A stretch of 64,000 nt of DNA from assembly GCF_000179235.2 (NCBI RefSeq), contig NZ_CP039373.1, forward strand, positions 1,953,860 through 2,017,859, given 5' to 3'. Origin of the DNA: Synechococcus sp. CB0101 (GTDB lineage: Bacteria; Cyanobacteriota; Cyanobacteriia; PCC-6307; Cyanobiaceae). How positions within the stretch are numbered: position 1 is the first letter of the stretch; each line of letters begins with the position of its first letter. The translations under genes were made by a program, and so were the position numbers. Under the pieces are notes generated by a model. That model did not search any database. It was not told the origin of the DNA and was given only the letters and a program-made list of their open reading frames with translations. Below are positions 1 to 64,000 of the stretch, in pieces.

Positions 1-304
1 CGTTGGCGGTGCGGTTTCCGTAGAAGCCGGGGCCGTACCAGCTGGCTTGACCTTTGCTCACCGACTTCACCCGCGGTTGCTGCGGGGGTGTGGCGATGGG
101 CAGCACGGGTGCGGCGGGTTTGATCGGGAGCTCGTCTGAGGGCTCGGCCGACTCGAGGCTGGGCTCCACGCTGCGGATGGCCAGATCGAGGGAAGGGCTG
201 CCAGCTTCAGCAGCAACGCGGCCGGTGGTGGCGAAGGCCGGGGGCAAACCAGTGCTGCCGGAGAGCAACAGTGCCGAACCACCAAGGAGACAGAGGCGAC
301 GCAT
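1..304 (-). CDS. rlpA: RlpA-type septal ring lytic transglycosylase, N-terminal part (runs off window)
   Basis: Reading leftwards from an ATG at 302-304, 101 codons stay open to the window edge. The product starts with a Sec signal peptide (MRR, then a Leu/Gly-rich core and an AFA-TT cleavage-like site near residue 25). A Pro/Ser/Glu-rich spacer follows, and then residues 87-101 read ASWYGPGFYGNRTAN, the opening of the double-psi beta-barrel domain of RlpA proteins. RlpA proteins are exported and cleave naked glycan strands of peptidoglycan or remodel the wall. Only the N-terminus is visible, so the catalytic residues and any SPOR domain cannot be checked. It is divergent from purM. Confidence 0.8.
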   Translation of the reverse strand, partial: MRRLCLLGGSALLLSGSTGLPPAFATTGRVAAEAGSPSLDLAIRSVEPSLESAEPSDELPIKPAAPVLPIATPPQQPRVKSVSKGQASWYGPGFYGNRTAN

Positions 305-717
305 AACAAGCGAAACTCGCCGCGATCAACACAGCAGCCACTGGAAAAGGTGTGGCCCATCAACCTCGGACCAATTCGAATCAAGCTGCGCGGAAATTGC
401 GAGCCGTTTCTGAACTGATGGGATGACGGAGTTCCTATCGGCAATTAACGACGCCGCAAAGTTACTGGTGGTGCGTGGTTGATTTGGTCTTCAATTGCAC
501 GGATTGGATTGATCAGCATTTGCGATCAAATCCCGAACCTTTGGCTATCGCAGGGATCTGTGGGGTTGGCAAGGGGGGCAATGGATCACGGCCGCTGATC
601 GCCTGGATAAGCGGGACTGATCGAAGCGCGTGCCAATCTGGCGGCCGGCTGCCCGATTGGCTGTTCCGGTGGGACCTTGGCGGGGCAGGATCGAAGGATC
701 CGTTAGTGCTTGCAGGG
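305..717. other. Intergenic region between divergent rlpA and purM
   Basis: About 410 bases without a convincing gene. The purM frame stays open upstream to 475, but that stretch does not resemble a PurM N-terminus. A short inverted repeat (TTGATC/GATCAA arms, 9-base spacer) lies at 509-529. Promoters for both flanking genes must lie here, but I see no clear -35/-10 pair. Confidence 0.4.
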
Positions 718-1752
718 ATGGACTACCGCACAGCCGGCGTTGATGTGGAGGCGGGGCGTGCCTTTGTGGAGCGCATCCGCTCGAGTGTTGAGTCCACGCG
801 GCGGCCTGAGGTGCTGGGCGGTCTAGGTGGTTTCGGTGGGCTTTGTCGCTTGCCCCAGGGCATGCGCAAGCCGCTGTTGGTGTCGGGGACCGATGGTGTG
901 GGCACCAAGCTGGAGCTGGCTCAGGCCCATGGCCAGCACCACGGGGTGGGCATTGATTTGGTGGCGATGTGCGTCAACGACGTGATCACCAGTGGCGCCC
1001 AGCCCCTGTTCTTTCTCGATTACATCGCTACCGGCAAGCTCACCCCTGAGGCCATGGCTCAGGTGGTGGAGGGCATCGCCGATGGCTGCCGCCAGAGCGG
1101 TTGTGCCCTGCTGGGCGGTGAAACGGCTGAAATGCCTGGTTTCTATGGCCCCGGCCGCTACGACCTGGCGGGCTTCTGCGTGGCCGTGGTGGAAGAAGAC
1201 GAACTGATCGACCCAGCGCGGGTGCAGGCCGGCGATCGCATCGTGGCAGTGGCCAGCAGTGGCGTGCACAGCAATGGCTTCAGCCTCGTGCGCCGCATCC
1301 TGGACATGCGCGGGGTCACGCCCGACACCTGCTTGAGCCCCGGTGGCCCGGGTGTGCTGGATGCCCTGCTGGCGCCCACTGTCTTGTATGCCTCGCTAGT
1401 GCAGGCGCTGCTGGCCGATGGGCTCGAGCTCCATGGCATGGCCCACATCACCGGTGGCGGTTTGCCTGAAAATCTGCCCCGGGCCTTGCCCGCTGGTCTG
1501 CATGCCCGTCTCGATGCTGGCAGTTGGGAGCGTCCTGCGCTCTTCCGATGGCTTCAGGAGAACGGTGAGGTGCCCGAGGCCGATCTCTGGAACACCTTCA
1601 ACCTCGGGGTGGGCTTCTGTCTGGTGCTGCCCGAGTCGGCTGTGGATGCGGCCCTGCAGGTCTGCCAGCGCCAAGGGCATCAGGCCTGGTTGCTGGGTCA
1701 GGTGGAGGCCGGTGCAGCCGGATCGACTCCCCTGGCTGGATTGCCGTACTGA
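718..1752 (+). CDS. purM: Phosphoribosylformylglycinamidine cyclo-ligase (AIR synthetase)
   Basis: The 344-residue product matches the usual PurM length. It catalyses ATP-dependent closure of FGAM to aminoimidazole ribonucleotide, step five of purine synthesis, in the cytoplasm. The start at 718 gives [13 protein letters not shown], the family's typical N-terminus. Visible family motifs are [23 protein letters not shown] and [13 protein letters not shown] (nucleotide and substrate binding), then [12 protein letters not shown] near the C-terminal third. The frame is open for another 81 codons upstream, but those residues are not PurM-like. It stands alone between divergent rlpA and a conserved unknown gene. 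Confidence 0.96.
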
Positions 1753-1924
1753 TTCAGCGGCTTCAGCTGCCAAATTGCATCAGCCTGGCGTTTGCGCCCG
1801 GTGAATCCGCTTCAGCCCATTAGGGTCTGGGCACTGCGGTGCGGTTTCGTTCTTAGCCGCGCCGGGTCTGATTGTTCGGTCACGCAGAACTCAGCACATA
1901 GGTTCCGTTCTTCATAGGTTCGAG

Positions 1925-2602
1925 ATGTCGTTAAACGGCTCGCTTTTAAACGCTTCCACCCGAATCACCCGCCGGCGTAGTTCCGCTGGTCCGATCCCCC
2001 CCAACCGCCCGCTCCGCCCCCGCGACGCCTACCCCAGCCGCAGCAGCGTGCGGCCCACCTTCCTCACCCTGCGCGACCACGGCAAGGTGTTTGTGGCGGA
2101 TCTGCCTCGCCTCTCGGATGGTCAGCTGGCCCATGTGGGCAAGGAAGCCCGCGAGGTGCTTGAGAGCATCAGCCGCCGCCTCGAGGAGCTCGATCAGCAG
2201 CTGCAGCTCTCCCCCCAGGAGCAGGAAACCCGGATCCGTGCTGCCACCAAGCGCGATGTGACCGAGCGGTTCATCCGCGCCGTGGAGGAGGAGCAGGAGC
2301 AACGCCGCACCAACCCAGCCCTGAAGGCGGCGGCCGGTGAATCCCTGGCTCGCGCGTTCCTCGAGATCGCGCGCCACCGCTTGCCCGGTGCCACCTTCGA
2401 CTCCCTGCTGCAGGAAGCGCTCACCGCCTGTGATGAGGGCCCAGCTGCGGCTGAAGAGCCGGCAGCACCGCCGGCCCTTGAGGCGCCGCGCCCCCGCTTG
2501 GTGTCGCTCAGCCGCCCCGCCGAAGCGGCTGAAGCCCCCGAGCGCGAGCGTATGCCCGTGGTGCTCACCCCAGATCCCTCGCCCCAGATGGGACTGGCCT
2601 GA
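1925..2602 (+). CDS. Conserved picocyanobacterial protein of unknown function
   Basis: A 225-residue protein that I do not assign to a family. The N-terminal 45 residues are Arg/Ser/Pro-rich and probably disordered. Residues 45-150 are Glu/Gln/Arg-rich and look helical, including LSDGQLAHVGKEAREVLESI and SPQEQETRIRAATKRDVTERF. The last 70 residues are Ala/Pro-rich. There is no signal peptide or membrane segment, so a soluble, partly coiled-coil protein is likely. The ATG at 1925 follows about 170 bases of spacer after purM. Codon use fits the host chromosome. It ends directly against the convergent aldo/keto reductase gene. Confidence 0.75.
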   Translation: MSLNGSLLNASTRITRRRSSAGPIPPNRPLRPRDAYPSRSSVRPTFLTLRDHGKVFVADLPRLSDGQLAHVGKEAREVLESISRRLEELDQQLQLSPQEQETRIRAATKRDVTERFIRAVEEEQEQRRTNPALKAAAGESLARAFLEIARHRLPGATFDSLLQEALTACDEGPAAAEEPAAPPALEAPRPRLVSLSRPAEAAEAPERERMPVVLTPDPSPQMGLA

Positions 2603-3583
2603 TCAGGCGCTTTGGAACGGATTGGCAGGCATCCTGGCGGCGTCTGCCATCAACGCCAGCTGATCGAGGCTGTGCTGCTCATCGCTGCTGAGCTCCCAGC
2701 TCAGCGCTGAGGCGGTGGCGTCTACCTGCTCCACGCTGCGCAGCCCAGGAATGGGCATGGCTCCGTGGGCGCGGCACCAGTTGAGGGCCACGGCCGCCAG
2801 GCCGCCGGGCCGGCCCGCAGCGATCTCCTCCATGCGTTGCCGCAGCTGATGCATCTGGGGCTCCAGCCGCCGGAACAGGCTGCGGCGGGTGCCAGTGAGC
2901 GGCCGGCTCGGTGTTTCCTCGCTGCGGCTGAGCAACCCCAGGGCCAGGGGGCTGTAGGCGATCAGATCGATTTGGAGCTCCTGGCACACCTCGGCCACGC
3001 CACCCGGCTGGATCGGTTGCGGTGCCAGCAGCGAGAGCTGCACCTGCAGGCTGCGCAGGGGAACGCCCTGGTCCGCCAGGCGCTGGTGCAGCGCGCGCAG
3101 CCGCTTGGGCCCCACATTCGAGACTCCAAGGCTCTCCACCGCCCCGCTGCGCACTAGGTCAGCCAGGCCATCGAGCAAGGGGCCCTCCTGCCAGGGGGCA
3201 TAGCGGGCCGTGCTCCAGTGCAGCTGCACCCGTTTCATCTGGCCCTGCAACCGTTCCTGGGAAGCGGCGAAGGCGCGGCGGTAGCCCTGACGGCCGAAGC
3301 GCCAGGGGAAGGGCGCCAGTTTGGTGGCGATGCAGAGCTGATGGCGCTGCTCGGCCGGAGCCGCCATGGCGAAGCGCCCGAGCAGTGTTTCACTGCGCCC
3401 GTTCAGCCGGCCTGTGCCATAGGAATCGGCCGTGTCGAAAAAGTGCAGCCCCCGCTCCAGGCAGCGCTGGAAGGTGGCGGCCAGAGCATCGTCGTCGCGT
3501 TTGGGGTCGTAGCCCCACAGGAATTGATTGCCCCAGGCCCAGGTGCCCACCCCGATCCCGGGTTGTCCGCTGCCGCTTGCCAT
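2603..3583 (-). CDS. Aldo/keto reductase
   Basis: A 326-residue NAD(P)H-dependent oxidoreductase of the AKR superfamily (TIM barrel, cytoplasmic). From the ATG at 3583 the catalytic tetrad is visible: Asp50 and Tyr55 in FFDTADSYG, Lys88 in CIATKLAP and His122 in VQLHWS. The cofactor-side motif PIPGLRSVEQV lies near the C-terminus. The frame extends upstream to 3766, but that part overlaps a small gene on the other strand and is not AKR-like. The chosen start sits in a CATG palindrome shared with the ATG of the divergent small gene. The substrate cannot be read from the sequence. Confidence 0.9.
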   Translation of the reverse strand: MASGSGQPGIGVGTWAWGNQFLWGYDPKRDDDALAATFQRCLERGLHFFDTADSYGTGRLNGRSETLLGRFAMAAPAEQRHQLCIATKLAPFPWRFGRQGYRRAFAASQERLQGQMKRVQLHWSTARYAPWQEGPLLDGLADLVRSGAVESLGVSNVGPKRLRALHQRLADQGVPLRSLQVQLSLLAPQPIQPGGVAEVCQELQIDLIAYSPLALGLLSRSEETPSRPLTGTRRSLFRRLEPQMHQLRQRMEEIAAGRPGGLAAVALNWCRAHGAMPIPGLRSVEQVDATASALSWELSSDEQHSLDQLALMADAARMPANPFQSA

Positions 3584-3797
3584 GATCGAGCCAGTCGGGG
3601 CCATCTCTGCGGTGAATTCTCTGCCCAGCTCTGCCGTGGCCGCTGGCGCTGCTGCCGCTCCAGCCGATGGCGCTCCTCGCTCTGATGAGGCGGCGCCAGA
3701 AATGGCGCCCGATCCGGTGCTTTGCGGCCATTGCGGCCGCACCGCCAGCAACGGACTGGTGTGCATCGGCGCCTGTGTGGCCGATTCCGGCTACTGA
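3582..3797 (+). CDS. Small protein with C-terminal CxxC...C...C cluster, conserved-hypothetical type
   Basis: This encodes 71 residues from ATG 3582, or 61 from the alternative GTG at 3612. The N-terminal part is Ala/Pro-rich. The last ~20 residues carry the only recognisable element, CGHCGRTASNGLVCIGAC, which has four cysteines in a zinc-ribbon-like arrangement. The stop overlaps the next ATG (TGATG at 3795-3799), suggesting translational coupling with the secreted protein downstream. I recall short cyanobacterial proteins ending this way but know no function. The start is uncertain: ATG 3582 would overlap the first codon of the divergent reductase gene. Confidence 0.6.
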   Translation: MIEPVGAISAVNSLPSSAVAAGAAAAPADGAPRSDEAAPEMAPDPVLCGHCGRTASNGLVCIGACVADSGY

Positions 3798-4312
3798 TGC
3801 GGCGGGGATCCTTTCGCTGCATCGCCTTGGCCGGGGTTGCACTGCTGGCCTCGACGGCAAACCCAGTGCCCGCGGCCGAGGATGTGTTCGGGCGCTGGCG
3901 CACGCGGCCCAACAGCTGCGTGGTGGAACACGGAGCGGCCCCCAAGCTGCGCTGCCAGGACGTGCAGCTGGATCAGCGCAGCCCTCAGGTGGTGCGCCTC
4001 AGCGTGCAGGCCGAGACCAAGGAGCCCGGCGTATTGCTCAGACTGACCCTGGTGGGTGCGTTGACGGAAGGCAGCAAACCCATGGTCTGCCGCAACGGCA
4101 GCTGCTCGCTGAAGCGCGATCTCAGCTTCAGCCTGGTGAGCTTCAGCCTGGCCCGTTTCGATGGGCGCGGATTGGTGCAGGGATTGCCCCGCACCTGGTC
4201 AGCGCAGGGGAGTTGCCAGATCGACCCCAGCGAATTGCGCTGTGAAGCCCTGAACGTTGCCCTTGCGGCGGCCGGTGAGCCGCCATGGAGGATTTCAGCG
4301 CAGCTGCGCTGA
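3797..4312 (+). CDS. Secreted conserved protein of unknown function
   Basis: A 171-residue product whose first 26 residues form a clear Sec signal peptide: basic MRRGSFR, a hydrophobic core, then NPVPAAED with a probable cut after the second Ala of AA-ED. The mature part begins DVFGRWRTRPNSCVVEHG. It contains several Cys residues and many beta-prone stretches, so it is probably a small periplasmic beta-sandwich-like protein. The start at 3797 overlaps the preceding stop (TGATG), implying co-translation with the Cys-rich small gene. The gene ends 10 bases before the left attachment repeat, so it is the chromosomal gene immediately flanking the island. Confidence 0.75.
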   Translation: MRRGSFRCIALAGVALLASTANPVPAAEDVFGRWRTRPNSCVVEHGAAPKLRCQDVQLDQRSPQVVRLSVQAETKEPGVLLRLTLVGALTEGSKPMVCRNGSCSLKRDLSFSLVSFSLARFDGRGLVQGLPRTWSAQGSCQIDPSELRCEALNVALAAAGEPPWRISAQLR

Positions 4313-4322
4313 GTTGTGAACG

Positions 4323-4348
4323 AGAGGCGGCACCCAGATTCGAACTGG
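4323..4348. repeat. attL: left copy of the 26-bp tRNA-Cys direct repeat
   Basis: Identical base for base to 10915-10940; the match stops at both edges (g/c at 4322, a/g at 4349). It covers the T-arm and acceptor 3' strand of tRNA-Cys, so it is the tRNA remnant left at the distal end of the insertion. Two small hairpins follow immediately inside the island: arms 4359-4363/4369-4373, and 4375-4381/4386-4392 with one wobble. Confidence 0.9.
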
Positions 4349-4436
4349 AGAAAATTACAATATCTTCAATATTAGACGCCATATGTGGTGTCAGAAGCGC
4401 CAGAACGGCACTAAATCAAGGGTCAAGCGCCCTTGC

Positions 4437-4514
4437 TCACCTTCCACTCACCTTCCAGTAGGGATAAAGTCAGTGCTTTGACCGCCTCCCAAAACTGGGG
4501 CAAAAGGAAGGTGA
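4437..4514. promoter_or_regulatory. Putative left arm-type integrase sites (two tandem plus one inverted 9-mer)
   Basis: The 9-mer TCACCTTCC occurs at 4437-4445 and again at 4448-4456, an 11-bp period (one helical turn). Its reverse complement is at 4506-4514. The same tandem pair with the same 11-bp spacing, plus an inverted copy, occurs near the other end of the island at 10728-10796. Tyrosine integrases of the lambda class bind such arm sites with their N-terminal domain. The role is inferred from position and symmetry. Confidence 0.6.
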
Positions 4515-5896
4515 AATCAGGGTCACGACCTCTGCCAGAGAACTGGTCGGTGCTCAGCGTTTCCGACCTCGGCATCAAGGGGTCTTACCCCAACAATCTG
4601 AAGATTCGTAAAGTCGCACGCACGCAAAACCTCTCAGCGTCGTGGTTGCCCTCTTTGGAGGAAGACCATCGCCCTGACAAGGGGCGTGTAGGGAAGACAG
4701 GCAAGCGCGACCCTCTGCGTGGGTCTATGGGCACTCCTGACCCCTATGAGGCGGCAAAGAGGGCGGTGGAATGGGTTCAGGAACTCCAACGCTCAGCACG
4801 CATCCTCAAAGAGCAGCAGGAGGCGGAGCAGCAACACGCCCTGGAGATCTACTGGGAACGCTGGTATGCCCGTGAGAGCAGCAAGCGCAAGACCCAGCGG
4901 AACTTTGCCCGTTGGAGCAGGGACACCCGCCTGAAGTGGGATGGGCAGTCCTATGGGGTGAAGCACCAACCCTGGGCGCAGAAGTCAGTTGAGAAGATCA
5001 CCGCTGCTGACTTTGCGGACTACTGGGCAGTGCTTGATGCCCGCAGGACTGCGACCAACGATATGGGTGGCACCAAGGCACAGCAGAAGACCCTGATCAG
5101 GGAACTGCTCAAGGAGGCACGATCGGACTTCCCCCACCTGTCGATTCCAGATTTCCCTTCCATCTCAAGACAGGTCAAACAGGTTCAGCACCTGAAGCGA
5201 GATGAATGGGACCGCCTGATGGGCAAGATCGTCGAACTTTCAGGCGGAGTAGCAAGGGCAGACCTCACACCCCAGCAATACAAGGCGCTGGAGTGGAAAG
5301 CAGCAAATCGCTTGAACCAGAGGAACTGGGTCGATCTCTACGACACTCTCAACCTGATGTGGTTCTTCTACCTGCGTGCAGAGGACCTCCCACGACTCAG
5401 AGCAGAATGGTTCCAGGACCACGGCGAAGAGATCATCTGTCTCCTGGAGCAGACCAAAGGAAACCGACCTCAGCAACGCACAACTCACTACCGCCCTGAT
5501 GCGATTGCCAACTGGAGAAGGATGAACCTCAGGCGACCAAAAGGGTTACTTGTATTTCCACACATCAAACGCTCTGAGTCGGATGTTTCAGGGACTCTCA
5601 AGAAGAATCTAAACGACCTGTTGAGGTATGTGCTCGACCAATGCGATCCGCCAATCCTATCTCAAGCGGTGACAATGACCAACATTCGCCATACGGCATT
5701 TCGCCTCACCCTTGAAGAAGTTCCTGAACTGGGTCGTCCTCCTGGGATCTATGCCTTTGCCCAAAACGGGATGACCTCAGCAGAAATGCTTCAGCGAACC
5801 TACCTGCGTTTCATCGAGGAAGAAGCAACCGCGAAGAGAGTAAGAACACAAATCAAACCTGGGCAATGGTCAATGGTGAAAAGAGTTTCGCCATAA
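4478..5896 (+). CDS. Tyrosine recombinase / integrase of the island
   Basis: A 472-residue protein (from TTG 4478) that would insert and excise the island at tRNA-Cys. In the C-terminal catalytic domain I see Arg300 in FYLRAEDLPRL, Lys327 in LEQTKGNRP, His405 and Arg408 in NIRHTAFR, and nucleophile Tyr442 in RTYLRF. That is the R-K-HxxR-Y set of the family. A helical core-binding domain (about 95-200) precedes it. The N-terminus (KSGSRPLPENWSV) may bind arm sites. The start is uncertain: in-frame TTG 4433 would put the arm sites inside the gene, and ATG 4727 would drop the N-terminal domain. It lies at the distal (attL) end. Confidence 0.88.
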   Translation: MTASQNWGKRKVKSGSRPLPENWSVLSVSDLGIKGSYPNNLKIRKVARTQNLSASWLPSLEEDHRPDKGRVGKTGKRDPLRGSMGTPDPYEAAKRAVEWVQELQRSARILKEQQEAEQQHALEIYWERWYARESSKRKTQRNFARWSRDTRLKWDGQSYGVKHQPWAQKSVEKITAADFADYWAVLDARRTATNDMGGTKAQQKTLIRELLKEARSDFPHLSIPDFPSISRQVKQVQHLKRDEWDRLMGKIVELSGGVARADLTPQQYKALEWKAANRLNQRNWVDLYDTLNLMWFFYLRAEDLPRLRAEWFQDHGEEIICLLEQTKGNRPQQRTTHYRPDAIANWRRMNLRRPKGLLVFPHIKRSESDVSGTLKKNLNDLLRYVLDQCDPPILSQAVTMTNIRHTAFRLTLEEVPELGRPPGIYAFAQNGMTSAEMLQRTYLRFIEEEATAKRVRTQIKPGQWSMVKRVSP

Positions 5897-6000
5897 GGAT
5901 TTATCCACTCCCTTCCTGGTTGGATTTCTGGCGGGATTCTTTTGAACACGAATGGAATGCTTTGTAGGTTAGGTTCCCTGCTCACTTTTCAACTGCTATC

Positions 6001-6189
6001 TCACTGACGCCCTTGGTCAATAGCGGCGAAGGTCTCCTGAACCTCCAGTTCCGCCAGGATGCGTTTCTGAATGTCCAACTCCCGCATCAGATAGTCGTAG
6101 GTTTCAGGGAGGTAGTGATCCAGTGACACCAGTTGATCCTCCAGGAACCGAATCTTGGAGAACACCTGCTGCTTACTTGAGTTGCCCAT
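6001..6189 (-). CDS. Small coiled-coil protein, unknown
   Basis: A 62-residue protein, almost wholly helical and charged: FSKIRFLEDQLVSLDHYL, then MRELDIQKRILAELEVQETFAAI. Heptad-like hydrophobic spacing suggests a short coiled coil or helical hairpin. It is the last gene of a three-gene minus-strand run and overlaps the preceding ribbon-helix-helix-like gene by 17 bp (6173-6189) in another frame. No family is recognised. A partner of the upstream small regulators is a guess from position only. Confidence 0.55.
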   Translation of the reverse strand: MGNSSKQQVFSKIRFLEDQLVSLDHYLPETYDYLMRELDIQKRILAELEVQETFAAIDQGRQ

Positions 6190-6301
6190 ATGCTGCTTGA
6201 ATTGCTTTCTTGAGAAACTGTTCTGGTTTCAGGCGGTTCCGCTTGGCAATCTCAAGCAACATTTCATATTCAACGGAGTCCAGGTAAATCGGTTTTGCCA
6301 T
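6173..6301 (-). CDS. 42-residue ribbon-helix-helix-like protein
   Basis: The ATG at 6299-6301 opens a 42-codon frame ending at TAA 6173-6175. The product starts MAKPIYLDSVEYEMLLEIAK and continues NRLKPEQFLKKAIQAAYGQ. That is a short strand (KPIYLD), a first helix, an Arg/Lys-Pro turn and a second helix, the layout of ribbon-helix-helix DNA-binding proteins such as CopG and Arc. Such dimers are autoregulators of plasmid copy number or antitoxins. It starts two bases after the stop of the gene upstream (6304-6486) and overlaps the next gene, so the three are probably one transcript. Confidence 0.55.
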   Translation of the reverse strand: MAKPIYLDSVEYEMLLEIAKRNRLKPEQFLKKAIQAAYGQLK

Positions 6302-6303
6302 CG

Positions 6304-6486
6304 TCACATCACCGTCTGCTTGTATTTCTCATACCACCTGTAGTGGGTCAGGAGGAAGTGGAGAGTTCCTGTTCTGGATCGCCTCAAGGTTTTGGAAAGG
6401 GACTCAAACTCCTCAAAGGTCTCCTGGTGCTTGTTGCCAAAAAAGATATTGATGGATTTGCCCTCAGGGGATAGGGTTTGATTCAT
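6304..6486 (-). CDS. 60-residue protein, possibly ribbon-helix-helix
   Basis: A 60-residue product. After a polar start it reads KSINIFFGN (possible strand), then TFEEFESLSKTLRRSRTG and TLHFLLTHYRWYEKYK (two helices around a basic turn). This again fits a ribbon-helix-helix outline, less clearly than its neighbour. Its stop (6304-6306) is followed after two bases by the ATG of the 42-residue gene, so the pair is tightly linked. It opens the small minus-strand run 30 bases downstream of the HUH-like gene. Function unknown. Confidence 0.5.
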   Translation of the reverse strand: MNQTLSPEGKSINIFFGNKHQETFEEFESLSKTLRRSRTGTLHFLLTHYRWYEKYKQTVM

Positions 6487-6516
6487 ATGGTTGGAATGTG
6501 AATGCCTTCCTGCTAT

Positions 6517-7185
6517 TTAGTTCCTGGAGAACTGAAGATCTGAGTTCTCAATGTCCAGCACCAGGTCTGAATCCTGATGGTGCCTGAAGCGGTAGTAATC
6601 CTTGAGGTTGTAGTTGGCGTGATGCTCGCGGATCCAAGGTTTCAGGACGAATCCTTTGTTCTCCTTTGAGTTGCTGGTGGAGAACCGTTGAAACCCTTTG
6701 CCAACTTGATTACGGATCAACCAATCCAAACGGATCCAGGTGTCATAAGGTTCAGGGCATTCCTCAAGATGAAAGTGGGTATGGAATGCGATCTTGTAGC
6801 GTGGATTCTTGGGATCTTGAGGATTGATACACACTGGTGCCTTTTCGTGAAACCAGATGATTCGTGGTCGTTCAGGAGGATTTGGAATCTTGGTTGGTTT
6901 CGTATTCAGGAGGGCACAGAAGAACTTGTTTCGGAAATGCCGCGCTTCCTTCACCGCTGTGGCGTAGTCAGTGATAAAGGGTTGCCATTGAATGCTGCCA
7001 AACCAACAGGGTTGGAAGACCTTCTGGAATTGGTATTCAATGATTGCCTTATGGATTCTGGTGGGATCTTGATAGTTCTTGGAATCCAGTAGCAAATTCT
7101 GGATTTGGTGGTGTCCTGATTCAATCACCCGCTTCGCGTGTGATTGTTGCTCACTTCGTTCGCAACGAATTCTTGTGTAAGTCAT
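6517..7185 (-). CDS. HUH-endonuclease-like protein (putative rolling-circle Rep)
   Basis: A 222-residue protein with three motifs in the order seen in rolling-circle replication initiators. These are a strand-like WFGSIQWQPF at residues 61-70, AFHTHFHLEE at 133-142 (the His-hydrophobic-His metal site is His137-Phe-His139), and NYNLKDYY at 191-198 (a YxxK motif, candidate nucleophile Tyr192 with Lys195). Motif 2 closely resembles the HPHFHVL type of small Rep proteins. HUH enzymes nick one strand at an origin and stay linked through tyrosine. No helicase domain follows. I infer a Rep or relaxase role for the island; family membership needs a profile search. It is preceded by a hairpin-rich non-coding stretch. 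Confidence 0.5.
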   Translation of the reverse strand: MTYTRIRCERSEQQSHAKRVIESGHHQIQNLLLDSKNYQDPTRIHKAIIEYQFQKVFQPCWFGSIQWQPFITDYATAVKEARHFRNKFFCALLNTKPTKIPNPPERPRIIWFHEKAPVCINPQDPKNPRYKIAFHTHFHLEECPEPYDTWIRLDWLIRNQVGKGFQRFSTSNSKENKGFVLKPWIREHHANYNLKDYYRFRHHQDSDLVLDIENSDLQFSRN

Positions 7186-7536
7186 AGTTGATTTGAGAGT
7201 TATGGTTTCGTTGAATCTCTTGTGACCACAAGGTCTTTGAGGGTTGATAACCCTTATGAGTTCTTAGTCCTTATTCCTCTGTGGATTGGACTCTTCCCAG
7301 CAGATCCTTATTTTTCTCCTCGTTCCGCCATATGACCTCTGCCTAATGGTTTTCGGATTTGATTGTCTCCAGTAATTATATAGCGAACTTGATATTTTGG
7401 GAACCCCTTTCTGATTGAATACCGCCTAAGACCGCGAGAAACACTTCACGGTTTCATATTTTTTAGTTGATTTCAGAAGGTTGTTGCCAGTTCTGGATAT
7501 TTACCCTTGAGTTTCTATCAAGAGAAATCAGCGAAA
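7186..7536. other. AT-rich non-coding stretch with tandem hairpins (candidate origin or regulatory region)
   Basis: About 350 bases between the HUH-like gene and the serine recombinase gene with no plausible coding frame. Two perfect inverted repeats lie close together: CTTGTG-ac-CACAAG at 7219-7232 and GGGTT-gat-AACCC at 7241-7253. The first is 34 bp upstream of the HUH-like start. The rest is AT-rich with T-runs. Rolling-circle initiators commonly nick at a hairpin near their own gene, so this is the natural place to look for a nick site. Equally, the repeats may be operators. Confidence 0.4.
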
Positions 7537-8109
7537 TCACTGTGCCTCACTGATGATTCGCCGAATCGTGGAAAGCGCCAGACCCGTCTGTTCTCTGATG
7601 GAGCGGTAGGAGCACCCCTCATCCCTCAACCGCAACACAAGGCGCTCCTTTGCCTGGTTGGTCTTGGGTCTGCCGCCAAGTTTCCCACCCGCTTCCCGCC
7701 TGTGCTGAACGCTTTCAAGAGTCCTCTCACGGATCAGTGACCGCTCCACCTCCGCCAGACCTGTCAAGAGTCCGATCAGAACAGGTGCGAACTTGCCCAG
7801 TGCCTTCGTATTGACAAGGTTGTCCAGAGTCCGAATGTGAATCCCACGCTCCTGGAGGTCGTGGAGTCGGTTGATGACGCTCCGCTGATCCCTGCCGAGG
7901 CGATCCAACTTCGCCACCACCAGTTCGTCGCCATCCACCAGGGCATTGAGCGCCGCCTGGAGTTGGGGGCGATCCTTCTCCGCCGTTCTGGTGCTGATGG
8001 TCTCCTGGAAGACCACGGCGCACCCTGCCGCTTTCAGGGCAGCGACCTGGGCATCGGTGGTCTGGTGGGCGGTTGAGCAGCGGGCGTAACCAACGCTTCT
8101 GGCGGTCAC
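7537..8109 (-). CDS. Small serine recombinase (resolvase/invertase family)
   Basis: A 190-residue protein of usual resolvase/invertase length. The N-terminal catalytic domain shows VGYARCSTAHQ with nucleophile Ser12, and KLDRLGRD with Arg70 and Arg73. The long E-helix region (LAEVERSLIRERT) leads to GGKLGGRPKT and a C-terminal helix-turn-helix (CSYRSIREQTGLALSTIRRI). Such enzymes resolve cointegrates or invert DNA between short sites. In the island it could maintain monomers or switch a segment. The adjacent upstream region holds a palindrome and a 15-bp repeat pair that might be its site. The Cys in ARCST replaces the more common Val. Confidence 0.88.
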   Translation of the reverse strand: MTARSVGYARCSTAHQTTDAQVAALKAAGCAVVFQETISTRTAEKDRPQLQAALNALVDGDELVVAKLDRLGRDQRSVINRLHDLQERGIHIRTLDNLVNTKALGKFAPVLIGLLTGLAEVERSLIRERTLESVQHRREAGGKLGGRPKTNQAKERLVLRLRDEGCSYRSIREQTGLALSTIRRIISEAQ

Positions 8110-8125
8110 TGTTCCAAGAAAGGTC

Positions 8126-8229
8126 GTTTCGGAAACTCTACCATCCGAACACTGTTTCTGGAACGCTCAGAACCCAGTGGATTGGGTTTTGGGCGATGCT
8201 CTGGTTTCCGTTCGGTTTTTGGAACGCTC
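8126..8229. repeat. Palindrome and 15-bp direct repeats upstream of the serine recombinase (candidate res site)
   Basis: GTTTC-G-GAAAC at 8126-8136 is a perfect palindrome 17 bp upstream of the recombinase start. A 15-base element ending TGGAACGCTC occurs at 8154-8168 and 8215-8229 (14 of 15 identical), 61 bp apart. Resolvase genes often lie beside their recombination site, which consists of several dimer-binding repeats. No crossover dinucleotide can be assigned by eye. Confidence 0.35.
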
Positions 8230-8320
8230 CCACGATGGCGCCTGCCCGCAAATGCGCCAACTTCAAGGAGGGCAATAGTTATTCGTGGATCACAATGCTC
8301 CATAAAACGATACGAGCGAA

Positions 8321-10369
8321 TTACCGCATTAAAGATGCCAATTCGCTCTTCAGCACTTTGGAAGCATACCGAACTGCTGCGTTTTCAGTAATATGCCCAT
8401 CGTCGCGAAAAATCTGAACTCCATCAAGATAAATCGAGCAAATGCCCCTCTTATCGCAGAATTCTTGCCTTAAATTTATATACTTTGTGTTGGTCTGACT
8501 GGCGGAAGTTATCATTCGCCCAATCGCATCAAGTGATGACTGATCTGTTGCCACTTCTCTGATTGTCTTTACGCATGAAGATAGGGGGGAGGGTCTATAC
8601 CATGTTTTCTGACAAAGTAACGGATCTCCAAGCGCAGGAACATCATCTAAAAGAATAAAATATGCTCCTTGCGACACAATGCGCTCAGCAAGAGATGCAA
8701 CAGCATTTCCCAACCCAGGAGAATTCTTCTTCCCTGCTCCATCCCTCCAGTCCATGCTCAATACGACCATATCTTTAGGGCGTATATCATTGGAAACGAA
8801 GGTATCAATATTGGCAATGTAGTCATTGCAATTAAAGTTCTTGATTCGTGATATATGTGCTGCGGTAGATCTAGGTAGATATGCACACCCCCATCCCACT
8901 GTATAAGTTCTAACCGCGGCGTCTGGAAATGCGTTCGTTAGACCTGGGGCATATGCACTTGCGTGAGAATCTCCTATAACATAAATTCTGCTCTTGAACC
9001 CATCGCTTTTGTCAATTCCAAGGCACTTGCTCAAATCTGATTCTCTTATCAAGTCGCTTTTATGGCACCCCTTGGTCTTCTTGATACCTGCTGCTTGCCC
9101 CCATTTCTGCCAACTATCAGAATCTTTTAAAATCAATGATCTATAAACTTTTCCATTGTCAAGCCGCTTTTCAATTAGTCGCACTTGGGGGTTCGCAAAT
9201 TGGAAAACATTTGCCGACTTGTGGTTTAGGAGGAAAATAATAGACGCATTCACGCTCGTTGTCAAAAGTGCTGCTCCTATTGCCGTTTGGATGCTTTGGA
9301 TATGCCTTGTTTTGCGCAATGGACTCTCAATATACTTGTGAGATAGATATGCTATAAAAAACATGGCGGGAACTTGCAAAAAGACAGACCACCAATGAAT
9401 GCCCAAAGTCCAACGACTTATTGAAAGCACTGACCAGTGCCATAGATATAGCGAATAAGAGATCAGACCCACATAAACGACCTTTTCAAGGGTGAAAAAG
9501 TGATATGTCATAGTTCCTTTTTTGAGGCAGGCAATCAGCACTGCTGAAAGCAGCACAATTGATATGGTTGCAGGAACTGCTGCGCCAATGGGCAGGAACA
9601 TCACCCCCACCATTGCCAGCATTACTAGAAGAGGTGGAACCTGCTCTAATGCTTGCTCAACCCTTGCCCTCCTCTGAAAACCAATAAAAATTAGACATCC
9701 TGCTGCCATCTCCCAAAACCGAGGTGGCATCAGGAAGTAGGCAGCAGGTTGATTGATCTGATACAGGTAAATGAAACTGATTAGTGAAGCAATCGTCAGC
9801 GATCCAACTAATAGAAATAGATTTCGTGCTCCTTTGTCCTTCTGCCGCCCGAACCCTGAGAACCAGATCAGGAATGGGAACAGTAGGTAAAACTGCTCTT
9901 CCACCCCAAGTGACCAAGTGTTCGTGAAGGGGTTCAGTTCCGTTGATTGGGCGAAGTAGTCGGTTGATTGATTGAGTAGATAGAGATTTGACAAACCAAC
10001 GAGCGAGGTGCCACCTGTTATCAGGGCAAGCGTGGGATCAGGATTGAAAAGGCATATCAAAACACTGGTGATCAGGACGAAGACCACCAGTGCAGGCACC
10101 AGGCGCTTGATCCGTCGCACATAAAACCCAGTAAGGAAATCCAGGAAGTTCTTGGACTCCCTGCCCGCCAGCGACGAAGTGATCACATATCCCGAAATCA
10201 CGAAGAAAATATCAACGCCCAAATATCCGCTGGGCAGCAGGTTCTTGTTGAAGTGATTGATGATGACAGCAACCACCGCAAATGCCCTCAGACCATCAAT
10301 CTCGGGGCGGTATTTGCTCTTGTTTGGTGAAGTTTTATTGGTAATGGATGGTGCTGATACTGTCGCCAT
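8321..10369 (-). CDS. OafA/YrhL-type membrane acyltransferase with C-terminal SGNH domain
   Basis: A 682-residue membrane enzyme. The acyltransferase-3 part opens with YRPEIDGLRAFAVVAVI, then GYLGVDIFFVISGYVI, FYVRRIKRLVPAL and TWSLGVEEQFYLLFP, all hallmark motifs. Roughly ten membrane segments run to residue ~380. An extracytoplasmic SGNH hydrolase-like domain follows, with IGDSHAS near residue 465 and FRDDGHITENAA near 655 (catalytic Ser and Asp/His). These proteins transfer acetyl groups from the cytoplasm to outer-membrane glycans such as O-antigen. It is the island's cargo gene and is more AT-rich than host genes. Altered O-antigen could change phage or grazer recognition (inference). 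Confidence 0.9.
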   Translation of the reverse strand: MATVSAPSITNKTSPNKSKYRPEIDGLRAFAVVAVIINHFNKNLLPSGYLGVDIFFVISGYVITSSLAGRESKNFLDFLTGFYVRRIKRLVPALVVFVLITSVLICLFNPDPTLALITGGTSLVGLSNLYLLNQSTDYFAQSTELNPFTNTWSLGVEEQFYLLFPFLIWFSGFGRQKDKGARNLFLLVGSLTIASLISFIYLYQINQPAAYFLMPPRFWEMAAGCLIFIGFQRRARVEQALEQVPPLLVMLAMVGVMFLPIGAAVPATISIVLLSAVLIACLKKGTMTYHFFTLEKVVYVGLISYSLYLWHWSVLSISRWTLGIHWWSVFLQVPAMFFIAYLSHKYIESPLRKTRHIQSIQTAIGAALLTTSVNASIIFLLNHKSANVFQFANPQVRLIEKRLDNGKVYRSLILKDSDSWQKWGQAAGIKKTKGCHKSDLIRESDLSKCLGIDKSDGFKSRIYVIGDSHASAYAPGLTNAFPDAAVRTYTVGWGCAYLPRSTAAHISRIKNFNCNDYIANIDTFVSNDIRPKDMVVLSMDWRDGAGKKNSPGLGNAVASLAERIVSQGAYFILLDDVPALGDPLLCQKTWYRPSPLSSCVKTIREVATDQSSLDAIGRMITSASQTNTKYINLRQEFCDKRGICSIYLDGVQIFRDDGHITENAAVRYASKVLKSELASLMR

Positions 10370-10914
10370 CTGCTTTTAGGGGGGGCATAACTATATCGCA
10401 TATCGCCACCCTTCGCCGCGGCATCTCCTGTTCGGTTCTGTCCCTCATCCGCCACGGGGGGGGGATGGAGGGTGCTGCTCTATCGCCGACTCGGTGCTCT
10501 CAGCGTTCCTTCAGGGGGAAATGGTGCCCTGGTGTCCCGTGATCCAGGTGATTGCCCTGCGGGTGCTGAGGCGCCGCAACAAGGGTGGGAGGGGCGTCCA
10601 GTACCAGGCGTGGTCTGGGTGGCATCCGCAGCGTCCAGGAGGCGCTGTGGGCGTCGTGGAGATGCTGCGTGGTGCCCTTGAGCACCTCGGTGTGGATTGG
10701 GCGCAATGAGTTGAGCGACAGGCGCTGGGAAGGTGAATCCTGGGAACCTTTTCCAAGACCAGAGGCGCACCCCTTGTCACCTTCCGCTCACCTTCCGCCT
10801 GAGAGGGGACTGGATCGCCAGGTCGCAACAACCGAGGACTCCAGATATGGTGCCTCGACGCCTACTCCTGTTCGTCAGGGCACCAGATAAGGCGCCTCTG
10901 TGGTTTCAAAATTC
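10370..10914. other. Right-end non-coding region of the island
   Basis: About 545 bases between the acyltransferase start and the right attachment repeat. It contains a G7 run (10379-10385), a G9 run (10456-10464), the right arm-like sites (10728-10796), and an 8-bp stem (CGCCTCTG/CAGAGGCG) that begins near 10893 and runs into the tRNA-Cys 3' end. Several short open frames exist, but none reads like a protein. The middle (10480-10720) is more GC-rich than the rest of the island. Confidence 0.4.
10728..10796. promoter_or_regulatory. Putative right arm-type integrase sites
   Basis: TCACCTTCC stands at 10777-10785 and 10788-10796 (11-bp period); its reverse complement is at 10728-10736. This mirrors the left cluster at 4437-4514, including the extended match TCACCTTCCRCTCACCTTCC. 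The cluster lies about 120 bp from the right repeat; the left one lies about 90 bp from its repeat. Symmetry at both ends supports recombinase binding. Confidence 0.6.
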
Positions 10915-10940
10915 AGAGGCGGCACCCAGATTCGAACTGG
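10915..10940. repeat. attR: right copy of the 26-bp direct repeat, inside tRNA-Cys
   Basis: Identical to 4323-4348. It supplies the 3' portion of the functional tRNA-Cys gene, so the insertion keeps the tRNA intact. This is the usual arrangement for elements that integrate at tRNA 3' ends. Confidence 0.9.
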
Positions 10941-10987
10941 GGGTAAAGGATTTGCAATCCTCTGCCTTACCACTTGGCCATGCCGCC
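10917..10987 (-). tRNA. tRNA-Cys (GCA)
   Basis: A 71-base cloverleaf on the minus strand. The acceptor stem GGCGGCA pairs with TGCCGCC, discriminator T. The anticodon stem AGGAT/ATCCT encloses loop TTGCAAA-type bases with GCA (complement of 10953-10955). The T-arm contains GTTCGAATC. CCA is not encoded. Its 3' third is the integration target of the island on its 3' side. Confidence 0.95.
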
Positions 10988-11029
10988 GGGTGGGAGCAAA
11001 CTCCCAGGGCGGATCGTATCAGTCACGGG

Positions 11030-12280
11030 ATGCCCGGCCGTTTGCTGGTGCTGAGCAACGGCCATGGGGAAGACCTCATCGCTCTGCGGGTGCTTCAGGC
11101 CCTTCATGGCCGCCGGCCCGAGTTGGAGATTGCGGTGATGCCCTTGGTGGGCGAGGGCGGAGCCTTCGCCGCCGCCGAGGCGGCCGGGGTGCTGCGCCGG
11201 GTGGGCCCGCGCCGCCACCTCCCCAGTGGTGGTTTCAGCAATCAGAGCCTGCGGGGCCTGCTGGCTGATCTCTGGGCTGGCGTGCTGACCCTGAGCTGGC
11301 GCCAATGGCGCTTGGTGCGCCGCTGGGGGCGCCGCGGTGATCCGGTGCTGGCCGTGGGGGATCTGTTGCCGCTGCTGCTCGCCTGGGGCAGCGGCGCTCC
11401 CTATGGCTTCATCGGCACGCCCAAGAGCGATTACACCTGGGCCAGCGGTCCGGGTTCGGCGGGGCTGGCGGCTCTTTATCACCGCTGCAAGGGCAGCGAG
11501 TGGGATCCCTGGGAATGGGCCTTGATGGCGGTGCGCCGCTGCCGCCTGGTGGCCATGCGCGATCGCCTCACCGCTCGCGGCCTGCGGCGGCACGGGGTGC
11601 AGGCGCTGGCGCCCGGCAACCCGATGATGGACGGCTTGCGGGCTGAAGTTCTCCCCGAGGAGCTGAGCAGTTGCCGGCGTCTGTTGTTGTTGGGGGGCAG
11701 CCGCATGCCCGAGGCCTTGGGCAATCTGCGCCGGTTGCTGGAAGCCTTGGCGCTGCTTCAGGAGCAGGATCCCCTGTTGGTGCTGGCTCCCTGCGGCTCC
11801 AGGCCGGCCCCCGAGGAATGGGCGCCGCTGCTGGGCGGCCTGGGGTTTGAGCCGGCGGCTGCGCCACCGTCATTGCGGGCGGCGGCGGCTTGGCGGCGGG
11901 GCCCTGTGCTGCTGGCGGTGGGGCCCGGGCGATTTGCGGCCTGGGCCGGCTGCGCAGAGATCGGCTTGGCAGCCGCCGGTACGGCCACCGAACAATTGGT
12001 AGGGCTGGGCGTGCCGGCTCTGTCGCTGCCGGGGCCCGGCCCCCAGTTCAAGCTGGGGTTTGCCCAGCGCCAGAGCCGCCTGCTCGGGGGCTCGGTGGAG
12101 GTGTGCCGCACGGCGGAGGCGTTGGCCATGCGCCTGGCGCTGTTGCTGCACGATCCACCGCAGCGGGATGCCCTGGGCCGGATCGGCAGGCGCCGGATGG
12201 GCGCAGCCGGCGGCAGTGAAGCGCTGGCACGGCTGCTGGAGCAGCGCCTGCTCGAGCCGGCTGCAGGCCAGGCGGGATGA
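11030..12280 (+). CDS. Lipid-A-disaccharide synthase-related glycosyltransferase
   Basis: A 416-residue protein resembling the cyanobacterial LpxB-related family. The N-terminus MPGRLLVLSNGHGEDLIALRV carries the family's SNGHGED motif. A Rossmann-like half follows with DPVLAVGDLLPL and PYGFIGTPKSDY. The C-terminal half has LAPGNPMMDGL, LLLLGGSRMPEA and GTATEQLVGLGVPALSLPGPGPQF, which fits a GT-B sugar-nucleotide site. True LpxB joins two glucosamine derivatives in lipid A synthesis; cyanobacteria often carry this divergent paralogue, whose exact substrate is not settled. The start at 11030 clears tRNA-Cys; the frame is open further upstream only through the tRNA. Confidence 0.8.
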   Translation: MPGRLLVLSNGHGEDLIALRVLQALHGRRPELEIAVMPLVGEGGAFAAAEAAGVLRRVGPRRHLPSGGFSNQSLRGLLADLWAGVLTLSWRQWRLVRRWGRRGDPVLAVGDLLPLLLAWGSGAPYGFIGTPKSDYTWASGPGSAGLAALYHRCKGSEWDPWEWALMAVRRCRLVAMRDRLTARGLRRHGVQALAPGNPMMDGLRAEVLPEELSSCRRLLLLGGSRMPEALGNLRRLLEALALLQEQDPLLVLAPCGSRPAPEEWAPLLGGLGFEPAAAPPSLRAAAAWRRGPVLLAVGPGRFAAWAGCAEIGLAAAGTATEQLVGLGVPALSLPGPGPQFKLGFAQRQSRLLGGSVEVCRTAEALAMRLALLLHDPPQRDALGRIGRRRMGAAGGSEALARLLEQRLLEPAAGQAG

Positions 12281-12305
12281 TGGCGCTAGGCCTTCTGCAG
12301 CTCGC

Positions 12306-12563
12306 ATGGCAGCCCCCCAGGACAAGGACTACGTGATGGCCTGCGGAAAGCTGGCCAGCGCTTTGAGCATCAGCATTGCCGCCGCCCGCCGCAAGGTGGA
12401 TCTGGTGGCCGCCCGTGAGGAAGTGCGCGACAACGCTGGCCGCCTGCTCATCGCCCAACGGCTGTTGGTGGAGAGCGAGGGCGTGAGCCAGGAATCCAGG
12501 CAGTTGCTCGACGTGCTCCTCGAAGCGGTGAAGGAAGAAGAGAACTACCTGGGCGACGACTGA
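12306..12563 (+). CDS. Small conserved protein, unknown
   Basis: An 85-residue soluble, mainly helical protein beginning MAAPQDKDYVMACGKLAS and ending in an acidic tail (EEENYLGDD). It contains charged helices (AAARRKVDLVAAREEVRDNAG, RLLIAQRLLVESEGVSQES) but no metal site, signal or membrane segment. It lies 25 bases after the LpxB-like gene on the same strand and may be cotranscribed. It ends 8 bases before the convergent RNase D gene. Its size and context look like a conserved picocyanobacterial hypothetical; I cannot name a family. Confidence 0.7.
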   Translation: MAAPQDKDYVMACGKLASALSISIAAARRKVDLVAAREEVRDNAGRLLIAQRLLVESEGVSQESRQLLDVLLEAVKEEENYLGDD

Positions 12564-12571
12564 GCCTTGGC

Positions 12572-13276
12572 TCAGCTGCGGTGCTCGAAAATCGCCCCGA
12601 AGCGGCCGCGATCGAGCTCGGCAATCACCGGGATGCACTGGAAGCTGCGCTGCGCCAGATCCAGGCGCTCTTCGCGCTCGAGCATTTGGGTCAGCCGTTC
12701 CCGGGCGGGCAGCAAGTAGCGCACGTCGTTGGCGGCATAGGCCAGTTGTGTCTCGCTGAGTTCTTCCACGCGGCCCCAGTCGCTGCTCTGGGCGCCCTTG
12801 TCGAGCTCCACCCCGCAGAGCTCGCTCACCAGCTCTTTGAGGCCATGGCGGTTGGTATAAGTGCGCGCCAGGCGGCTGGCCACCTTGGTGCAAAACAGTG
12901 GATTCACGGCGATGCCGAGGCCCTCGCCCAGGGCTGCCACATCGAAGCGGGCGAAGTGGAACACCTTCACGATGCCCGAGTGCTCCATCAGCTGCTTGAG
13001 CAGTGGGGCTTCGCTCTGGCCCCGCAGGATGCGGATGCAGCACACGTTGTCCTGATCGTCGCTGATCTGCACCAGGCAGAGGCGATCACGGCCATGCACG
13101 AGGCCCATGGCTTCGGTGTCCACCGCCAGGGCGCTGGAGCGGCCGAGCAGCTCATGCCATTCCGGCGTGAGATCGCCATCGAGCACGGCGAAGCGGGCCG
13201 GGTTAGAGCCGGCGGCCGGTGCAACGGGACCGCTGGATTGGGGGCTGGTCAAGGTGGAGGCAGGAGCTTGGGCCAT
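12572..13276 (-). CDS. Ribonuclease D-type 3'-5' exonuclease
   Basis: A 234-residue DEDD-family exonuclease. Exo I is LAVDTEAMGL (Asp, Glu), Exo II is VKVFHFARFDVAAL (Asp), and Exo III is QLAYAANDVRYLLPAR (Tyr and Asp of the DEDDy subtype). All four acidic residues and the tyrosine are present. It lacks the C-terminal HRDC domains of E. coli RNase D, as is usual in cyanobacteria. The role is probably 3' trimming of tRNA or other small RNAs. The ATG at 13276 gives an Ala/Pro/Ser-rich N-terminus before the catalytic domain. A start 30 bases further upstream is possible but has no added similarity. Confidence 0.88.
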   Translation of the reverse strand: MAQAPASTLTSPQSSGPVAPAAGSNPARFAVLDGDLTPEWHELLGRSSALAVDTEAMGLVHGRDRLCLVQISDDQDNVCCIRILRGQSEAPLLKQLMEHSGIVKVFHFARFDVAALGEGLGIAVNPLFCTKVASRLARTYTNRHGLKELVSELCGVELDKGAQSSDWGRVEELSETQLAYAANDVRYLLPARERLTQMLEREERLDLAQRSFQCIPVIAELDRGRFGAIFEHRS

Positions 13277-13383
13277 CGTCGCGGACCGCCGGCCATGCAC
13301 CGGCAAAACCCAAGATCATCTTTCGCTCTTGAAAATCGAAATGAGACTGCGCTAGCAGATGGGTGTGCCGCCGGGCCTTTGTG

Positions 13384-13857
13384 ATGCGATCCCCCCGCCC
13401 CTCGGGGCCCTCGGGTCTTGGAGCGATCCGAGCCTTTTTTGAGCAGCCCCCCATTCAGCATCTGGGGCTGGAGTTGGCTGTCTGCTGGATCCTCGAGTGC
13501 TTGCTTGAGCGCGACAGCTACCCCACCGCGCTGATGCACGACCTCAGCGATGCGCATCCCAAGTTGAGGCTGTCGGAAACGGTGCTGCAGCAGTCGATCC
13601 ACTTTCTCGATCACGAGGGGGCGATCAGCAGCTACAGCCAGCGCTGCCCCAGCCGAGGCCGGCCGCGGCGCATGCTGCACCTGTTGGATGAGCACCGCGA
13701 TGCGGCCCAGGAGCTGATGACGCCATGGCGGCACTGGCTTGAGGAGAATGAAGCCCATCTGCACGGCGGCGCGCATGCCCCCAGCTCTGGGTTCCACCCT
13801 GCTGCTCACCCTGCTCCTGGCTGTCGGCCTGGTGTTCTTCCTGCGGGCCGCCAGTAA
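13384..13857 (+). CDS. PadR-like winged-helix protein
   Basis: A 157-residue protein. The core (residues 25-110) reads LELAVCWILECLLERDSYP, then LSETVLQQSIHFLDHEGAISSY and RGRPRRMLHLLDE. This is a winged helix of the PadR type (helix, recognition helix, beta-wing with RGRPRR), followed by a helix ending PWRHWLEE. It probably binds DNA as a dimer. The last 27 codons overlap the start of the next gene in another frame, and there the protein turns into His/Pro/Ala-rich low-complexity sequence, so the functional protein may effectively end near residue 130. Target unknown. Confidence 0.7.
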   Translation: MRSPRPSGPSGLGAIRAFFEQPPIQHLGLELAVCWILECLLERDSYPTALMHDLSDAHPKLRLSETVLQQSIHFLDHEGAISSYSQRCPSRGRPRRMLHLLDEHRDAAQELMTPWRHWLEENEAHLHGGAHAPSSGFHPAAHPAPGCRPGVLPAGRQ

Positions 13858-14329
13858 AGACCGCACCACCGTGGTGGAGGTGCGCTCCTCCCGGCCGCCC
13901 CTCGAAGTGCTGCCCGTGATGGCCGACTGGCTCAAGCAGCGCGGTTGGCTGGAGCAGGAGAGCAACCCGGAGCGGCGCCTGCTGCGCTTCCGCGGCGAGG
14001 TGCAGGCCAGTGGCGGCCTGGCGGTGCTGCTCTCGCTGCTGGGGGGTGTGGGGGCCGGTTGCCTGGGGCTGGTGCTGCGCCAACTGATTCCGCCGTTGCA
14101 CTGGTGGCCGCTGCTGCTGATCGGTCTGGGACCCCTCGCCGGGGTGCTGTATCGCCGCCGCGCCGCCCGCGCCGAAGTGGTGGAGCTGCGCCTGATCAGC
14201 CATGACCAGGCCACCGGCAGCGCCCTGCGCCTGCGTGCCCACCGTGATGAGCTGATTGCGCTGGAGCAGGAATTGGGGCCGCAGCTGGGTCTGTTCAGCG
14301 ATGGGAATCTGCTGAGCTCCCCGATCTGA
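13775..14329 (+). CDS. Cofactor assembly of complex C subunit B (CCB-type) membrane protein
   Basis: A 184-residue protein with an N-terminal membrane segment (STLLLTLLLAVGLVFFL), a soluble stretch TVVEVRSSRPPLEVLPVMADWLKQRGW, and a second hydrophobic pair (LAVLLSLLGGVGAGCLGLVL and the WWPLLLIGLGPLAGVLY region). It then ends in a soluble domain. The layout matches cyanobacterial and chloroplast CCB proteins that attach heme ci to cytochrome b6 of the b6f complex. The ATG at 13775 is chosen because it precedes the membrane segment directly; ATG 13748 is also possible. It overlaps the winged-helix gene by 83 bp, which suggests tight coupling. Confidence 0.75.
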   Translation: MPPALGSTLLLTLLLAVGLVFFLRAASKDRTTVVEVRSSRPPLEVLPVMADWLKQRGWLEQESNPERRLLRFRGEVQASGGLAVLLSLLGGVGAGCLGLVLRQLIPPLHWWPLLLIGLGPLAGVLYRRRAARAEVVELRLISHDQATGSALRLRAHRDELIALEQELGPQLGLFSDGNLLSSPI

Positions 14330-14364
14330 GCCAGAGTGATCAGTTGACATCGACGCCGTCACGC

Positions 14365-15195
14365 ATGGCCTGCCCGACTGGCCTTCGCCGCAGTGTGTTG
14401 TTGGTGGGATTGCTGCTGGCCACCCTGGGGCTGGCGGCGGCGGCCGAGGCACCCGCACCCCGCACAGGTGGCCGTGATCCGCTCACCGGCGTGCGCAGCC
14501 GTTTGCAGCGCGATTGGGTGGGGCGGCGCCAGCTGGGGCGCGAGGTGGAGATCCTGGTGATGGCTGGCCACGCTGATTCCCAGGGCATCGCCGGTGCGGG
14601 CACGTCCGGGGCGGCCGTGGATCTGGCCGGGGCCCGGCCGATGCAGCCCGGCATCCGCGACGAGCTCTACTGGAACCTCGAAGTGGCGCGGCGTGTGGTG
14701 GCGTTGGGCCAGCAGCGCGGCCTTGCGATCCGCTTCTATGAGCCGCCCGTACGCACGATCCACAACGGCAACGACCCCCGCACCAACTGGAGCGTGGGCA
14801 AGGTCCATGCCGCCGCCGGTGGCTATGCCCTCGAGATCCACTTCGATGCCTACGGCCCCGATGGGGTGGGCTCCGGCGTGATCCCGGCGTTGCATCGCCC
14901 CCACAGCAGCATCGATGAGAGCCTGGCCCAGGCGTTCGGCGGCTATCCGCGCCACTTCCGCGGCGGCTTGGGCGGGCCCCGCCGGGGCATCACCTTGCTG
15001 GAGATCGGCAAGTTGGAGGCCCCACTGGAAACGGCGCTGCGCAATCCAGCCAGCCGCGAGCAGGCTCTTGCCACCATCACCATGCGGGTGGTGAATGCCC
15101 TGGAGCTGGGGGTCGGCGAGCGGCCGCAGCCCCTCGCCGTGTCGCCTCAGCCGTCAGTTCACAGCGCCGTGGGGCTGGCAGCGGGCGATCAGTGA
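14365..15195 (+). CDS. Exported N-acetylmuramoyl-L-alanine amidase-like hydrolase
   Basis: A 276-residue protein with a Sec signal peptide ([11 protein letters not shown], Leu-rich core, AAAAEAP cleavage region). The mature part has the amidase_3 plan: [10 protein letters not shown] (zinc His), [13 protein letters not shown] (zinc Glu), [11 protein letters not shown] (zinc His) and [12 protein letters not shown] (catalytic Glu). These enzymes cut the amide between MurNAc and the stem peptide in the periplasm. The match to classic AmiC is loose, so a related zinc hydrolase is possible. The ATG at 14365 is preferred over an upstream TTG. Its 3' end overlaps the convergent hemF by 42 bp. Confidence 0.72.
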
Positions 15196-16239
15196 GTCGT
15201 CGCCCAGCCAGTTCTGGGGCTTGGTGAAGAGATCGGTGAGCAGCGCCTCGCGGCTGCCGGCCTCGGGCTGGTAGCCGTATTCCCAGCGCACCAGCGGCGG
15301 CAGCGACATCAGGATGGATTCGGTGCGGCCATTGGTCTGCAGGCCGAAGATCGTGCCCCGATCGAACACCAGGTTGAACTCCACATAGCGGCCGCGGCGA
15401 TACAGCTGGAATTGCCGTTCCCGTTCGCCGTAGGGGGTGTGCTGGCGCTTCTCGGCGATGGGCGCATAACTGGGCAGGAACGCGTTGCCGCAGGCGCTGG
15501 CCAGGGCGAACAGCTGCTCCCAGCTCTGGGGTTGGGCGCCCACCCGCTGGCCGGCAGCGGCGGCGGGCCCGGCGGGGTTCTGGCCCTTGTAGAGCACGCC
15601 GCGGGGGTCTTGATAGTCGTAGAAGATGCCGCCTACACCGCGGGTTTCATCGCGGTGCTTCAGATAGAAGTATTCGTCGCACCACGGTTTGAACACCTCA
15701 TAAAAAGAGGGGTTCACGCTGTCGCAGGCGCCCTTGAGGGTGCTGTGGAAGTGCTTGGCGTCTTCTAAGAAGGGGTAATAAGGAGTGAGGTCGGCGCCGC
15801 CGCCGAACCACCACACCGGGCCTGCTTCGAAATAGCGGTAGTTGAGATGAACGGTGGGGATGTAGGGGTTGCGGGGGTGCAGCACCATCGAGGTGCCGGT
15901 GGCAAACCAGCGATGGCCCTTGGCCTCCGGGCGTTGACTCAGGATCGAGGGAGGTAGTTCGCTGCCCTCCACCTCCGAGAAGTTCACGCCGCCCTGCTCG
16001 AACACGCGGCCGCCCTTCATCACCCGCGAGCGACCGCCGCCGCCCTCGGGCCTCACCCAGCTTTCTTCGGCAAAGCGGCCGGTGCCATCGAGTTGCTCCA
16101 GCCCGGCGCAGATCGAATCCTGCAGGCCCATCAGCAGCGCCTTGGCCCGCTGACGTGAATCGGCCGGTGGGGCCTCCAGTGCCGGGGCGGGGGCGCTGCC
16201 CAGCTTGGCTTTGGCTCGCGACAGCAGGCCCTTCAACAT
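15154..16239 (-). CDS. hemF: Oxygen-dependent coproporphyrinogen III oxidase
   Basis: A 361-residue enzyme that oxidatively decarboxylates coproporphyrinogen III to protoporphyrinogen IX in heme and chlorophyll synthesis, using O2. Family blocks are plain: [79 protein letters not shown] and [15 protein letters not shown] near the C-terminus. Length and order are normal. The Ala/Pro-rich N-terminal 30 residues precede the conserved domain. It is divergent from mrp, with about 180 bases between, and convergent with the amidase-like gene. Confidence 0.96.
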
Positions 16240-16416
16240 CAGTGCAACCCCTGCGGGGCTCCGGCAAACCGCCTCACCTTTTCAGCTCACCCGGCCGGCG
16301 CACAAGCTTTCGAGAGGCTTCGTGATCACGATCGCAGGATGCGGTTCGCGTGGCGTGGCTGGCCGCTGGTGCTTCCGGCAACCGCTTCTAGGATCCGGGT
16401 CCTTTCCTCCAGCCCG

Positions 16417-17526
16417 ATGGCCAGCGCAGATCAGGCCTTAGCCCAGGCCCTCGCCGCCCTCGAGTCCCTCACCGACGCCGGCAGCGGCCGCAGCCTGTTG
16501 GAGCTGGAGTGGATTCAGCAGGTGCGCGTGCAGACCAACCGGGTGGTGTTCCGCCTGGCCCTGCCGGGGTATGCCAATGCCCAGCGTGAGCGCATTGCCG
16601 CCGACGCCCGCGGTGCCCTGCTGCAGTTGGGCGGTATTGAGGATGTGCAGATCGAGCTGGCACCGCCCCCGGCGCCGGCGGCTGCCCCCCATCAGCAGGC
16701 TCCGATCGGTGCCGCGGGCCATGGCGGCGGCGGGCCTGAGCGCCAGCCCATCCCCGGGGTGAAGCAAGTGATTGCCGTGAGCAGCGGCAAAGGTGGCGTG
16801 GGCAAGAGCACCGTGGCCGTCAACCTGGCCTGTGCCCTGGCGGCCTCTGGCCTCAAGGTGGGATTGCTCGATGCCGATATCTATGGCCCCAACGCCCCCA
16901 CGATGTTGGGGGTGGCGGATCAGACGCCCCAGGTGCAGGGCAGCGGCAACGCCCAGATCCTTACGCCCCTGGAGAGCTGTGGCATCGCCATGGTGTCGAT
17001 GGGGCTGTTGATTGATGCCCATCAGCCGGTGATCTGGCGTGGGCCGATGCTCAACGGCATCATTCGCCAGTTCCTCTATCAGGTGGAGTGGGGTGAGCGC
17101 GACGTGCTCGTGGTGGATCTGCCACCGGGTACTGGCGATGCCCAGCTCAGCCTGGCCCAGGCGGTGCCCATGGCAGGCGTGATCATCGTCACCACGCCGC
17201 AGATGGTGTCGCTGCAGGATGCGCGCCGCGGCCTGGCGATGTTCCAGCAGCTGGGGGTGCCGGTGCTGGGGGTGGTGGAAAACATGACCGCCTTCATTCC
17301 GCCCGACGCGCCAGAGAAGCGCTACGAGCTGTTCGGTGCCGGTGGCGGCGCCCAATTGGCGCAAGAGAGCGAGGTGCCCCTTCTGGCCCAACTGCCGATG
17401 GAGCTGGCGGTGGTGCAGGGGGGAGATGGCGGCCGCCCGGCGGTGCTGAGTGCCCCGGAATCGCTCACGGCTCAGGCCTTCCGTGATCTGGCAGCACGCC
17501 TGCTGCCCTTGGCGGCCGCCGCATGA
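16417..17526 (+). CDS. Mrp/ApbC-type P-loop iron-sulfur carrier
   Basis: A 369-residue protein with an N-terminal MIP18/DUF59 domain (residues 1-85), an Ala/Pro/His linker, and a MinD-like ATPase domain. The deviant Walker A is SSGKGGVGKST at 122-132, followed by GLLDADIYGPNAPTMLG and VVDLPPGTGDAQL. Mrp/ApbC proteins carry Fe-S clusters to target proteins. The CxxC pair found in many members is absent: the matching loop reads NMTAFIPPDAPEKRYELFG, a form I associate with cyanobacterial members. ATG 16417 starts MASADQALAQAL directly before the DUF59 domain. The stop overlaps rodA by four bases (ATGA). Confidence 0.9.
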   Translation: MASADQALAQALAALESLTDAGSGRSLLELEWIQQVRVQTNRVVFRLALPGYANAQRERIAADARGALLQLGGIEDVQIELAPPPAPAAAPHQQAPIGAAGHGGGGPERQPIPGVKQVIAVSSGKGGVGKSTVAVNLACALAASGLKVGLLDADIYGPNAPTMLGVADQTPQVQGSGNAQILTPLESCGIAMVSMGLLIDAHQPVIWRGPMLNGIIRQFLYQVEWGERDVLVVDLPPGTGDAQLSLAQAVPMAGVIIVTTPQMVSLQDARRGLAMFQQLGVPVLGVVENMTAFIPPDAPEKRYELFGAGGGAQLAQESEVPLLAQLPMELAVVQGGDGGRPAVLSAPESLTAQAFRDLAARLLPLAAAA

Positions 17527-18809
17527 CCCTGCTGGGGTTCTGGGGCCGGCGCCGCAGCGCCCTCTTCGCCGCCGGTGGTGGGCGCCGGCGCCGCTGGGTG
17601 GATCGCGTCGACAAGCTGCTGTGGTGGATCCCCCTGGCGATGATCTTCGTGTCGGGGATCCTGATCGCCAGCACCCAGCGCCAGGCGGATTACGCCGATT
17701 GGTACCAGCACTGGGTCACCGCAGCGGTGGGGTTGGCTATCGCGCTGGGCCTGGCGCGCGTGCCCGTGGAGAGCATCACCCGCTGGCCCTGGGTGATCTA
17801 TGGCGTCACCGTGGCCAGCTTGATTGCGGTGCGGGTGGTGGGGGTGAGTGCCCTCGGCGCCCAGAGCTGGATCAATATCGCTGGCTTCAATGTGCAGCCC
17901 TCAGAGTTCGCCAAGATCGGCGCCATCCTGCTGCTGGCTCGGGTGCTCTCGCGCCATCCGGTGGAGCGCCCGGTGGATCTGGTGCGCCCGGTGGCGATCA
18001 TCAGCTTTCCCTGGCTGCTGGTGCTGGTGCAGCCCGATCTGGGCACCTCGCTGGTGTTTGGTGCGGTGCTGCTGGTGATGATGTTCTGGTCGGGGATGCC
18101 GGGCAGCTGGGTGGTGCTGTTCCTCTCGCCGGTGATCACGGCGATCGTGGCGGGGGTGTTCCCCTGGTTGCTGCTGGCCTGGATTCCGGCGATGGGGCTT
18201 GTGGCCTGGAAGAGCCTGCCCTGGAAGCGGGTGGGGCTCTCGCTGGTGCTGGCGGTGCAAGGGGTGTTTGCGGTGGCCACTCCCTGGCTGTGGAACAACT
18301 TCCTGCAGCCCCACCAACGCGATCGCCTCACCCTGTTCCTTGATCCCAATAAGGATCCCCTTGGCGGTGGCTATCACCTGCTGCAGAGCACCGTGGGCAT
18401 CGGCTCTGGTGGTGTGTTCGGCACCGGGCTGTTGCAGGGGCATCTCACGCTGCTGCGGTTCATCCCGGAGCAGCACACCGATTTCATCTTCAGCGCCCTA
18501 GGCGAGGAGCTGGGGTTTGTGGGCTCGGTGCTGGCGGTGCTCGGGTTTGTGTTTTGGATCTGGCGTTTGCTGCAGATCGCCGGCAAAGCCCGCAGCGATG
18601 TGGAGTCGCTGGTGGTGGTGGGCGTTGGCGCGATGGTGATGTTTCAAGTGGTGGTGAACATCAACATGACCATTGGCCTGGGCCCGATCACCGGCATTCC
18701 CCTGCCCTGGTTGAGCTACGGCCGCTCGGCGATGTTGGTGAACTTCATTGCCCTTGGCCTGTGCGCATCGGTGGCCCGCCGCGGCGGCCAGGGGCTGCCC
18801 CGCTGGTGA
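17523..18809 (+). CDS. rodA: Rod-shape-determining peptidoglycan polymerase RodA
   Basis: A 428-residue SEDS-family membrane protein with about ten hydrophobic segments. Family motifs are SWINIAGFNVQPSEFAKIG, LVLVQPDLGTSLVFG, the periplasmic RLTLFLDPNKDPLGGGYHLLQSTVGIGSGGVFGTGL region (split here across several conserved blocks), and PEQHTDFIFSALGEELGF. It ends GLGPITGIPLPWLSYGRSAM. RodA polymerises glycan strands with a partner class B PBP during elongation. It is translationally coupled to mrp upstream (ATGA) and to the histidine kinase downstream (GTGA at 18806-18809), so the three form one operon. Confidence 0.95.
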   Translation: MTLLGFWGRRRSALFAAGGGRRRRWVDRVDKLLWWIPLAMIFVSGILIASTQRQADYADWYQHWVTAAVGLAIALGLARVPVESITRWPWVIYGVTVASLIAVRVVGVSALGAQSWINIAGFNVQPSEFAKIGAILLLARVLSRHPVERPVDLVRPVAIISFPWLLVLVQPDLGTSLVFGAVLLVMMFWSGMPGSWVVLFLSPVITAIVAGVFPWLLLAWIPAMGLVAWKSLPWKRVGLSLVLAVQGVFAVATPWLWNNFLQPHQRDRLTLFLDPNKDPLGGGYHLLQSTVGIGSGGVFGTGLLQGHLTLLRFIPEQHTDFIFSALGEELGFVGSVLAVLGFVFWIWRLLQIAGKARSDVESLVVVGVGAMVMFQVVVNINMTIGLGPITGIPLPWLSYGRSAMLVNFIALGLCASVARRGGQGLPRW

Positions 18810-20182
18810 GCGTTTCAGAGCCCGTGAGCCTTGCGCGGCTGCGGGAGCGGCTGGCGGAGGGGGTGCCGCCCGGCTGCAGTGACGACGACAGCGTGCGCCG
18901 CCAGTGGTGGGCGGCGCTGGCCACCCTTCAGTCGGATTTTTTGCTGCCCCTGGGGGCGCAGCAAGGGGTGTGGCTCGCCTCACCGCTGCCTGCTCTGCAT
19001 GAGCCGGCTCTGCTGCAGCAGCTGCAGGGTTGGGTGTGGGCGCCGGCAGAGCTTGGGGATTTGCTGCAGGCGGGTTCACCGCTGTTGCCGCCGGGGGTGA
19101 GCCAGGCACCGGCACGGTCGGTTGGTGGGTTCCAGCGCCAGCCGCTGCTCGAGAGCGATGGCACCGATCCGCTGCTACTCGTGCTCACCCCGCGCCTGCA
19201 GGTGGCCATGGCACTCCTGGGCGACAGCGGCCAGCGCCGACTGGTGGTGCGCTTTGACCCGCCCACGCTCTCGGCGGCCCTGAGTTTGCTGGATGAGCGG
19301 TTGCAGCACAGCGATCCTGAGCAGGGGCAGCGGCTGCGCCAGGCGATTCAGGGCCTGGGGCCCTTGCAGAGCGATGAGCATCTGGCCCAGCGTTTCTGGC
19401 CGCGGCTGGCGGAGCGGCTGGCGGCCATGGCCCCGAGCCTCACCCTGCAGCCCCTGGTGCACCGCAGCAGCGCCGCCGATGCCGGCGCCACCACGGGCCC
19501 CAGCAGCGAGCTGGCGCTACTGGAAGCCCTCACCCATGAGGTGCGCACCCCGCTGGCCACGATCCGCACCCTGATTCGGTCGTTGCTGCGCCGCAGCGAC
19601 CTACCGGCTCTGGTGCGCCAGCGCCTGCAGCAGATCGATGGGGAATGCAGTGAACAGATCGATCGGTTCGGTTTGATTTTTCTGGCGGCCGAGCTGCAGC
19701 GCCAGCCGGGCAGCGCTGAACCGCCCCAGGCGCTCGCACGCACCGATCTGGCCCGGTTGCTGGAGCAGCTGGAGCCGGTTTGGCGCCAGCAGCTGCTGCG
19801 CCGCAGCCTCGCGATTGAGTTGCGCTGCAGCCCGGAGTTGCCGCCGGTGCTCAGCGATCCGGCTCGGCTCGAAACCGTGCTCGGCGGTCTGGTGGATCGC
19901 TTCAGCCGTGGCTTGCCCTCAGGGGCGGTGGTGCGCCTGAGCCTGCAGCCCGCCGGTGCCCGCCTGAAGCTGCGCTTCAGCGCCAGTGAAGCGGCGTTGG
20001 TGGAGTCCGGCGAGGCGGCGGCGGCAGAGCGGGTGGGGCCGGTTTTGAGCTGGAATCCGGGCACCGGCAGCCTGCAGCTCAGCCGTCAGGCCACCCAGCG
20101 GCTGTTCCACAGCCTGGGGGGGCGGCTGGCGGAGCGAGCCGGCAACGATCTCACCGTGTTTTTCCCGGTGGCACAGGCCTGA
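18806..20182 (+). CDS. Sensor histidine kinase with a divergent ATPase domain
   Basis: A 458-residue protein from GTG 18806, which overlaps the rodA stop by four bases. The phospho-acceptor box is LTHEVRTPLATIRTLIRSLL, with His at about residue 244. The preceding ~230 residues are a soluble input region without membrane segments or a recognised domain. The C-terminal ATPase domain is unusual: where an N-box Asn-x-x-x-Asn is expected it reads VLGGLVDRFSRG, and only a weak G-box (NPGTGSLQLS) remains. It may have low or no kinase activity, or act as a phosphatase or scaffold. No response regulator is adjacent. The link to cell-wall growth is from operon position only. Confidence 0.8.
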   Translation: MSVSEPVSLARLRERLAEGVPPGCSDDDSVRRQWWAALATLQSDFLLPLGAQQGVWLASPLPALHEPALLQQLQGWVWAPAELGDLLQAGSPLLPPGVSQAPARSVGGFQRQPLLESDGTDPLLLVLTPRLQVAMALLGDSGQRRLVVRFDPPTLSAALSLLDERLQHSDPEQGQRLRQAIQGLGPLQSDEHLAQRFWPRLAERLAAMAPSLTLQPLVHRSSAADAGATTGPSSELALLEALTHEVRTPLATIRTLIRSLLRRSDLPALVRQRLQQIDGECSEQIDRFGLIFLAAELQRQPGSAEPPQALARTDLARLLEQLEPVWRQQLLRRSLAIELRCSPELPPVLSDPARLETVLGGLVDRFSRGLPSGAVVRLSLQPAGARLKLRFSASEAALVESGEAAAAERVGPVLSWNPGTGSLQLSRQATQRLFHSLGGRLAERAGNDLTVFFPVAQA

Positions 20183-20303
20183 AGCCCGCGGTTTGTTGAC
20201 GGGTGTGAAGACCCCGCTGCCACAGGCTGTTGGCCCCAAAACACGGTGCTAGCTTCCGGTCGAAACGGTCTGCGGTCCGCCGACTCCCCTCTCCGGAACA
20301 GCC

Positions 20304-20726
20304 ATGGCATTGAGCGGTCAACTCCCGAAGTACATCGGCAGCACGGGCGGTCTGCTCAACGCCGCTGAAACCGAAGAGAAGTACGCCATCACCTGGACCA
20401 GCAGCAAGGTTCAGGCGTTCGAGCTCCCCACCGGTGGTGCTGCTCACATGAACGAGGGCGAAAACATCATGTATTTCGCGCGCAAGGAGCAGTGCCTGGC
20501 CCTGGGTACCCAGCTGCGCACCAAGTTCAAGCCTCGCATCGAGGACTACAAGATCTATCGGATCTTCCCCGGCGGTGATACCGAGTTCCTGCACCCCAAA
20601 GATGGCGTGTTCCCCGAGAAGGTGAACGAGGGTCGTCTGATGGTGGGTCATAACGCCCGTCGCATCGGTCAGAACGGCAACCCCGCCAGCATCAAGTTCA
20701 CCGGCAAGAACACCTTCGATTCCTGA
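20304..20726 (+). CDS. psaD: Photosystem I reaction center subunit II
   Basis: A 140-residue stromal-side PSI subunit that forms the ferredoxin docking site and stabilises PsaC. The sequence opens [18 protein letters not shown], and contains [36 protein letters not shown] and [34 protein letters not shown]-type blocks in family order. Length is normal. The upstream 120 bases after the kinase gene should hold its promoter, but I cannot fix the boxes. A terminator follows at 20781-20806, so it is probably monocistronic. Codon use is strongly biased to C-ending codons, as expected for a highly expressed gene. Confidence 0.98.
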
Positions 20727-20780
20727 GGCTGGATCGGCCCAGCCCGGGGTCTGCGGCGGGGCGATCAACCTCTATAAAGG

Positions 20781-20806
20781 CGGGGCCAGGCGCCCCGTTT
20801 TTTTTG
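20781..20806 (+). terminator. Intrinsic terminator of psaD
   Basis: Stem CGGGGC/GCCCCG with a five-base loop, followed by a run of eight T, about 55 bases after the psaD stop and just before trpE. Confidence 0.8.
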
Positions 20807-20821
20807 CCTGCACGCCCTGTG

Positions 20822-22342
20822 ATGCCTTCTCCCGACCGCGCCACTGTTCTGGCCCAGGCTGAAGCGGGCAACAGCTACATCCCGATCTGGCGCACCTGGC
20901 CGGCGGATCTGGAAACGCCGCTGACCACTTGGCTGAAGGTGGGGGCTGGCGGTGAACACGGCGTGCTGCTCGAGTCGGTGGAGGGCGGTGAGCACATCGG
21001 CCGCTGGAGCTTCGTGGTGAGCGATCCGCTCTGGACGCTCACCGTGCGCGCTGATCAGGCGGAGCAGTGCTGGCGCGATGGTCGTCGCCAACACCTCCAG
21101 GGCAATCCCTTTGATCTGCTGCGCGATGCCCTGCAGCCGTACACCCCTTCCTCGATTCCAGGCCTGCCGCCGGTGGGCCAGCTGTTCGGCTTCTGGGGCT
21201 ATGAGCTGATCCGCTGGATCGAGCCCAGCGTGCCGGTGCATCCCACCGACCCTGACGGCCCTCCGGATGGCTGCTGGATGCTGGCGGACAGCCTGCTGGT
21301 GTTCGACCAGGTGAAGCGGCAGATCACGGCCGTGGCTTATGTGGATTGCAGCGCGGGCGCTGATCCGGCCGTCGCTTATGACGCGGCGATTGGCCGTTTA
21401 GATGGCCTGGAGCAGCGCATGCATGCGCCGCTGCCGCCGGGTCTCACGCCCCTGGATTGGCGTGAATCGCCCACGGCGGAACTGCCCACGCGCAGCAACC
21501 GCACCCGGGAGGACTTTGAGGCGGCCGTGCTCACCGCCAAGGACCACATCGCGGCTGGGGATGTGTTCCAGCTGGTGATCAGCCAGCGGCTGGAAACAGA
21601 GGTGCAGCGTGAGCCCTTTGAGCTGTATCGCAGCCTGCGGATGGTGAACCCATCCCCTTACATGGCGTTCTTTAACTTCGGCGGCTGGCACCTGATCGGC
21701 TCCAGCCCTGAGGTGATGGTGAAGGCTGAGCCCATGGCCGATGGCAGTGGCCGGGTGAAGGCCTCCCTGCGGCCGATTGCCGGCACCCGCCCCCGCGGCG
21801 TGGATGAGGCGGAGGATCAGGCCCTCGAAGCGGATCTGCTGGCCGATCCCAAGGAGCGAGCTGAGCACGTGATGCTGGTGGATCTGGGCCGCAACGACCT
21901 GGGCCGCGTCTGCCAGCCCGGCAGCGTGAGCGTGAGTGAGCTGATGGTGATTGAGCGCTACTCCCACGTGATGCACATCGTGAGTGAAGTGGAAGGTCTC
22001 CTCGATCCCTCGCGCGATGTGTGGGATCTGCTGATGGCCTCCTTCCCTGCGGGCACCGTGAGCGGCGCCCCCAAGATCCGCGCCATGCAGCTGATCAACG
22101 CCCTCGAACCCGATGCACGCGGGCCCTACTCCGGTGTGTACGGCGCCATGGATCTCAGTGGTGCCCTCAACACCGCCATCACCATCCGCACGATGGTGGT
22201 GCTGCCGGCCGAGAACGGGGGCTGGCGGGTGCAGGTGCAGGCCGGTGCTGGGCTGGTGGCCGATTCAGTGCCGGCTTCAGAGTTTCAGGAAACCCTCAAC
22301 AAGGCCCGCGGCATGCTCAAAGCTCTGGCCTGCCTGGCATGA
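20822..22342 (+). CDS. trpE: Anthranilate synthase component I
   Basis: A 506-residue chorismate-using enzyme making anthranilate for tryptophan with a TrpG glutaminase. Visible blocks are ESVEGGEHIGRWSFV (tryptophan-binding N-domain), then GDVFQLVISQRLE, NPSPYMAFFNFGGWHLIGSSPE, SLRPIAGTRPRG, ERAEHVMLVDLGRNDLGRVC, FPAGTVSGAPKIRAMQLI and VQAGAGLVADSVP, the complete chorismate-binding core. ATG 20822 comes right after the psaD terminator T-run, leaving a very short leader. A start six codons earlier is possible. The stop overlaps gshA by four bases (ATGA at 22339-22342). No trp leader peptide is seen. Confidence 0.95.
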   Translation: MPSPDRATVLAQAEAGNSYIPIWRTWPADLETPLTTWLKVGAGGEHGVLLESVEGGEHIGRWSFVVSDPLWTLTVRADQAEQCWRDGRRQHLQGNPFDLLRDALQPYTPSSIPGLPPVGQLFGFWGYELIRWIEPSVPVHPTDPDGPPDGCWMLADSLLVFDQVKRQITAVAYVDCSAGADPAVAYDAAIGRLDGLEQRMHAPLPPGLTPLDWRESPTAELPTRSNRTREDFEAAVLTAKDHIAAGDVFQLVISQRLETEVQREPFELYRSLRMVNPSPYMAFFNFGGWHLIGSSPEVMVKAEPMADGSGRVKASLRPIAGTRPRGVDEAEDQALEADLLADPKERAEHVMLVDLGRNDLGRVCQPGSVSVSELMVIERYSHVMHIVSEVEGLLDPSRDVWDLLMASFPAGTVSGAPKIRAMQLINALEPDARGPYSGVYGAMDLSGALNTAITIRTMVVLPAENGGWRVQVQAGAGLVADSVPASEFQETLNKARGMLKALACLA

Positions 22343-23496
22343 GCCATCCCCTGTTGCTCAAGGGCTTCGAGGTGGAGCTCTACACCGGCCGCGCCGACGG
22401 CACGGTGGTGGGTTGTTCAGCGGAGGCGGCTGCGGCCCTCGATGGGTTCGTGACCGAACCCGACTGCCGCAACCTCGAATACACCACCCCCCCGGCTGCC
22501 AGCTACGCCACCCAGCTGGAGCTGCTGCTGGAGCCGCGCCTGCGCCTGCGCCGCTGGCTGGCGGATCGCCAGCTCACGATGTTGCCCGGCAGCACCCTGA
22601 GCACCGGCGATAGCCATCGCTTCGAGCGATCCAATCCCAACAACCCTTATCACGCCTACATCGAGGCCACCTACGGCACCCGGGTGGTGACTGCCAGCGT
22701 GCACATCAATCTTGGCCTCACCGAGATGGAGGCCCTGTTTGCGGCCTGCCGTTTGGTGCGCTGCGAAGCGGCGCTGCTGCTCGCCCTGAGTGCCAGTTCA
22801 CCGTTTCTCGATGGTCAGGCCACCGGTGCCCACTCCCAGCGCTGGCTGCAGTTTCCGATTACCCCGCAGCAGGTGCCGCTGTTTGCAAGTCACCAGCACT
22901 ACGTGAGCTGGGTGGAGGAGCAGTTGCAGCTGGGCACCATGCAAAACGTGCGCCATCTGTGGACCTCCGTGCGGCCCAACGGCGACAACCGCCCCCACGA
23001 TCTCAATCGGCTTGAGATCCGCATCTGTGATCTGATCGCCGATCCGCTGCTGCTGCTGGCGATCACGGCGTTCGCTGAGCTGCGCATCCATCAGCTGCTC
23101 CGCGATCCGGCGGCTCACGACCCCCAGCAGGCCAGCAGCCTCAGCCTCGAGCAGCTGGCCGAGCTCGCCGATGCCAACGATCGGGCCGCTGCCCGCAGCA
23201 GCCTTGATGCGGAGCTGCGCCACTGGCGCAGCGGCGAACCGCTGCTGGCCCGCCACTGGCTGGCGGCTGAGCTTGAGGCCATGGCCCCCCTGGCCCAGCA
23301 GCTGGAGCTGGAGGGCTGGTTGGCGCCGTTGCAGCGCGTGTTGCAGGAGGGCAATCAGGCACAGCAATGGATCGCGGCCCATGGCGCCGGTGCTGATGTG
23401 GCGACCTTGATCGCGGCTGGTGCGGCGGAAATGGCCCAGCGCGAAAGCGAGCTCACGGCCGTGCTTGCAACAGACGGCGTGGCCACTTTGGGATGA
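22339..23496 (+). CDS. gshA: Glutamate-cysteine ligase, cyanobacterial type
   Basis: A 385-residue protein making gamma-glutamylcysteine, the first step of glutathione synthesis. Recognisable features are [62 protein letters not shown]-type substrate-loop blocks, [11 protein letters not shown] and [10 protein letters not shown]. These fit the GCS2-like cyanobacterial ligase family rather than E. coli GshA. It overlaps trpE upstream and ppc downstream by four bases each (ATGA), giving a coupled trpE-gshA-ppc operon. Confidence 0.88.
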
Positions 23497-26400
23497 TCAT
23501 GGCCAACGTCTCTGCCTCGCACAGTTCCATGGGGCTCACCCTCACCGCCAACGAAGCCTCTGCTGTCGCGGTTGAGCCCAGGGTCACGCGTCTGCTTGAT
23601 GAGCGCCTCGAGCTGGTGGAAGACCTCTGGCAGACGGTGCTGCGCAGTGAATGTCCGTCGCAGCAGGCGGAGCGGTTGCTCCGCATGAAGGAGCTGAGTT
23701 GCGCGGTTGATGGTGTGCCCGGCGATGCGTCCAACTCGGAGGCGGTGGCGCGCTCCACTGCGGAAATCATCGAACTGATCCGCGATATGGATCTGGCGGA
23801 GGCGATCGCCGCTGCCCGGGCCTTCTCGCTCTATTTCCAGCTGGTCAACATCCTCGAACAGCACATCGAGGAAGACAGCTACCTGGCCAGCCTGCGGGCC
23901 CATCACCCTGAGGATCTCAACGATCCCTTCGTGCCGCCCCTGGCCAGCCAGAGCGAGCCGGCCACATTCCGCGAGTTGTTCACCCGCCTGCGGGCCCTCG
24001 GCGTTCCGCCTGCCCAGATCGAGCAGCTGCTGGTGGAGCTCGACATCCGCCTGGTGTTCACCGCTCACCCCACCGAGATCGTGCGCCACACGGTGCGCCA
24101 TAAACAGCGCCGCGTCGCTGCCCTGATCCAGCAGCTGCAGCAGAGCCAGCCCACCAACCTCAACGACCATCAGAACCTGCGCCTGCAGCTCGAGGAGGAG
24201 ATCCGGCTGTGGTGGCGCACCGATGAACTGCACCAGTTCAAGCCTTCGGTGCTGGATGAAGTGGATTACGCCCTCCACTACTTCCAACAAGTGCTGTTTG
24301 GCGCCATGCCGCAGTTGCGGCAGCGCATCCGCAATGCCCTCACCGCCACCTACCCCGATGTGGCGCCCCCCAGTGACGCCTTCTGCACCTTCGGCTCCTG
24401 GGTGGGTTCCGACCGCGATGGCAATCCGTCGGTCACCCCCGACATCACCTGGCGCACCGCTTGCTATCAGCGCCAGCTGATGCTCGAGCGCTACGTGGCG
24501 GCCGTGGGCGATCTGCGGGATCAGCTCAGCATCTCGATGCAGTGGAGCCAGGTGAGCGCGCCGCTGCTCGAATCGCTGGAGATGGACCGGCTGCGTTTCC
24601 CCGAGATTTACGAGGAGCGCGCCGCCCGTTACCGGCTCGAGCCCTACCGCCTCAAGCTCAGCTATGTGCTCGAGCGGTTGCGGCTCACCCATCAGCGCAA
24701 TCAGCAGCTCGCCAGTGCCGGTTGGGAAGCCCCCGGTGAAACCCGTCCGCCCTTGCCGGAATTCGGCCAGGGCGTGCTCGCGGCCGCACCGACGCCGGAG
24801 CTGCACTACGCCACGGTGACCGAATTCCGTACGGATCTGGAGCTGATCAACGACAGCCTTCAGGGCACGGGCCTCAGCTGTGAGCCCCTCGAGAACCTGA
24901 TCGCACAGGTGCACACCTTTGCCTTCTGCCTGGCCAGCCTTGATATCCGCCAGGAGAGCACCCGCCACAGCGATGCTCTCGATGAGCTGACCCGCTACCT
25001 GCAGCTGCCGGTGCCCTACGGCGAGATGGAGGAGGCTCAGCGGGTGGAGTGGCTGCTCACCGAGCTGCAGACCCGCCGCCCCCTGATCCCGCCTGCGGTG
25101 GAGTGGAGCCCGGCCACGGCTGAAACCTTCGACGTGCTGCGGGTGGTGCATCGCCTGCAGCAGGAATTCGGCAGCCGCATCTGCCGCACCTATGTGATCT
25201 CGATGAGCCACACGGTGTCGGATCTGCTGGAGGTGCTGCTGCTGGCCAAGGAGGCCGGCCTGGTGGATCCGATGGCGCAGCGCTCCGATCTGCTGGTGGT
25301 GCCTTTGTTTGAAACGGTGGAAGACCTCAAAGCCGCCCCGGCGGTGATGGAGCGGCTGTTCAGCGAGCCCTTCTACCGGCAGCTGATCGCCAGCACCAGC
25401 CCCACCGGCAAGCCCCTGCAGGAGTTGATGCTCGGCTATTCCGACAGCAACAAGGACTCCGGCTTCCTCTCCAGCAACTGGGAGATTCACCAGGCCCAGA
25501 TCGCCCTGCAGCAGCTGGCCACCCGCCACAGCGTGGCGCTGCGCATCTTCCACGGCCGCGGCGGGTCGGTGGGTCGCGGCGGTGGCCCTGCTTATCAGGC
25601 GATCCTGGCCCAGCCGAGCGGCACCCTCAACGGCCGCATCAAGATCACCGAGCAGGGTGAAGTGCTCGCCTCGAAATACTCCCTGCCCGAGCTGGCGCTT
25701 TACAACCTCGAAACCGTGTCTACCGCGGTGATCCAGAACAGCCTGATCACCAGCCATGTGGATGACACCCCTGACTGGAACGAGCTGATGGCTCGCCTGG
25801 CGGCCTCCTCCCGCAGCCACTACCGCGCCCTGGTGCACGACAACCCGGATCTGGTGGCCTTCTTCCAGCAGGTCACCCCGATCGAGGAGATCAGCAAGTT
25901 GCAGATCTCCAGCCGTCCGGCCCGCCGCAAGAGCGGCGCCAAAGACCTCTCCAGCCTGCGGGCGATCCCCTGGGTGTTCGGCTGGACCCAAAGCCGCTTC
26001 CTGCTGCCCAGTTGGTTTGGTGTGGGCGCGGCTCTGCAGGAGGAGCTGGATGGCGATCCTGGGCAGCTGGAGCTGTTCCAGCAGCTTTATCAGCGCTGGC
26101 CCTTCTTCCGGATGCTGATTTCCAAGGTGGAGATGACCCTCTCCAAGGTGGATCTGGATCTGGCCCATCACTACGTGCGCTCCCTGGGGCGGCCCGAGCT
26201 GCGGGAAGCCTTTGAGCAGATCTTTGGGGTGATCGCCAAGGAATTTGCCCTCACCCGCGATCTGGTGCTGGCGATCACGGGCCATCAGCGCCTGCTGGAT
26301 GGCGATCCGGCCCTGCAGCTCTCGGTGGAGCTGCGCAATCGCACGATCATTCCCCTGGGCTACCTGCAGGTGGCCCTGCTGCGTCGTCTGCGGGATCAGA

Positions 26401-26528
26401 ACCGCCAGCCCCCCATGAGCGAAGCCGCCGCCAGCGACGACGGCCGCACCTACAGCCGCAGCGAGCTGCTGCGCGGAGCCCTGCTCACCATCAATGGCAT
26501 TGCCGCTGGCATGCGCAACACCGGCTGA
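23493..26528 (+). CDS. ppc: Phosphoenolpyruvate carboxylase
   Basis: A 1011-residue enzyme converting PEP and bicarbonate to oxaloacetate, the anaplerotic carbon-fixation step feeding amino acids in cyanobacteria. Catalytic signatures are [15 protein letters not shown] (catalytic His), [34 protein letters not shown] and [20 protein letters not shown]. It ends in the family's typical AAGMRNTG. Length is normal for cyanobacterial PEPC. ATG 23493 overlaps the gshA stop; a second ATG two codons on is an equal candidate. The GNAT gene follows after 9 bases. Confidence 0.97.
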
Positions 26529-26537
26529 GGACGCGCG

Positions 26538-27005
26538 GTGCTCGACTCCCTGTTGATTCCCTTCCGGTCGCAGCCCCAGGCTCCGGCGCTGCCGCCGGGC
26601 TACAGCCTCAGCAGTGAGTCGCCGCCCCTCGCGGAGGAGCTCAATGCCCTGCTCGTGGCTTGCGGGGATCCCAGCCGTCCGCTGCCCCGGGTGGAGGCAG
26701 CGCTGCAGCGCAGCACCTGGCAGCTGAGTGTGCGTAATGCCTCCGGTGCACTGGTGGGCTTTGTGCGGGTCACCAGCGACCTGGCCCTCAATGCCAACCT
26801 CTGGGACCTCAGCGCCCATCCCGCTGATGCCCAGCAGGAGCAGCTGATGATCGTGCTGGTGCACAGCGCCCTGAGCCGGCTGCGGCGGGAGCTGCCGGGT
26901 TGCAGCATCTCGGTGGCGGCGACGCCCATGGCTCAGGAGGCCCTCAAGCGCCATGGCTTTGTGGTGGATCCCGGTGGCATCCGCGCCATGGGCCTCAGCC
27001 TCTGA
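26538..27005 (+). CDS. GNAT-like acetyltransferase
   Basis: A 155-residue protein from GTG 26538, nine bases after ppc. It has the GNAT order: LNALLVACG (helix), STWQLSVRNASGALVGFVRVTSD (beta2-4), LWDLSAHPADAQQEQLMIVLVHSAL (beta4 and a shortened acetyl-CoA loop), ISVAATPMAQEALKRHGF (beta5, helix4) and a final strand. The canonical RxxGxG pyrophosphate loop is replaced by QQEQLMIV, so CoA binding may be altered. Substrate unknown. Its closeness to ppc suggests the same transcript. Confidence 0.75.
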   Translation: MLDSLLIPFRSQPQAPALPPGYSLSSESPPLAEELNALLVACGDPSRPLPRVEAALQRSTWQLSVRNASGALVGFVRVTSDLALNANLWDLSAHPADAQQEQLMIVLVHSALSRLRRELPGCSISVAATPMAQEALKRHGFVVDPGGIRAMGLSL

Positions 27006-27013
27006 ACAGGCAC

Positions 27014-27037
27014 AAAAAAACCCTGCCGAAGCAGGGC
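27014..27037 (-). terminator. Intrinsic terminator for tRNA-Arg (minus strand)
   Basis: CCCTGC/GCAGGG hairpin; on the minus strand it is followed by seven T. It sits 31 bases beyond the tRNA-Arg 3' end, and may also help insulate the GNAT gene from the opposite side. Confidence 0.75.
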
Positions 27038-27067
27038 TGGAGGGTGAGTGGGCTACTCCGAACCTCA

Positions 27068-27141
27068 CGAGCATGGAGGGACTCGAACCCCCGACACTCA
27101 GAACCGGAATCTGATGCTCTATCCAACTGAGCTACATGCCC
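27068..27141 (-). tRNA. tRNA-Arg (CCG)
   Basis: A 74-base cloverleaf on the minus strand. Acceptor GGGCATG pairs with CATGCTC (one G-T), discriminator G. Anticodon stem CAGA/TCTG encloses loop TTCCGGT with anticodon CCG. The T-loop is GTTCGAGTC. No CCA is encoded. An intrinsic terminator lies 31 bases downstream. Confidence 0.95.
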
Positions 27142-27196
27142 TCGCGGGAGCAGCACCTCACGGGCTTTACCTTAGCCGTCAGAGCGCCCCAGACCC

Positions 27197-28306
27197 ATTC
27201 GGCTGCATCGCCTGGAGCTGCGCCAGTTCCGCAACTACAGCGGCCTGAGCCTCGCCTTTGAGGCGCCGCGGTTGCTGGTGATCGGCCGCAACGGCGAGGG
27301 CAAATCCAATCTGCTGGAGGCGGTGGAGCTGTTGGGCAGCCTGCGCTCCCACCGCTGCAGCAGCGATCGCGATCTGATCCGCCAGGGGGAGCGCCAGGCG
27401 TTGATCAGCGCCAGCTGTGAAGGGGGCGATCTGCTGGAGCTGGAGCTGCGTCTTCAGGGGGGGCGCCAGGCGCGGCGCAACGGCAAGGTGCTCGAGCGTC
27501 AGCATGAGTTGATCGGGCCGCTGCGCTGCGTGGGGTTCAGCGCCCTCGATCTGGAGCTGGTGCGCGGTGAGCCGGCCCTGCGGCGCCAGTGGCTGGATCG
27601 GGTGGTGCTGCAGCTCGAGCCGGTGTATGCCGAGCTGCTCAGCCGCTATGGCCGCTTGCTGCGGCAACGCTCGCAACTGTTGCGGCGCGGTTTGGGGGCG
27701 GGGATGCAACCCGAGCTGCTGGAGGCGTTTGACCAGCAGATGGCCCTGATCGGCACCCGCCTGCATCGCCGCCGCCTGCGGGCGTTGCGGCGCCTGCAGC
27801 CGCTGGCGGCCGCCTGGCAGGAGCGCCTCAGTGGTGGCCGCGAGCAGCTGCAGCTGCGTTACCGGCCTGGCAGTCAGCTGGAGGGGGAGGAGGCAGAGGG
27901 GCCTTGGCGCGATGCGCTGCTGGAGCAGCTGCGGCAGCAGCGGCCCGAGGAGCTGCGGCTTGGCCAGTGCAGCGTGGGCCCCCATCGCGATGAGGTGGCG
28001 CTGGAGCTGGGGGATCAGCCGGCCCGCCGCTATGGATCAGCGGGGCAGCAGCGCACCTTGGTGTTGGCCTTGAAGCTGGCGGAGCTGGAGCTGGTGCATC
28101 AGCTTTGGGGTGAACCGCCACTGCTGCTCCTCGACGACGTGCTCGCGGAGCTAGATCCAGGCCGCCAGCAGCTGTTGTTGGAAGCTGTGGGGGAGGGCCA
28201 CCAGTGCCTGGTGAGTGCCACGCATCTGGGGGCCTTCAGCGGCGGCTGGCATCAGCGTTCGCAGGTGGTGACCGTTGAGGCCGGATCGCTGCGGCCCGGC
28301 CAGTAA
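27197..28306 (+). CDS. recF: DNA replication and repair protein RecF, apparent non-ATG start
   Basis: An SMC-like ATPase that loads RecA at single-strand gaps. Walker A is GRNGEGKSN, the signature region [22 protein letters not shown], and Walker [13 protein letters not shown]. The family N-terminus [18 protein letters not shown] is encoded from 27200, but no ATG, GTG or TTG lies between the in-frame stop TAG at 27173 and that segment. I therefore place the start at ATT 27197 (369 aa); CTG 27203 is the alternative. The first standard start, TTG 27272, would remove the first beta-strands. It sits 56 bp from divergent tRNA-Arg. Confidence 0.85.
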
Positions 28307-28333
28307 GGTGATTTGCTGTTTTGCCTGGATCTG

Positions 28334-28810
28334 ATGACCCAAGCGGCCTGCCTCCACCCCAACCCGGGATGGACCGGAGCTGAGACCTTCTCCGCGAGCC
28401 CCCAAGCACCCAGTGCCACCGAAATGGTGGGTAAACACTGCATTCTCGAGCTGTACAACTGCGATCCCGCCAAGCTCGACGACGAGGCTTTCCTCAGGAA
28501 CGCCATCACCACCGCTGCGAAGCGTGCTGGCGCCACTCTCCTGAACCTGATCACCCACCGGTTTGACCCCCAGGGTGTGACGGGGCTGGCTCTATTGGCC
28601 GAATCCCATATTTCGATCCACACCTGGCCTGAATCGGGCTATGCCGCTGTGGACGTGTTCACCTGCGGTGACCACACCATGCCCGAACGCGCCTGCATCG
28701 TGCTCAGTGAAGAGCTCGACGCCGGAAACTACAAGCTCAAGAGCTTCCGCCGCGAAACCCCCGGTTCCGTGGCTGGTGCTGAGCGCGAACCGGCTCTGGC
28801 TGCTGCCTGA
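28334..28810 (+). CDS. speD: S-adenosylmethionine decarboxylase proenzyme (prokaryotic type)
   Basis: A 158-residue proenzyme that self-cleaves between Glu90 and Ser91 ([13 protein letters not shown]), turning Ser91 into the pyruvoyl cofactor. It makes decarboxylated SAM for spermidine synthesis. His96 and Cys111 (VDVFTCGDH) are the expected processing and catalytic residues. The N-terminal ~30 residues before [13 protein letters not shown] are an extension relative to the shortest family members. The C-terminus is Ala/Glu-rich. It follows recF by 27 bases, and a strong terminator follows. Confidence 0.93.
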
Positions 28811-28829
28811 AGCTTCCATAGCCCCCTGA

Positions 28830-28855
28830 AGCCCCTTCTTCGGAAGGGGCTTTTT
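28830..28855 (+). terminator. Intrinsic terminator of speD
   Basis: Nine-bp stem AGCCCCTTC/GAAGGGGCT with a TTCG tetraloop, followed by TTTTT, 20 bases after the speD stop. Confidence 0.9.
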
Positions 28856-28857
28856 GA

Positions 28858-28902
28858 TTGGCATGGACTGCACAAGTTGGCTGTAATGCCGCCAACTTGT
28901 GC
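28858..28902 (+). promoter_or_regulatory. Promoter-like element overlapped by a 12-bp perfect inverted repeat
   Basis: TTGGCA at 28858-28863 and TGTAAT at 28882-28887 are 18 bp apart, like a sigma-70 promoter for the small gene at 28911. Perfect 12-bp arms at 28870-28881 and 28891-28902 (GCACAAGTTGGC and its complement) flank the -10 hexamer, which lies in the 9-base loop. This could be an operator for a dimeric repressor. Confidence 0.45.
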
Positions 28903-28910
28903 GATGACCC

Positions 28911-29186
28911 ATGCACGATTTCACCTTTGCGATCGAGGTGCTGCTCCTGGGAGCAGGGGCTCTGGGGGCGATCAGCCTGCTCGCCCAGCGCCGCTCCGTT
29001 GCAGCGCCGCCAGCCAACAGCGTGGTTGCCCATCCACCTCAGCCTCGGCGTGCGCAATTGGAGGGCTGCACCGTGGCGGAACTGCAGCAGATGGCTCGCC
29101 GTCAGGGCCTCAGCCGCATCAGCCGCCTGCGCAAGGCTGAGTTGATCGATCAGCTGATCAACGCGGCAGCTCAGCCGTCGGTCTGA
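28911..29186 (+). CDS. Small membrane-anchored protein with Rho N-terminal-like domain
   Basis: A 91-residue protein. Residues 4-25 (FTFAIEVLLLGAGALGAISLLA) form one membrane helix. A basic/Pro linker follows, and residues 52-85 (CTVAELQQMARRQGLSRISR, then LRKAELIDQLI) match the Rho_N/SAP-like helical fold that binds nucleic acid or proteins. It is thus probably a membrane-tethered small nucleic-acid-binding protein; function unknown. It has its own promoter-like region with a long inverted repeat just upstream. The 3' end overlaps the convergent antiporter by 29 bp. Confidence 0.7.
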   Translation: MHDFTFAIEVLLLGAGALGAISLLAQRRSVAAPPANSVVAHPPQPRRAQLEGCTVAELQQMARRQGLSRISRLRKAELIDQLINAAAQPSV

Positions 29187-30339
29187 GCAGGCGGGTTGCA
29201 GCGGCTGGAAACACCAGCACGGTGAGCATCGCGCCTGCCACCAGCAGGGTGGATTGGGTTGAGGTCAGCACCTGGCGCTGCAGCGCAAGCATGGCAATGG
29301 CCACCACCAGCGGCAGCTGCGTGCCGCAGTCGAGGGCGAGGGCTAGGCGCGCCCGCTGCGGCAGCCAAGGGCGATCCAGCCACCACATCGGCCCGCCGCG
29401 CACCAGCAGCATCAGCGCCGCCACCACCGGGATCCAGGCGATGGAGAGGGGATCCCGTGCCAGGACGCTGAAATCGAGGAGCATCCCGGATTGGATGAAA
29501 AAGAGTGGGATCAGAAAGCCACTCCCCAGGCCATCCAGGCGATCGGCCAGGGCTTGTTGATGGGATGTGTTGGTGCCGAAGCGCAGCAGCACGCCGGTCA
29601 CCAGCGCCCCCAGCACGAGGTTGATCTGCACCAGGTTGCTGATCACCACCATCAACACCAGCAGCCCCATCACCAGGCGGATCGGCAGCTGGGCCGAATC
29701 GTGCATGGTGCGCTCCACAAAGCCTTCCCAGCGGTGTCGGTGGCGGATCACCAGCCAGAGCAACAGGGCGCACAGCCCGCTGAAGCCCAGGATCGCCAGC
29801 CCCTGATCCGCGATGCGATCAGCCCGGGCCACCACCAGGCTGAGCAGCAGTGTGGGCATCACTTCGCCGAATCCCGCCGCCACCACCAGGGTTTGGCCGT
29901 ATCCATCCGGTAGCGAGCCGCGGTCGCGCAGCAGGGGCTGCACCACGCCAAGGGCTGTGGTGCTCAGCGCCAGGGCGATCCATGGCCAGGCTCCGGCCGG
30001 GAACGCTCCTGCGATCACCAGCCCCGCCGCTGCCACAACGGCGAAACCCGCAGAAGCCAGCCAGCCGTTCCAGGCCAGCTTCAGGGCCCGGCCGCGCACC
30101 ATCTCCGGCTCCACTTCAAAGCCGGCCCGCAGGAACAGCACCGCCATCCCCAGCGTGGAGATCAAGGTGATCACCGGACCATTGCTGTTGAGGTTGAAGC
30201 CATGGGGGCCGATGGCGATGCCGAGCAGCAATTCCAGCACCGGTGCCGGAATGGCCAGCCAGGGCAGCAGGGATGGCAGCCAGGCCGCCAGCGCCACAGC
30301 CACAAACAGCGTGGCGATCTGCATCTCGTGGCCTTGCAT
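29158..30339 (-). CDS. CPA2-family cation/proton antiporter
   Basis: A 393-residue membrane protein with 11-13 hydrophobic segments and no C-terminal Rossmann (RCK) domain. Features of KefB/NapA-like exchangers are PAPVLELLLGIAIGPHG, LGMAVLFLRAGFEVEP (membrane TM3-4), ALSTTALGVVQPLL and LIPLFFIQSGMLLDF. The typical ND/QD ion-binding pair is not obvious where expected, so ion choice is unclear. It probably exchanges Na+ or K+ for H+ at the plasma or thylakoid membrane. GTG/ATG starts at 30339 and 30324 are both possible. It starts directly after larE on the same strand, so they are likely cotranscribed. Confidence 0.85.
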   Translation of the reverse strand: MQGHEMQIATLFVAVALAAWLPSLLPWLAIPAPVLELLLGIAIGPHGFNLNSNGPVITLISTLGMAVLFLRAGFEVEPEMVRGRALKLAWNGWLASAGFAVVAAAGLVIAGAFPAGAWPWIALALSTTALGVVQPLLRDRGSLPDGYGQTLVVAAGFGEVMPTLLLSLVVARADRIADQGLAILGFSGLCALLLWLVIRHRHRWEGFVERTMHDSAQLPIRLVMGLLVLMVVISNLVQINLVLGALVTGVLLRFGTNTSHQQALADRLDGLGSGFLIPLFFIQSGMLLDFSVLARDPLSIAWIPVVAALMLLVRGGPMWWLDRPWLPQRARLALALDCGTQLPLVVAIAMLALQRQVLTSTQSTLLVAGAMLTVLVFPAAATRLLRPTAELPR

Positions 30340-30340
30340 C

Positions 30341-31204
30341 TCAGGGCTGCGGCAGAGCGCGGTTGAGTTTGCCGCTCACCAGACCCTCGAGATCCAGGCT
30401 CACGGCGGTGAAGCCCAGCTCGAGGAAGGCCGTCACCAGCGCTGGTCGGAGCTGCGTGTCGAGCAAGGCCGGTAGCTGATCGGGTGGTAGTTCGATGCGG
30501 GCGGCCTCCCCTTGGCTGCGCACCCGCAGCTCTGCAAAGCCCCGCTGCCGCAGCCAGGCTTCAGCGCGGGCCACCCGTTGCAGGCGCTCGGCGCTGATCA
30601 CCTCGCCGTAGGGAAAGCGAGAGGCCAGGCAGGGCTGCGCCGGCTTATCCCACCAGGGGAAGCCCAGGGCCCTGGAGATGGCGCGCACCCCGGCTTTGCT
30701 GATGCCGAGCTCCGCCAGGGGGGAGATCACGCCGCGTTCCTGGGCCGCGCGGATGCCGGGGCGGTGATCGCCCAGATCGTCGTGGTTAACCCCATCGAGC
30801 ACCACGGCGGCCTCGAATCCTGCAGCGGCGGCGGCATCGCGCATCTCGGCCAGGAGGGTGTGGAGCTCTCGTTTACAGGCGTAGCAACGATCGGCCGGAT
30901 TGCTGCTGTAGGCCGGATCGTTCAGTTCTGAGGTGGCGATTTCGCGGTGCTCGATGCCCATCCACTGCGCCTGCAGTTGGGCCTCTTCGCGCAGGTGTGG
31001 TGCCAGCGCCGGTGACACCCCCGTGATCGCTAGGGCTTGTGCACCCAGCTGTTCCGCGGCGATCGCTGCCACCAGGGCACTGTCGACCCCGCCGGAGTAG
31101 GCCACCAAGGCCGCCGGCTGGCGGGCGATGCTGGCGCGCAGGTCCGCCAGGGCCTGCTGCCAAGCGGGCTCGAGCCCGTCCACGGTGGGGTGCTGTGCCG
31201 GCAT
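30341..31204 (-). CDS. larE: LarE-type ATP-dependent sacrificial sulfur transferase
   Basis: A 287-residue PP-loop ATPase. The motif is VAYSGGVDSALVAAIA; then NPADRCYACKRELHTLL and KPAQPCLASRFPYGEVIS, which contain the family's cysteines including the Cys in CLASR that in LarE donates its sulfur. In Lactobacillus LarE thiolates the nicotinic dinucleotide precursor of the nickel-pincer cofactor with LarB and LarC. Neither partner is in this window, so the cyanobacterial role is open. It reads into the antiporter gene. Divergent from the adenosyltransferase gene. Confidence 0.85.
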   Translation of the reverse strand: MPAQHPTVDGLEPAWQQALADLRASIARQPAALVAYSGGVDSALVAAIAAEQLGAQALAITGVSPALAPHLREEAQLQAQWMGIEHREIATSELNDPAYSSNPADRCYACKRELHTLLAEMRDAAAAAGFEAAVVLDGVNHDDLGDHRPGIRAAQERGVISPLAELGISKAGVRAISRALGFPWWDKPAQPCLASRFPYGEVISAERLQRVARAEAWLRQRGFAELRVRSQGEAARIELPPDQLPALLDTQLRPALVTAFLELGFTAVSLDLEGLVSGKLNRALPQP

Positions 31205-31274
31205 CAGCGCTGCAAACCGCTGGCGATGGCTCCCTAGAAGCCCTCGTTAGAGTCCGACGGTAAGTGGCTTGGCC

Positions 31275-32474
31275 ATGGCCCCGCAGGCAACTTCCGCCAC
31301 CACAACAAGCCGCGGTACCGGGCGTGGCATCGGTATCCGCACCGCTGCCGGCAGCAGTGAGCGCAGCCACGGCCAGCTGCACGTGTACGACGGTGAGGGC
31401 AAGGGCAAGAGCCAGGCAGCCCTGGGTGTGGTGCTGCGCACGATTGGCCTCGGCATCTGCGAGCAGAAGCAAACGCGCGTGCTGCTGCTGCGCTTCCTCA
31501 AGGGGCCCGGCCGCGCCTACGACGAAGACGCCGCGATTGAGGCGCTGCAGCAGGGCTTTCCCCATCTGATTGATCAGGTGCGCACCGGCCGTGGTGAGTT
31601 CTTCGGGGCTGATCAGGTCACGCGCATCGATATCCAGGAGGCCGAGCGCGGCTGGACGATCGCCAAGGGCGCGATTGCGAGCGATCTCTATTCGGTGGTG
31701 GTGCTCGATGAGCTCAACCCCGTTCTGGATCTGGGCCTGCTCGATGTGGACGAGGTGGTGCGCACCCTGGCCGCCAAACCCGCCGGTATGGAGGTGATCG
31801 TGACCGGCCGCGGCGCCCCGCGTTCGCTCGTGCAGATCGCCGATCTCCATTCAGAGATGCGCGCCCACCGCCGCCAAGACACCCCTCCTGCCGATTTCGA
31901 TGGAGAAGCACTCGCGGCCGGCATCGATGGCATCGAGGTGTACACAGGAGAGGGCAAGGGCAAATCCACCAGCGCCCTGGGCAAGGCCCTGCAGGCCATC
32001 GGCCGCGGCATCAGCCAGGACAAGAGCCACCGGGTGCTGATCCTGCAGTGGCTCAAAGGCGGCAGCGGCTACACCGAAGATGCGGCGATTGCGGCCCTGC
32101 GCGAGAGCTATCCCCACCTGGTGGATCACCTGCGCTCGGGTCGTGATGCCATCGTCTGGCGCGGCCAGCAGCAGCCGATCGACTACGTGGAGGCCGAGCG
32201 GGCCTGGGAGATCGCCAGAGCTGCGATTTCCAGCGGCCTCTACAAGACCGTGATCCTCGATGAGATCAACCCCACCGTGGATCTCGAGCTGTTGCCGGTG
32301 GAGCCGATCGTGCAAACGCTGTTGCGCAAGCCCTCGGAAACTGAGGTGATCCTCACGGGCCGCTGCAAGCACCCACCGGCCTATTTCGATCTGGCCAGCG
32401 TGCACTCCGAGATGGTGTGCCACAAGCACTACGCCGAGCGTGGCGTGGATCTCAAGCGTGGCGTGGATTACTGA
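31275..32474 (+). CDS. Tandem-domain corrinoid adenosyltransferase (CobO/BtuR family)
   Basis: A 399-residue protein built of two CobO-like domains. Each begins with the family's P-loop: HVYDGEGKGKSQAA (40-46) and EVYTGEGKGKSTSA (225-231). Each has the same following blocks: VVLDELNPVLDLGLL and VILDEINPTVDLELL, then a VTGRG/LTGRC turn and LHSEMRAH/VHSEMVCHKHY. CobO attaches the 5'-deoxyadenosyl group of ATP to cob(I)yrinic acid a,c-diamide or cobalamin. The enzyme normally works as a dimer, so the fusion may be a covalent dimer. In the first copy the terminal Ser/Thr of the P-loop is followed by Gln, but the core is intact. It is divergent from larE. Confidence 0.85.
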   Translation: MAPQATSATTTSRGTGRGIGIRTAAGSSERSHGQLHVYDGEGKGKSQAALGVVLRTIGLGICEQKQTRVLLLRFLKGPGRAYDEDAAIEALQQGFPHLIDQVRTGRGEFFGADQVTRIDIQEAERGWTIAKGAIASDLYSVVVLDELNPVLDLGLLDVDEVVRTLAAKPAGMEVIVTGRGAPRSLVQIADLHSEMRAHRRQDTPPADFDGEALAAGIDGIEVYTGEGKGKSTSALGKALQAIGRGISQDKSHRVLILQWLKGGSGYTEDAAIAALRESYPHLVDHLRSGRDAIVWRGQQQPIDYVEAERAWEIARAAISSGLYKTVILDEINPTVDLELLPVEPIVQTLLRKPSETEVILTGRCKHPPAYFDLASVHSEMVCHKHYAERGVDLKRGVDY

Positions 32475-32532
32475 GCAGCTGGTTGATCAGCCCCGGCCTT
32501 GAAGCAAGGGCTGATCGGCTGTTGCGGCTGGA

Positions 32533-33705
32533 TCAGTAGCGCGGCACTGAGCTGTCCACCTCTTGGCTCCAGGCGTCGATGCCGCCGGCCACGTTGATGC
32601 CTTCGATGCCGTGGCGCTTGAGAGCAATTAGGGCCTTGGCGCTGCGGCCGCCCAGCTTGCAGTGCACGTAGAGGGTTTTGCCGGCGGCCAGGTCTTTCAC
32701 GCGGTCCACGGCGGTGCCGTTCTCGATCTGATCGAGGGGGATCAAGGTGGCGCCAGGGATCACGGCAATCTCCGCTTCAGGCGGGTTGCGCACGTCGATC
32801 AACACCATGCCGCTGGTGTCGCCATCGAGCAGCACCTTGAGCTCGCTCACGCTGATGTTGTCCACCGCGCCGGCCTCTTCTTGGCCCGGAGCGCTGCCGC
32901 CCACGCCGCAGAACTCCTGATAGTCGATCAGTTTGTCGATCACCGGGCGCTCCGGGTTGGGCCGCAGCTTCAGCTCGCGGAACTTCATGCCCAGGGCATC
33001 GAACAGCAGCAGGCGGCCGCTGAGGGTGGTGCCGATGCCGGTGATGATCTTCACCGCTTCGGTGGCCTGGATCACGCCGATGATTCCGGGCAGTACACCC
33101 ACCACACCGCCTTCGGCGCAGGAGGGAACCATGCCCGGCGGCGGGGGCTCCGGGAAGAGGTCGCGGTAGTTGGGGCTTTCGGCATCCAGGTTGAACACCG
33201 TGGCCTGGCCTTCAAACCGGAAGATCGAGCCGTACACGTTGGGCTTGCCCAGCAGCACGCAGGCGTCGTTCACCAGGTAGCGGGTGGGGAAGTTGTCGGT
33301 GCCGTCGCAGACGATGTCGTACGGGCGAACAATCTCCAGAGCGTTCTCGCTGGTGAGTGCCGTTTCGTAGAGATCCACCTGGCAGTGGGGGTTGATCTCG
33401 AGGATCCGCGCCTTGGCGGATTCGATCTTGGGCTTGCCCACCCAGCTCGTGCCGTGGATCACCTGGCGCTGCAGGTTGGAGTGATCCACCACATCGAAGT
33501 CCACGATGCCGATGCGGCCCACGCCGGCTGCCGCCAGGTACAGCAGCAGCGGTGAGCCGAGGCCACCGGTGCCCACGCACAGCACCGAGGAGGCTTTGAG
33601 GCGCTTCTGCCCCTCCATGCCCACCTCCGGCAGGATCAGATGGCGCGCAAAGCGGGCCACCTCATCGGGGCTGAGCTCGATGCCGGTGGTGTCGGGGGGA
33701 AGCAT
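32533..33705 (-). CDS. moeB: MoeB-type adenylyltransferase with C-terminal rhodanese domain
   Basis: A 390-residue fusion. The ThiF/MoeB domain shows RHLILPEVGMEGQKRLK, VGTGGLGSPLLLYLAAAGVG (nucleotide loop), VDFDVVDHSNLQRQV and YDIVCDGTDNFPTRYL. The rhodanese domain carries LYVHCKLGGRSAKAL with an active-site Cys in the loop and ends VAGGIDAWSQEVD. Such MoeB/MoeZ proteins activate the C-terminal glycine of MoaD/ThiS-like carriers by adenylation and load sulfur. The zinc CxxC pairs of E. coli MoeB are not seen, as in many MoeZ forms. It faces the same way as the JAMM peptidase just upstream, a functional partner. Confidence 0.92.
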   Translation of the reverse strand: MLPPDTTGIELSPDEVARFARHLILPEVGMEGQKRLKASSVLCVGTGGLGSPLLLYLAAAGVGRIGIVDFDVVDHSNLQRQVIHGTSWVGKPKIESAKARILEINPHCQVDLYETALTSENALEIVRPYDIVCDGTDNFPTRYLVNDACVLLGKPNVYGSIFRFEGQATVFNLDAESPNYRDLFPEPPPPGMVPSCAEGGVVGVLPGIIGVIQATEAVKIITGIGTTLSGRLLLFDALGMKFRELKLRPNPERPVIDKLIDYQEFCGVGGSAPGQEEAGAVDNISVSELKVLLDGDTSGMVLIDVRNPPEAEIAVIPGATLIPLDQIENGTAVDRVKDLAAGKTLYVHCKLGGRSAKALIALKRHGIEGINVAGGIDAWSQEVDSSVPRY

Positions 33706-33732
33706 GGGGCGAGCGAAACGCTGTCCAGCTCC

Positions 33733-34215
33733 CTACTCTCCCAAATGCCCGGCCCCTGCGGTCGCTGCCGGCGGCTCAATCGTGAGTTCTTGGGGCTCCG
33801 CCAGGGCTGAGCTGCCATACCCCTCCTGCATCCACCAGGCGCGCAGGGCCGCACTGGTTGGCTCGAGCCCACTGCGGATCACCATCAGGGTGGGGCCCAC
33901 GCAGAGCTGCCGGTCGGTAGGCGATGGCACGGCAGCACTGGTCGGATGGCTGTGGGCAGCGCCGAGCACCGTGAGTGCGCGGCTGCGGCACCAGCGCTGG
34001 GCCAGCAGCTGTTCGCGCGGGTCAAGGCTGAAGCGCTGAGGTCGCTCCTGGGCTGGTTGCCACACGTTGCGGCAAGGCCAGATCCATTGCACCCGCAGGG
34101 TGGTGCTGCTGCGGGTGCCCAGCAGCAAGGCGCAGCCCTCCTCGGGTTCTGCGGCCTGCAGGGTGCGCTCCAGAACGATCAGGCAATGCCCATCGAACTG
34201 CAGGTGCTCTGGCAT
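33733..34215 (-). CDS. JAMM/Mov34 (M67) metallopeptidase
   Basis: A 160-residue zinc protease-like protein with an intact JAMM motif: Glu26 (PEEGCALLLG), then GAAHSHPTSAAVPSPTD giving His88, His90, Ser98 and Asp101 with the correct H-S-H-P-x6-S-x2-D spacing. Bacterial members beside MoeB/ThiF genes cut C-terminal extensions from ubiquitin-like sulfur carriers or release them from conjugates. It lies 27 bases upstream of the moeB-rhodanese start on the same strand, so both are probably one operon. ATG 34215 is preferred over GTG 34227 by length. Confidence 0.88.
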   Translation of the reverse strand: MPEHLQFDGHCLIVLERTLQAAEPEEGCALLLGTRSSTTLRVQWIWPCRNVWQPAQERPQRFSLDPREQLLAQRWCRSRALTVLGAAHSHPTSAAVPSPTDRQLCVGPTLMVIRSGLEPTSAALRAWWMQEGYGSSALAEPQELTIEPPAATAGAGHLGE

Positions 34216-34256
34216 TAGTGCACGCACCCGGATACCTTATGGCGAAGTAATAATTC

Positions 34257-34631
34257 ATGACCTGGCCGATGACCGTCGAGACCCCCGACCTCAAGGACCA
34301 GGCCAGCCCTGCTGATGAGTCCGGCGCCAGCTTCACCGAGCGCTACAGCGAAGTGCTCAGCAAGGTGAACGAGACCCTCGACAAGGTCGATTGGAGCCAG
34401 ATGGGCCGCATCGGCAAGGGTGTGGGCGTGCTTGTGGTGGTGATCGTCGCCCAGGTGTTGATCAAGGGCGTGATCGACACCATCAACCTGCTGCCCGTGG
34501 TGCCCGGCCTGCTGGAGCTGCTGGGCCTGGTGGTGGTGGGCCAATGGAGCTGGCAGAACCTCACCACCAGCGATAAGCGCTCCGCTGTGATCACCAAGGT
34601 GCAGAGCCTGCGTAAGGAATACCTGGGCTGA
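34257..34631 (+). CDS. CAAD-domain thylakoid membrane protein (CURT1-like)
   Basis: A 124-residue protein with an acidic N-terminus, an amphipathic stretch (FTERYSEVLSKVNETLDKVDW), two membrane helices (VGVLVVVIVAQVLIKGVID and LLELLGLVVVGQWSWQNL), and a basic amphipathic tail. This is the CAAD domain shared with cyanobacterial aminoacyl-tRNA synthetases and the thylakoid-curving CURT1/CurT proteins. As a free-standing copy it likely shapes or sits in thylakoid membrane. The start may be ATG 34257 or 34269. It is divergent from the JAMM gene, with 41 bases between the starts. Confidence 0.82.
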   Translation: MTWPMTVETPDLKDQASPADESGASFTERYSEVLSKVNETLDKVDWSQMGRIGKGVGVLVVVIVAQVLIKGVIDTINLLPVVPGLLELLGLVVVGQWSWQNLTTSDKRSAVITKVQSLRKEYLG

Positions 34632-34656
34632 GCCAGGGCTCCTTCCTTCAGCGCCG

Positions 34657-35559
34657 TCAGCTCCAGGAGCGCAGTAGCTCCTGGATGCAAGCGGCGCTTT
34701 GATGCCAGTAGCCACCGCCGAACAAGTTGGCGTGGTTGAGCAGGTGATACAGGTTGTAGAGCTCCACGCGCTGCTGGTGGCCTGCGGGTAGCGGCCATTC
34801 CTGCTGGTAACCCTCAAAGAAGGCCGCTGGAAATCCGCCAAAGAGGCGGGCCATCGCCAGATCCACTTCGCGATCGCCCCGGTACACCGCTGGATCAAAC
34901 ACGGCGCCGCCGCCGCCATGGAGCAATCCGGCATTGCCGCTCCAGAGATCGCCGTGCACCAGGCAGGCCTCCGGTTCATGAGCGGCCAGCCAGTGGGGCA
35001 CCTCCTCCAGCAGCGCTTGAGCCTGGGGTATCGCCCGGCCCGCCTCTGCTGCCAGCTGCAGCTGCACCACTAAGCGCTGTTCGCTGAAAAACTCAGCCCA
35101 GCTGCAATGCCAGTTGTTGTGTTGCGGGCCTGAGCCGATGAAATTCCTGCGGTGCCAGCCAAAGCGCCCGTCGCCGCTGTTGAGGCTTGCCCGGTGCAGC
35201 CGCGCAAGGCCTCTGCCCAACTCTCGCCAGCCCTGCTTATGGCTGCCGCCCAGATCGAGCCAGCTCAGCAGCAACACCGCTTCACCCTCAAGCTCGGCGA
35301 GGGCCAGGGGCTCAGGAATCGTGGGCAGATCTGCTGCGGAGCCTGCGCTGCCTGCAGCGGCCTGCAGGGCGGCCAGGCCGTCGGCCTCGGCCTCCAGCAC
35401 CGGCAGCAGAGCGGCGCGGTTGGTTTTGGCAAAGCGCCGGCTGCCATCCCTGAGCTCCAGTTGCCAGGCGCGATGGATGCAGCCGCCGCCCACCGGTTGC
35501 ATCGCCGCTAGCTCGAGCCCCTGCTGCGCCAGCCAGCGCGCCATCACCTGCTGCTGCAT
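34657..35559 (-). CDS. Fructosamine kinase family protein
   Basis: A 300-residue APH-like kinase. Blocks are MQPVGGGCIHRAWQLEL (nucleotide loop), RRFAKTNRAALLPVLEAEADGLAAL (Lys and Glu), and GDGRFGWHRRNFIGSGPQHNNWH. The catalytic HGDLWSGNAGLL (Asp as base, Asn for Mg) is followed by VFDPAVYRGDREVDLAM (metal Asp). These enzymes phosphorylate ketoamines on glycated proteins or small molecules, allowing deglycation. The frame runs upstream to 36363, but that part is only antisense to crtD. The start at 35559 is chosen; 35589 is possible. It is divergent from crtD. Confidence 0.9.
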   Translation of the reverse strand: MQQQVMARWLAQQGLELAAMQPVGGGCIHRAWQLELRDGSRRFAKTNRAALLPVLEAEADGLAALQAAAGSAGSAADLPTIPEPLALAELEGEAVLLLSWLDLGGSHKQGWRELGRGLARLHRASLNSGDGRFGWHRRNFIGSGPQHNNWHCSWAEFFSEQRLVVQLQLAAEAGRAIPQAQALLEEVPHWLAAHEPEACLVHGDLWSGNAGLLHGGGGAVFDPAVYRGDREVDLAMARLFGGFPAAFFEGYQQEWPLPAGHQQRVELYNLYHLLNHANLFGGGYWHQSAACIQELLRSWS

Positions 35560-35595
35560 GGCCGATCCCGACGCGCGCGCTGCCAGCATGCCGCG

Positions 35596-37098
35596 ATGGT
35601 GAGCCGTTGTGATGTGGCGGTGGTGGGGGGCGGCATTGCCGGCCTCACTGCTGCAGCTGTGTTGGCCGCTGAGGGGCTGCAGGTGGAGCTGCTGGAAGCC
35701 CACAGCCAGAGCGGCGGTTGCGCCGGCACCTTCCGCCGGGGTCCCTACACCTTTGATGCGGGCGCCACCCAGGTGGCTGGGTTTGAGCCGGGCGGAATCC
35801 ATGAGCGCCTGTTTCGCCATTTCGGCCTGCCGTTGCCGGCGGCCACCCCGCTGGATCCCGGCTGCAGCGTGCAGCTTGCCGGGGAACACGAGCCCATCGC
35901 CCTCTGGCGCGACCCCCAGCGCTGGCAGCAGGAGCGGCAGCGCCAGTTCCCCGGCAGTGAGCGCTTCTGGCAGTTGTGTGCCTGGCTGCATCGCAGCAAT
36001 TGGGCCTTCGCCGGCCGTGATCCGGTGCTGCCTCCCCGCAGCCTCTGGGATCTTCGCCAGTTGCTGGGTGCGGTAGGCCCCGGCAGCCTCGCCAGTGGTG
36101 CATTGGTGGGTGCCACGGTCGCCGACCTGCTGGTGCTCTGCGGCTGCGGCCGCGATCAGCGCCTGCGCCGCTTTCTCGATCTGCAGCTGAAGCTCTATTC
36201 CCAGGAGCCCGCCGATCGCACCGCGGCCCTCTATGGCGCCACCGTGTTGGCGATGGCCCAGGCCCCCCTGGGCCTCTGGCATCTGCAGGGCTCGATGCAG
36301 GCGCTCAGCACCGCCCTTGAGCAGGCGCTCGCCCAGGCCGGTGGCCGGCTGCGGTTGCGCCACCGTGTGCAGAGCCTTGAGCCCGTAGCAGCTGGCTGGC
36401 AGCTGAACGGGCAGGCGGCAGCGCAGCGGCCCTTTGCGCTGCAGGCCGATCAGGTGGTGAACACCCTTCCGCCGCAGCTGCTGCCTGAGCTACTGGGCGA
36501 GCATCTGCCGGAGGCCTATCGCCAGCGGATTGCTGGCTTCCCTGATCCTTCCGGTGCGGTGGTGCTCTACGGCGCCGTGCCCCGCTCTTGCCTGCCCCAG
36601 CATCTGGGGCTGCATGCCCAGTTGGAGTGGGCTGAGCCCGGCAACTTGTTCGTATCGATCAGTGCCGAGGGCGATGGCCGCGCCCCGGCCGGGCAGGCCA
36701 CCGTGATTGCCAGCGTGTTCACCCCAGCCAAGCCCTGGTTTGGCTTGCCGGAGGCCGACTATCAAGCGCGCAAACAGAAGGCCCTGAGCGGGATTCAGGC
36801 TGGCTTGCAGCAGCTGCTGGGCCTCCAGCCCGAGCATTACCTGCACGTTGAACTGGCCACGCCCCGGGGTTTCTCCGGTTGGACGGGCCGGCCATTCGGT
36901 TTTGTGGGGGGGCTGGGGCAGCACCCGAGCCGCTTTGGCCCGTTCGGCTTGGCCAGCCGTACGCCTCTGCCGGGTCTCTGGCTCTGCGGTGATGCGATTT
37001 ATCCGGGTGAGGGCACCGCGGGGGTGAGCCTCTCGGCCTTCACCGCTTGCCGGCAGCTGCTCGCCGCCGCAGGCCGTGAGCTGCAGCTGGCGCCCTAG
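35596..37098 (+). CDS. crtD: Carotenoid C-3',4' desaturase
   Basis: A 500-residue FAD-dependent oxidoreductase of the phytoene-desaturase superfamily. It opens with the dinucleotide fold CDVAVVGGGIAGLTAAAVLA, then GGCAGTFRRGPYTFDAGATQVAGFEPGGIH and DPVLPPRSLWDL. It ends with GLWLCGDAIYPGEGTAGVSLSA, the FAD C-terminal motif. The stretch around GATQVAGFEPGG, and the QRQFPGSERFW block, match my recollection of cyanobacterial CrtD, the desaturase for myxoxanthophyll-type carotenoids, better than the isomerase CrtH. The two are close paralogues, so CrtH remains the alternative. It overlaps tyrA by four bases at its 3' end. Confidence 0.8.
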   Translation: MVSRCDVAVVGGGIAGLTAAAVLAAEGLQVELLEAHSQSGGCAGTFRRGPYTFDAGATQVAGFEPGGIHERLFRHFGLPLPAATPLDPGCSVQLAGEHEPIALWRDPQRWQQERQRQFPGSERFWQLCAWLHRSNWAFAGRDPVLPPRSLWDLRQLLGAVGPGSLASGALVGATVADLLVLCGCGRDQRLRRFLDLQLKLYSQEPADRTAALYGATVLAMAQAPLGLWHLQGSMQALSTALEQALAQAGGRLRLRHRVQSLEPVAAGWQLNGQAAAQRPFALQADQVVNTLPPQLLPELLGEHLPEAYRQRIAGFPDPSGAVVLYGAVPRSCLPQHLGLHAQLEWAEPGNLFVSISAEGDGRAPAGQATVIASVFTPAKPWFGLPEADYQARKQKALSGIQAGLQQLLGLQPEHYLHVELATPRGFSGWTGRPFGFVGGLGQHPSRFGPFGLASRTPLPGLWLCGDAIYPGEGTAGVSLSAFTACRQLLAAAGRELQLAP

Positions 37099-37985
37099 AG
37101 GAACTCAGGGCGCAAGGCCTGGCAGTGTTCGAGCCGCTGCTGCAAGGCCGGCCAGGCGTTCTGCTCCACCAGCGCTTCTAGCTCGCTCAGTTGTTGGCGG
37201 TAGTGCTGGATCGCCTGCAGCACGGCCTCTTGGTTGCAGCGGGCCATCAGGGTGCCCAGTTCCGGGTTGCCCCCACCGATGCGGCTGGTGTCGGCAAAGC
37301 CACTGGAGGCCAGTTGCCGCACCAGGGTGTCAGCAGCGGCGGCCTGGCCGCCCCGTTCTGCGGTTTCGAGTAGCGCTGCGCTCACCAGCACGGGCATGTG
37401 CGAAATCAGGGCGACTGCCTGGTCGTGGGCAGTGGCGTCACAGCAGAGCCACTGGGCCTGCACGGTGGCGGCGAGCTCCTGCACCAGGGCAAGGGAAGCG
37501 GGGTCGGTGCTGGCGGTGGGGGTGGCCACCCAGGGGCGGCCGCTAAACAGGTCCCGTACACCTGCTTCCACGCCGGCTTCAGCGGTGCCAGCCATCGGAT
37601 GGCTGGCCACGAAGCGTGGATGCAGCGGCTGCCAGCGCTCGAGCACCGGTTGCTTCACTGAGCCCACGTCAGTGATCACGGCATCGCTGGGCAGGGCGGC
37701 CAGCAGCTCCGCCGCTGGATCCAACAGGCGATCGAGTGGAAGGGCCAGCACGATCAGGCCGCAGCCCTGCAGCACCGCTGGGTTGGTGTCGATCCGATTG
37801 GCCAGCCGGCGCTCCCGCGCCCGCTCGGCGGTGCGTTCGCGATGCACCAGGGCCCGTACCTCCAGCCCCGCGGCTTGCAGATCCAGCCCTAGCGATCCAC
37901 CGATCAGCCCCAACCCCACGAGGCCCACGGGCCGTGCGTGCAGAGCGCCCGGGCCCTGGGCGGACTCCCCTTGGCTGGATGTCAT
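37095..37985 (-). CDS. tyrA: Prephenate/arogenate dehydrogenase
   Basis: A 296-residue NAD(P)-dependent dehydrogenase of tyrosine biosynthesis. The Rossmann loop VGLVGLGLIGGSLGLDL is at residues ~20-36, LPSDAVITDVGSVKQPVLE follows, then VASHPMAGTAEAGVEAG with the conserved His, and DQAVALISHMPVLVSAAL (second catalytic-region His). Cyanobacterial enzymes generally prefer arogenate and NADP; the sequence alone does not prove that. There is no fused chorismate mutase or ACT domain. The gene is convergent with crtD and divergent from the helicase-like gene. Confidence 0.93.
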   Translation of the reverse strand: MTSSQGESAQGPGALHARPVGLVGLGLIGGSLGLDLQAAGLEVRALVHRERTAERARERRLANRIDTNPAVLQGCGLIVLALPLDRLLDPAAELLAALPSDAVITDVGSVKQPVLERWQPLHPRFVASHPMAGTAEAGVEAGVRDLFSGRPWVATPTASTDPASLALVQELAATVQAQWLCCDATAHDQAVALISHMPVLVSAALLETAERGGQAAAADTLVRQLASSGFADTSRIGGGNPELGTLMARCNQEAVLQAIQHYRQQLSELEALVEQNAWPALQQRLEHCQALRPEFL

Positions 37986-38026
37986 CTCTGAACAGTGGCT
38001 TTTGGCCAGCTTCCTACGCTTTCACG

Positions 38027-39460
38027 ATGCTGGAAGCGCGGGCCCACCATCAACTCAAGGCCTTGCTCCGCCAGGCCGGTGAACCGCGCTGGCCCCATCA
38101 CCTCACCTTGAGCCGTTTGGTGGCCCGCAGCCTCCGCCGCGGCGACCAGACCCTGATCCGCCTGGCTCCAGGCAGTGATCCCAGCTGGCTGTTGGGGTTG
38201 CTGGTGCCCCTGGCGCTGCACTCCGAGGGTGTGGCGATGCTGGTGAGCCCGGCGTTGCGCCAACGGCTGCTGCAGGTGGAACTGCCGCGGCTGGAGGCGG
38301 TGGGCCTGCAGCTGGCCTGCTGGGAAGGGTCCCAGCCCCCACCGGCTGGCCGGTTGTGGCTGCTCCAGCACGAGCAGCTGACGCAGGCCTGGAGCTCTGG
38401 TGCTCTGGAGGACCGCCAATTGGTGGTGCCGGAGGGGGAGCTACTGGAGCCTCTGCTGCGCGAGGCCTTGGCCGTGGTGATCGAGACGGAGCATTGGGAA
38501 CAGCTCCGCCGCAGCCTTCCTTCGGCGGCGGCGACGTTGCTGCAGTTGCATGAACGCCTCAGCCGGCGCCTGTTGGCCCGGCCCTGCGGCCCCCATCAGC
38601 AGGTGGCGATCGCGCCCGAGGAGGAAGCCCCCCTGCGGCAGCTCTTGGCGTTGCTTGGCCCCTTGCCCGATCCCTGGCCCCGCTGGCTGGAGAGCAGCGG
38701 CGAGGCTTGGACCAGCTGGGCCCAGGTGAATCCCACCGTTTTGCAGTGGCAATGGCATCGCCAGCCCCTGCAGCCCCTGGCTGAACTGCCCGGGTTGCTG
38801 CACAGCCGCGGCGTGGTGTTGGTGGGCCCCTGGCCAGAGGCCCAGGGCCCGGTGCTGGGTTTCACCCCCCAGGTGGAGTTAAGCCTGGCGGATCCGCCGC
38901 TGCTGGATCCCCTACCGCTGTTTGCGCCCCAGGGGCAGCCCCTGCCCAATGCCCCCCATTACGACACCCATCTGCTGGATCAGTGCCGCCGGCTCGTGCT
39001 CGGGCAGAGCGGGCTGACGGTGGTGCTGGTGGACGACGAAGGCCAGCGCCTGCGGCTCACCAGCGCGCTGGCGGCTGAATTCGGCTCCCGGGTGGGGCAT
39101 CAGCTCACGGCGCCGGAGAGCAATGGTGTGATCTGTTGCGCCTGGAGCTGGTGGCTCGAGCATCAGGAGCGCTTGCCTCTGCCTGCGCAGCTGGTGGCCG
39201 CCACCTTGCCGATCGCCAGCCTGGAGGATCCCCTCACGGCAGCCCGGGTGTCGGCGCTGCGCCTGCGGGGCCGCGATTGGTTTCGGGAGCTGCTGTTGCC
39301 GGAGTCGCTGCAGCGGCTGCAGTTGGCCGTGGCCGGCGTGCGGCGCAACAGCGGCCGGCTGGCGGTGCTGGATGGGCGCCTGCGCCGCCGGGGCTGGGGG
39401 CGCACGGTGTTGGAGGCACTCGAGCCTTGGGTGGCGTTGACGCGGTTGCGGCCCGATTAA
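38027..39460 (+). CDS. DinG/XPD-like helicase relative lacking helicase ATPase motifs
   Basis: A 477-residue protein whose outline follows DinG. The position of the Walker A loop reads LIRLAPGSDPSWLLGLLVPLAL (residues 43-64) without the GKT. The DEAH position reads RLWLLQHEQLTQAW. The C-terminal motif VI region RLQLAVAGVRRNSGRLAVLDGRL still resembles DinG's QxxGRxIR...VLD. Both nucleotide-hydrolysis motifs are missing, so it is probably not an active helicase. The frame is intact over its whole length with normal codon use, so it is not a simple pseudogene. ATG 38027 is used; the frame is open upstream only as antisense to tyrA. Confidence 0.65.
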   Translation: MLEARAHHQLKALLRQAGEPRWPHHLTLSRLVARSLRRGDQTLIRLAPGSDPSWLLGLLVPLALHSEGVAMLVSPALRQRLLQVELPRLEAVGLQLACWEGSQPPPAGRLWLLQHEQLTQAWSSGALEDRQLVVPEGELLEPLLREALAVVIETEHWEQLRRSLPSAAATLLQLHERLSRRLLARPCGPHQQVAIAPEEEAPLRQLLALLGPLPDPWPRWLESSGEAWTSWAQVNPTVLQWQWHRQPLQPLAELPGLLHSRGVVLVGPWPEAQGPVLGFTPQVELSLADPPLLDPLPLFAPQGQPLPNAPHYDTHLLDQCRRLVLGQSGLTVVLVDDEGQRLRLTSALAAEFGSRVGHQLTAPESNGVICCAWSWWLEHQERLPLPAQLVAATLPIASLEDPLTAARVSALRLRGRDWFRELLLPESLQRLQLAVAGVRRNSGRLAVLDGRLRRRGWGRTVLEALEPWVALTRLRPD

Positions 39461-39496
39461 GCCCTCTACCCTGGGGCGCTGATGCGAACAGGCTCG

Positions 39497-39742
39497 ATGG
39501 GAGAGGCCAAGCGCCGCGCTGAACAGGGATTGCCCCCGCGGCCCAAGCCGGCCAAGACCAAGCCTGTCGATACCTCACCGCGCCTGGCGCCCTGGTTGCC
39601 CCTCACCCAGCGCCAGGGCGAGCAATTTGTGCAGATCACCACCCGCGGTGCCTGGATTGGGATCGCGGCTCTGGTGCTGTTTTGGGTGATTGTGCGCTTC
39701 ATCGGCCCGGCTGCCGGCTGGTGGGCCCTGGCGGATGGCTGA
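39497..39742 (+). CDS. Small membrane protein, DUF2839-like
   Basis: An 81-residue protein starting MGEAKRRAEQGLPPRP, a basic N-terminus, then PWLPLTQRQGEQFVQITTRGAWIGIAALVLFWVIVRFIGP-type sequence with one membrane helix (GAWIGIAALVLFWVIVRFI) and a Trp-rich end. This pattern fits, from memory, the cyanobacterial DUF2839 family, whose function is unknown. ATG 39497 is chosen because the MGEAKRR start is the family's; ATG 39482 is five codons upstream. It follows the helicase-like gene by 36 bases on the same strand. Confidence 0.7.
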   Translation: MGEAKRRAEQGLPPRPKPAKTKPVDTSPRLAPWLPLTQRQGEQFVQITTRGAWIGIAALVLFWVIVRFIGPAAGWWALADG

Positions 39743-39856
39743 TCACCACTGATCCCGATGCGTCGGCAAACGGTGACAGAGTCGCCGCGCTGAGTATTCC
39801 TACCCACGCAATCCTGAAGAAAAGCTTAGGATCCCTCTATTCAATGCTCTACGCCC

Positions 39857-40195
39857 ATGTTCGCGCGTCTGGCTGAGCACTATCGATCGGTTGTGGAAGA
39901 TCTGGTGATGAGCCTTCGCGCTCTCGCCGATGGTCTGCAGCAACAGGGTTTTGCCGCCACTTGCTATGTCTGTGGTGATGACCGTGATGGTCATGGCGCT
40001 TCCTTTGTGGCCGATCTCGGCGATGGCCACATGGTGCGTTTTCTTGTGTCCGACTACGGCATCAGCTGGGTGGAATCCCGCAATGGGCACGAGCTGGTGA
40101 AGTTCGAGGGTGCAGAAGCCATTCAGGAACTCGAGCGTGTGGCTGCGGCCCTGCATGCCCAGTCAGCCCAGGCCGCGGCCGTGATCAGCGCCTGA
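39857..40195 (+). CDS. DUF1815 family protein
   Basis: A 112-residue soluble protein: MFARLAEHYRSVVEDLVMSL, then FAATCYVCGDDRDGHGASFVADLGDGHMVRFLVSDYGISW and a helical end with KFEGAEAIQELERVAA. This matches my memory of the cyanobacterial DUF1815 family, of unknown function, including the CYxCGD pair and the VSDYGI(S/T)W strand. Its upstream 110 bases may hold a promoter. A strong hairpin terminator shared with recA lies 50 bases downstream. Confidence 0.85.
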   Translation: MFARLAEHYRSVVEDLVMSLRALADGLQQQGFAATCYVCGDDRDGHGASFVADLGDGHMVRFLVSDYGISWVESRNGHELVKFEGAEAIQELERVAAALHAQSAQAAAVISA

Positions 40196-40243
40196 AGCAG
40201 CTTCCCTGGGCACTTGTCTGAGTTGCTCTGAATGCGTCTGCAC

Positions 40244-40275
40244 AAAAAAGCCCCCGCTGATCGGCGGGGGCTTTC
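40244..40275. terminator. Bidirectional intrinsic terminator between DUF1815 gene and recA
   Basis: Stem AGCCCCCGC/GCGGGGGCT with loop TGATCG-type bases. On the minus strand it is followed by six T (after recA); on the plus strand by TTT only. It sits between the two convergent genes and mainly serves recA. Confidence 0.85.
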
Positions 40276-40301
40276 GCGTTGAAGGGGGCTGGACCGCTGC
40301 C

Positions 40302-41429
40302 TCAGCTGGCGGCTGGCACAGCTTCCTCGCTGCTGGCAGCGGCGCCACTGGCGGCCAGGCGAGCGGCGGCGGCGGCCACGGGTTTGAGCGAGTCGCTGGT
40401 TTCGCTCAGCTTCTCGCGCACCTGGCGCTCGATCTGTTCCTTCGGCTCAGGGTTTTGCTCGAGCCAGGTGATCGTGTTGTCGCGGCCCTGGCCGATGTTG
40501 TCGCCCTCGTAGCTGTACCAGGCGCCTTTGCGCACCACCACGCCGTTCTCTTCAGCGAGATCCAGCAGGCAGCCCACGGTGCTGATGCCGCGGCCGAACA
40601 GGATGTCGAACTCAGCGATGCGGAAGGGCGGGGCCACCTTGTTTTTGGCCACCTTTACCTTGGCGCGGATGCCGTATTCCTCGGTGCCGCGCTTGAGGGT
40701 CTGGATGCGGCGGATGTCGAGGCGCACCGACGCATAGAACTTCAAGGCATTGCCGCCGGTGGTGGTTTCCGGGTTGCCGTAGGTCACGCCGATCTTTTGG
40801 CGCAGCTGGTTGAGGAAGATCACGGTGCAGCCGGATTTGCCGATATTGCCGGTGATCTTGCGCATCGCCTGGCTCATCAAACGCGCCTGGCTGCCCACCG
40901 CCAGATCACCCATTTCGCCTTCGATCTCAGCGCGCGGGGTGAGGGCGGCCACCGAGTCGACCACCACGATGTCGACGGCGGCGGAGCGCACCAGTTGGTC
41001 CACGATCTCCAGCGCCATTTCGCCGGTATCCGGCTGGGAGACCAGCAGGTTCTCGATATCGACCCCCAGGGCGGCGGCGTACACCGGATCCAGGGCGTGC
41101 TCAGCGTCGACGAAGGCGGCCACGCCACCGCGGCGCTGCACCTCGGCGATGGCGTGCAGGGTGAGGGTGGTTTTACCGGAGCTCTCCGGGCCGTAGATCT
41201 CCACCACACGGCCCTTGGGGTAGCCGCCGCCCAGGGCCAGGTCGAGGGTGAGGGCGCCGGTGGGGCTGGTTTCGATCCGCATGCGCGAGGCATCCCCCAG
41301 GCGCATGATCGAGCCCTTGCCGAAGTTGCGTTCGATCTGGTTGAGCACCAGGCCCAGGGCCTTATCGCGCTCGGGGTTGGTGTTGGAGGCGCCAGCGGCG
41401 GGGCTGCTGGTTTTGGTGTCGGCTGGCAT
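40302..41429 (-). CDS. recA: Recombinase A
   Basis: A 375-residue strand-exchange ATPase and LexA co-protease. Walker A is GPESSGKTT (80-88), followed by [30 protein letters not shown] (Walker B and L1) and [28 protein letters not shown]-type L2 blocks. The C-terminus is Ala-rich. Start [13 protein letters not shown] at 41429 adds an Ala/Ser/Thr-rich leader before the core. A LexA-box-like palindrome lies about 135 bp upstream. It is transcribed alone, ending in a strong terminator. Confidence 0.98.
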
Positions 41430-41563
41430 GTCTGCGATTCAGCGATGGGGGCAGGCCGCGGTGCAGTGAGCCGGCGGAACCGAGCTCATCCTGGGCGACC
41501 TCATCAACAGAAGTGCCACCGCAGGCGCCAGATGTTTCACCGCTGAGGGCTTCACCTGGCTGT

Positions 41564-41577
41564 AGTACAGGCGTACG
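41564..41577. promoter_or_regulatory. Candidate LexA box upstream of recA
   Basis: AGTACAGGCGTACG fits the cyanobacterial LexA consensus RGTACNNNDGTWCB as I recall it, in 13 of 14 positions (C instead of D). It contains a GTAC-N4-GTAC repeat. It lies between the HAD gene end (41586) and the recA start. Confidence 0.45.
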
Positions 41578-41585
41578 CTAGCGGA

Positions 41586-42338
41586 TCAGGGCCAGCTCGC
41601 CAGGGGTGCGGCGAACTGCTCCGGCTCCAGGGGGCTGATGCCGGCTGGGAGGTCCGCCAGGTCGCCGGGGGCCAGGTAGCCCCAGGTCACCAGGAAGCAG
41701 CGCACGGCCTCGAGTCCTGCGGTGGCGCGAACGGCCTCGAGGGTGGGCCGGCGATCTTCTACAAACCAGATCGGGTGAGACCGCTGGCGGCTCAGCTGCA
41801 GCAGCACCTCGGGCTTGCTGCCCTGCTCGTGGCCATCCACGGCTTCGGGCTCCAGCCCGTAGGCCTGCAGCAGTTGCTGAGCGAAGGCGCCGCCCTTGGT
41901 GGTCAGCACCCGCCAGGGGCTGCCGCCTTGGCTCAGGGCCTGCAACCGTTCGATCACGCCGGGGTAGGGCTGGTGCAGAGCCAGCCAGGCCTCGGGGTTG
42001 GTGTCGATCGCCTCCTGGCGCAGCGCTTCAAGGCTGCGTTGCAGGGTGTAGGGCTCAACCTGCCAGCGCACCAGTGCGGCCTGGAGATGGCGGTCGTAAT
42101 GGCTGAGGTAATCGGGCAGGTTGAGCTCCGGCCTGGAGAGCTCCAGAGCGGCCAGCACCATTTCCCAGCCCTTGTGGATCAGCGGCCGCAGTTGGCTGAA
42201 CCCGGGGGGTGCCTGCTCGGGCAGCGTGCACTGGGGGCAGAGTGCCAGGGCGGCGCGGCGGGCACTCCACCAGTACTCGGCCATGCCATCGACCAGCACG
42301 CCATCGAAATCGAACACCAGCAGTGGCGCATCAGCCAT
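41586..42338 (-). CDS. HAD-superfamily hydrolase
   Basis: A 250-residue HAD phosphatase-like protein. Motif I is LVFDFDGVLVDG (nucleophile Asp and acid/base Asp), motif II VLTTKGG (Thr), motif III Lys in GSKPEVLLQL, and motif IV WFVEDRRPTLEAV (two acidic residues). An alpha-helical cap lies between motifs I and II (residues 20-120). The family dephosphorylates small molecules; the substrate is unknown. It lies between tRNA-Gln and recA on the same strand, and the long gap with the LexA-like box suggests recA is separately controlled. Confidence 0.88.
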   Translation of the reverse strand: MADAPLLVFDFDGVLVDGMAEYWWSARRAALALCPQCTLPEQAPPGFSQLRPLIHKGWEMVLAALELSRPELNLPDYLSHYDRHLQAALVRWQVEPYTLQRSLEALRQEAIDTNPEAWLALHQPYPGVIERLQALSQGGSPWRVLTTKGGAFAQQLLQAYGLEPEAVDGHEQGSKPEVLLQLSRQRSHPIWFVEDRRPTLEAVRATAGLEAVRCFLVTWGYLAPGDLADLPAGISPLEPEQFAAPLASWP

Positions 42339-42356
42339 GGCTGGAAGCTCTGAAAA

Positions 42357-42428
42357 CTGGGCCGCTAGGATTCGAACCTAGGAATGGCGGGACCAAAACC
42401 CGCTGCCTTACCACTTGGCGACGGCCCA
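42357..42428 (-). tRNA. tRNA-Gln (TTG)
   Basis: A 72-base cloverleaf on the minus strand. Acceptor TGGGCCG pairs with CGGCCCA, discriminator G. Anticodon stem GCGGG/CCCGC encloses TTTTGGT with anticodon TTG. T-arm CTAGGTTCGAATCCTAG. CCA is not encoded. Confidence 0.95.
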
Positions 42429-42535
42429 ACGAGTCGCTCAGGTCAGGCGCCGAGGCGCTGCTGTGCGAGCACTCAGATAGTTACCCACAGCGGGTCGACC
42501 TTCGTCAATCTCGCCGGCCAATCTTGCTCCCGCCG

Positions 42536-44209
42536 TCAGCGCGGAAAGATGCGCAGCCGCTGCTGGCGGCCGCTGCCGAAGTCGGCGGTGGCCAGCTGAT
42601 AGCGAGCGGCGAGCTCCGCCTGCAGGCGACGCACCCGCTCGCTGCGGGGCAGCAATTCCACCGGTTGCCCCTTGGCCAGCACGAGCTGCTCCACGGCTAA
42701 GCGGCACTCCTCCAGGGCGGCCAGATCGTCGTCGGCGCCGCTGCGGCCTGGCTCGGCCTGGGGCGGTTCCGCCGGCTCTCGCCGCTGCAGCAGCCGCTCG
42801 AGGCCCCGTTGTACCTGCGGCAGGGTGTCGGCCTTGATCACCAGGATTGGTACGCCGGCCTGCTGAGCGCGGCGACGCAGCTCCGGTTGCTGGCCCAGGT
42901 GTTGACGCAGAGCCAGCACCACATCGGCCTCCTCCACGGTCTCCACGCACTGCACCGGCAGGCGGCGGCTGCGGATCGCCTGCTCCAGCAGCAGTGCACT
43001 CACGCCGACCCCGTAGAGCAGCAAGGGCGATTGGGGGGCGCCGGCTTGGGCTTCATCCGGTGCTGGTTCGGGCTCAGGAGCAGCCACGGGATCCGGAAGC
43101 GGCACCGGGGCCAGGTCCCGTGGGCGGCGTGGCAGCGGCGGCCGACCGCCCTGGGCTGGTTCGGGGCGGATCAGGGCCTGGGGAGGGCTCGGTTCCTGGA
43201 GGTGCAGGCGACCATCGCCATCAAGTTCGCGCACCTGCGGCCGCGGCAGTTGTCCCCGCAGCAGCAGATCCACGGTGCGGGCCACATCGCGGTGCACCAG
43301 CCAGCGGTTGCGCGTGTGCATCTCCACCGCCAGCGGGAAGGTGGGTTCAGCCGCGCGCTCCAGGACGGTTTTCTGGCTGCGTCGTCGCCGGGCCTCCTCA
43401 TCGCCGAGCGTCACCGATTCAATGCCCCCCACCAGGTCGCTGAGGGTGGGGTTTTTCACCAGGTTGGCCAGTTCATTGCCGTGGGCCGTGGCCACCAGCA
43501 TCACGCCGCGCTCAGCGATGGTGCGCGCGGCCTGGGCTTCCAACTCCGTGCCGATTTCATCGATCACGATGACTTCCGGCATGTGGTTTTCCACGGCCTC
43601 GATCATCACTTGGTGCTGCAGTTCAGGGCGGGCCACTTGCATGCGCCGGGCCCGGCCGATGGCGGGGTGGGGAATGTCGCCATCGCCAGCGATCTCGTTG
43701 CTGGTGTCGATCACCACCACCCGCTTGCCCAGCTCATCGGCCAGTACCCGCGCGATTTCACGCAGGGCCGTGGTTTTGCCCACGCCCGGGCGGCCCATCA
43801 GCAGCAGCGATTGGCCCGAATCCATCAGATCGCGCACCATTGCCACCGTGCCGAACACGGCTCGCCCCACACGGCAGGTGAGGCCCACGATCGTGCCGGT
43901 GCGGTTGCGGATGGCGCTGATGCGGTGCAGGGTGCGCTCAATGCCGGCGCGGTTGTCGCCACCGAAGGCGCCCAGCTGCTCCACCACGGCCGCCAGGTCG
44001 GCCCGCTCCACCACGGCATCGCCCAGGCCCACGGCCCGTCCGGGGTAGCGGGCCTCGGGAACGCGCCCCAGATCCAGCACCACCTCCAGCAATTGCTCGC
44101 GGGCCTCAGGCGGGGCCAGGGCCTGGCGCACGGCCTCAGGCAGCACCTCCAGCAGGCGGTCGAGGTCGTCGGTGATGCGCTGGGGGCTGATCGGAGCGGA
44201 AACCATCAC
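42536..44209 (-). CDS. ycf45: Ycf45-type AAA ATPase with R3H domain
   Basis: A 557-residue protein. The SpoIIIAA-like ATPase domain has [19 protein letters not shown] (Walker A at 139-147), [25 protein letters not shown] and [17 protein letters not shown] (Walker B). A long Pro/Glu-rich linker (330-400) follows, then a second domain and a C-terminal R3H-like segment ([26 protein letters not shown]). The same architecture is found in plastid-encoded Ycf45 and cyanobacterial R3H ATPases, proposed to bind nucleic acid. Function is undetermined. Start MMVSAP at 44209. It lies 52 bases downstream of ldpA. Confidence 0.87.
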
Positions 44210-44261
44210 GGGTGGCTGAGCCGGCAGAGGCGCCGAGCGTCCTGAACTGGCGTTCTAGCCA

Positions 44262-45311
44262 TCAGCGGCTCTGCCAGGGCGCGATCAGTGCTTTGGCCAG
44301 GCTCAAGGCCTGCGCCAGCAGGTGGGGCTGGTCCCGCAGCGGTAGGTCGTGGCCCTCGGCCTCCACCAGCAGGGGTTGCAGCAGGCTGCGGGCCATCCCG
44401 CCAAAGGCCACACCCGCCGCGCCGGCATCGTCGGCGAGCAATCCAGCGGTGCTGGCATTGGTGCCGCCGGCCAGCTGGAGTGGGCCGGGTGGGGCCCAGG
44501 GGCGGATCGCCTCCAGCAACTTCACGGCGGAGCGGGCTGTGCCTACGCCCACATCGCCGCTCATCGGCCGGCCATCGAGCTGCCAGAGCGGTTGGAGCTG
44601 GGCCTGGCGCACCAAGGCGAAGCGCTGCCACAGCTCGGCGGCCAGCTCACGGGCAGTGAGAGGTGCCTCCGGAGCTGGTGCGTCTGGATGGCTCTTCGCG
44701 CCGGCGCCCCGCTCCAGACCGCAGCTCACCGCCAGGCGCTGCAGGGGCACGCCGCTGGCCTGCACCTGCTGCAGCCGTTGGGCAAAGGCCTCCTGGCGCC
44801 CCGCTTGGGTGTGCAGCTCCACGGCATCGGGTTGCACGCTCGCCAGCAGCTGCGGCACCACCTCCGGGCTGAGCAGCACCTGTTGCTCGTTGATTAACCC
44901 GAGAGGGCAGGCCGGCAGGCAGCGGCCGCAGCCGTAGCAGCGCTCAGCCAGCACACCGCCGCTGTCTCCAATCGCCAAGGCGGGGCAGACCCTTTGGCAG
45001 GGCCGAGGGCAGGAGCTGGGGCAGCGCTGTGGATCAAAGCTGGCCTTGCGGAAATGGGGATCAGCCCCATCGCTCAGGCTGAGCATCAGCCAGGGGCGGG
45101 TGGCGCCGCGCTCCTCAGCCCAGGCCATGCCGCGCCGCGCCGCGGCAGCGACGGCTGCATCGGCGGCCACATCGATGCAGTGCACGCCCGCCAGGCTGTA
45201 CACGGCACAGAGATCTTCAATCGCGGCCAGGTCTTGGTTGCCGGCGCCGCAGATCAGCTTCACAAAGCGGCCGGCCGCCAGGGCGGCTTCGGCAGCCGCC
45301 GGAGCGCTCAA
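44262..45311 (-). CDS. ldpA: Light-dependent period protein LdpA (circadian clock input)
   Basis: A 349-residue redox-sensing protein with ferredoxin-type cysteine clusters: [18 protein letters not shown] and [15 protein letters not shown] (two 4Fe-4S or 3Fe-4S sites, residues ~105-145). The N-terminal region [36 protein letters not shown] is the family's signature. In Synechococcus elongatus LdpA tunes the clock period with light through cellular redox state and interacts with KaiA and CikA. It overlaps ndhN by four bases, so clock input and NDH-1 genes are coupled here. Confidence 0.87.
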
Positions 45312-45775
45312 GCGGCCTGAGCGAGTACCGAAGCGAGGGGCTGCCAGCGCAGGGCTCGGGCACCGCCCAGTTCCACCACAATCTTCAGGCGAGGTTCACG
45401 CCGGGTGAGTTCCAGCAGGGCGGCCAGTTCAGCCTGGGAGAGCACCTGCCCTTCCAGCAGCCAGAGCAACACCGGCGCGTTGCCATCAAAGAGGTGGCCG
45501 AGTTGCGGTGCTGCCATGTGCACTTCACCCACGGCTGCGCCACGGCCCACGCTCTGGTGGCCGAGGTGGGGCGGGCGCACGCCGTGCTGTTGGAGCAGAA
45601 ACGCCTCGGGATCGCCCAGTCCCCGGGCTGAGGTGATCTGGGCCCTGTAGCCCGCGGCGCGCAACCGGCGCAGCAGACGCGTTTCGGCGCCACCTTCTAA
45701 TGGCGCGTAGAGGGCGAGGGCACCAGCGCGCTCCAGCTCCTGGCGAAATCCGCGGCCGGTGAGCAGCAGGGGCAT
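45308..45775 (-). CDS. ndhN: NAD(P)H-quinone oxidoreductase subunit N
   Basis: A 155-residue cyanobacterial NDH-1 subunit of the peripheral arm. Start [29 protein letters not shown] is the family N-terminus; later [33 protein letters not shown] and [19 protein letters not shown] agree. NDH-1 drives cyclic electron flow and respiration in thylakoids. ATG 45775 is used; the frame runs upstream to 46009 without similarity. It heads the ndhN-ldpA (and possibly ycf45) transcript. A promoter-like pair lies at 45840-45869. Confidence 0.9.
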
Positions 45776-46172
45776 GGGCTGGGCGGGATGCTGGGGCGAG
45801 TCTGGCAGGACACCGCCTCGCCATGGGGTGTCGGGTCGTGAGATACCATGTTCGCTTGTGCAATTGCAACTGTGCCCGTCCGCTAGCCGGGCCTCCAGCG
45901 CACTGCACAAGGTCGCCAGTGGTGGCGGCCTTCCCGGGCCTGTGTGGCTCTCACGAGTCACCGGGAAACTGCTGAATCTGATGAACGGGTCTCCCGCGCA
46001 TCCCAGCAAGTCCCAGCCCCCGCTGTTTCGACGCTGCTAGCCCAACCGAATCTGCGCGCTGCTTCCCCGGATCGCTCCGGATGCAGCCCAACCGATCCGG
46101 CCCAACTGCGCAACCCGATTCAGCCACGCCACTCCTGAGGAGTGGTGGTCCTGCTGGCGTTTCTCCCTCCAT
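45776..46172. other. Divergent promoter region between ndhN and the ribosomal protein operon
   Basis: About 400 bases without a supported gene. It holds the ndhN promoter candidate, a 10-bp palindrome TGCAATTGCA (45859-45868), and GACACC/GGTGTC arms in the ndhN leader. The long leader of rplC presumably contains its promoter; I cannot point to it with confidence. Confidence 0.45.
45840..45869 (-). promoter_or_regulatory. Promoter candidate for ndhN
   Basis: On the minus strand TTGCAA (45869-45864) and TATCTC (45845-45840) are separated by 18 bp, giving a leader of about 57 bases. The palindrome TGCAATTGCA overlaps the -35, a possible operator. Confidence 0.35.
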
Positions 46173-46820
46173 ATGTCCATCGGCATTCTTGGGAAGAAAC
46201 TGGGCATGTCCCAGTTCTTCGACGACGAAGGCAGATCCATCCCGGTCACCGTGATCGAGGCGGGTCCCTGCCGGATTACCCAACTCAAAACCGACAGCAC
46301 CGACGGCTACACCGCCGTTCAGCTGGGCTTCGGTGACATCCGCGAGAAGCTCGTCAACAAGCCGGCCAAGGGTCACCTGGCCAAGTCCGGCAGCGAGCCT
46401 CTGCGCCACCTGAAGGAGTACCGCGTCGACACCGTCGACGGTCTGGAGCTCGGTGGTGCAATCACCGTGGCCGCCTTTGAGGCGGGCCAGAAGGTCGATG
46501 TGAGCGGCGACACCATCGGTCGTGGTTTCGCTGGTTATCAGAAGCGCCACGGCTTCAGCCGCGGCCCCATGACCCACGGTTCAAAGAACCACCGCGAACC
46601 GGGTTCCACCGGCGCCGGCACCACCCCCGGCCGCGTGTACCCCGGCAAGCGCATGGCTGGTCGCTACGGCGGCAAGCAAATCACCACCCGCGGCCTCGTG
46701 ATCCTGAAAGTGGATGCCGAGCGCAACCTGCTCGTGGTGAAGGGCTCGGTGCCCGGTAAGCCCGGCGCCCTGCTGAACATCCTCCCCGCCAAGCGGGTGG
46801 GCGCTAAAGCCGCGAACTGA
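46173..46820 (+). CDS. rplC: 50S ribosomal protein L3
   Basis: A 215-residue early-assembly 23S-binding protein. [20 protein letters not shown] is the family N-terminus; the central loop [30 protein letters not shown] (here part of the peptidyl-transferase-near extension) and [15 protein letters not shown] are conserved. It is the first gene of the cluster: rpsJ, its usual upstream neighbour in the S10 operon of other bacteria, is absent, as is normal in cyanobacteria. rplD follows after 11 bases with a GAGGA-type ribosome binding site. Confidence 0.98.
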
Positions 46821-46831
46821 GGAGGACAGAA

Positions 46832-47467
46832 ATGGCTAACTGTGTTGTTCGCGATTGGCAGGGCAAGGAGGCCGGCAAGGCCACCCTTGAGCTGAAGGTC
46901 GCCAAGGAAACATCGGCTAACGACCTGGTGCACCGCGCTGTGGTGCGTCAGCTGGCCCACGCCCGTCAGGGCACCGCCAGCACCCTCACCCGCGCCGAAG
47001 TGGCCGGTGGTGGTCGCAAGCCCTACAAGCAGAAGGGCACCGGTCGCGCTCGTCAGGGTTCGATCCGCACTCCCCTGCGCCCCGGTGGTGGCGTGGTATT
47101 CGGGCCCAAGCCCCGCACCTACAACCTGGCGATGAACCGCAAGGAGCGTCGTCTGGCCCTGCGCACCGCGCTGATGAGCCGCGCCGCCGACATCACGGTG
47201 GTGAAGGGCTTCGCTGCTGGTCTGGACACCCCCAAGACCAAAGAAATCACGGCAGCCCTGGGCCGCTTCGGCATCGCCGATGGCGCCAAGGTGCTGGTGG
47301 TGCTGGATGCCCCCAGCGAGGTGGTGCGCCGTTCGGTGCGCAACCTTGAAAAGGTGAAGCTGATCGCCGCTGATCAGCTCAACGTGTTCGATCTGCTCCA
47401 CGCCAACCATCTGGTGGTGAGCGAGGAAGCGCTCGCGAAGATTCAGGAGGTCTACGGCGATGACTGA
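46832..47467 (+). CDS. rplD: 50S ribosomal protein L4
   Basis: A 211-residue protein with [55 protein letters not shown]-type exit-tunnel loop blocks and a conserved C-terminal globular half. In E. coli L4 also represses the S10 operon; whether cyanobacteria do so is not visible. It overlaps rplW by eight bases (47460-47467), which suggests translational coupling. A Shine-Dalgarno-like GAGGAGG precedes ATG 46832. Confidence 0.98.
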
Positions 47468-47762
47468 ACGCTTTAACGGTCGTCTGGCGGATGTGATCCG
47501 CCGGCCGCTGATCACTGAGAAGGCCACCCGGGCCATTGAGCAGAACCAGTACACCTTCGAGGTGGACCACCGCGCTGCCAAGCCCGACATCAAGGCCGCC
47601 GTCGAGCAGCTGTTCGACGTCAAGGTCGTCGGCGTCAGCACCATGAATCCTCCGCGTCGGTCCCGTCGCGTCGGTCGTTTCGCCGGCAAGCGTGCCCAGG
47701 TGAAAAAAGCCGTGGTGCGTCTTGCCGATGGCAACGCCATCCAGCTGTTCCCTGAAGCCTGA
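47460..47762 (+). CDS. rplW: 50S ribosomal protein L23
   Basis: A 100-residue protein at the exit of the nascent-chain tunnel, docking site for trigger factor and SRP. The blocks [24 protein letters not shown] and [25 protein letters not shown], then basic [20 protein letters not shown], are typical. Overlaps rplD by eight bases and is 15 bases before rplB. Confidence 0.97.
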
Positions 47763-47777
47763 GGGGTTTAACGAATC

Positions 47778-48641
47778 ATGGGAATCCGTAAGTACCGCCC
47801 CATCACCCCCGGCACCCGCACCCGTGTCGCCAGCGACTTCGCTGAAGTCACCGGCCGCGGTCGCGAACGGGGCCTGGTGGTGGCCAAGCACCAGCGCAAA
47901 GGCCGCAACAACCGCGGTGTGATCACCTGCCGTCACCGCGGTGGTGGCCACAAGCGCCTCTACCGCCTGGTCGACTTCCGCCGTGACAAGCACGGTGTGG
48001 TCGCCAAGGTGGCTGCCATCCACTACGACCCGCACCGCAACGCCCGTCTGGCGCTGCTCTTCTACGCCGATGGCGAGAAGCGCTACATCCTGGCTCCGGC
48101 CGGTGTGGCTGTGGGCTCCACCGTGGTGTCGGGCCCTGAGGCTCCGATCGAGAACGGCAACGCTCTGCCCCTCTCCGCCATCCCCCTCGGCTCCAGCGTT
48201 CACTGCGTTGAGCTGTATGCCGGTCGTGGCGGCCAGATGGTGCGCACCGCTGGTGCCAGCGCCCAGGTGATGGCGAAGGAAGGCGATTACGTCGCCCTCA
48301 AGCTGCCCTCCACCGAGGTGCGCCTGGTGCGCCGTGAGTGCTACGCCACCCTCGGCGAAGTGGGCAACTCGGAAGTGCGCAACACCAGCCTGGGTAAGGC
48401 CGGTCGTCGCCGCTGGCTGGGTCGTCGCCCGCAGGTGCGAGGCAGCGTGATGAACCCCTGCGATCACCCCCATGGTGGTGGCGAGGGCCGCGCTCCGATC
48501 GGTCGTTCTGGTCCTGTTACCCCCTGGGGTAAGCCGGCCCTCGGCCTCAAGACCCGCAAGCGGAACAAACCCAGCAATCGGTTTGTGCTCCGGAAACGTC
48601 GTCGCACCTCCAAGCGGAGCCGCGGCGGACGCGATTCGTGA
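47778..48641 (+). CDS. rplB: 50S ribosomal protein L2
   Basis: A 287-residue 23S-binding protein near the peptidyl-transferase centre. Signatures are [30 protein letters not shown] and the C-terminal [22 protein letters not shown] loop with the essential His. The C-terminus is strongly basic. It is followed after 35 bases by rpsS. Confidence 0.98.
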
Positions 48642-48676
48642 TCCAACTCACCGCTTTGCTGTTCGTTTAAACCGCT

Positions 48677-48952
48677 ATGGGACGCTCACTCAAAAAAGGT
48701 CCGTTTATTGCCGACAGCCTTCTGCGCAAGGTTGAAAAGCAGAACGCGGCTGATGACAAGTCCGTGATCAAAACCTGGTCGCGTGCTTCCACGATCCTGC
48801 CGATGATGATCGGCCACACCATTGCCGTGCACAACGGCAAGGCCCACGTGCCCGTCTACGTGACGGAGCAGATGGTGGGCCACAAGCTCGGGGAATTTGC
48901 GCCCACGCGCAACTTCCGCGGCCACATCAAGGACAAGAAAGGAGGCCGCTGA
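48677..48952 (+). CDS. rpsS: 30S ribosomal protein S19
   Basis: A 91-residue protein of the 30S head, forming a pair with S13. [44 protein letters not shown] and [14 protein letters not shown] are the family's conserved sequence. It is followed by rplV four bases after its stop. Confidence 0.98.
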
Positions 48953-48956
48953 GGAC

Positions 48957-49310
48957 ATGGCTAACACCACATCCACCACTGCCCAAGCCCACGGCCGCTA
49001 CATCCGCGGTTCCGTGTCGAAGGTGCGCCGGGTGCTCGATCAAATCCGCGGTCGCAGCTATCGCGACGCGCTGATCATGCTCGAGTTCATGCCCTACCGC
49101 TCCACCGGCCCGATCACCAAGGTGCTGCGCAGTGCGGTGGCCAACGCCGAGCACAACCTGGGTCTCGATCCCTCTTCTCTCGTGATCTCCTCCGCCACGG
49201 CGGACATGGGTCCGGTGATGAAGCGCTATCGCCCCCGCGCCCAGGGTCGCGCCTACGCGATCCAGAAAAAGACCTGCCACATCAGCATTGCTGTGGCTCC
49301 TGCCGCCTGA
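48957..49310 (+). CDS. rplV: 50S ribosomal protein L22
   Basis: A 117-residue protein lining the exit tunnel. After a short Thr/Ser/Ala-rich start come [36 protein letters not shown] and [24 protein letters not shown], the tunnel beta-hairpin with its usual RPRAxGRA motif. ATG 48957 is chosen; the frame opens earlier only within rpsS. Confidence 0.98.
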
Positions 49311-49329
49311 CCCCCGAGGACACCGACCG

Positions 49330-50058
49330 ATGGGACACAAGATCCATCCAACCGGACTGCGCCTGGGGATCACCCAGGAGCACCGGTCCCGCTGGTACGC
49401 CCCCAGCAAGACCTATCCGACCCTTCTGCAGGAAGACGATCGGATTCGCAAGTTCATCCACAAGAAGTACGGCGCCGCTGGCATCAGCGACGTGGTGATC
49501 GCCCGCAAGGCCGATCAGCTTGAAGTGGAACTCAAGACCGCCCGCCCCGGCGTGCTCGTTGGCCGTCAAGGCAGCGGCATCGAGGAGCTGCGCAGCGGCA
49601 TCCAGAAAACCATTGGTGATACCTCCCGTCAGGTGCGGATCAACGTGGTGGAAGTGGAGCGTGTCGACGCCGACGCCTACCTGCTGGCCGAGTACATCGC
49701 TCAGCAACTGGAGAAGCGCGTGGCGTTCCGCCGCGTGATGCGCATGGCGATCCAGCGTGCCCAGCGCGCTGGCGTGCTTGGCCTCAAGATCCAGGTGAGC
49801 GGCCGCCTCAACGGTGCCGAGATCGCTCGGACCGAGTGGACTCGCGAAGGCCGTGTGCCCCTGCACACCCTCCGCGCCGACATCGATTACGCCACCAAGG
49901 TGGCCACCACCACCTACGGGGTGCTGGGAATCAAGGTGTGGGTGTTCAAGGGCGAAGTGCTGCCCGGCAATAAGGACAAGGTGCCCGTGGGTGCAGCGCC
50001 GAAGCGCCGCGCCAGCCGCCGGCCCCAACAGTTCGAAGACCGTTCGAACGAAGAGTGA
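49330..50058 (+). CDS. rpsC: 30S ribosomal protein S3
   Basis: A 242-residue protein at the mRNA entry site. [14 protein letters not shown], the KH-domain block [17 protein letters not shown], and the C-terminal domain [33 protein letters not shown]-type sequence are intact. The C-terminal tail is basic. Spacing to rplP is 16 bases with an AGGAGG-like site. Confidence 0.98.
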
Positions 50059-50074
50059 TCAGGAGGCCTGAACC

Positions 50075-50536
50075 ATGCTGAGTCCAAGACGCGTCAAATT
50101 CCGTAAGCAGCAGCGCGGCCGCATGCGCGGTGTCGCCACCCGTGGCAACACCATCGCTTTTGGTCAGTTCGCTCTGCAGGCCCAGGAGTGCGGGTGGATC
50201 ACCTCCCGCCAGATTGAGGCCAGCCGCCGTGCCATGACCCGCTACGTCAAGCGGGGCGGAAAGATCTGGATCCGGATCTTCCCCGACAAGCCGGTGACCA
50301 TGCGCCCCGCTGAAACCCGTATGGGTTCCGGTAAGGGCAACCCCGAGTTCTGGGTGGCCGTGATCAAGCCCGGTCGCATCCTGTTCGAGATGGGCGGTGC
50401 CGACATCACCCCCGAGATCGCCAAGGAAGCCATGCGCCTGGCGCAGTACAAGCTGCCCGTGAAGACCAAGTTCCTGACCCTCGCGGATCAGGAAGCTGCC
50501 CTGGCTGCCGAAGCGGCCACCACCGTGGAGTCCTGA
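50075..50536 (+). CDS. rplP: 50S ribosomal protein L16
   Basis: A 153-residue protein near the A-site t[64 protein letters not shown] and [16 protein letters not shown] are conserved. The C-terminus has an Ala/Glu-rich tail ([13 protein letters not shown]) longer than in E. coli. rpmC follows after two bases. Confidence 0.98.
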
Positions 50537-50538
50537 CC

Positions 50539-50748
50539 ATGGCCCGTCCCGACATCGCCGAGGTGCGCAAGCTTTCCGACGGCGACATCACCACCCAGAT
50601 CGACGACACCCGTCGCGAGCTGTTCACCCTTCGCTTCGAGCAGGCCACCCGCCGTCTCGAGCAACCGCACCGCTTCAAGGCCGCCCGCATCAAGCTGGCC
50701 CAGCTGCTGACGGTGCAAACGGAGCGCCAGCGCTCCGCCGCTTCCTGA
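50539..50748 (+). CDS. rpmC: 50S ribosomal protein L29
   Basis: A 69-residue helical-hairpin protein near the tunnel exit beside L23. [43 protein letters not shown] matches the family's two-helix pattern in shape. The start lies two bases after rplP's stop. Confidence 0.97.
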
Positions 50749-50765
50749 TCCCCTAAGTAACCGTT

Positions 50766-51017
50766 ATGGCAACCAAGGAAAGGGTCGGCACCGTCGTCAG
50801 CGACAAGATGGATAAGACCGTGGTGGTGGCGGTGGAAAACCGCTTCCCTCACCCCATCTATCAAAAGACGGTGAGCCGCACCAAGCGCTACAAGGCGCAC
50901 GACGAGGAGAACGCCTGCAAGGTGGGAGACCGCGTCCGCATCACCGAAACCCGTCCCCTCAGCCGCACCAAGCGCTGGGCCGTGGCCGAGGTGCTGAACA
51001 CCAGCAGCGCCAGCTGA
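50766..51017 (+). CDS. rpsQ: 30S ribosomal protein S17
   Basis: An 83-residue OB-fold protein that binds 16S rRNA early. [42 protein letters not shown] and [19 protein letters not shown] are typical. It lies between rpmC and rplN, with short spacers. Confidence 0.98.
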
Positions 51018-51029
51018 GGAGATCTCCCG

Positions 51030-51395
51030 ATGATTCAACAGGAAACGTTCCTCAACGTCGCTGACAACAGCGGCGCCAAGCGCATCCAGTGCATCCGTGT
51101 GCTGGGCACCAATCGTCGCTACGCCCACGTGGGCGATGTGATCGTGGCCGCCGTTAAAGACGCCATGCCCAACATGGGCGTCAAGAAGTCGGATGTGGTG
51201 AAGGCCGTGGTGGTGCGCACCAAGGCCACCCTGCGTCGCGTCAACGGCAACTCGATCCGTTTCGACGACAACGCTGCCGTGATCCTCGGCACTGACAACA
51301 ACCCCAAGGGCACCCGCGTCTTCGGTCCTGTGGCTCGCGAACTGCGCGACCGCAACTTCACCAAGATCGTGTCCCTCGCTCCGGAGGTGATCTGA
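51030..51395 (+). CDS. rplN: 50S ribosomal protein L14
   Basis: A 121-residue protein at the subunit interface. [26 protein letters not shown] and the C-terminal [27 protein letters not shown] are diagnostic. The next gene begins one base after its stop. Confidence 0.99.
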
Positions 51396-51396
51396 G

Positions 51397-51753
51397 ATGG
51401 CGACTGCCACCCCTAAAGCCAAGGCTCAGGTGCGCACCAAAATGCGCATCAAGAAGGGCGACACCGTTCAGGTGATCAGCGGTAAGGACAAGGGCAAGAC
51501 CGGTGAGGTCCTGCGCACCCTTCCCTATGAAAACCGTGTGGTGGTGCAGGGTGTGAACCTGCGCACCCGTCACGTCAAGCCCACCCAAGAGGGCGAGACC
51601 GGCCGCATCGTCACCGAGGAAGCCTCCCTGCACGCCTCCAACGTGATGCTGTATTCCACCGACAAAAAGGTGGCCAGCCGCGTCGAAATCGTGGTGGAGA
51701 AAGACGGCACCAAGAAGCGCCGCCTCAAGAAAACCGGCGAGATCCTCGACTGA
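51397..51753 (+). CDS. rplX: 50S ribosomal protein L24
   Basis: A 118-residue assembly-initiator protein. The KOW motif is [40 protein letters not shown] and [14 protein letters not shown] follow. The N-terminal ~14 residues are an Ala/Lys extension. It starts one base after the rplN stop. Confidence 0.98.
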
Positions 51754-51819
51754 TCTCCATCTCTATCAACCTTGTCCGCCTTCTGACCAAGCCCAGAAGC
51801 GCAACCCCTGTCCCCCGTC

Positions 51820-52359
51820 ATGTCCCTTAAACAGAACTATCGGGAGAAGATCCAGCCCAAGCTGCTGAAGGATCTCAACCTCTCGAACATCCACGAAGTC
51901 CCCAAGCTGGTCAAAGTGACCGTCAACCGGGGCCTCGGTGAAGCCGCCCAGAATGCCAAGGCCCTCGAGGCCTCCATCGAGGAGCTGGCCACGATCACCG
52001 GTCAAAAGGTGAATGTGACCCGCGCCAAGAAAGCCATCGCCGGCTTCAAGATCCGTCAGGGCATGCCGATCGGTGTGGCCGTCACCCTGCGTGGCGACCG
52101 CATGTATGCGTTCCTCGAGCGTCTGATCCATCTGGCTCTGCCGCGCATCCGCGATTTCCGCGGCGTGAGCGAGAAGAGCTTTGACGGTCGGGGCAACTAC
52201 ACCCTTGGGGTGAAGGAGCAAATCATTTTCCCTGAGATCTCCTTCGACAAGATCGATGCCATCCGGGGCATGGACATCACCATCGTGACCACTGCCCGTA
52301 ACGACGAAGAGGGCCGGGCCCTCCTCCGCGAGATGGGAATGCCGTTCCGCAGTAACTGA
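51820..52359 (+). CDS. rplE: 50S ribosomal protein L5
   Basis: A 179-residue 5S rRNA-binding protein. [47 protein letters not shown] and [30 protein letters not shown] are conserved. rpsN, which often follows rplE elsewhere, is missing; rpsH comes next. That is the usual cyanobacterial order. Confidence 0.98.
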
Positions 52360-52378
52360 GCCCTCTTCGGACCCGACC

Positions 52379-52780
52379 ATGGCTAATCACGACCCGATTT
52401 CCGACATGCTCACCCGCATCCGCAATGCGAGTGAGAAACGTCATCAATCCACCAAGGTGCCTGCATCGCGCATGGCACGCAGCATCGCCAAGGTGCTGCA
52501 GCAGGAGGGTTTCATCGCCGAGATCTCTGAAGAGGGTGAAGGCGTTGAAAAGCACCTCGTGCTCGAACTCAAGTACAGCGGTAAGCACCGTCAGCCGCTG
52601 ATCCGCACCGTGCAGCGCGTCAGCAAGCCCGGTCTGCGCATCTACAAGAACACCCGCCAGCTGCCCAAGGTGCTGGGCGGTCTCGGCGTGGCCATCATCT
52701 CCACCTCCAAAGGTGTGATGAGCGACCGCGATGCCCGCAAACAGGGCGTCGGCGGCGAAGTGCTCGCTTACGTCTACTGA
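52379..52780 (+). CDS. rpsH: 30S ribosomal protein S8
   Basis: A 133-residue 16S central-domain protein. [34 protein letters not shown] and the C-terminal [31 protein letters not shown] are the family blocks. In E. coli S8 represses the spc operon; no such site is evident here. Confidence 0.98.
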
Positions 52781-52796
52781 TCAGGGAGGTTGATCC

Positions 52797-53336
52797 ATGT
52801 CTCGTATTGGTAAAGCGCCGATTCCCGTGCCGGGCGGCGTCACCGTCACCCTCAGCGGCCTCGACGTCAAAGTCAAAGGCCCCAAGGGTGAACTGAGCCG
52901 CACCCTCCCCGACGGTGTGACCATTGCCCAGGACGGCAGCAACCTGGTGGTTTCTCCCGCGAGCGACAACCGTCGCTCCCGCGAGCGCCACGGTCTCTGC
53001 CGCACCCTCGTCGCCAACATGGTGGAAGGGGTGAGCAAGGGCTACACCCGCAAGCTCGAGATCGTTGGCGTGGGCTACCGCGCTGCCGTTCAAGGCAAGA
53101 AGCTTGTGGTGAGCGCTGGCTACAGCCACCAGGTGGAGATGGTGCCCCCCGACGGCGTGACCTTCGCCGTTGATGGCAACACCACCGTGCTGGTCACCGG
53201 TGCCGACAAGGAACTGGTGGGCAACGAAGCAGCCAAGGTTCGCGCCATTCGTCCGCCTGAGCCCTACAAGGGCAAGGGCATCAAGTACGAGGGTGAACGC
53301 ATCCTGCGCAAGGCCGGTAAGACCGGTAAGAAATGA
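52797..53336 (+). CDS. rplF: 50S ribosomal protein L6
   Basis: A 179-residue two-domain protein of the GTPase-associated region. [43 protein letters not shown] and the C-terminal [27 protein letters not shown] agree with the family. A GGGAGG ribosome binding site precedes the start. Confidence 0.98.
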
Positions 53337-53368
53337 GGTCTGCCTGAGCGTCGTTACCCTGTACTGCC

Positions 53369-53734
53369 ATGTCCACACTGTCCCGCAAGCAGCAGACGCA
53401 GAAACGCCACCGGCGTCTGCGTCGCAATCTCTCCGGCACCGCCGCGCGTCCGCGCCTGGCTGTGTTCCGCTCCAACAACCACATCTACGCGCAGGTCATC
53501 GACGACGAAGCGCAGAGCACCCTCTGCTCTGCCTCCACCGTCGATAAGGAGCTGCGCTCCAACGTCTCGGCCGCTGCCACCTGCGATGCTTCCGTCGCCG
53601 TTGGTCAACTGGTCGCCAAGCGTGCCCTCGCCAAGGGCATCCAACAGGTGGTCTTCGATCGAGGCGGCAACCTGTACCACGGCCGTGTCAAGGCCCTGGC
53701 TGACGCCGCCCGGGAAGCGGGCCTTCAGTTCTGA
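53369..53734 (+). CDS. rplR: 50S ribosomal protein L18
   Basis: A 121-residue 5S rRNA-binding protein. [40 protein letters not shown] and [27 protein letters not shown] are conserved. The N-terminus is strongly basic, as expected. Confidence 0.98.
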
Positions 53735-53748
53735 TCCCTGCTCTCACC

Positions 53749-54387
53749 ATGACCGAAACCAACCAAATCCAGTCCAACGACATCCCGGGCGCGGCTGATG
53801 TTCCTGCAGCGGCCGAAGGCCAGCAGGAGCGCCGTGGTGGCCGGGGCGAGGGCCGGGGTGACCGCCGCGGTCGCGGCCGTGACAACCGCCGTGGCCAGGA
53901 GCGTGACTCCGAATGGCAAGAGCGCGTGGTGCAAATCCGCCGCGTCTCCAAGACCGTGAAAGGCGGTAAGAAGATGAGCTTCCGGGCCATCGTTGTTGTC
54001 GGCAACGAGAAGGGCCAGGTGGGCGTGGGCGTCGGCAAGGCCGGCGATGTGATCGGAGCCGTCCGCAAGGGCGTGGCCGATGGCAAGAAGCACCTGGTGA
54101 AGGTGCCCCTCACCCGTCACTCCTCGATCCCCACCCTCGGCAACGGCCGTGACGGTGCCGCCAGCGTGCTGATCCGCCCCGCTGCTCCGGGTACCGGTGT
54201 GATCGCGGGTGGCTCGATCCGCACGGTGCTGGAGCTCGCCGGCATCAAGAACGTGCTGGCGAAGCGCCTCGGCTCGAAAACCCCCCTCAACAACGCTCGT
54301 GCCGCCATGGATGCCCTGGCTGGCCTGCGTACCCACAAGGAGACCGCCAAGGAGCGTGGCATCTCCCTCGAGCAGATCTACTCCTGA
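53749..54387 (+). CDS. rpsE: 30S ribosomal protein S5 with Arg/Gly-rich N-terminal extension
   Basis: A 212-residue decoding-fidelity protein. The family core ([70 protein letters not shown]) starts near residue 58. Ahead lies an extension of about 55 residues, first acidic/Ala-rich, then Arg/Gly-rich ([18 protein letters not shown]). The extension is longer than in E. coli S5 and may contact rRNA or mRNA. Confidence 0.98.
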
Positions 54388-54395
54388 GGATTGCC

Positions 54396-54848
54396 ATGAC
54401 GTCGCTCAATCTCCAATCCCTCGCCCCCCAGAAGGGCGCCCGTCGCCGCAAGCTCCGCAAGGGCCGTGGCATCGCTGCTGGCCAGGGTGCCAGCTGCGGT
54501 TTCGGGATGCGCGGTCAGAAGTCCCGCTCGGGTCGTCCCACCCGTCCGGGCTTCGAAGGTGGCCAGATGCCTCTGTACCGCCGTGTGCCGAAGCTCAAGC
54601 ACTTCACCGTGATCAACCCCAAGAACTTCACGGTGATCAACGTCGGCAAGCTGGCTGAGATCAAGGCCGGCAGCACCGTCAACCTCGACAGCCTCGTGAA
54701 GGACGGCATCGTCACCAGCCCCAAGCACCCCCTGAAGGTGCTCGGCACCGGCGACCTCAAGGTGAAGCTCACCGTTCAGGCCGCCGCTTTCACCGCCAGC
54801 GCCCGCGAGAAGATCGAGGCCGCCGGTGGTACCTGCGAAGTGATCTGA
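54396..54848 (+). CDS. rplO: 50S ribosomal protein L15
   Basis: A 150-residue protein. [38 protein letters not shown]-type glycine/arginine N-terminal loop and the [16 protein letters not shown] motif are conserved, as is the C-terminal [18 protein letters not shown] hairpin with T-run follows before secY. Confidence 0.98.
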
Positions 54849-54888
54849 GCTTCGGCTTGGTTCTGACCCCGACCCATTAGCGTCGGTG

Positions 54889-54928
54889 CCGCTTGGCGGA
54901 GCCTCCCGGCTTCTCCAGGCGGTTTTTT
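54889..54928 (+). terminator. Terminator-like or attenuator hairpin between rplO and secY
   Basis: Outer arms CCGCTTGG (54889-54896) and CCAGGCGG (54915-54922) pair with one G-T wobble, with partial inner pairing GAGCC/GGCTT. TTTTTT follows at 54923-54928. It lies inside the ribosomal cluster 26 bases upstream of secY, so it may reduce read-through into secY. Confidence 0.6.
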
Positions 54929-54953
54929 GTACTCCCTTCTCCGCCCGCCCGTC

Positions 54954-56270
54954 ATGCTCGTCAGCCGGGGTCGCAACCCCAGTGCCGGTGAAATCCTCAC
55001 CCAGCTGATTCAGGCCAAGGATCTGCGCAACCGCGTTTTGATCACCCTGGGCTTGCTCCTGTTGGTGCGTCTGGGGATTTATATCCCTGTTCCCGGCATC
55101 GATCGGGCCGCCTTTCAGGACTTCATCGCCCGCGGTGGTCAGCTGATCGGCTTCCTCGACATCTTCACCGGGGGTGGTATCTCCACCCTTGGGGTGTTTG
55201 GTCTGGGAATTCTTCCGTTCATCAACGCCTCGATCATCCTGCAGCTGCTCACCTCAGCGCTGCCGCAGCTGGAAGATCTGCAGAAGAACGAGGGTGAGGC
55301 GGGCCGCCGCAAGATCGCCCAATACACCCGCTACGTGGCGTTGGGCTGGGGCATCTTGCAGAGCGTGGTGTTCGCCCTGATCCTGCGGCCCTATGCCACG
55401 GCCGGTACCTCCGAGCTGGTGTTTGTGCTGCAAACCGCCGTCGCCCTGGTGACGGGCTCGATGGTGGTGATGTGGATCAGTGAGGTGATCACGGAGCGCG
55501 GCATTGGTCAGGGCGCCTCGCTGGTGATCTACCTCAACATCGTGGCCACGCTTCCGCGGGCGCTTGGCTCCACGATCGAGCTCGCCCAGAGCGGCGACCG
55601 CAGCACCGTTGGCGGCATCGTGGTGCTGGTGGCGGTGTTCCTGATCACGATCGTGGGCATCGTCTGCGTGGAGGAGGGCAGCCGCCGCATTCCCATCGTT
55701 AGTGCCAAGCGGCAGGTGGGTGGTGCCACCCTCTCGGCGCGCCAGAGCTATCTGCCCCTGAAGCTCAACGCCGGCGGCGTGATGCCGATCATCTTTGCTT
55801 CGGCCGTGGTGTTTCTGCCGCTCACCATTGCCAACATCACCAAGCAGCCCTGGTTGATCAACATCGCTGCGGCTCTGAGCCCCAACAGCGGTACCCCCTG
55901 GTTGTATGCCCTGCTCTTTTTCGGGCTGATCATCGGGTTTTCCTTCTTCTACGCCACGCTCACGATTAACCCGGTGGATGTGGCCACCAACCTCAAGCGC
56001 TCGGGCGTGGCCATTCCAGGTGTTCGCCCCGGCTCAGCCACCGCTGGCTATCTCAGCGGTGTGCAGAACCGGCTCACCCTGCTGGGTGCTCTGTTCCTTG
56101 GAGCGGTGGCGATCATCCCCTCCGCCGTGGAATCGGCCACCCAGGTGAAAACGTTCCAGGGCCTGGGCGCCACCAGCCTGCTGATCCTGGTGGGTGTGGC
56201 GATCCAAACCGCCAAACAACTTCAAACCGCTGTGATCTCGCAGCGCTACGAGGGCATGGTGCGCCAGTAG
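54954..56270 (+). CDS. secY: Preprotein translocase subunit SecY
   Basis: A 438-residue channel protein with ten membrane segments. RVLITLGLLLLVRLGIYIPVPGID (TM1), GGGISTLGVFGLGILPFINASIILQLL (plug/TM2), ERGIGQGASLVIYLNIVA, and LKLNAGGVMPIIFASAVV (TM7) are typical. It inserts and exports proteins at plasma and thylakoid membranes. ATG 54954 is chosen because MLVSRGRNPSAGEILTQLIQA precedes TM1 in the usual way. Confidence 0.97.
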   Translation: MLVSRGRNPSAGEILTQLIQAKDLRNRVLITLGLLLLVRLGIYIPVPGIDRAAFQDFIARGGQLIGFLDIFTGGGISTLGVFGLGILPFINASIILQLLTSALPQLEDLQKNEGEAGRRKIAQYTRYVALGWGILQSVVFALILRPYATAGTSELVFVLQTAVALVTGSMVVMWISEVITERGIGQGASLVIYLNIVATLPRALGSTIELAQSGDRSTVGGIVVLVAVFLITIVGIVCVEEGSRRIPIVSAKRQVGGATLSARQSYLPLKLNAGGVMPIIFASAVVFLPLTIANITKQPWLINIAAALSPNSGTPWLYALLFFGLIIGFSFFYATLTINPVDVATNLKRSGVAIPGVRPGSATAGYLSGVQNRLTLLGALFLGAVAIIPSAVESATQVKTFQGLGATSLLILVGVAIQTAKQLQTAVISQRYEGMVRQ

Positions 56271-56327
56271 GGCGACCCGCCTGCCTCGATTCCGTTTGTT
56301 CTCTCGTTCCCGTTCGCGTATTCGGTC

Positions 56328-56876
56328 ATGAAGCAACGCCTCCTCTTCCTGGGTCCCCCTGGTGCTGGCAAAGGCACCCAGGCCCAGCGCCTCGCCGAGA
56401 GCCAGGGGCTGCTCCATCTCTCCACCGGCGATCTGCTCCGCGCTGAGGTGGCTGCCGGCAGTGAGCTCGGGAAGGAAGCCGAAGCGGTGATGGCCCGCGG
56501 CGAACTGGTGAGCGACGCGCTGGTGCTCGCGATTGTGCGCAGCCGTCTGCAGTCGCACAGCGGCGGTTGGCTGCTGGATGGTTTCCCCCGCAATGTGGCC
56601 CAGGCCGATGCCCTGGCGGCTCTGCTCGAGGAACTCGGCCAGCAGATTGAGCTGGTGGTGCTCATGGAGCTCGACGATGCGGTGCTGGTGCAGCGCCTGC
56701 TCTCCCGCGGCCGCGCCGATGACAACGAGGAGGTGATCCGCCACCGCCTCGAGGTGTACCGCCAGCAGACCGAACCCCTGATCGCTTATTACCGCGAGCG
56801 TCAGCTCCTGGCTCCCGTTGAAGCCGCAGGCACGGTGGAGGAGATCGGAGCGCGGATCGCCCAGGTCTTGGCTTGA
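56328..56876 (+). CDS. adk: Adenylate kinase
   Basis: A 182-residue short-type enzyme (no zinc LID), equilibrating ATP, AMP and ADP. The P-loop is [20 protein letters not shown] (residues 5-24), then [21 protein letters not shown] (AMP-binding), [17 protein letters not shown] and [29 protein letters not shown]-type LID and core Arg motifs. It is in its standard place after secY. Confidence 0.97.
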
Positions 56877-56922
56877 CCGCTGTGGTAGGTTCGTCGTTTG
56901 CAAAATTGGAGAGACCGCTCCC

Positions 56923-57036
56923 ATGAAGGTGCGTGCCTCGGTCAAGAAAATGTGCGACAAGTGCCGGGTGATTCGTCGCCACGGCCGGGTGATGGTGATT
57001 TGCGCCAACCCCAAGCACAAGCAGCGCCAGGGTTGA
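56923..57036 (+). CDS. rpmJ: 50S ribosomal protein L36
   Basis: A 37-residue protein with an intact zinc ribbon: [16 protein letters not shown] then [13 protein letters not shown] (C-x2-C...C-x4-H). It contacts 23S rRNA late in assembly. All four zinc ligands are present, so this is the C+ form. Between adk and rpsM. Confidence 0.97.
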
Positions 57037-57104
57037 TCCCTGGTTGAGTCTTGCCATCGGCCTTCGGGCCAACCCCTCCCCTGCTCACCCCATCGTTAGT
57101 TTCT

Positions 57105-57470
57105 GTGGCTCGGATTGCCGGCGTTGATATTCCTCGCGACAAGAGGATCGAAATCGCCCTCACCTACGTGTACGGGATTGGCCTGACCACGGCCCAAAAA
57201 ATCCTGGCCAAAACCGGTGTCAACCCTGATACACGCGTCAAAGACCTCGACGACGCCGACGTGCAAAAGCTGCGCGGCGCCGCTGAGTCCTACACGCTGG
57301 AAGGCGACCTGCGCCGCCAGGAAGGCATGGCGATGAAGCGCCTGCAGGACATCGGCTGCGTGCGTGGTCGTCGTCACCGTGCCGGCCTGCCCGTGCGTGG
57401 TCAGCGCACCCGCACCAACGCCCGCACCCGCCGTGGCGCCCGTAAGACCGTTGCCGGTAAGAAGAAGTAA
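57105..57470 (+). CDS. rpsM: 30S ribosomal protein S13, GTG start
   Basis: A 121-residue head protein at the subunit bridge. [25 protein letters not shown] is the family N-terminus, encoded from GTG 57105; no ATG is available there. The C-terminal [27 protein letters not shown] tail is typical. Confidence 0.97.
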
Positions 57471-57600
57471 GGCCTGACCTCACTTCCGGCCTTCGGCCCA
57501 ACCCTTCGCACCTGCCGCTCGGTTCCCATAGGGCACCGGCGTCACCAGGTTGCCCCCCTCAGTTCCCTGATCACCTCCCTGCTCTTGCAGGGCTTTATCC

Positions 57601-57993
57601 ATGGCCAAGCCCGCCAAGAAATCCGGCGCCAAGAAGACCAAGCGGAATGTGCCCAACGGTGTGGCGCACATTCAGAGCACCTTCAACAACACCATCGTTT
57701 CGATCACCGACACCGCTGGTGAAGTGATCTCCTGGAGCTCCGCAGGAGCCAGCGGCTTCAAGGGCGCCCGTAAGGGCACGCCTTTCGCCGCCCAGACCGC
57801 CGCAGAAGCAGCCGCTCGTCGCGCCCTTGAGCAGGGGATGCGCCAGATCGAGGTGCTGGTGCGCGGTCCTGGTTCCGGCCGTGAAACCGCCATCCGTGCT
57901 CTGCAGGTGGCCGGTCTGGAGATCACCCTGATTCGCGACGTCACCCCCCTGCCCCACAACGGCTGCCGCCGCTCCAAGCGTCGCCGGGTCTGA
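57601..57993 (+). CDS. rpsK: 30S ribosomal protein S11
   Basis: A 130-residue platform protein. [41 protein letters not shown] and [18 protein letters not shown] are conserved. About 130 bases of spacer precede it, with a GGCC-TTCG-GCC hairpin similar to the one before rpsM. Confidence 0.98.
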
Positions 57994-58050
57994 TCCGACG
58001 CCTTGCCCCGCCCCAGAGGGGGCTCCTCCTCTTCTTTCGAGCTTCAGACC

Positions 58051-58989
58051 GTGTTGCAGTACCAGATCGATCGGGTTGAACACCAGATCGCCGACGACCG
58101 TTCCCAGACCGGCGTCTTTGTGATCGGCCCCCTTGAGCGGGGTCAGGCCATCACCCTCGGCAACTCCCTGCGCCGCGTGCTGATGGGAGCCCTTGAGGGC
58201 AGCGCCATCACCGCCGTGCGCATCGCCGGCGTGAACCACGAGTACGCCACCGTTCCCGGTGTGCGCGAAGACGTTCTCGACATCCTGCTCAACTGCAAGG
58301 ACATCGCCGTCAGCAGCCGCACCCGCGAGCTGGAGATCGGTCGCCTGGTGGCCAACGGCCCCTGCACCGTCACCGCCTCCGACCTGCAGTTCTCCTCGCA
58401 GGTGAGCGTGATCGACGGCGACCGTCCGATCGCCACCGTGGCCGACGGCTACAGCCTCGAGCTCGAAGTGCACGTGGAGCGTGGCGTGGGTTACCGCCCC
58501 GTCGATCGTCGCAGCGAAGACACCAGCGCCATCGATCTGCTGCAGATCGATGCCGTGTTCATGCCGGTGCGCCGCGTGAACTACAGCGTGGATGAAACCG
58601 CTGTGGGTGAAGGTGGCTCCGCCCGCGAGCGCCTGCGCCTCGAAATCGAAACCGACGGCTCCGTCACCCCTGACGATGCCATGGCCCAGGCGGCTAACCA
58701 GCTGATTGCGCTGTTCCAGCCCCTGGCCAGCCTCACCATGGTGGACGAGCCCGGCCTGGAGCCCGAGCCTTCCGCCGAGGCCCAGATTCCTCTCGAGGAA
58801 CTGAATCTCTCCGTGCGTGCTTACAACTGCCTGAAGCGTGCCCAGGTCAACTCCGTGTCCGACCTGATGGGCTTCAGCTACGAAGATCTGCTGGAGATCA
58901 AGAACTTCGGTTCCAAGTCGGCCGATGAAGTGATCGAAGCGCTTGAGCGCATCGGCATTTCCCTGCCCCAGAGCCGCACCAGCGCCTGA
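58051..58989 (+). CDS. rpoA: DNA-directed RNA polymerase subunit alpha
   Basis: A 312-residue subunit. From GTG 58051 the N-terminus is (V)[20 protein letters not shown], the family norm. [20 protein letters not shown] is the dimerisation block. The C-terminal domain [22 protein letters not shown] and [20 protein letters not shown] binds UP elements and activators. A TTG at 58003 would add 16 unlike residues. Only 57 bases separate it from rpsK. Confidence 0.97.
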
Positions 58990-59040
58990 TCGAGCGCGAG
59001 TCGTTCCCTTTTCTGTTCACACCCATCCTCCGCATCCGTC

Positions 59041-59391
59041 ATGCGCCACCAGTGCCGAGTTCCCAAGCTGGGACGCCCCGCTGACCAACGCAAAGCCATG
59101 CTGCGCGCTCTCACCACGCAGCTGATCCGCGAAGGTCGCCTCACCACCACCAAGGCCCGTGCCAAGGCTCTGCGCGATGAAGCCGAGCGCATGATCAGCC
59201 TGGCCAAGGACGGCAGCCTTGCTGCCCGTCGCCGCGCCATCGGCTACATCTACGACAAGCAGCTCGTGCACGCCCTGTTCGACAAGGCCCAGGAGCGTTA
59301 CGGCGATCGCAACGGCGGCTACACCCGCATCATCCGCACCGTGCCCCGCCGCGGTGACAACGCCGAGATGGCGATCATCGAGCTGGTCTGA
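59041..59391 (+). CDS. rplQ: 50S ribosomal protein L17
   Basis: A 116-residue protein beginning [29 protein letters not shown], the strongly conserved family N-terminus, followed by [20 protein letters not shown] and the terminal [25 protein letters not shown]. It is in its usual place after rpoA. Confidence 0.98.
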
Positions 59392-59475
59392 TCCAGCTTC
59401 AACGCCTCAACCGGCCGCGCGTGATCCCTGGATCCGCGCGGCTTTGTTGTGTCTGGCCCGTGTGCCTTCGCCGTC

Positions 59476-60333
59476 GTGGAACCGTCTGCTGACCCTCTCA
59501 CTCCCGCAGCACGGCGCATCGCGCTCTGCCTGCAATACGACGGCGCCCCCTACTGCGGCTGGCAGCGGCAGCCACGCGACCCCAGCGTTCAGGAGACCCT
59601 CGAACGGGCGATTGCCGCCTTGGATCCCCGCCGCCCGCTGAGCGTGCAGGCCGCCGGTCGCACCGATACCGGCGTGCACGCCGCAGCTCAGGTGGTGCAC
59701 TTCGATGCTGAGGGGCCTATCCCTGCCCAGCGATGGCCGGCTGCGTTGAACGGGCGGCTTCCCGCCAGCATCCGCGTGCGCGCCGGTGCGGAGGTGCCCG
59801 CCGACTGGCATGCCTGCTTCAGCGCCAGCTACCGCCGCTACCGCTACACGCTTTACAACGCTCGCCTGCCCAATCTGTTTCTCGCGCCCTGGAGCTGGCA
59901 TCGCTATCAGCTGCGCCTCGATGAGCAGCTGATGCGCCAGGCCCTGGAGGGCATGCTCGGCGAGCATGACTTTGCGGCGTTTGAGCGGGCCGGGAGTTCC
60001 CGGTCTCACTCGCGCACCACCCTCCAGGAGGTGACGGTGGAGCGGCGTGGTGATCTGATCGAGGTGGAGCTGCAGGCCAGCGGTTTTCTCTACGGCATGG
60101 TGCGGCTGGTGATGGGCCAGCTGGTGGCGGTGGGGGAGCAGCGCCTGAGCCTGGCCGCCTTTGAGCGGCGCTGGCGCAGCCGTGCGCGGGATGAGGTGAA
60201 AGAAGCCGCACCGCCCCACGGGCTCACCCTGCTGCGGGTGGGTTACCCCACAACAGTGTTTCCCGACGCTGCCTGGTACGATTGTCAACCGCGGTATTTG
60301 CTGGAGTGTTCCGACTCTCCACCCCGCGCCTGA
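59476..60333 (+). CDS. truA: tRNA pseudouridine(38-40) synthase
   Basis: A 285-residue enzyme modifying uridines 38-40 in the tRNA anticodon arm. The catalytic block is [20 protein letters not shown], with the nucleophile Asp in [25 protein letters not shown] and [17 protein letters not shown] are conserved flanks. GTG 59476 is chosen; GTG 59449 gives nine more residues. It follows rplQ by about 85 bases and precedes rplM, as in other cyanobacteria. Confidence 0.95.
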
Positions 60334-60510
60334 GTAAGCCCTCCGTGAAGGGGGCGTGTCAGGCGGCGAGGTAGGGTCGCTCCACGAGCTTCAGACGTCC
60401 GAGTGATCGGATGCCCTGCCGTCCCAGTCCAGACCTTCCGTCCAGACGCCCTGTCCCGCCCCCTGCTCGCTTGAGCAGTGGAGCTCTTACCGATCCGGCC
60501 CGCCGGTGCG

Positions 60511-60963
60511 ATGAACAAGACTCTCGTTCCCCCTCAGGATCCCTCCAGTCGCCAGTGGTATCTGGTGGATGCTGAGAACCAGACCCTCGGCCGTCTCGCC
60601 AGCGAAGTGGCATCGGTGCTCCGGGGCAAGAACAACCCCAACTTCGCTCCTCACATTGATGCCGGCGATTTCGTCGTGGTGATCAATGCCGAGAAGGTGA
60701 AGGTCAGCGGCAACAAGTTCACCGAGAAGGTCTACCGCCGTCACTCGGGTCGTCCCGGTGGCATGAAGACCGAATCCTTTGCGGCGCTTCAGGCACGTAT
60801 CCCTGAGCGGATCATCGAGAAGGCCGTGAAGGGCATGCTGCCCCACAACGCCCTCGGTCGTCAGCTGTTCCGCAAGCTGAAGGTGTACAAGGGTGCCGAG
60901 CACCCCCACGCCGCCCAGCAGCCCCAGGCCCTCGCCCTCGATCCCGCCGCTTCCGCCCAATGA
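60511..60963 (+). CDS. rplM: 50S ribosomal protein L13
   Basis: A 150-residue protein: [66 protein letters not shown] and [34 protein letters not shown] are family sequence. Overlaps rpsI by four bases (ATGA), the standard coupling of this pair. 177 bases without a gene precede it and may hold a promoter. Confidence 0.98.
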
Positions 60964-61361
60964 GCACCAACTCCGTCGTCTACTGGGGAACCGGCCGCCG
61001 CAAGACCGCTGTCGCCCGTGTGCGTGTGGTTCCCGGCACCGGCACCGTGACCATCAATGGTCGCCCCGGCGATAACTACCTCAACTACAACCCCGTTTAT
61101 CTGGCTGCGGTCACCGCTCCTCTCCAGACCCTGGGTCTGGCCAGCGAGTACGACCTGCTGGTGAATGTGCGCGGCGGTGGTCTTACCGGCCAGGCCGACG
61201 CCATCAAGCAGGGTGCAGCCCGTGCGCTGTGTGAGCTCTCCCCCGAGAACCGCAAGCCCCTCAAAACCGAAGGTCACCTCAGCCGTGACCCCCGCGCCAA
61301 GGAGCGTCGTAAGTACGGCCTGAAGAAAGCCCGTAAGGCTCCTCAGTTCTCCAAGCGCTGA
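60960..61361 (+). CDS. rpsI: 30S ribosomal protein S9
   Basis: A 133-residue protein whose C-terminal tail reaches the P-site t[44 protein letters not shown] and the terminal [27 protein letters not shown] are diagnostic, ending in the essential K-R. Translationally coupled to rplM. Confidence 0.98.
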
Positions 61362-61392
61362 TCCCGCGTTCGCTTCTCAGCCCCTACTCGTC

Positions 61393-61650
61393 ATGCCGAA
61401 GGCCGAAATCCATCCCACCTGGTATCCCGATGCCAAGGTGATCTGCAACGGAGAGGTGGTGATGACCACCGGCTCCACCTCGCCCGAACTCCACGTGGAT
61501 GTGTGGAGTGGCAACCACCCCTTCTACACCGGTACCCAGAAGATCCTCGACACCGAGGGTCGTGTGGATCGCTTCATGCGCAAGTACGGCATGGGCGGTG
61601 CCGCCGCTGCCGATGCTGGCGAGAAGAAGGCCGCCGAGGCCAAGGCCTGA
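61393..61650 (+). CDS. rpmE: 50S ribosomal protein L31
   Basis: An 85-residue protein: MPKAEIHPTWYPDAKVICNGEVVMTTGST, HVDVWSGNHPFYTGTQKILDTEGRVDRFMRKYG. Of the zinc cysteines only the one in VICNGE remains; CxxC is absent, so this is the zinc-independent form. The Ala/Lys tail is extended. A strong terminator follows. Confidence 0.96.
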   Translation: MPKAEIHPTWYPDAKVICNGEVVMTTGSTSPELHVDVWSGNHPFYTGTQKILDTEGRVDRFMRKYGMGGAAAADAGEKKAAEAKA

Positions 61651-61699
61651 TCGCCTTCACCCTGATGGTTGCTGCGCTTCCGGCGCCGTGATCACCGAG

Positions 61700-61728
61700 A
61701 GCCGGATGCTTCAGGGCATCCGGCTTTT
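61700..61728 (+). terminator. Intrinsic terminator after rpmE
   Basis: Stem AGCCGGATGC/GCATCCGGCT with a six-base loop, followed by TTTTT, 50 bases after rpmE. It probably ends the ribosomal transcript before prfA. Confidence 0.9.
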
Positions 61729-61763
61729 TGCTGCCCACCGGTTCCTGGCCGTTCCTTTCCTGC

Positions 61764-62861
61764 ATGGATGCCTCCTTCCTGAGTGAGCGCCTCGACGCGG
61801 CGCGCACCACCTTCGACACCCTGGAGCGGCAGCTGGCGGATCCGGATGTGGCCGCCAACCCTGCCCAGCTCGAACCGATCGCCCGCGAACGGGCTCGGCT
61901 GGAGCCCCTGGTGATGGGCTACGACGAACTTCAGACCCTCCAAGGCCAGGAGCAGCAGGCCCGTGAGCTGCTGCGCGAGAGCCGCGGTGATCTCGACCTC
62001 GAGGCCCTGGCTCAGGAGGAACTGGCTGAGCTGGCGACGCGCATCAGCGCTTTGGAGGAACAGCTCACCCTGGCCTTGCTGCCCCGTGATCCCCGCGATG
62101 AACGCAGCGTGATGCTGGAGATCCGCGCCGGGGCCGGCGGCGATGAGGCGGCGCTGTGGGCCGGTGATCTGGCGCGCATGTATGAGCGCTATGCCCAGAG
62201 CGTGGGCTGGAAGGTGCAGCCGGTGAGTGCTTCGGAAGCTGAGCTCGGCGGCTACAAGGAATTGATCCTGGCGATCAAGGGCGATGGCGTATTCAGCCAG
62301 CTGAAATTTGAGGCCGGCGTGCACCGGGTGCAGCGGGTGCCGGCTACCGAATCCCAGGGCCGCGTACACACCTCCACCGCCACGGTGGCGGTGATGCCGG
62401 AGGCTGATCCCGTGGAGGTGCAGATCGACCCCGGCGACCTGGAGATCAGCACGGCCCGCTCCGGCGGTGCCGGCGGCCAGAACGTGAACAAGGTGGAAAC
62501 CGCCGTGGATCTACTCCACAAACCCACGGGCATCCGCGTGTTCTGCACCCAGGAGCGCTCCCAGTTGCAGAACCGCGAGCGGGCATTGGAGATCCTGCGG
62601 GCCAAGCTCTATGAGCGTGAGCTGGCGACTGCCAACGCCGAGGAGCGCTCGGCTCGCCTGGCGCAGGTGGGCACGGGCGATCGCAGCGAAAAGATCCGCA
62701 CCTACAACTACAAAGACAACCGCACCACCGATCACCGCCTCGGCCGCAACTTCTCGTTGGAGCCAGTGCTGCAGGGTCAGTTGGCCGAGCTGATCGGCGC
62801 GTGCGTGTCGGCCGATCAGCGCCGTCAGCTTGAGGAATTGGCGGAGCAGGCCGGCGGCTGA
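61764..62861 (+). CDS. prfA: Peptide chain release factor 1
   Basis: A 365-residue class I release factor. The stop-codon reading motif is PAT (residues 193-195, [14 protein letters not shown]), which assigns RF1 (UAA/UAG). The GGQ peptidyl-hydrolysis motif is in [18 protein letters not shown] (237-239). The coiled N-terminal domain and [14 protein letters not shown] are conserved. ATG 61764 gives [14 protein letters not shown]; an upstream TTG lies in the terminator. Downstream of rpmE in the common cyanobacterial order. Confidence 0.97.
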
Positions 62862-62868
62862 GGCTGGC

Positions 62869-63396
62869 TCAGGCTGCGGCGTTCTGGCCGTTGTCGTCCC
62901 AGCCCTGCACGTACTTGGCCCACTCGCTGTGTTGGCCACGGGCCATTTGCCGCTGGGCCTCGAACAACGGCCCACTCAGCGGCCGACGCGGGGGCTGCAG
63001 CAGCAGCATCCCTGCTTCGCGTGGGGTGCGATTGCCCTTGTGCACGTTGCAGCGCAGGCAGGCGGTGGTCACGTTGTCCCAGCTGTGGCTGCCGCCGCGG
63101 CTGCGGGGCATCACATGATCGATCGAGAGCCGTTCGCTCTCGCTGCCGCAGTACTGGCAGCGGTGGCCATCGCGTTGGAACAGATTGCGGCGGGTGAGCG
63201 GCAGGGCCCGGAACGGCACCCGCACAAATTGGCGCAGGCGGATCACCGTGGGGCGGTGCAAGCCTGGGCGCAACTGCAGATCGCTGGCGTGCTCCAGGCC
63301 TTCGGCCTTTCCCTTGAGCACCATCACCGTGGCGCGCCGCCAGCTCGTGATGTTGAGCGGCTCGTAAGAGGCGTTGAGAACCAGTACGTGGCCCAT
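62869..63396 (-). CDS. HNH endonuclease
   Basis: A 175-residue protein of the cyanobacterial HNH type. The N-terminus VLVLNASYEPLNITSWRRATVMVLKGKAE is the typical lead-in, then RDGHRCQYCG (Cys80, Cys83), LSIDHVMPRSRGG (Asp93, His94), WDNVTTACLRCNVHKGNRTP (Asn108, Cys113, Cys116, His119). The beta-beta-alpha metal site and its zinc knuckle are complete. Substrate unknown; the group is widespread and chromosomal, so a housekeeping role such as repair is as likely as defence. It is convergent with prfA. Confidence 0.9.
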   Translation of the reverse strand: MGHVLVLNASYEPLNITSWRRATVMVLKGKAEGLEHASDLQLRPGLHRPTVIRLRQFVRVPFRALPLTRRNLFQRDGHRCQYCGSESERLSIDHVMPRSRGGSHSWDNVTTACLRCNVHKGNRTPREAGMLLLQPPRRPLSGPLFEAQRQMARGQHSEWAKYVQGWDDNGQNAAA

Positions 63397-63495
63397 GGGA
63401 GTGGCCCCTGGCAGCCCTGGAATTGCCCGTCATGCTAAGGGCCCTGTTCGAAAGGTGATGCAGTCCCGCTTACGCTTTCGGCAACGCCCTGCCGG

Positions 63496-64000
63496 ATGAC
63501 AGACCCTTCCCCGGCCATCAGCCCTTCGGGTGACCCCTGGCCCCATCCACGCCAGCGGGCCTGGGTGGAGGTGTGCGAAGCGGCTGTGCAGGCCAATGCT
63601 CGCAGCCTGCGTCGTTCCCTGGCCCCCGGTTGCCAGCTGATGGCTGTGGTGAAGGCCGACGGCTACGGCCACGGTGCGGTGCCGGTGGCGCGGGCCGCCG
63701 CCGCTGGTGGCGCTAGCACTTTTGGGGTGGCCACCCTGCAGGAGGGGGTGGAACTGCGCCAGGCGGGGTTGCGTCAGCCGGTGCTGGTGCTGGGCAACCT
63801 CACCCAACCGGAGGAGTTGCGGGCCTGCCTGCACTGGCAGTTGATGCCCACCCTCAGCGGCATGCGCGAGGCGCTGCTCTGCCAGAACCTGGCGGCGGGC
63901 AGCGGCCGGCCCATGGCGGTGCAGCTCAAGCTGGATACGGGCATGGCTCGCCTCGGTGCGCCTTGGCAGGAAGGGCGCCGCATCGCGGAGGCCATCTCCG
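63496..64000 (+). CDS. alr: Alanine racemase, N-terminal part (runs off window)
   Basis: 168 codons are visible. The PLP-binding lysine is Lys53 in LMAVVKADGYGHGAVPVA, followed by FGVATLQEGVELRQAGL and QLKLDTGMARLG (the barrel's substrate-side block). The enzyme interconverts L- and D-alanine for peptidoglycan. The C-terminal domain with the catalytic Tyr is beyond the window. ATG 63496 gives a 22-residue Pro/Ser-rich leader before WVEVCEAAVQANARSLRR. Confidence 0.93.
   Translation, partial: MTDPSPAISPSGDPWPHPRQRAWVEVCEAAVQANARSLRRSLAPGCQLMAVVKADGYGHGAVPVARAAAAGGASTFGVATLQEGVELRQAGLRQPVLVLGNLTQPEELRACLHWQLMPTLSGMREALLCQNLAAGSGRPMAVQLKLDTGMARLGAPWQEGRRIAEAIS

Follow-up and report, generated by a model that had tools for sequence, protein, structure and literature searches.

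A small integrative element in the tRNA-Cys gene of Synechococcus sp. CB0101, probably moved by a lambda-type integrase with putative arm-type sites at the element's ends

We analysed a 64,000-nucleotide stretch of the Synechococcus sp. CB0101 genome (hereafter the window; all positions are counted from its first base) and found a 6,592-bp insert in a tRNA-Cys gene, with the 3' end of the tRNA repeated perfectly over 26 bp at its two boundaries. We regard this insert as very probably a small integrative element with a lambda-type tyrosine integrase and putative arm-type sites at its ends. The matched sites at the two ends, taken together with a predicted integrase fold that resembles lambda integrase, point towards a lambda-type mechanism with arm-type sites.

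Results

The insert and its boundaries

The CB0101 genome that contains the window is complete (2.79 Mb) and belongs to the same genus as Vulcanococcus limneticus (G006). ARAGORN called an intact tRNA-Cys(gca) on the minus strand at 10916-10987, and both this call and the repeat match identified the tRNA-Cys 3' end as the proximal attachment repeat (10915..10940, plus strand), which is identical at 26/26 bases to the distal attachment repeat at 4323..4348 (plus strand). A reading of this DNA from sequence alone had described a perfect 26-bp direct repeat on both sides, and these are the two copies. That reading had also raised the concern that the repeat might be shared by unrelated loci; a search of the whole 2.79-Mb genome found just this one pair, even with 3 mismatches allowed. 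The GC content per kb was 44-59% in the insert versus 61-72% in the rest of the window, and the ORFs of the insert encode a tyrosine integrase, two small proteins, a HUH-motif protein, a small serine recombinase and an AT3-SGNH acyltransferase, so that the tyrosine integrase near the distal repeat and the AT-richer interior noted earlier are both borne out. When we scanned six insert ORFs, no conjugation or phage structural family scored above the cut-off, as the sequence-only reading had it; the 60-aa ORF gave one weak match to Dit_N (distal tail domain) at 15.7 bits, below the cut-off of 25. We infer that the distal repeat at 4323-4348 is the host-side copy of the tRNA-Cys 3' end. The excised circle would retain a single repeat copy, and its predicted junction consequently joins 10940 to 4349 (equivalently 10914 to 4323), which corrects the junction of 10914 to 4349 that had been proposed.

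Empty sites in relatives

We searched 60 genomes for the two genes that flank the site, an aldo/keto reductase gene and a lipid-A-disaccharide-synthase-related gene. The genus was represented by 25 genomes (the window's own included), and 20 of their sites could be judged: 13 were empty, 3 held the element family (G000, G006 and G023) and 4 were longer and had no recognised second repeat copy (G001, G007, G014 and G016). The sites of G004, G009, G012, G017 and G019 were excluded from judging owing to contig breaks or missing flank genes. At the 13 empty sites some 540-605 bases separate the flank genes, with one repeat copy between them (8 identical, 5 with one mismatch), and the window flanks, when joined, align across the junction with the empty sites of the five genomes aligned (G015, G024, G008, G022 and G005). 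The earlier proposal of an integrative element, with the repeat as its attachment site and an empty site in relatives, is thus supported by 13 same-genus genomes, and empty tRNA-Cys sites for this kind of element are new here.

The same tRNA-Cys interval is also enlarged in five other genomes (L053, L055, L056, L057 and L058). No second repeat copy was found, at up to 5 mismatches, in the enlargements of G014, G001, G007, G016 and G029; those of G001 and G007 have in common a similar 323-aa ORF without an assigned function.

The element family

Relatives of the integrase were present in 5 of the 60 relatives (own genome counted). When a 10-row alignment was used for the search, 43 of 400 host-family genomes gave a match, fragments included; about 20 of these 43 matches are near full-length and the remainder are pieces. 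A class-wide sample gave 10/388, none of them outside the family to which the host belongs. The hosts that could be named comprise V. limneticus, Prochlorococcus MIT 0701, Synechococcus UW105 and six single-cell or uncultured genomes.

Every one of the 15 elements with both ends on one contig has an exact tRNA-end repeat (21-33 bp), with tRNA-Cys as the target in 10 and tRNA-Phe in 5. The sixteenth complete element, that of V. limneticus, is split over two contigs, and its repeat copies differ at one base. The 16 complete elements, and the end-site counts based on them, leave aside the incomplete loci of G161, G267, G306, G311 (two loci) and G314 and also the loci L069-L072. Two of the latter (L069 and L071) have a period-11 repeat at both ends, L070 has the tRNA repeat alone, and in L072, which has a broken integrase and a tRNA-Cys, no repeat of 15 bp or more was found. 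Three truncated integrases were left out of further analysis, those of G150 and G185, near contig ends, and that of G187.

A homologue of the serine recombinase (28-95% identity) lies inside 14 of the 16 complete elements, being absent from G231 and G214, and the HUH protein is found in 5 of the 16. Among the element copies of the latter, only those of the window and V. limneticus are clearly full-length; that of G023 ends early, that of G120 is split over two frames and that of G209 is a 99-aa piece. The gene combination had been called unusual, which did not hold for the family: the two recombinases together are usual, and the HUH protein is an optional module. Between the window element and that of V. 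limneticus, the integrase, the serine recombinase and the two small proteins share 88-95% identity, the HUH protein 78% and the acyltransferase 49%; the low acyltransferase identity relative to the other genes would fit either an exchange of the cargo or its rapid divergence.

In six genomes of one genus (G319, G309, G299, G304, G349 and G329; loci L110-L113, L116 and L117) we observed decayed tRNA-Phe loci. These have the N-terminal half of the integrase alone, in frames of 227-252 aa whose matches end near residue 225-234; four of the loci have a degraded distal repeat, in the other two none was recognised, and pairwise dN/dS is 0.10-0.30. They may represent an immobilised element in which the DNA-binding half of the integrase has been retained.

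The tyrosine integrase

The integrase (461 aa; 4511..5896, plus strand, with a GTG start inferred from homologues) had no match in Pfam, NCBIfam or PHROGs. Residues R289, K316, R393 and Y431 are invariant in all 18 full-length members; where His usually precedes Arg II, 16/18 have Thr, and 13/18 have His at the later His position. An AlphaFold2 model of moderate confidence (mean pLDDT 76.4, pTM 0.48) matched XerA and lambda Int by Foldseek at E-values below 0.001, with weaker matches to Cre and other tyrosine recombinases; the lambda Int match had an E-value of 4.4e-4, and TM-scores by query length reached only 0.37. In a second-look alignment, lambda Int (1z1g) covered model residues 7-445 (Z 13.9, rmsd 8.5) and a S. 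aureus integrase covered residues 223-454 (Z 14.0, rmsd 4.9). A search of PDB sequences with the integrase profile gave chance-level matches and found no integrase. From the model, the integrase is predicted to combine catalytic and core-binding parts with an N-terminal domain, in the manner of lambda Int. Pattern-based scans of IMG/VR found no relatives of the integrase, nor did tblastn searches of 50,697 phage records and of plasmid records.

Putative arm-type sites at the element's ends

A repeat search of the ends found a tandem pair of TCACCTTCC with period 11 on the plus strand at the left (4437..4456) and another at the right (10777..10796). An inverted copy accompanies each pair: the left one (4506..4514, minus strand) overlaps the GTG start of the integrase, and the right one, GGAAGGTGA, lies at 10728..10736 on the minus strand. 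All six putative arm copies of the window element are exact. Across the genome, the TCACCTTCC pair at up to 1 mismatch occurs just at 4437-4456 and 10777-10796, and the reversed pattern gave 1 match.

This arrangement is general in the family. A period-11 tandem lies inside both ends of all 16 complete elements, and in 32/32 ends it is the best repeat among periods 10-12, with 10 of 10 matching positions in 24 ends, 9 in 7 and 8 in one (the left end of G280). As a control, 118,460 interior positions held 6 period-11 places with 9 or more matches; among 2,000 similarly sized interior windows, 8 had a period-11 repeat as their best with 9 or more matches, or 82 if periods 10-12 are counted. The inverted third copy is present, at up to 1 mismatch, in 29/32 ends (it is missing from the right ends of G120 and G034 and the left end of G244), against an expectation in interiors of 0.07 per 250 bp.

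The tandem unit varies across elements (TCACCTTCC, TTACCTACC, TCCGCTACA, TCCCTATCA and others), and the two ends of an element tend to agree. With the units put in register by hand, the mean left-right distance over 16 elements (G209 in) was 0.72 within elements vs 2.68 between them, and 0/100,000 permutations were as close. When the first element per left unit was retained, leaving 9 elements with different left units, the distances were 0.39 within vs 3.18 between (1/100,000 permutations); this choice excluded G209, the one clear exception. The G209 element (L073 / L066, Synechococcus UW105) has unlike units at its ends, TTACCTACC at the left and TCCCCTACA at the right, and its right end resembles by eye the right end of G028, which suggests that it may be a chimera of two elements. 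In the tRNA-Phe elements of G174, G268, G214 and G244 the left unit, TCCCATACC, differs from the right units (TCCCCTACC and a variant).

We also compared the two end copies of the tRNA repeat where they differ: the differences lie on the outer side in G023 and G006 and on the inner side in G028, G034, G074, G280 and G330, and this places the crossover in the tRNA 3' segment common to both copies, no further than the T-arm. The integrase N-terminal domain probably binds the putative arm-type sites. Binding to the left inverted copy, which overlaps the start of the integrase gene, could in addition repress the integrase. The end-site anatomy is new here; our literature search for arm-type sites in picocyanobacterial integrases returned no title on these elements.

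HUH module, serine recombinase and cargo

The remaining insert genes all lie on the minus strand. The 62-aa ORF (6001..6189) is conserved in V. limneticus and has relatives in the HUH-bearing islands of G019 and G169, and next to it is the 60-aa small protein (6304..6486). The 222-aa HUH-motif protein (6517..7185) contains FGSIQW, HTHFH and YNLK, motifs that are conserved in a 14-row alignment that includes two distant rows (G028 and G000b): His135 and His137 are present in 14/14 rows, Tyr192 in 13/13 with a residue there and Lys195 in 13/14. A model built from a 3-row alignment had a pLDDT of 43.5, and among its 535 structure matches at E-values up to 10 none reached 0.001; a profile search of PDB sequences gave chance-level matches alone, and no relatives of the protein were found in IMG/VR. 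Going by its motifs, a role as a nicking or replication enzyme is plausible.

The HUH protein was found in 18 of 400 host-family genomes, 12 of which are outside the 43 with integrase matches. The motif picked out from sequence alone is real, though the protein also occurs outside this element family. We read ten further HUH loci (L100-L109): the 60-aa protein is its partner in 7/10, a close serine recombinase (66-68%) is present in 4, and a tRNA-Ser lies within the stretch in three (G169, G076 and G198). At the eight loci in which an integrase-like ORF was examined (L100 and L105 left out), Phage_integrase scored above the cut-off in 7/8 and below it in the eighth, and the three loci beside tRNA-Ser also have an Arm-DNA-bind_3 domain. 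As these HUH loci have ordinary phage-type integrases, the HUH module is common to islands with different integrases. The genome of the window has a distant HUH copy as well (27-32% identity), located elsewhere, near 1.383 Mb, next to a further integrase-like ORF.

The small serine recombinase (190 aa; 7537..8109) is of the resolvase/invertase type (PF00239, E=1.3e-32; PHROG DNA invertase, E=1e-48). A tentative candidate for its site lies at 8105..8225 on the minus strand, with GTTCCA-type repeats at 8208-8225 and 8145-8164 and an inverted piece at 8105-8120; the pattern derived from it was found upstream in 5 of 13 elements tried. The acyltransferase 3 + SGNH protein (O-acetyltransferase-like, 682 aa; 8321..10369), in which we found PF01757 and PF19040, is the cargo, as had been read from the sequence.

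Discussion

On the lambda-type reading, the integrase would recombine an attP core, consisting of the tRNA-Cys T-arm and 3' end on the circle, with the chromosomal tRNA-Cys, so that the element would supply its own tRNA 3' end and the host's copy would be left at the far side. The integrase N-terminal domain would probably hold the arm-type sites, that is, the period-11 tandem pair and the one inverted copy at each end. The serine recombinase may resolve multimers or cointegrates, the HUH protein may nick or replicate the excised form, and the acyltransferase may alter surface glycans.

Three other explanations deserve weight. A phage satellite dependent on a helper phage for packaging would likewise be small, with its own integrase, a possible replication protein and no conjugation or capsid genes in the scanned ORFs; we consider it unlikely, as no packaging family was recognised among the element's ORFs and the IMG/VR scans and tblastn of phage records had returned no relative of the integrase. 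Still less probable is a decayed, immobile island retained for its acyltransferase. Decay has a precedent in the six tRNA-Phe loci, with their truncated integrase and degraded or unrecognised distal repeat, but in the window the integrase reading frame is uninterrupted, neither repeat has a mismatch and none of the six arm copies deviates from the unit; among the 20 same-genus sites judged, 13 are empty.

We give equally little credence to a tycheposon proper, moved by a tycheposon-type integrase. The tRNA end, the tyrosine recombinase, the small size and the picocyanobacterial host all fit tycheposons as described at second hand (PMC10872708), but a preprint by Flamholz, Biller and Kelly (PMC10187409) sets integrases with the features seen here apart from tycheposon integrases, a separation we apply by description. 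The kinship with tRNA-linked elements of picocyanobacteria seen in the sequence-only reading is supported, though not with tycheposons specifically, the integrase fitting the family that the preprint separates.

Taking the lambda-type integrative element together with the distribution of its parts, we can sketch a wider and rather doubtful picture. The element would replicate as well as integrate and would behave like a plasmid once excised; a lambda-type integrase, its arm sites co-evolving and specific to each element, would move it in and out of tRNA-Cys or tRNA-Phe, and an exchangeable module (HUH nickase, small partner and serine resolvase with its own site) would copy and resolve the circle. 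The same module would serve other islands, some beside tRNA-Ser with ordinary phage-type integrases, and one other genus of the host family would retain the DNA-binding half of the integrase alone, perhaps guarding the tRNA-Phe site.

The paired end sites offer an exact and cheap test of the integrase mechanism and predict attP for other members, and the naturally varied units are a ready-made set for studying joint change of an integrase and its DNA sites. Such elements move cargo among very abundant primary producers, and an acyltransferase cargo acting on surface glycans could matter for phage resistance.

The kind of element is known, in that the window element fits, as matched by description, the picocyanobacterial integrase element of PMC10187409. 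Marine Prochlorococcus and Synechococcus are the hosts of the tyrosine integrase family described in that preprint (cluster158946). The integrases lie upstream of tRNA-Phe or tRNA-Cys and are accompanied by variable islands and a small serine recombinase; the authors distinguish the family from tycheposon integrases and state that its mechanism is not yet known. The suggestion of a possible new small family accordingly falls away: the tRNA-Cys/tRNA-Phe target, the variable cargo and the nearby serine recombinase are already in print there. Shared with cluster158946 are a divergent tyrosine integrase, these targets, variable cargo, a nearby small serine recombinase and, with equivalence judged by motif, the R/K/R/Y residues (Arg212, Lys235, Arg311 and Tyr342 in lambda numbering). 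What differs is a host in the V. limneticus genus group, and the attachment repeats, empty sites, putative arm-type sites and HUH module described here; the terms attachment site, direct repeat, freshwater, HUH and Vulcanococcus are absent from the preprint's main text, and a member in the Vulcanococcus group is new here. Tycheposons are similarly tRNA-linked and cargo-bearing with a tyrosine recombinase, but their integrase lineage is distinct according to PMC10187409.

With phage lambda the element shares a predicted integrase fold over most of the length and a separate N-terminal domain, and, as far as our putative sites go, arm-type sites on both sides of the core as in attP. Lambda Int has a separate N-terminal domain, and arm-type sites flank the core of attP on both sides. 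The element differs from lambda in the Thr that replaces His before Arg II in most full-length integrases and in having a tandem pair plus an inverted copy at each end.
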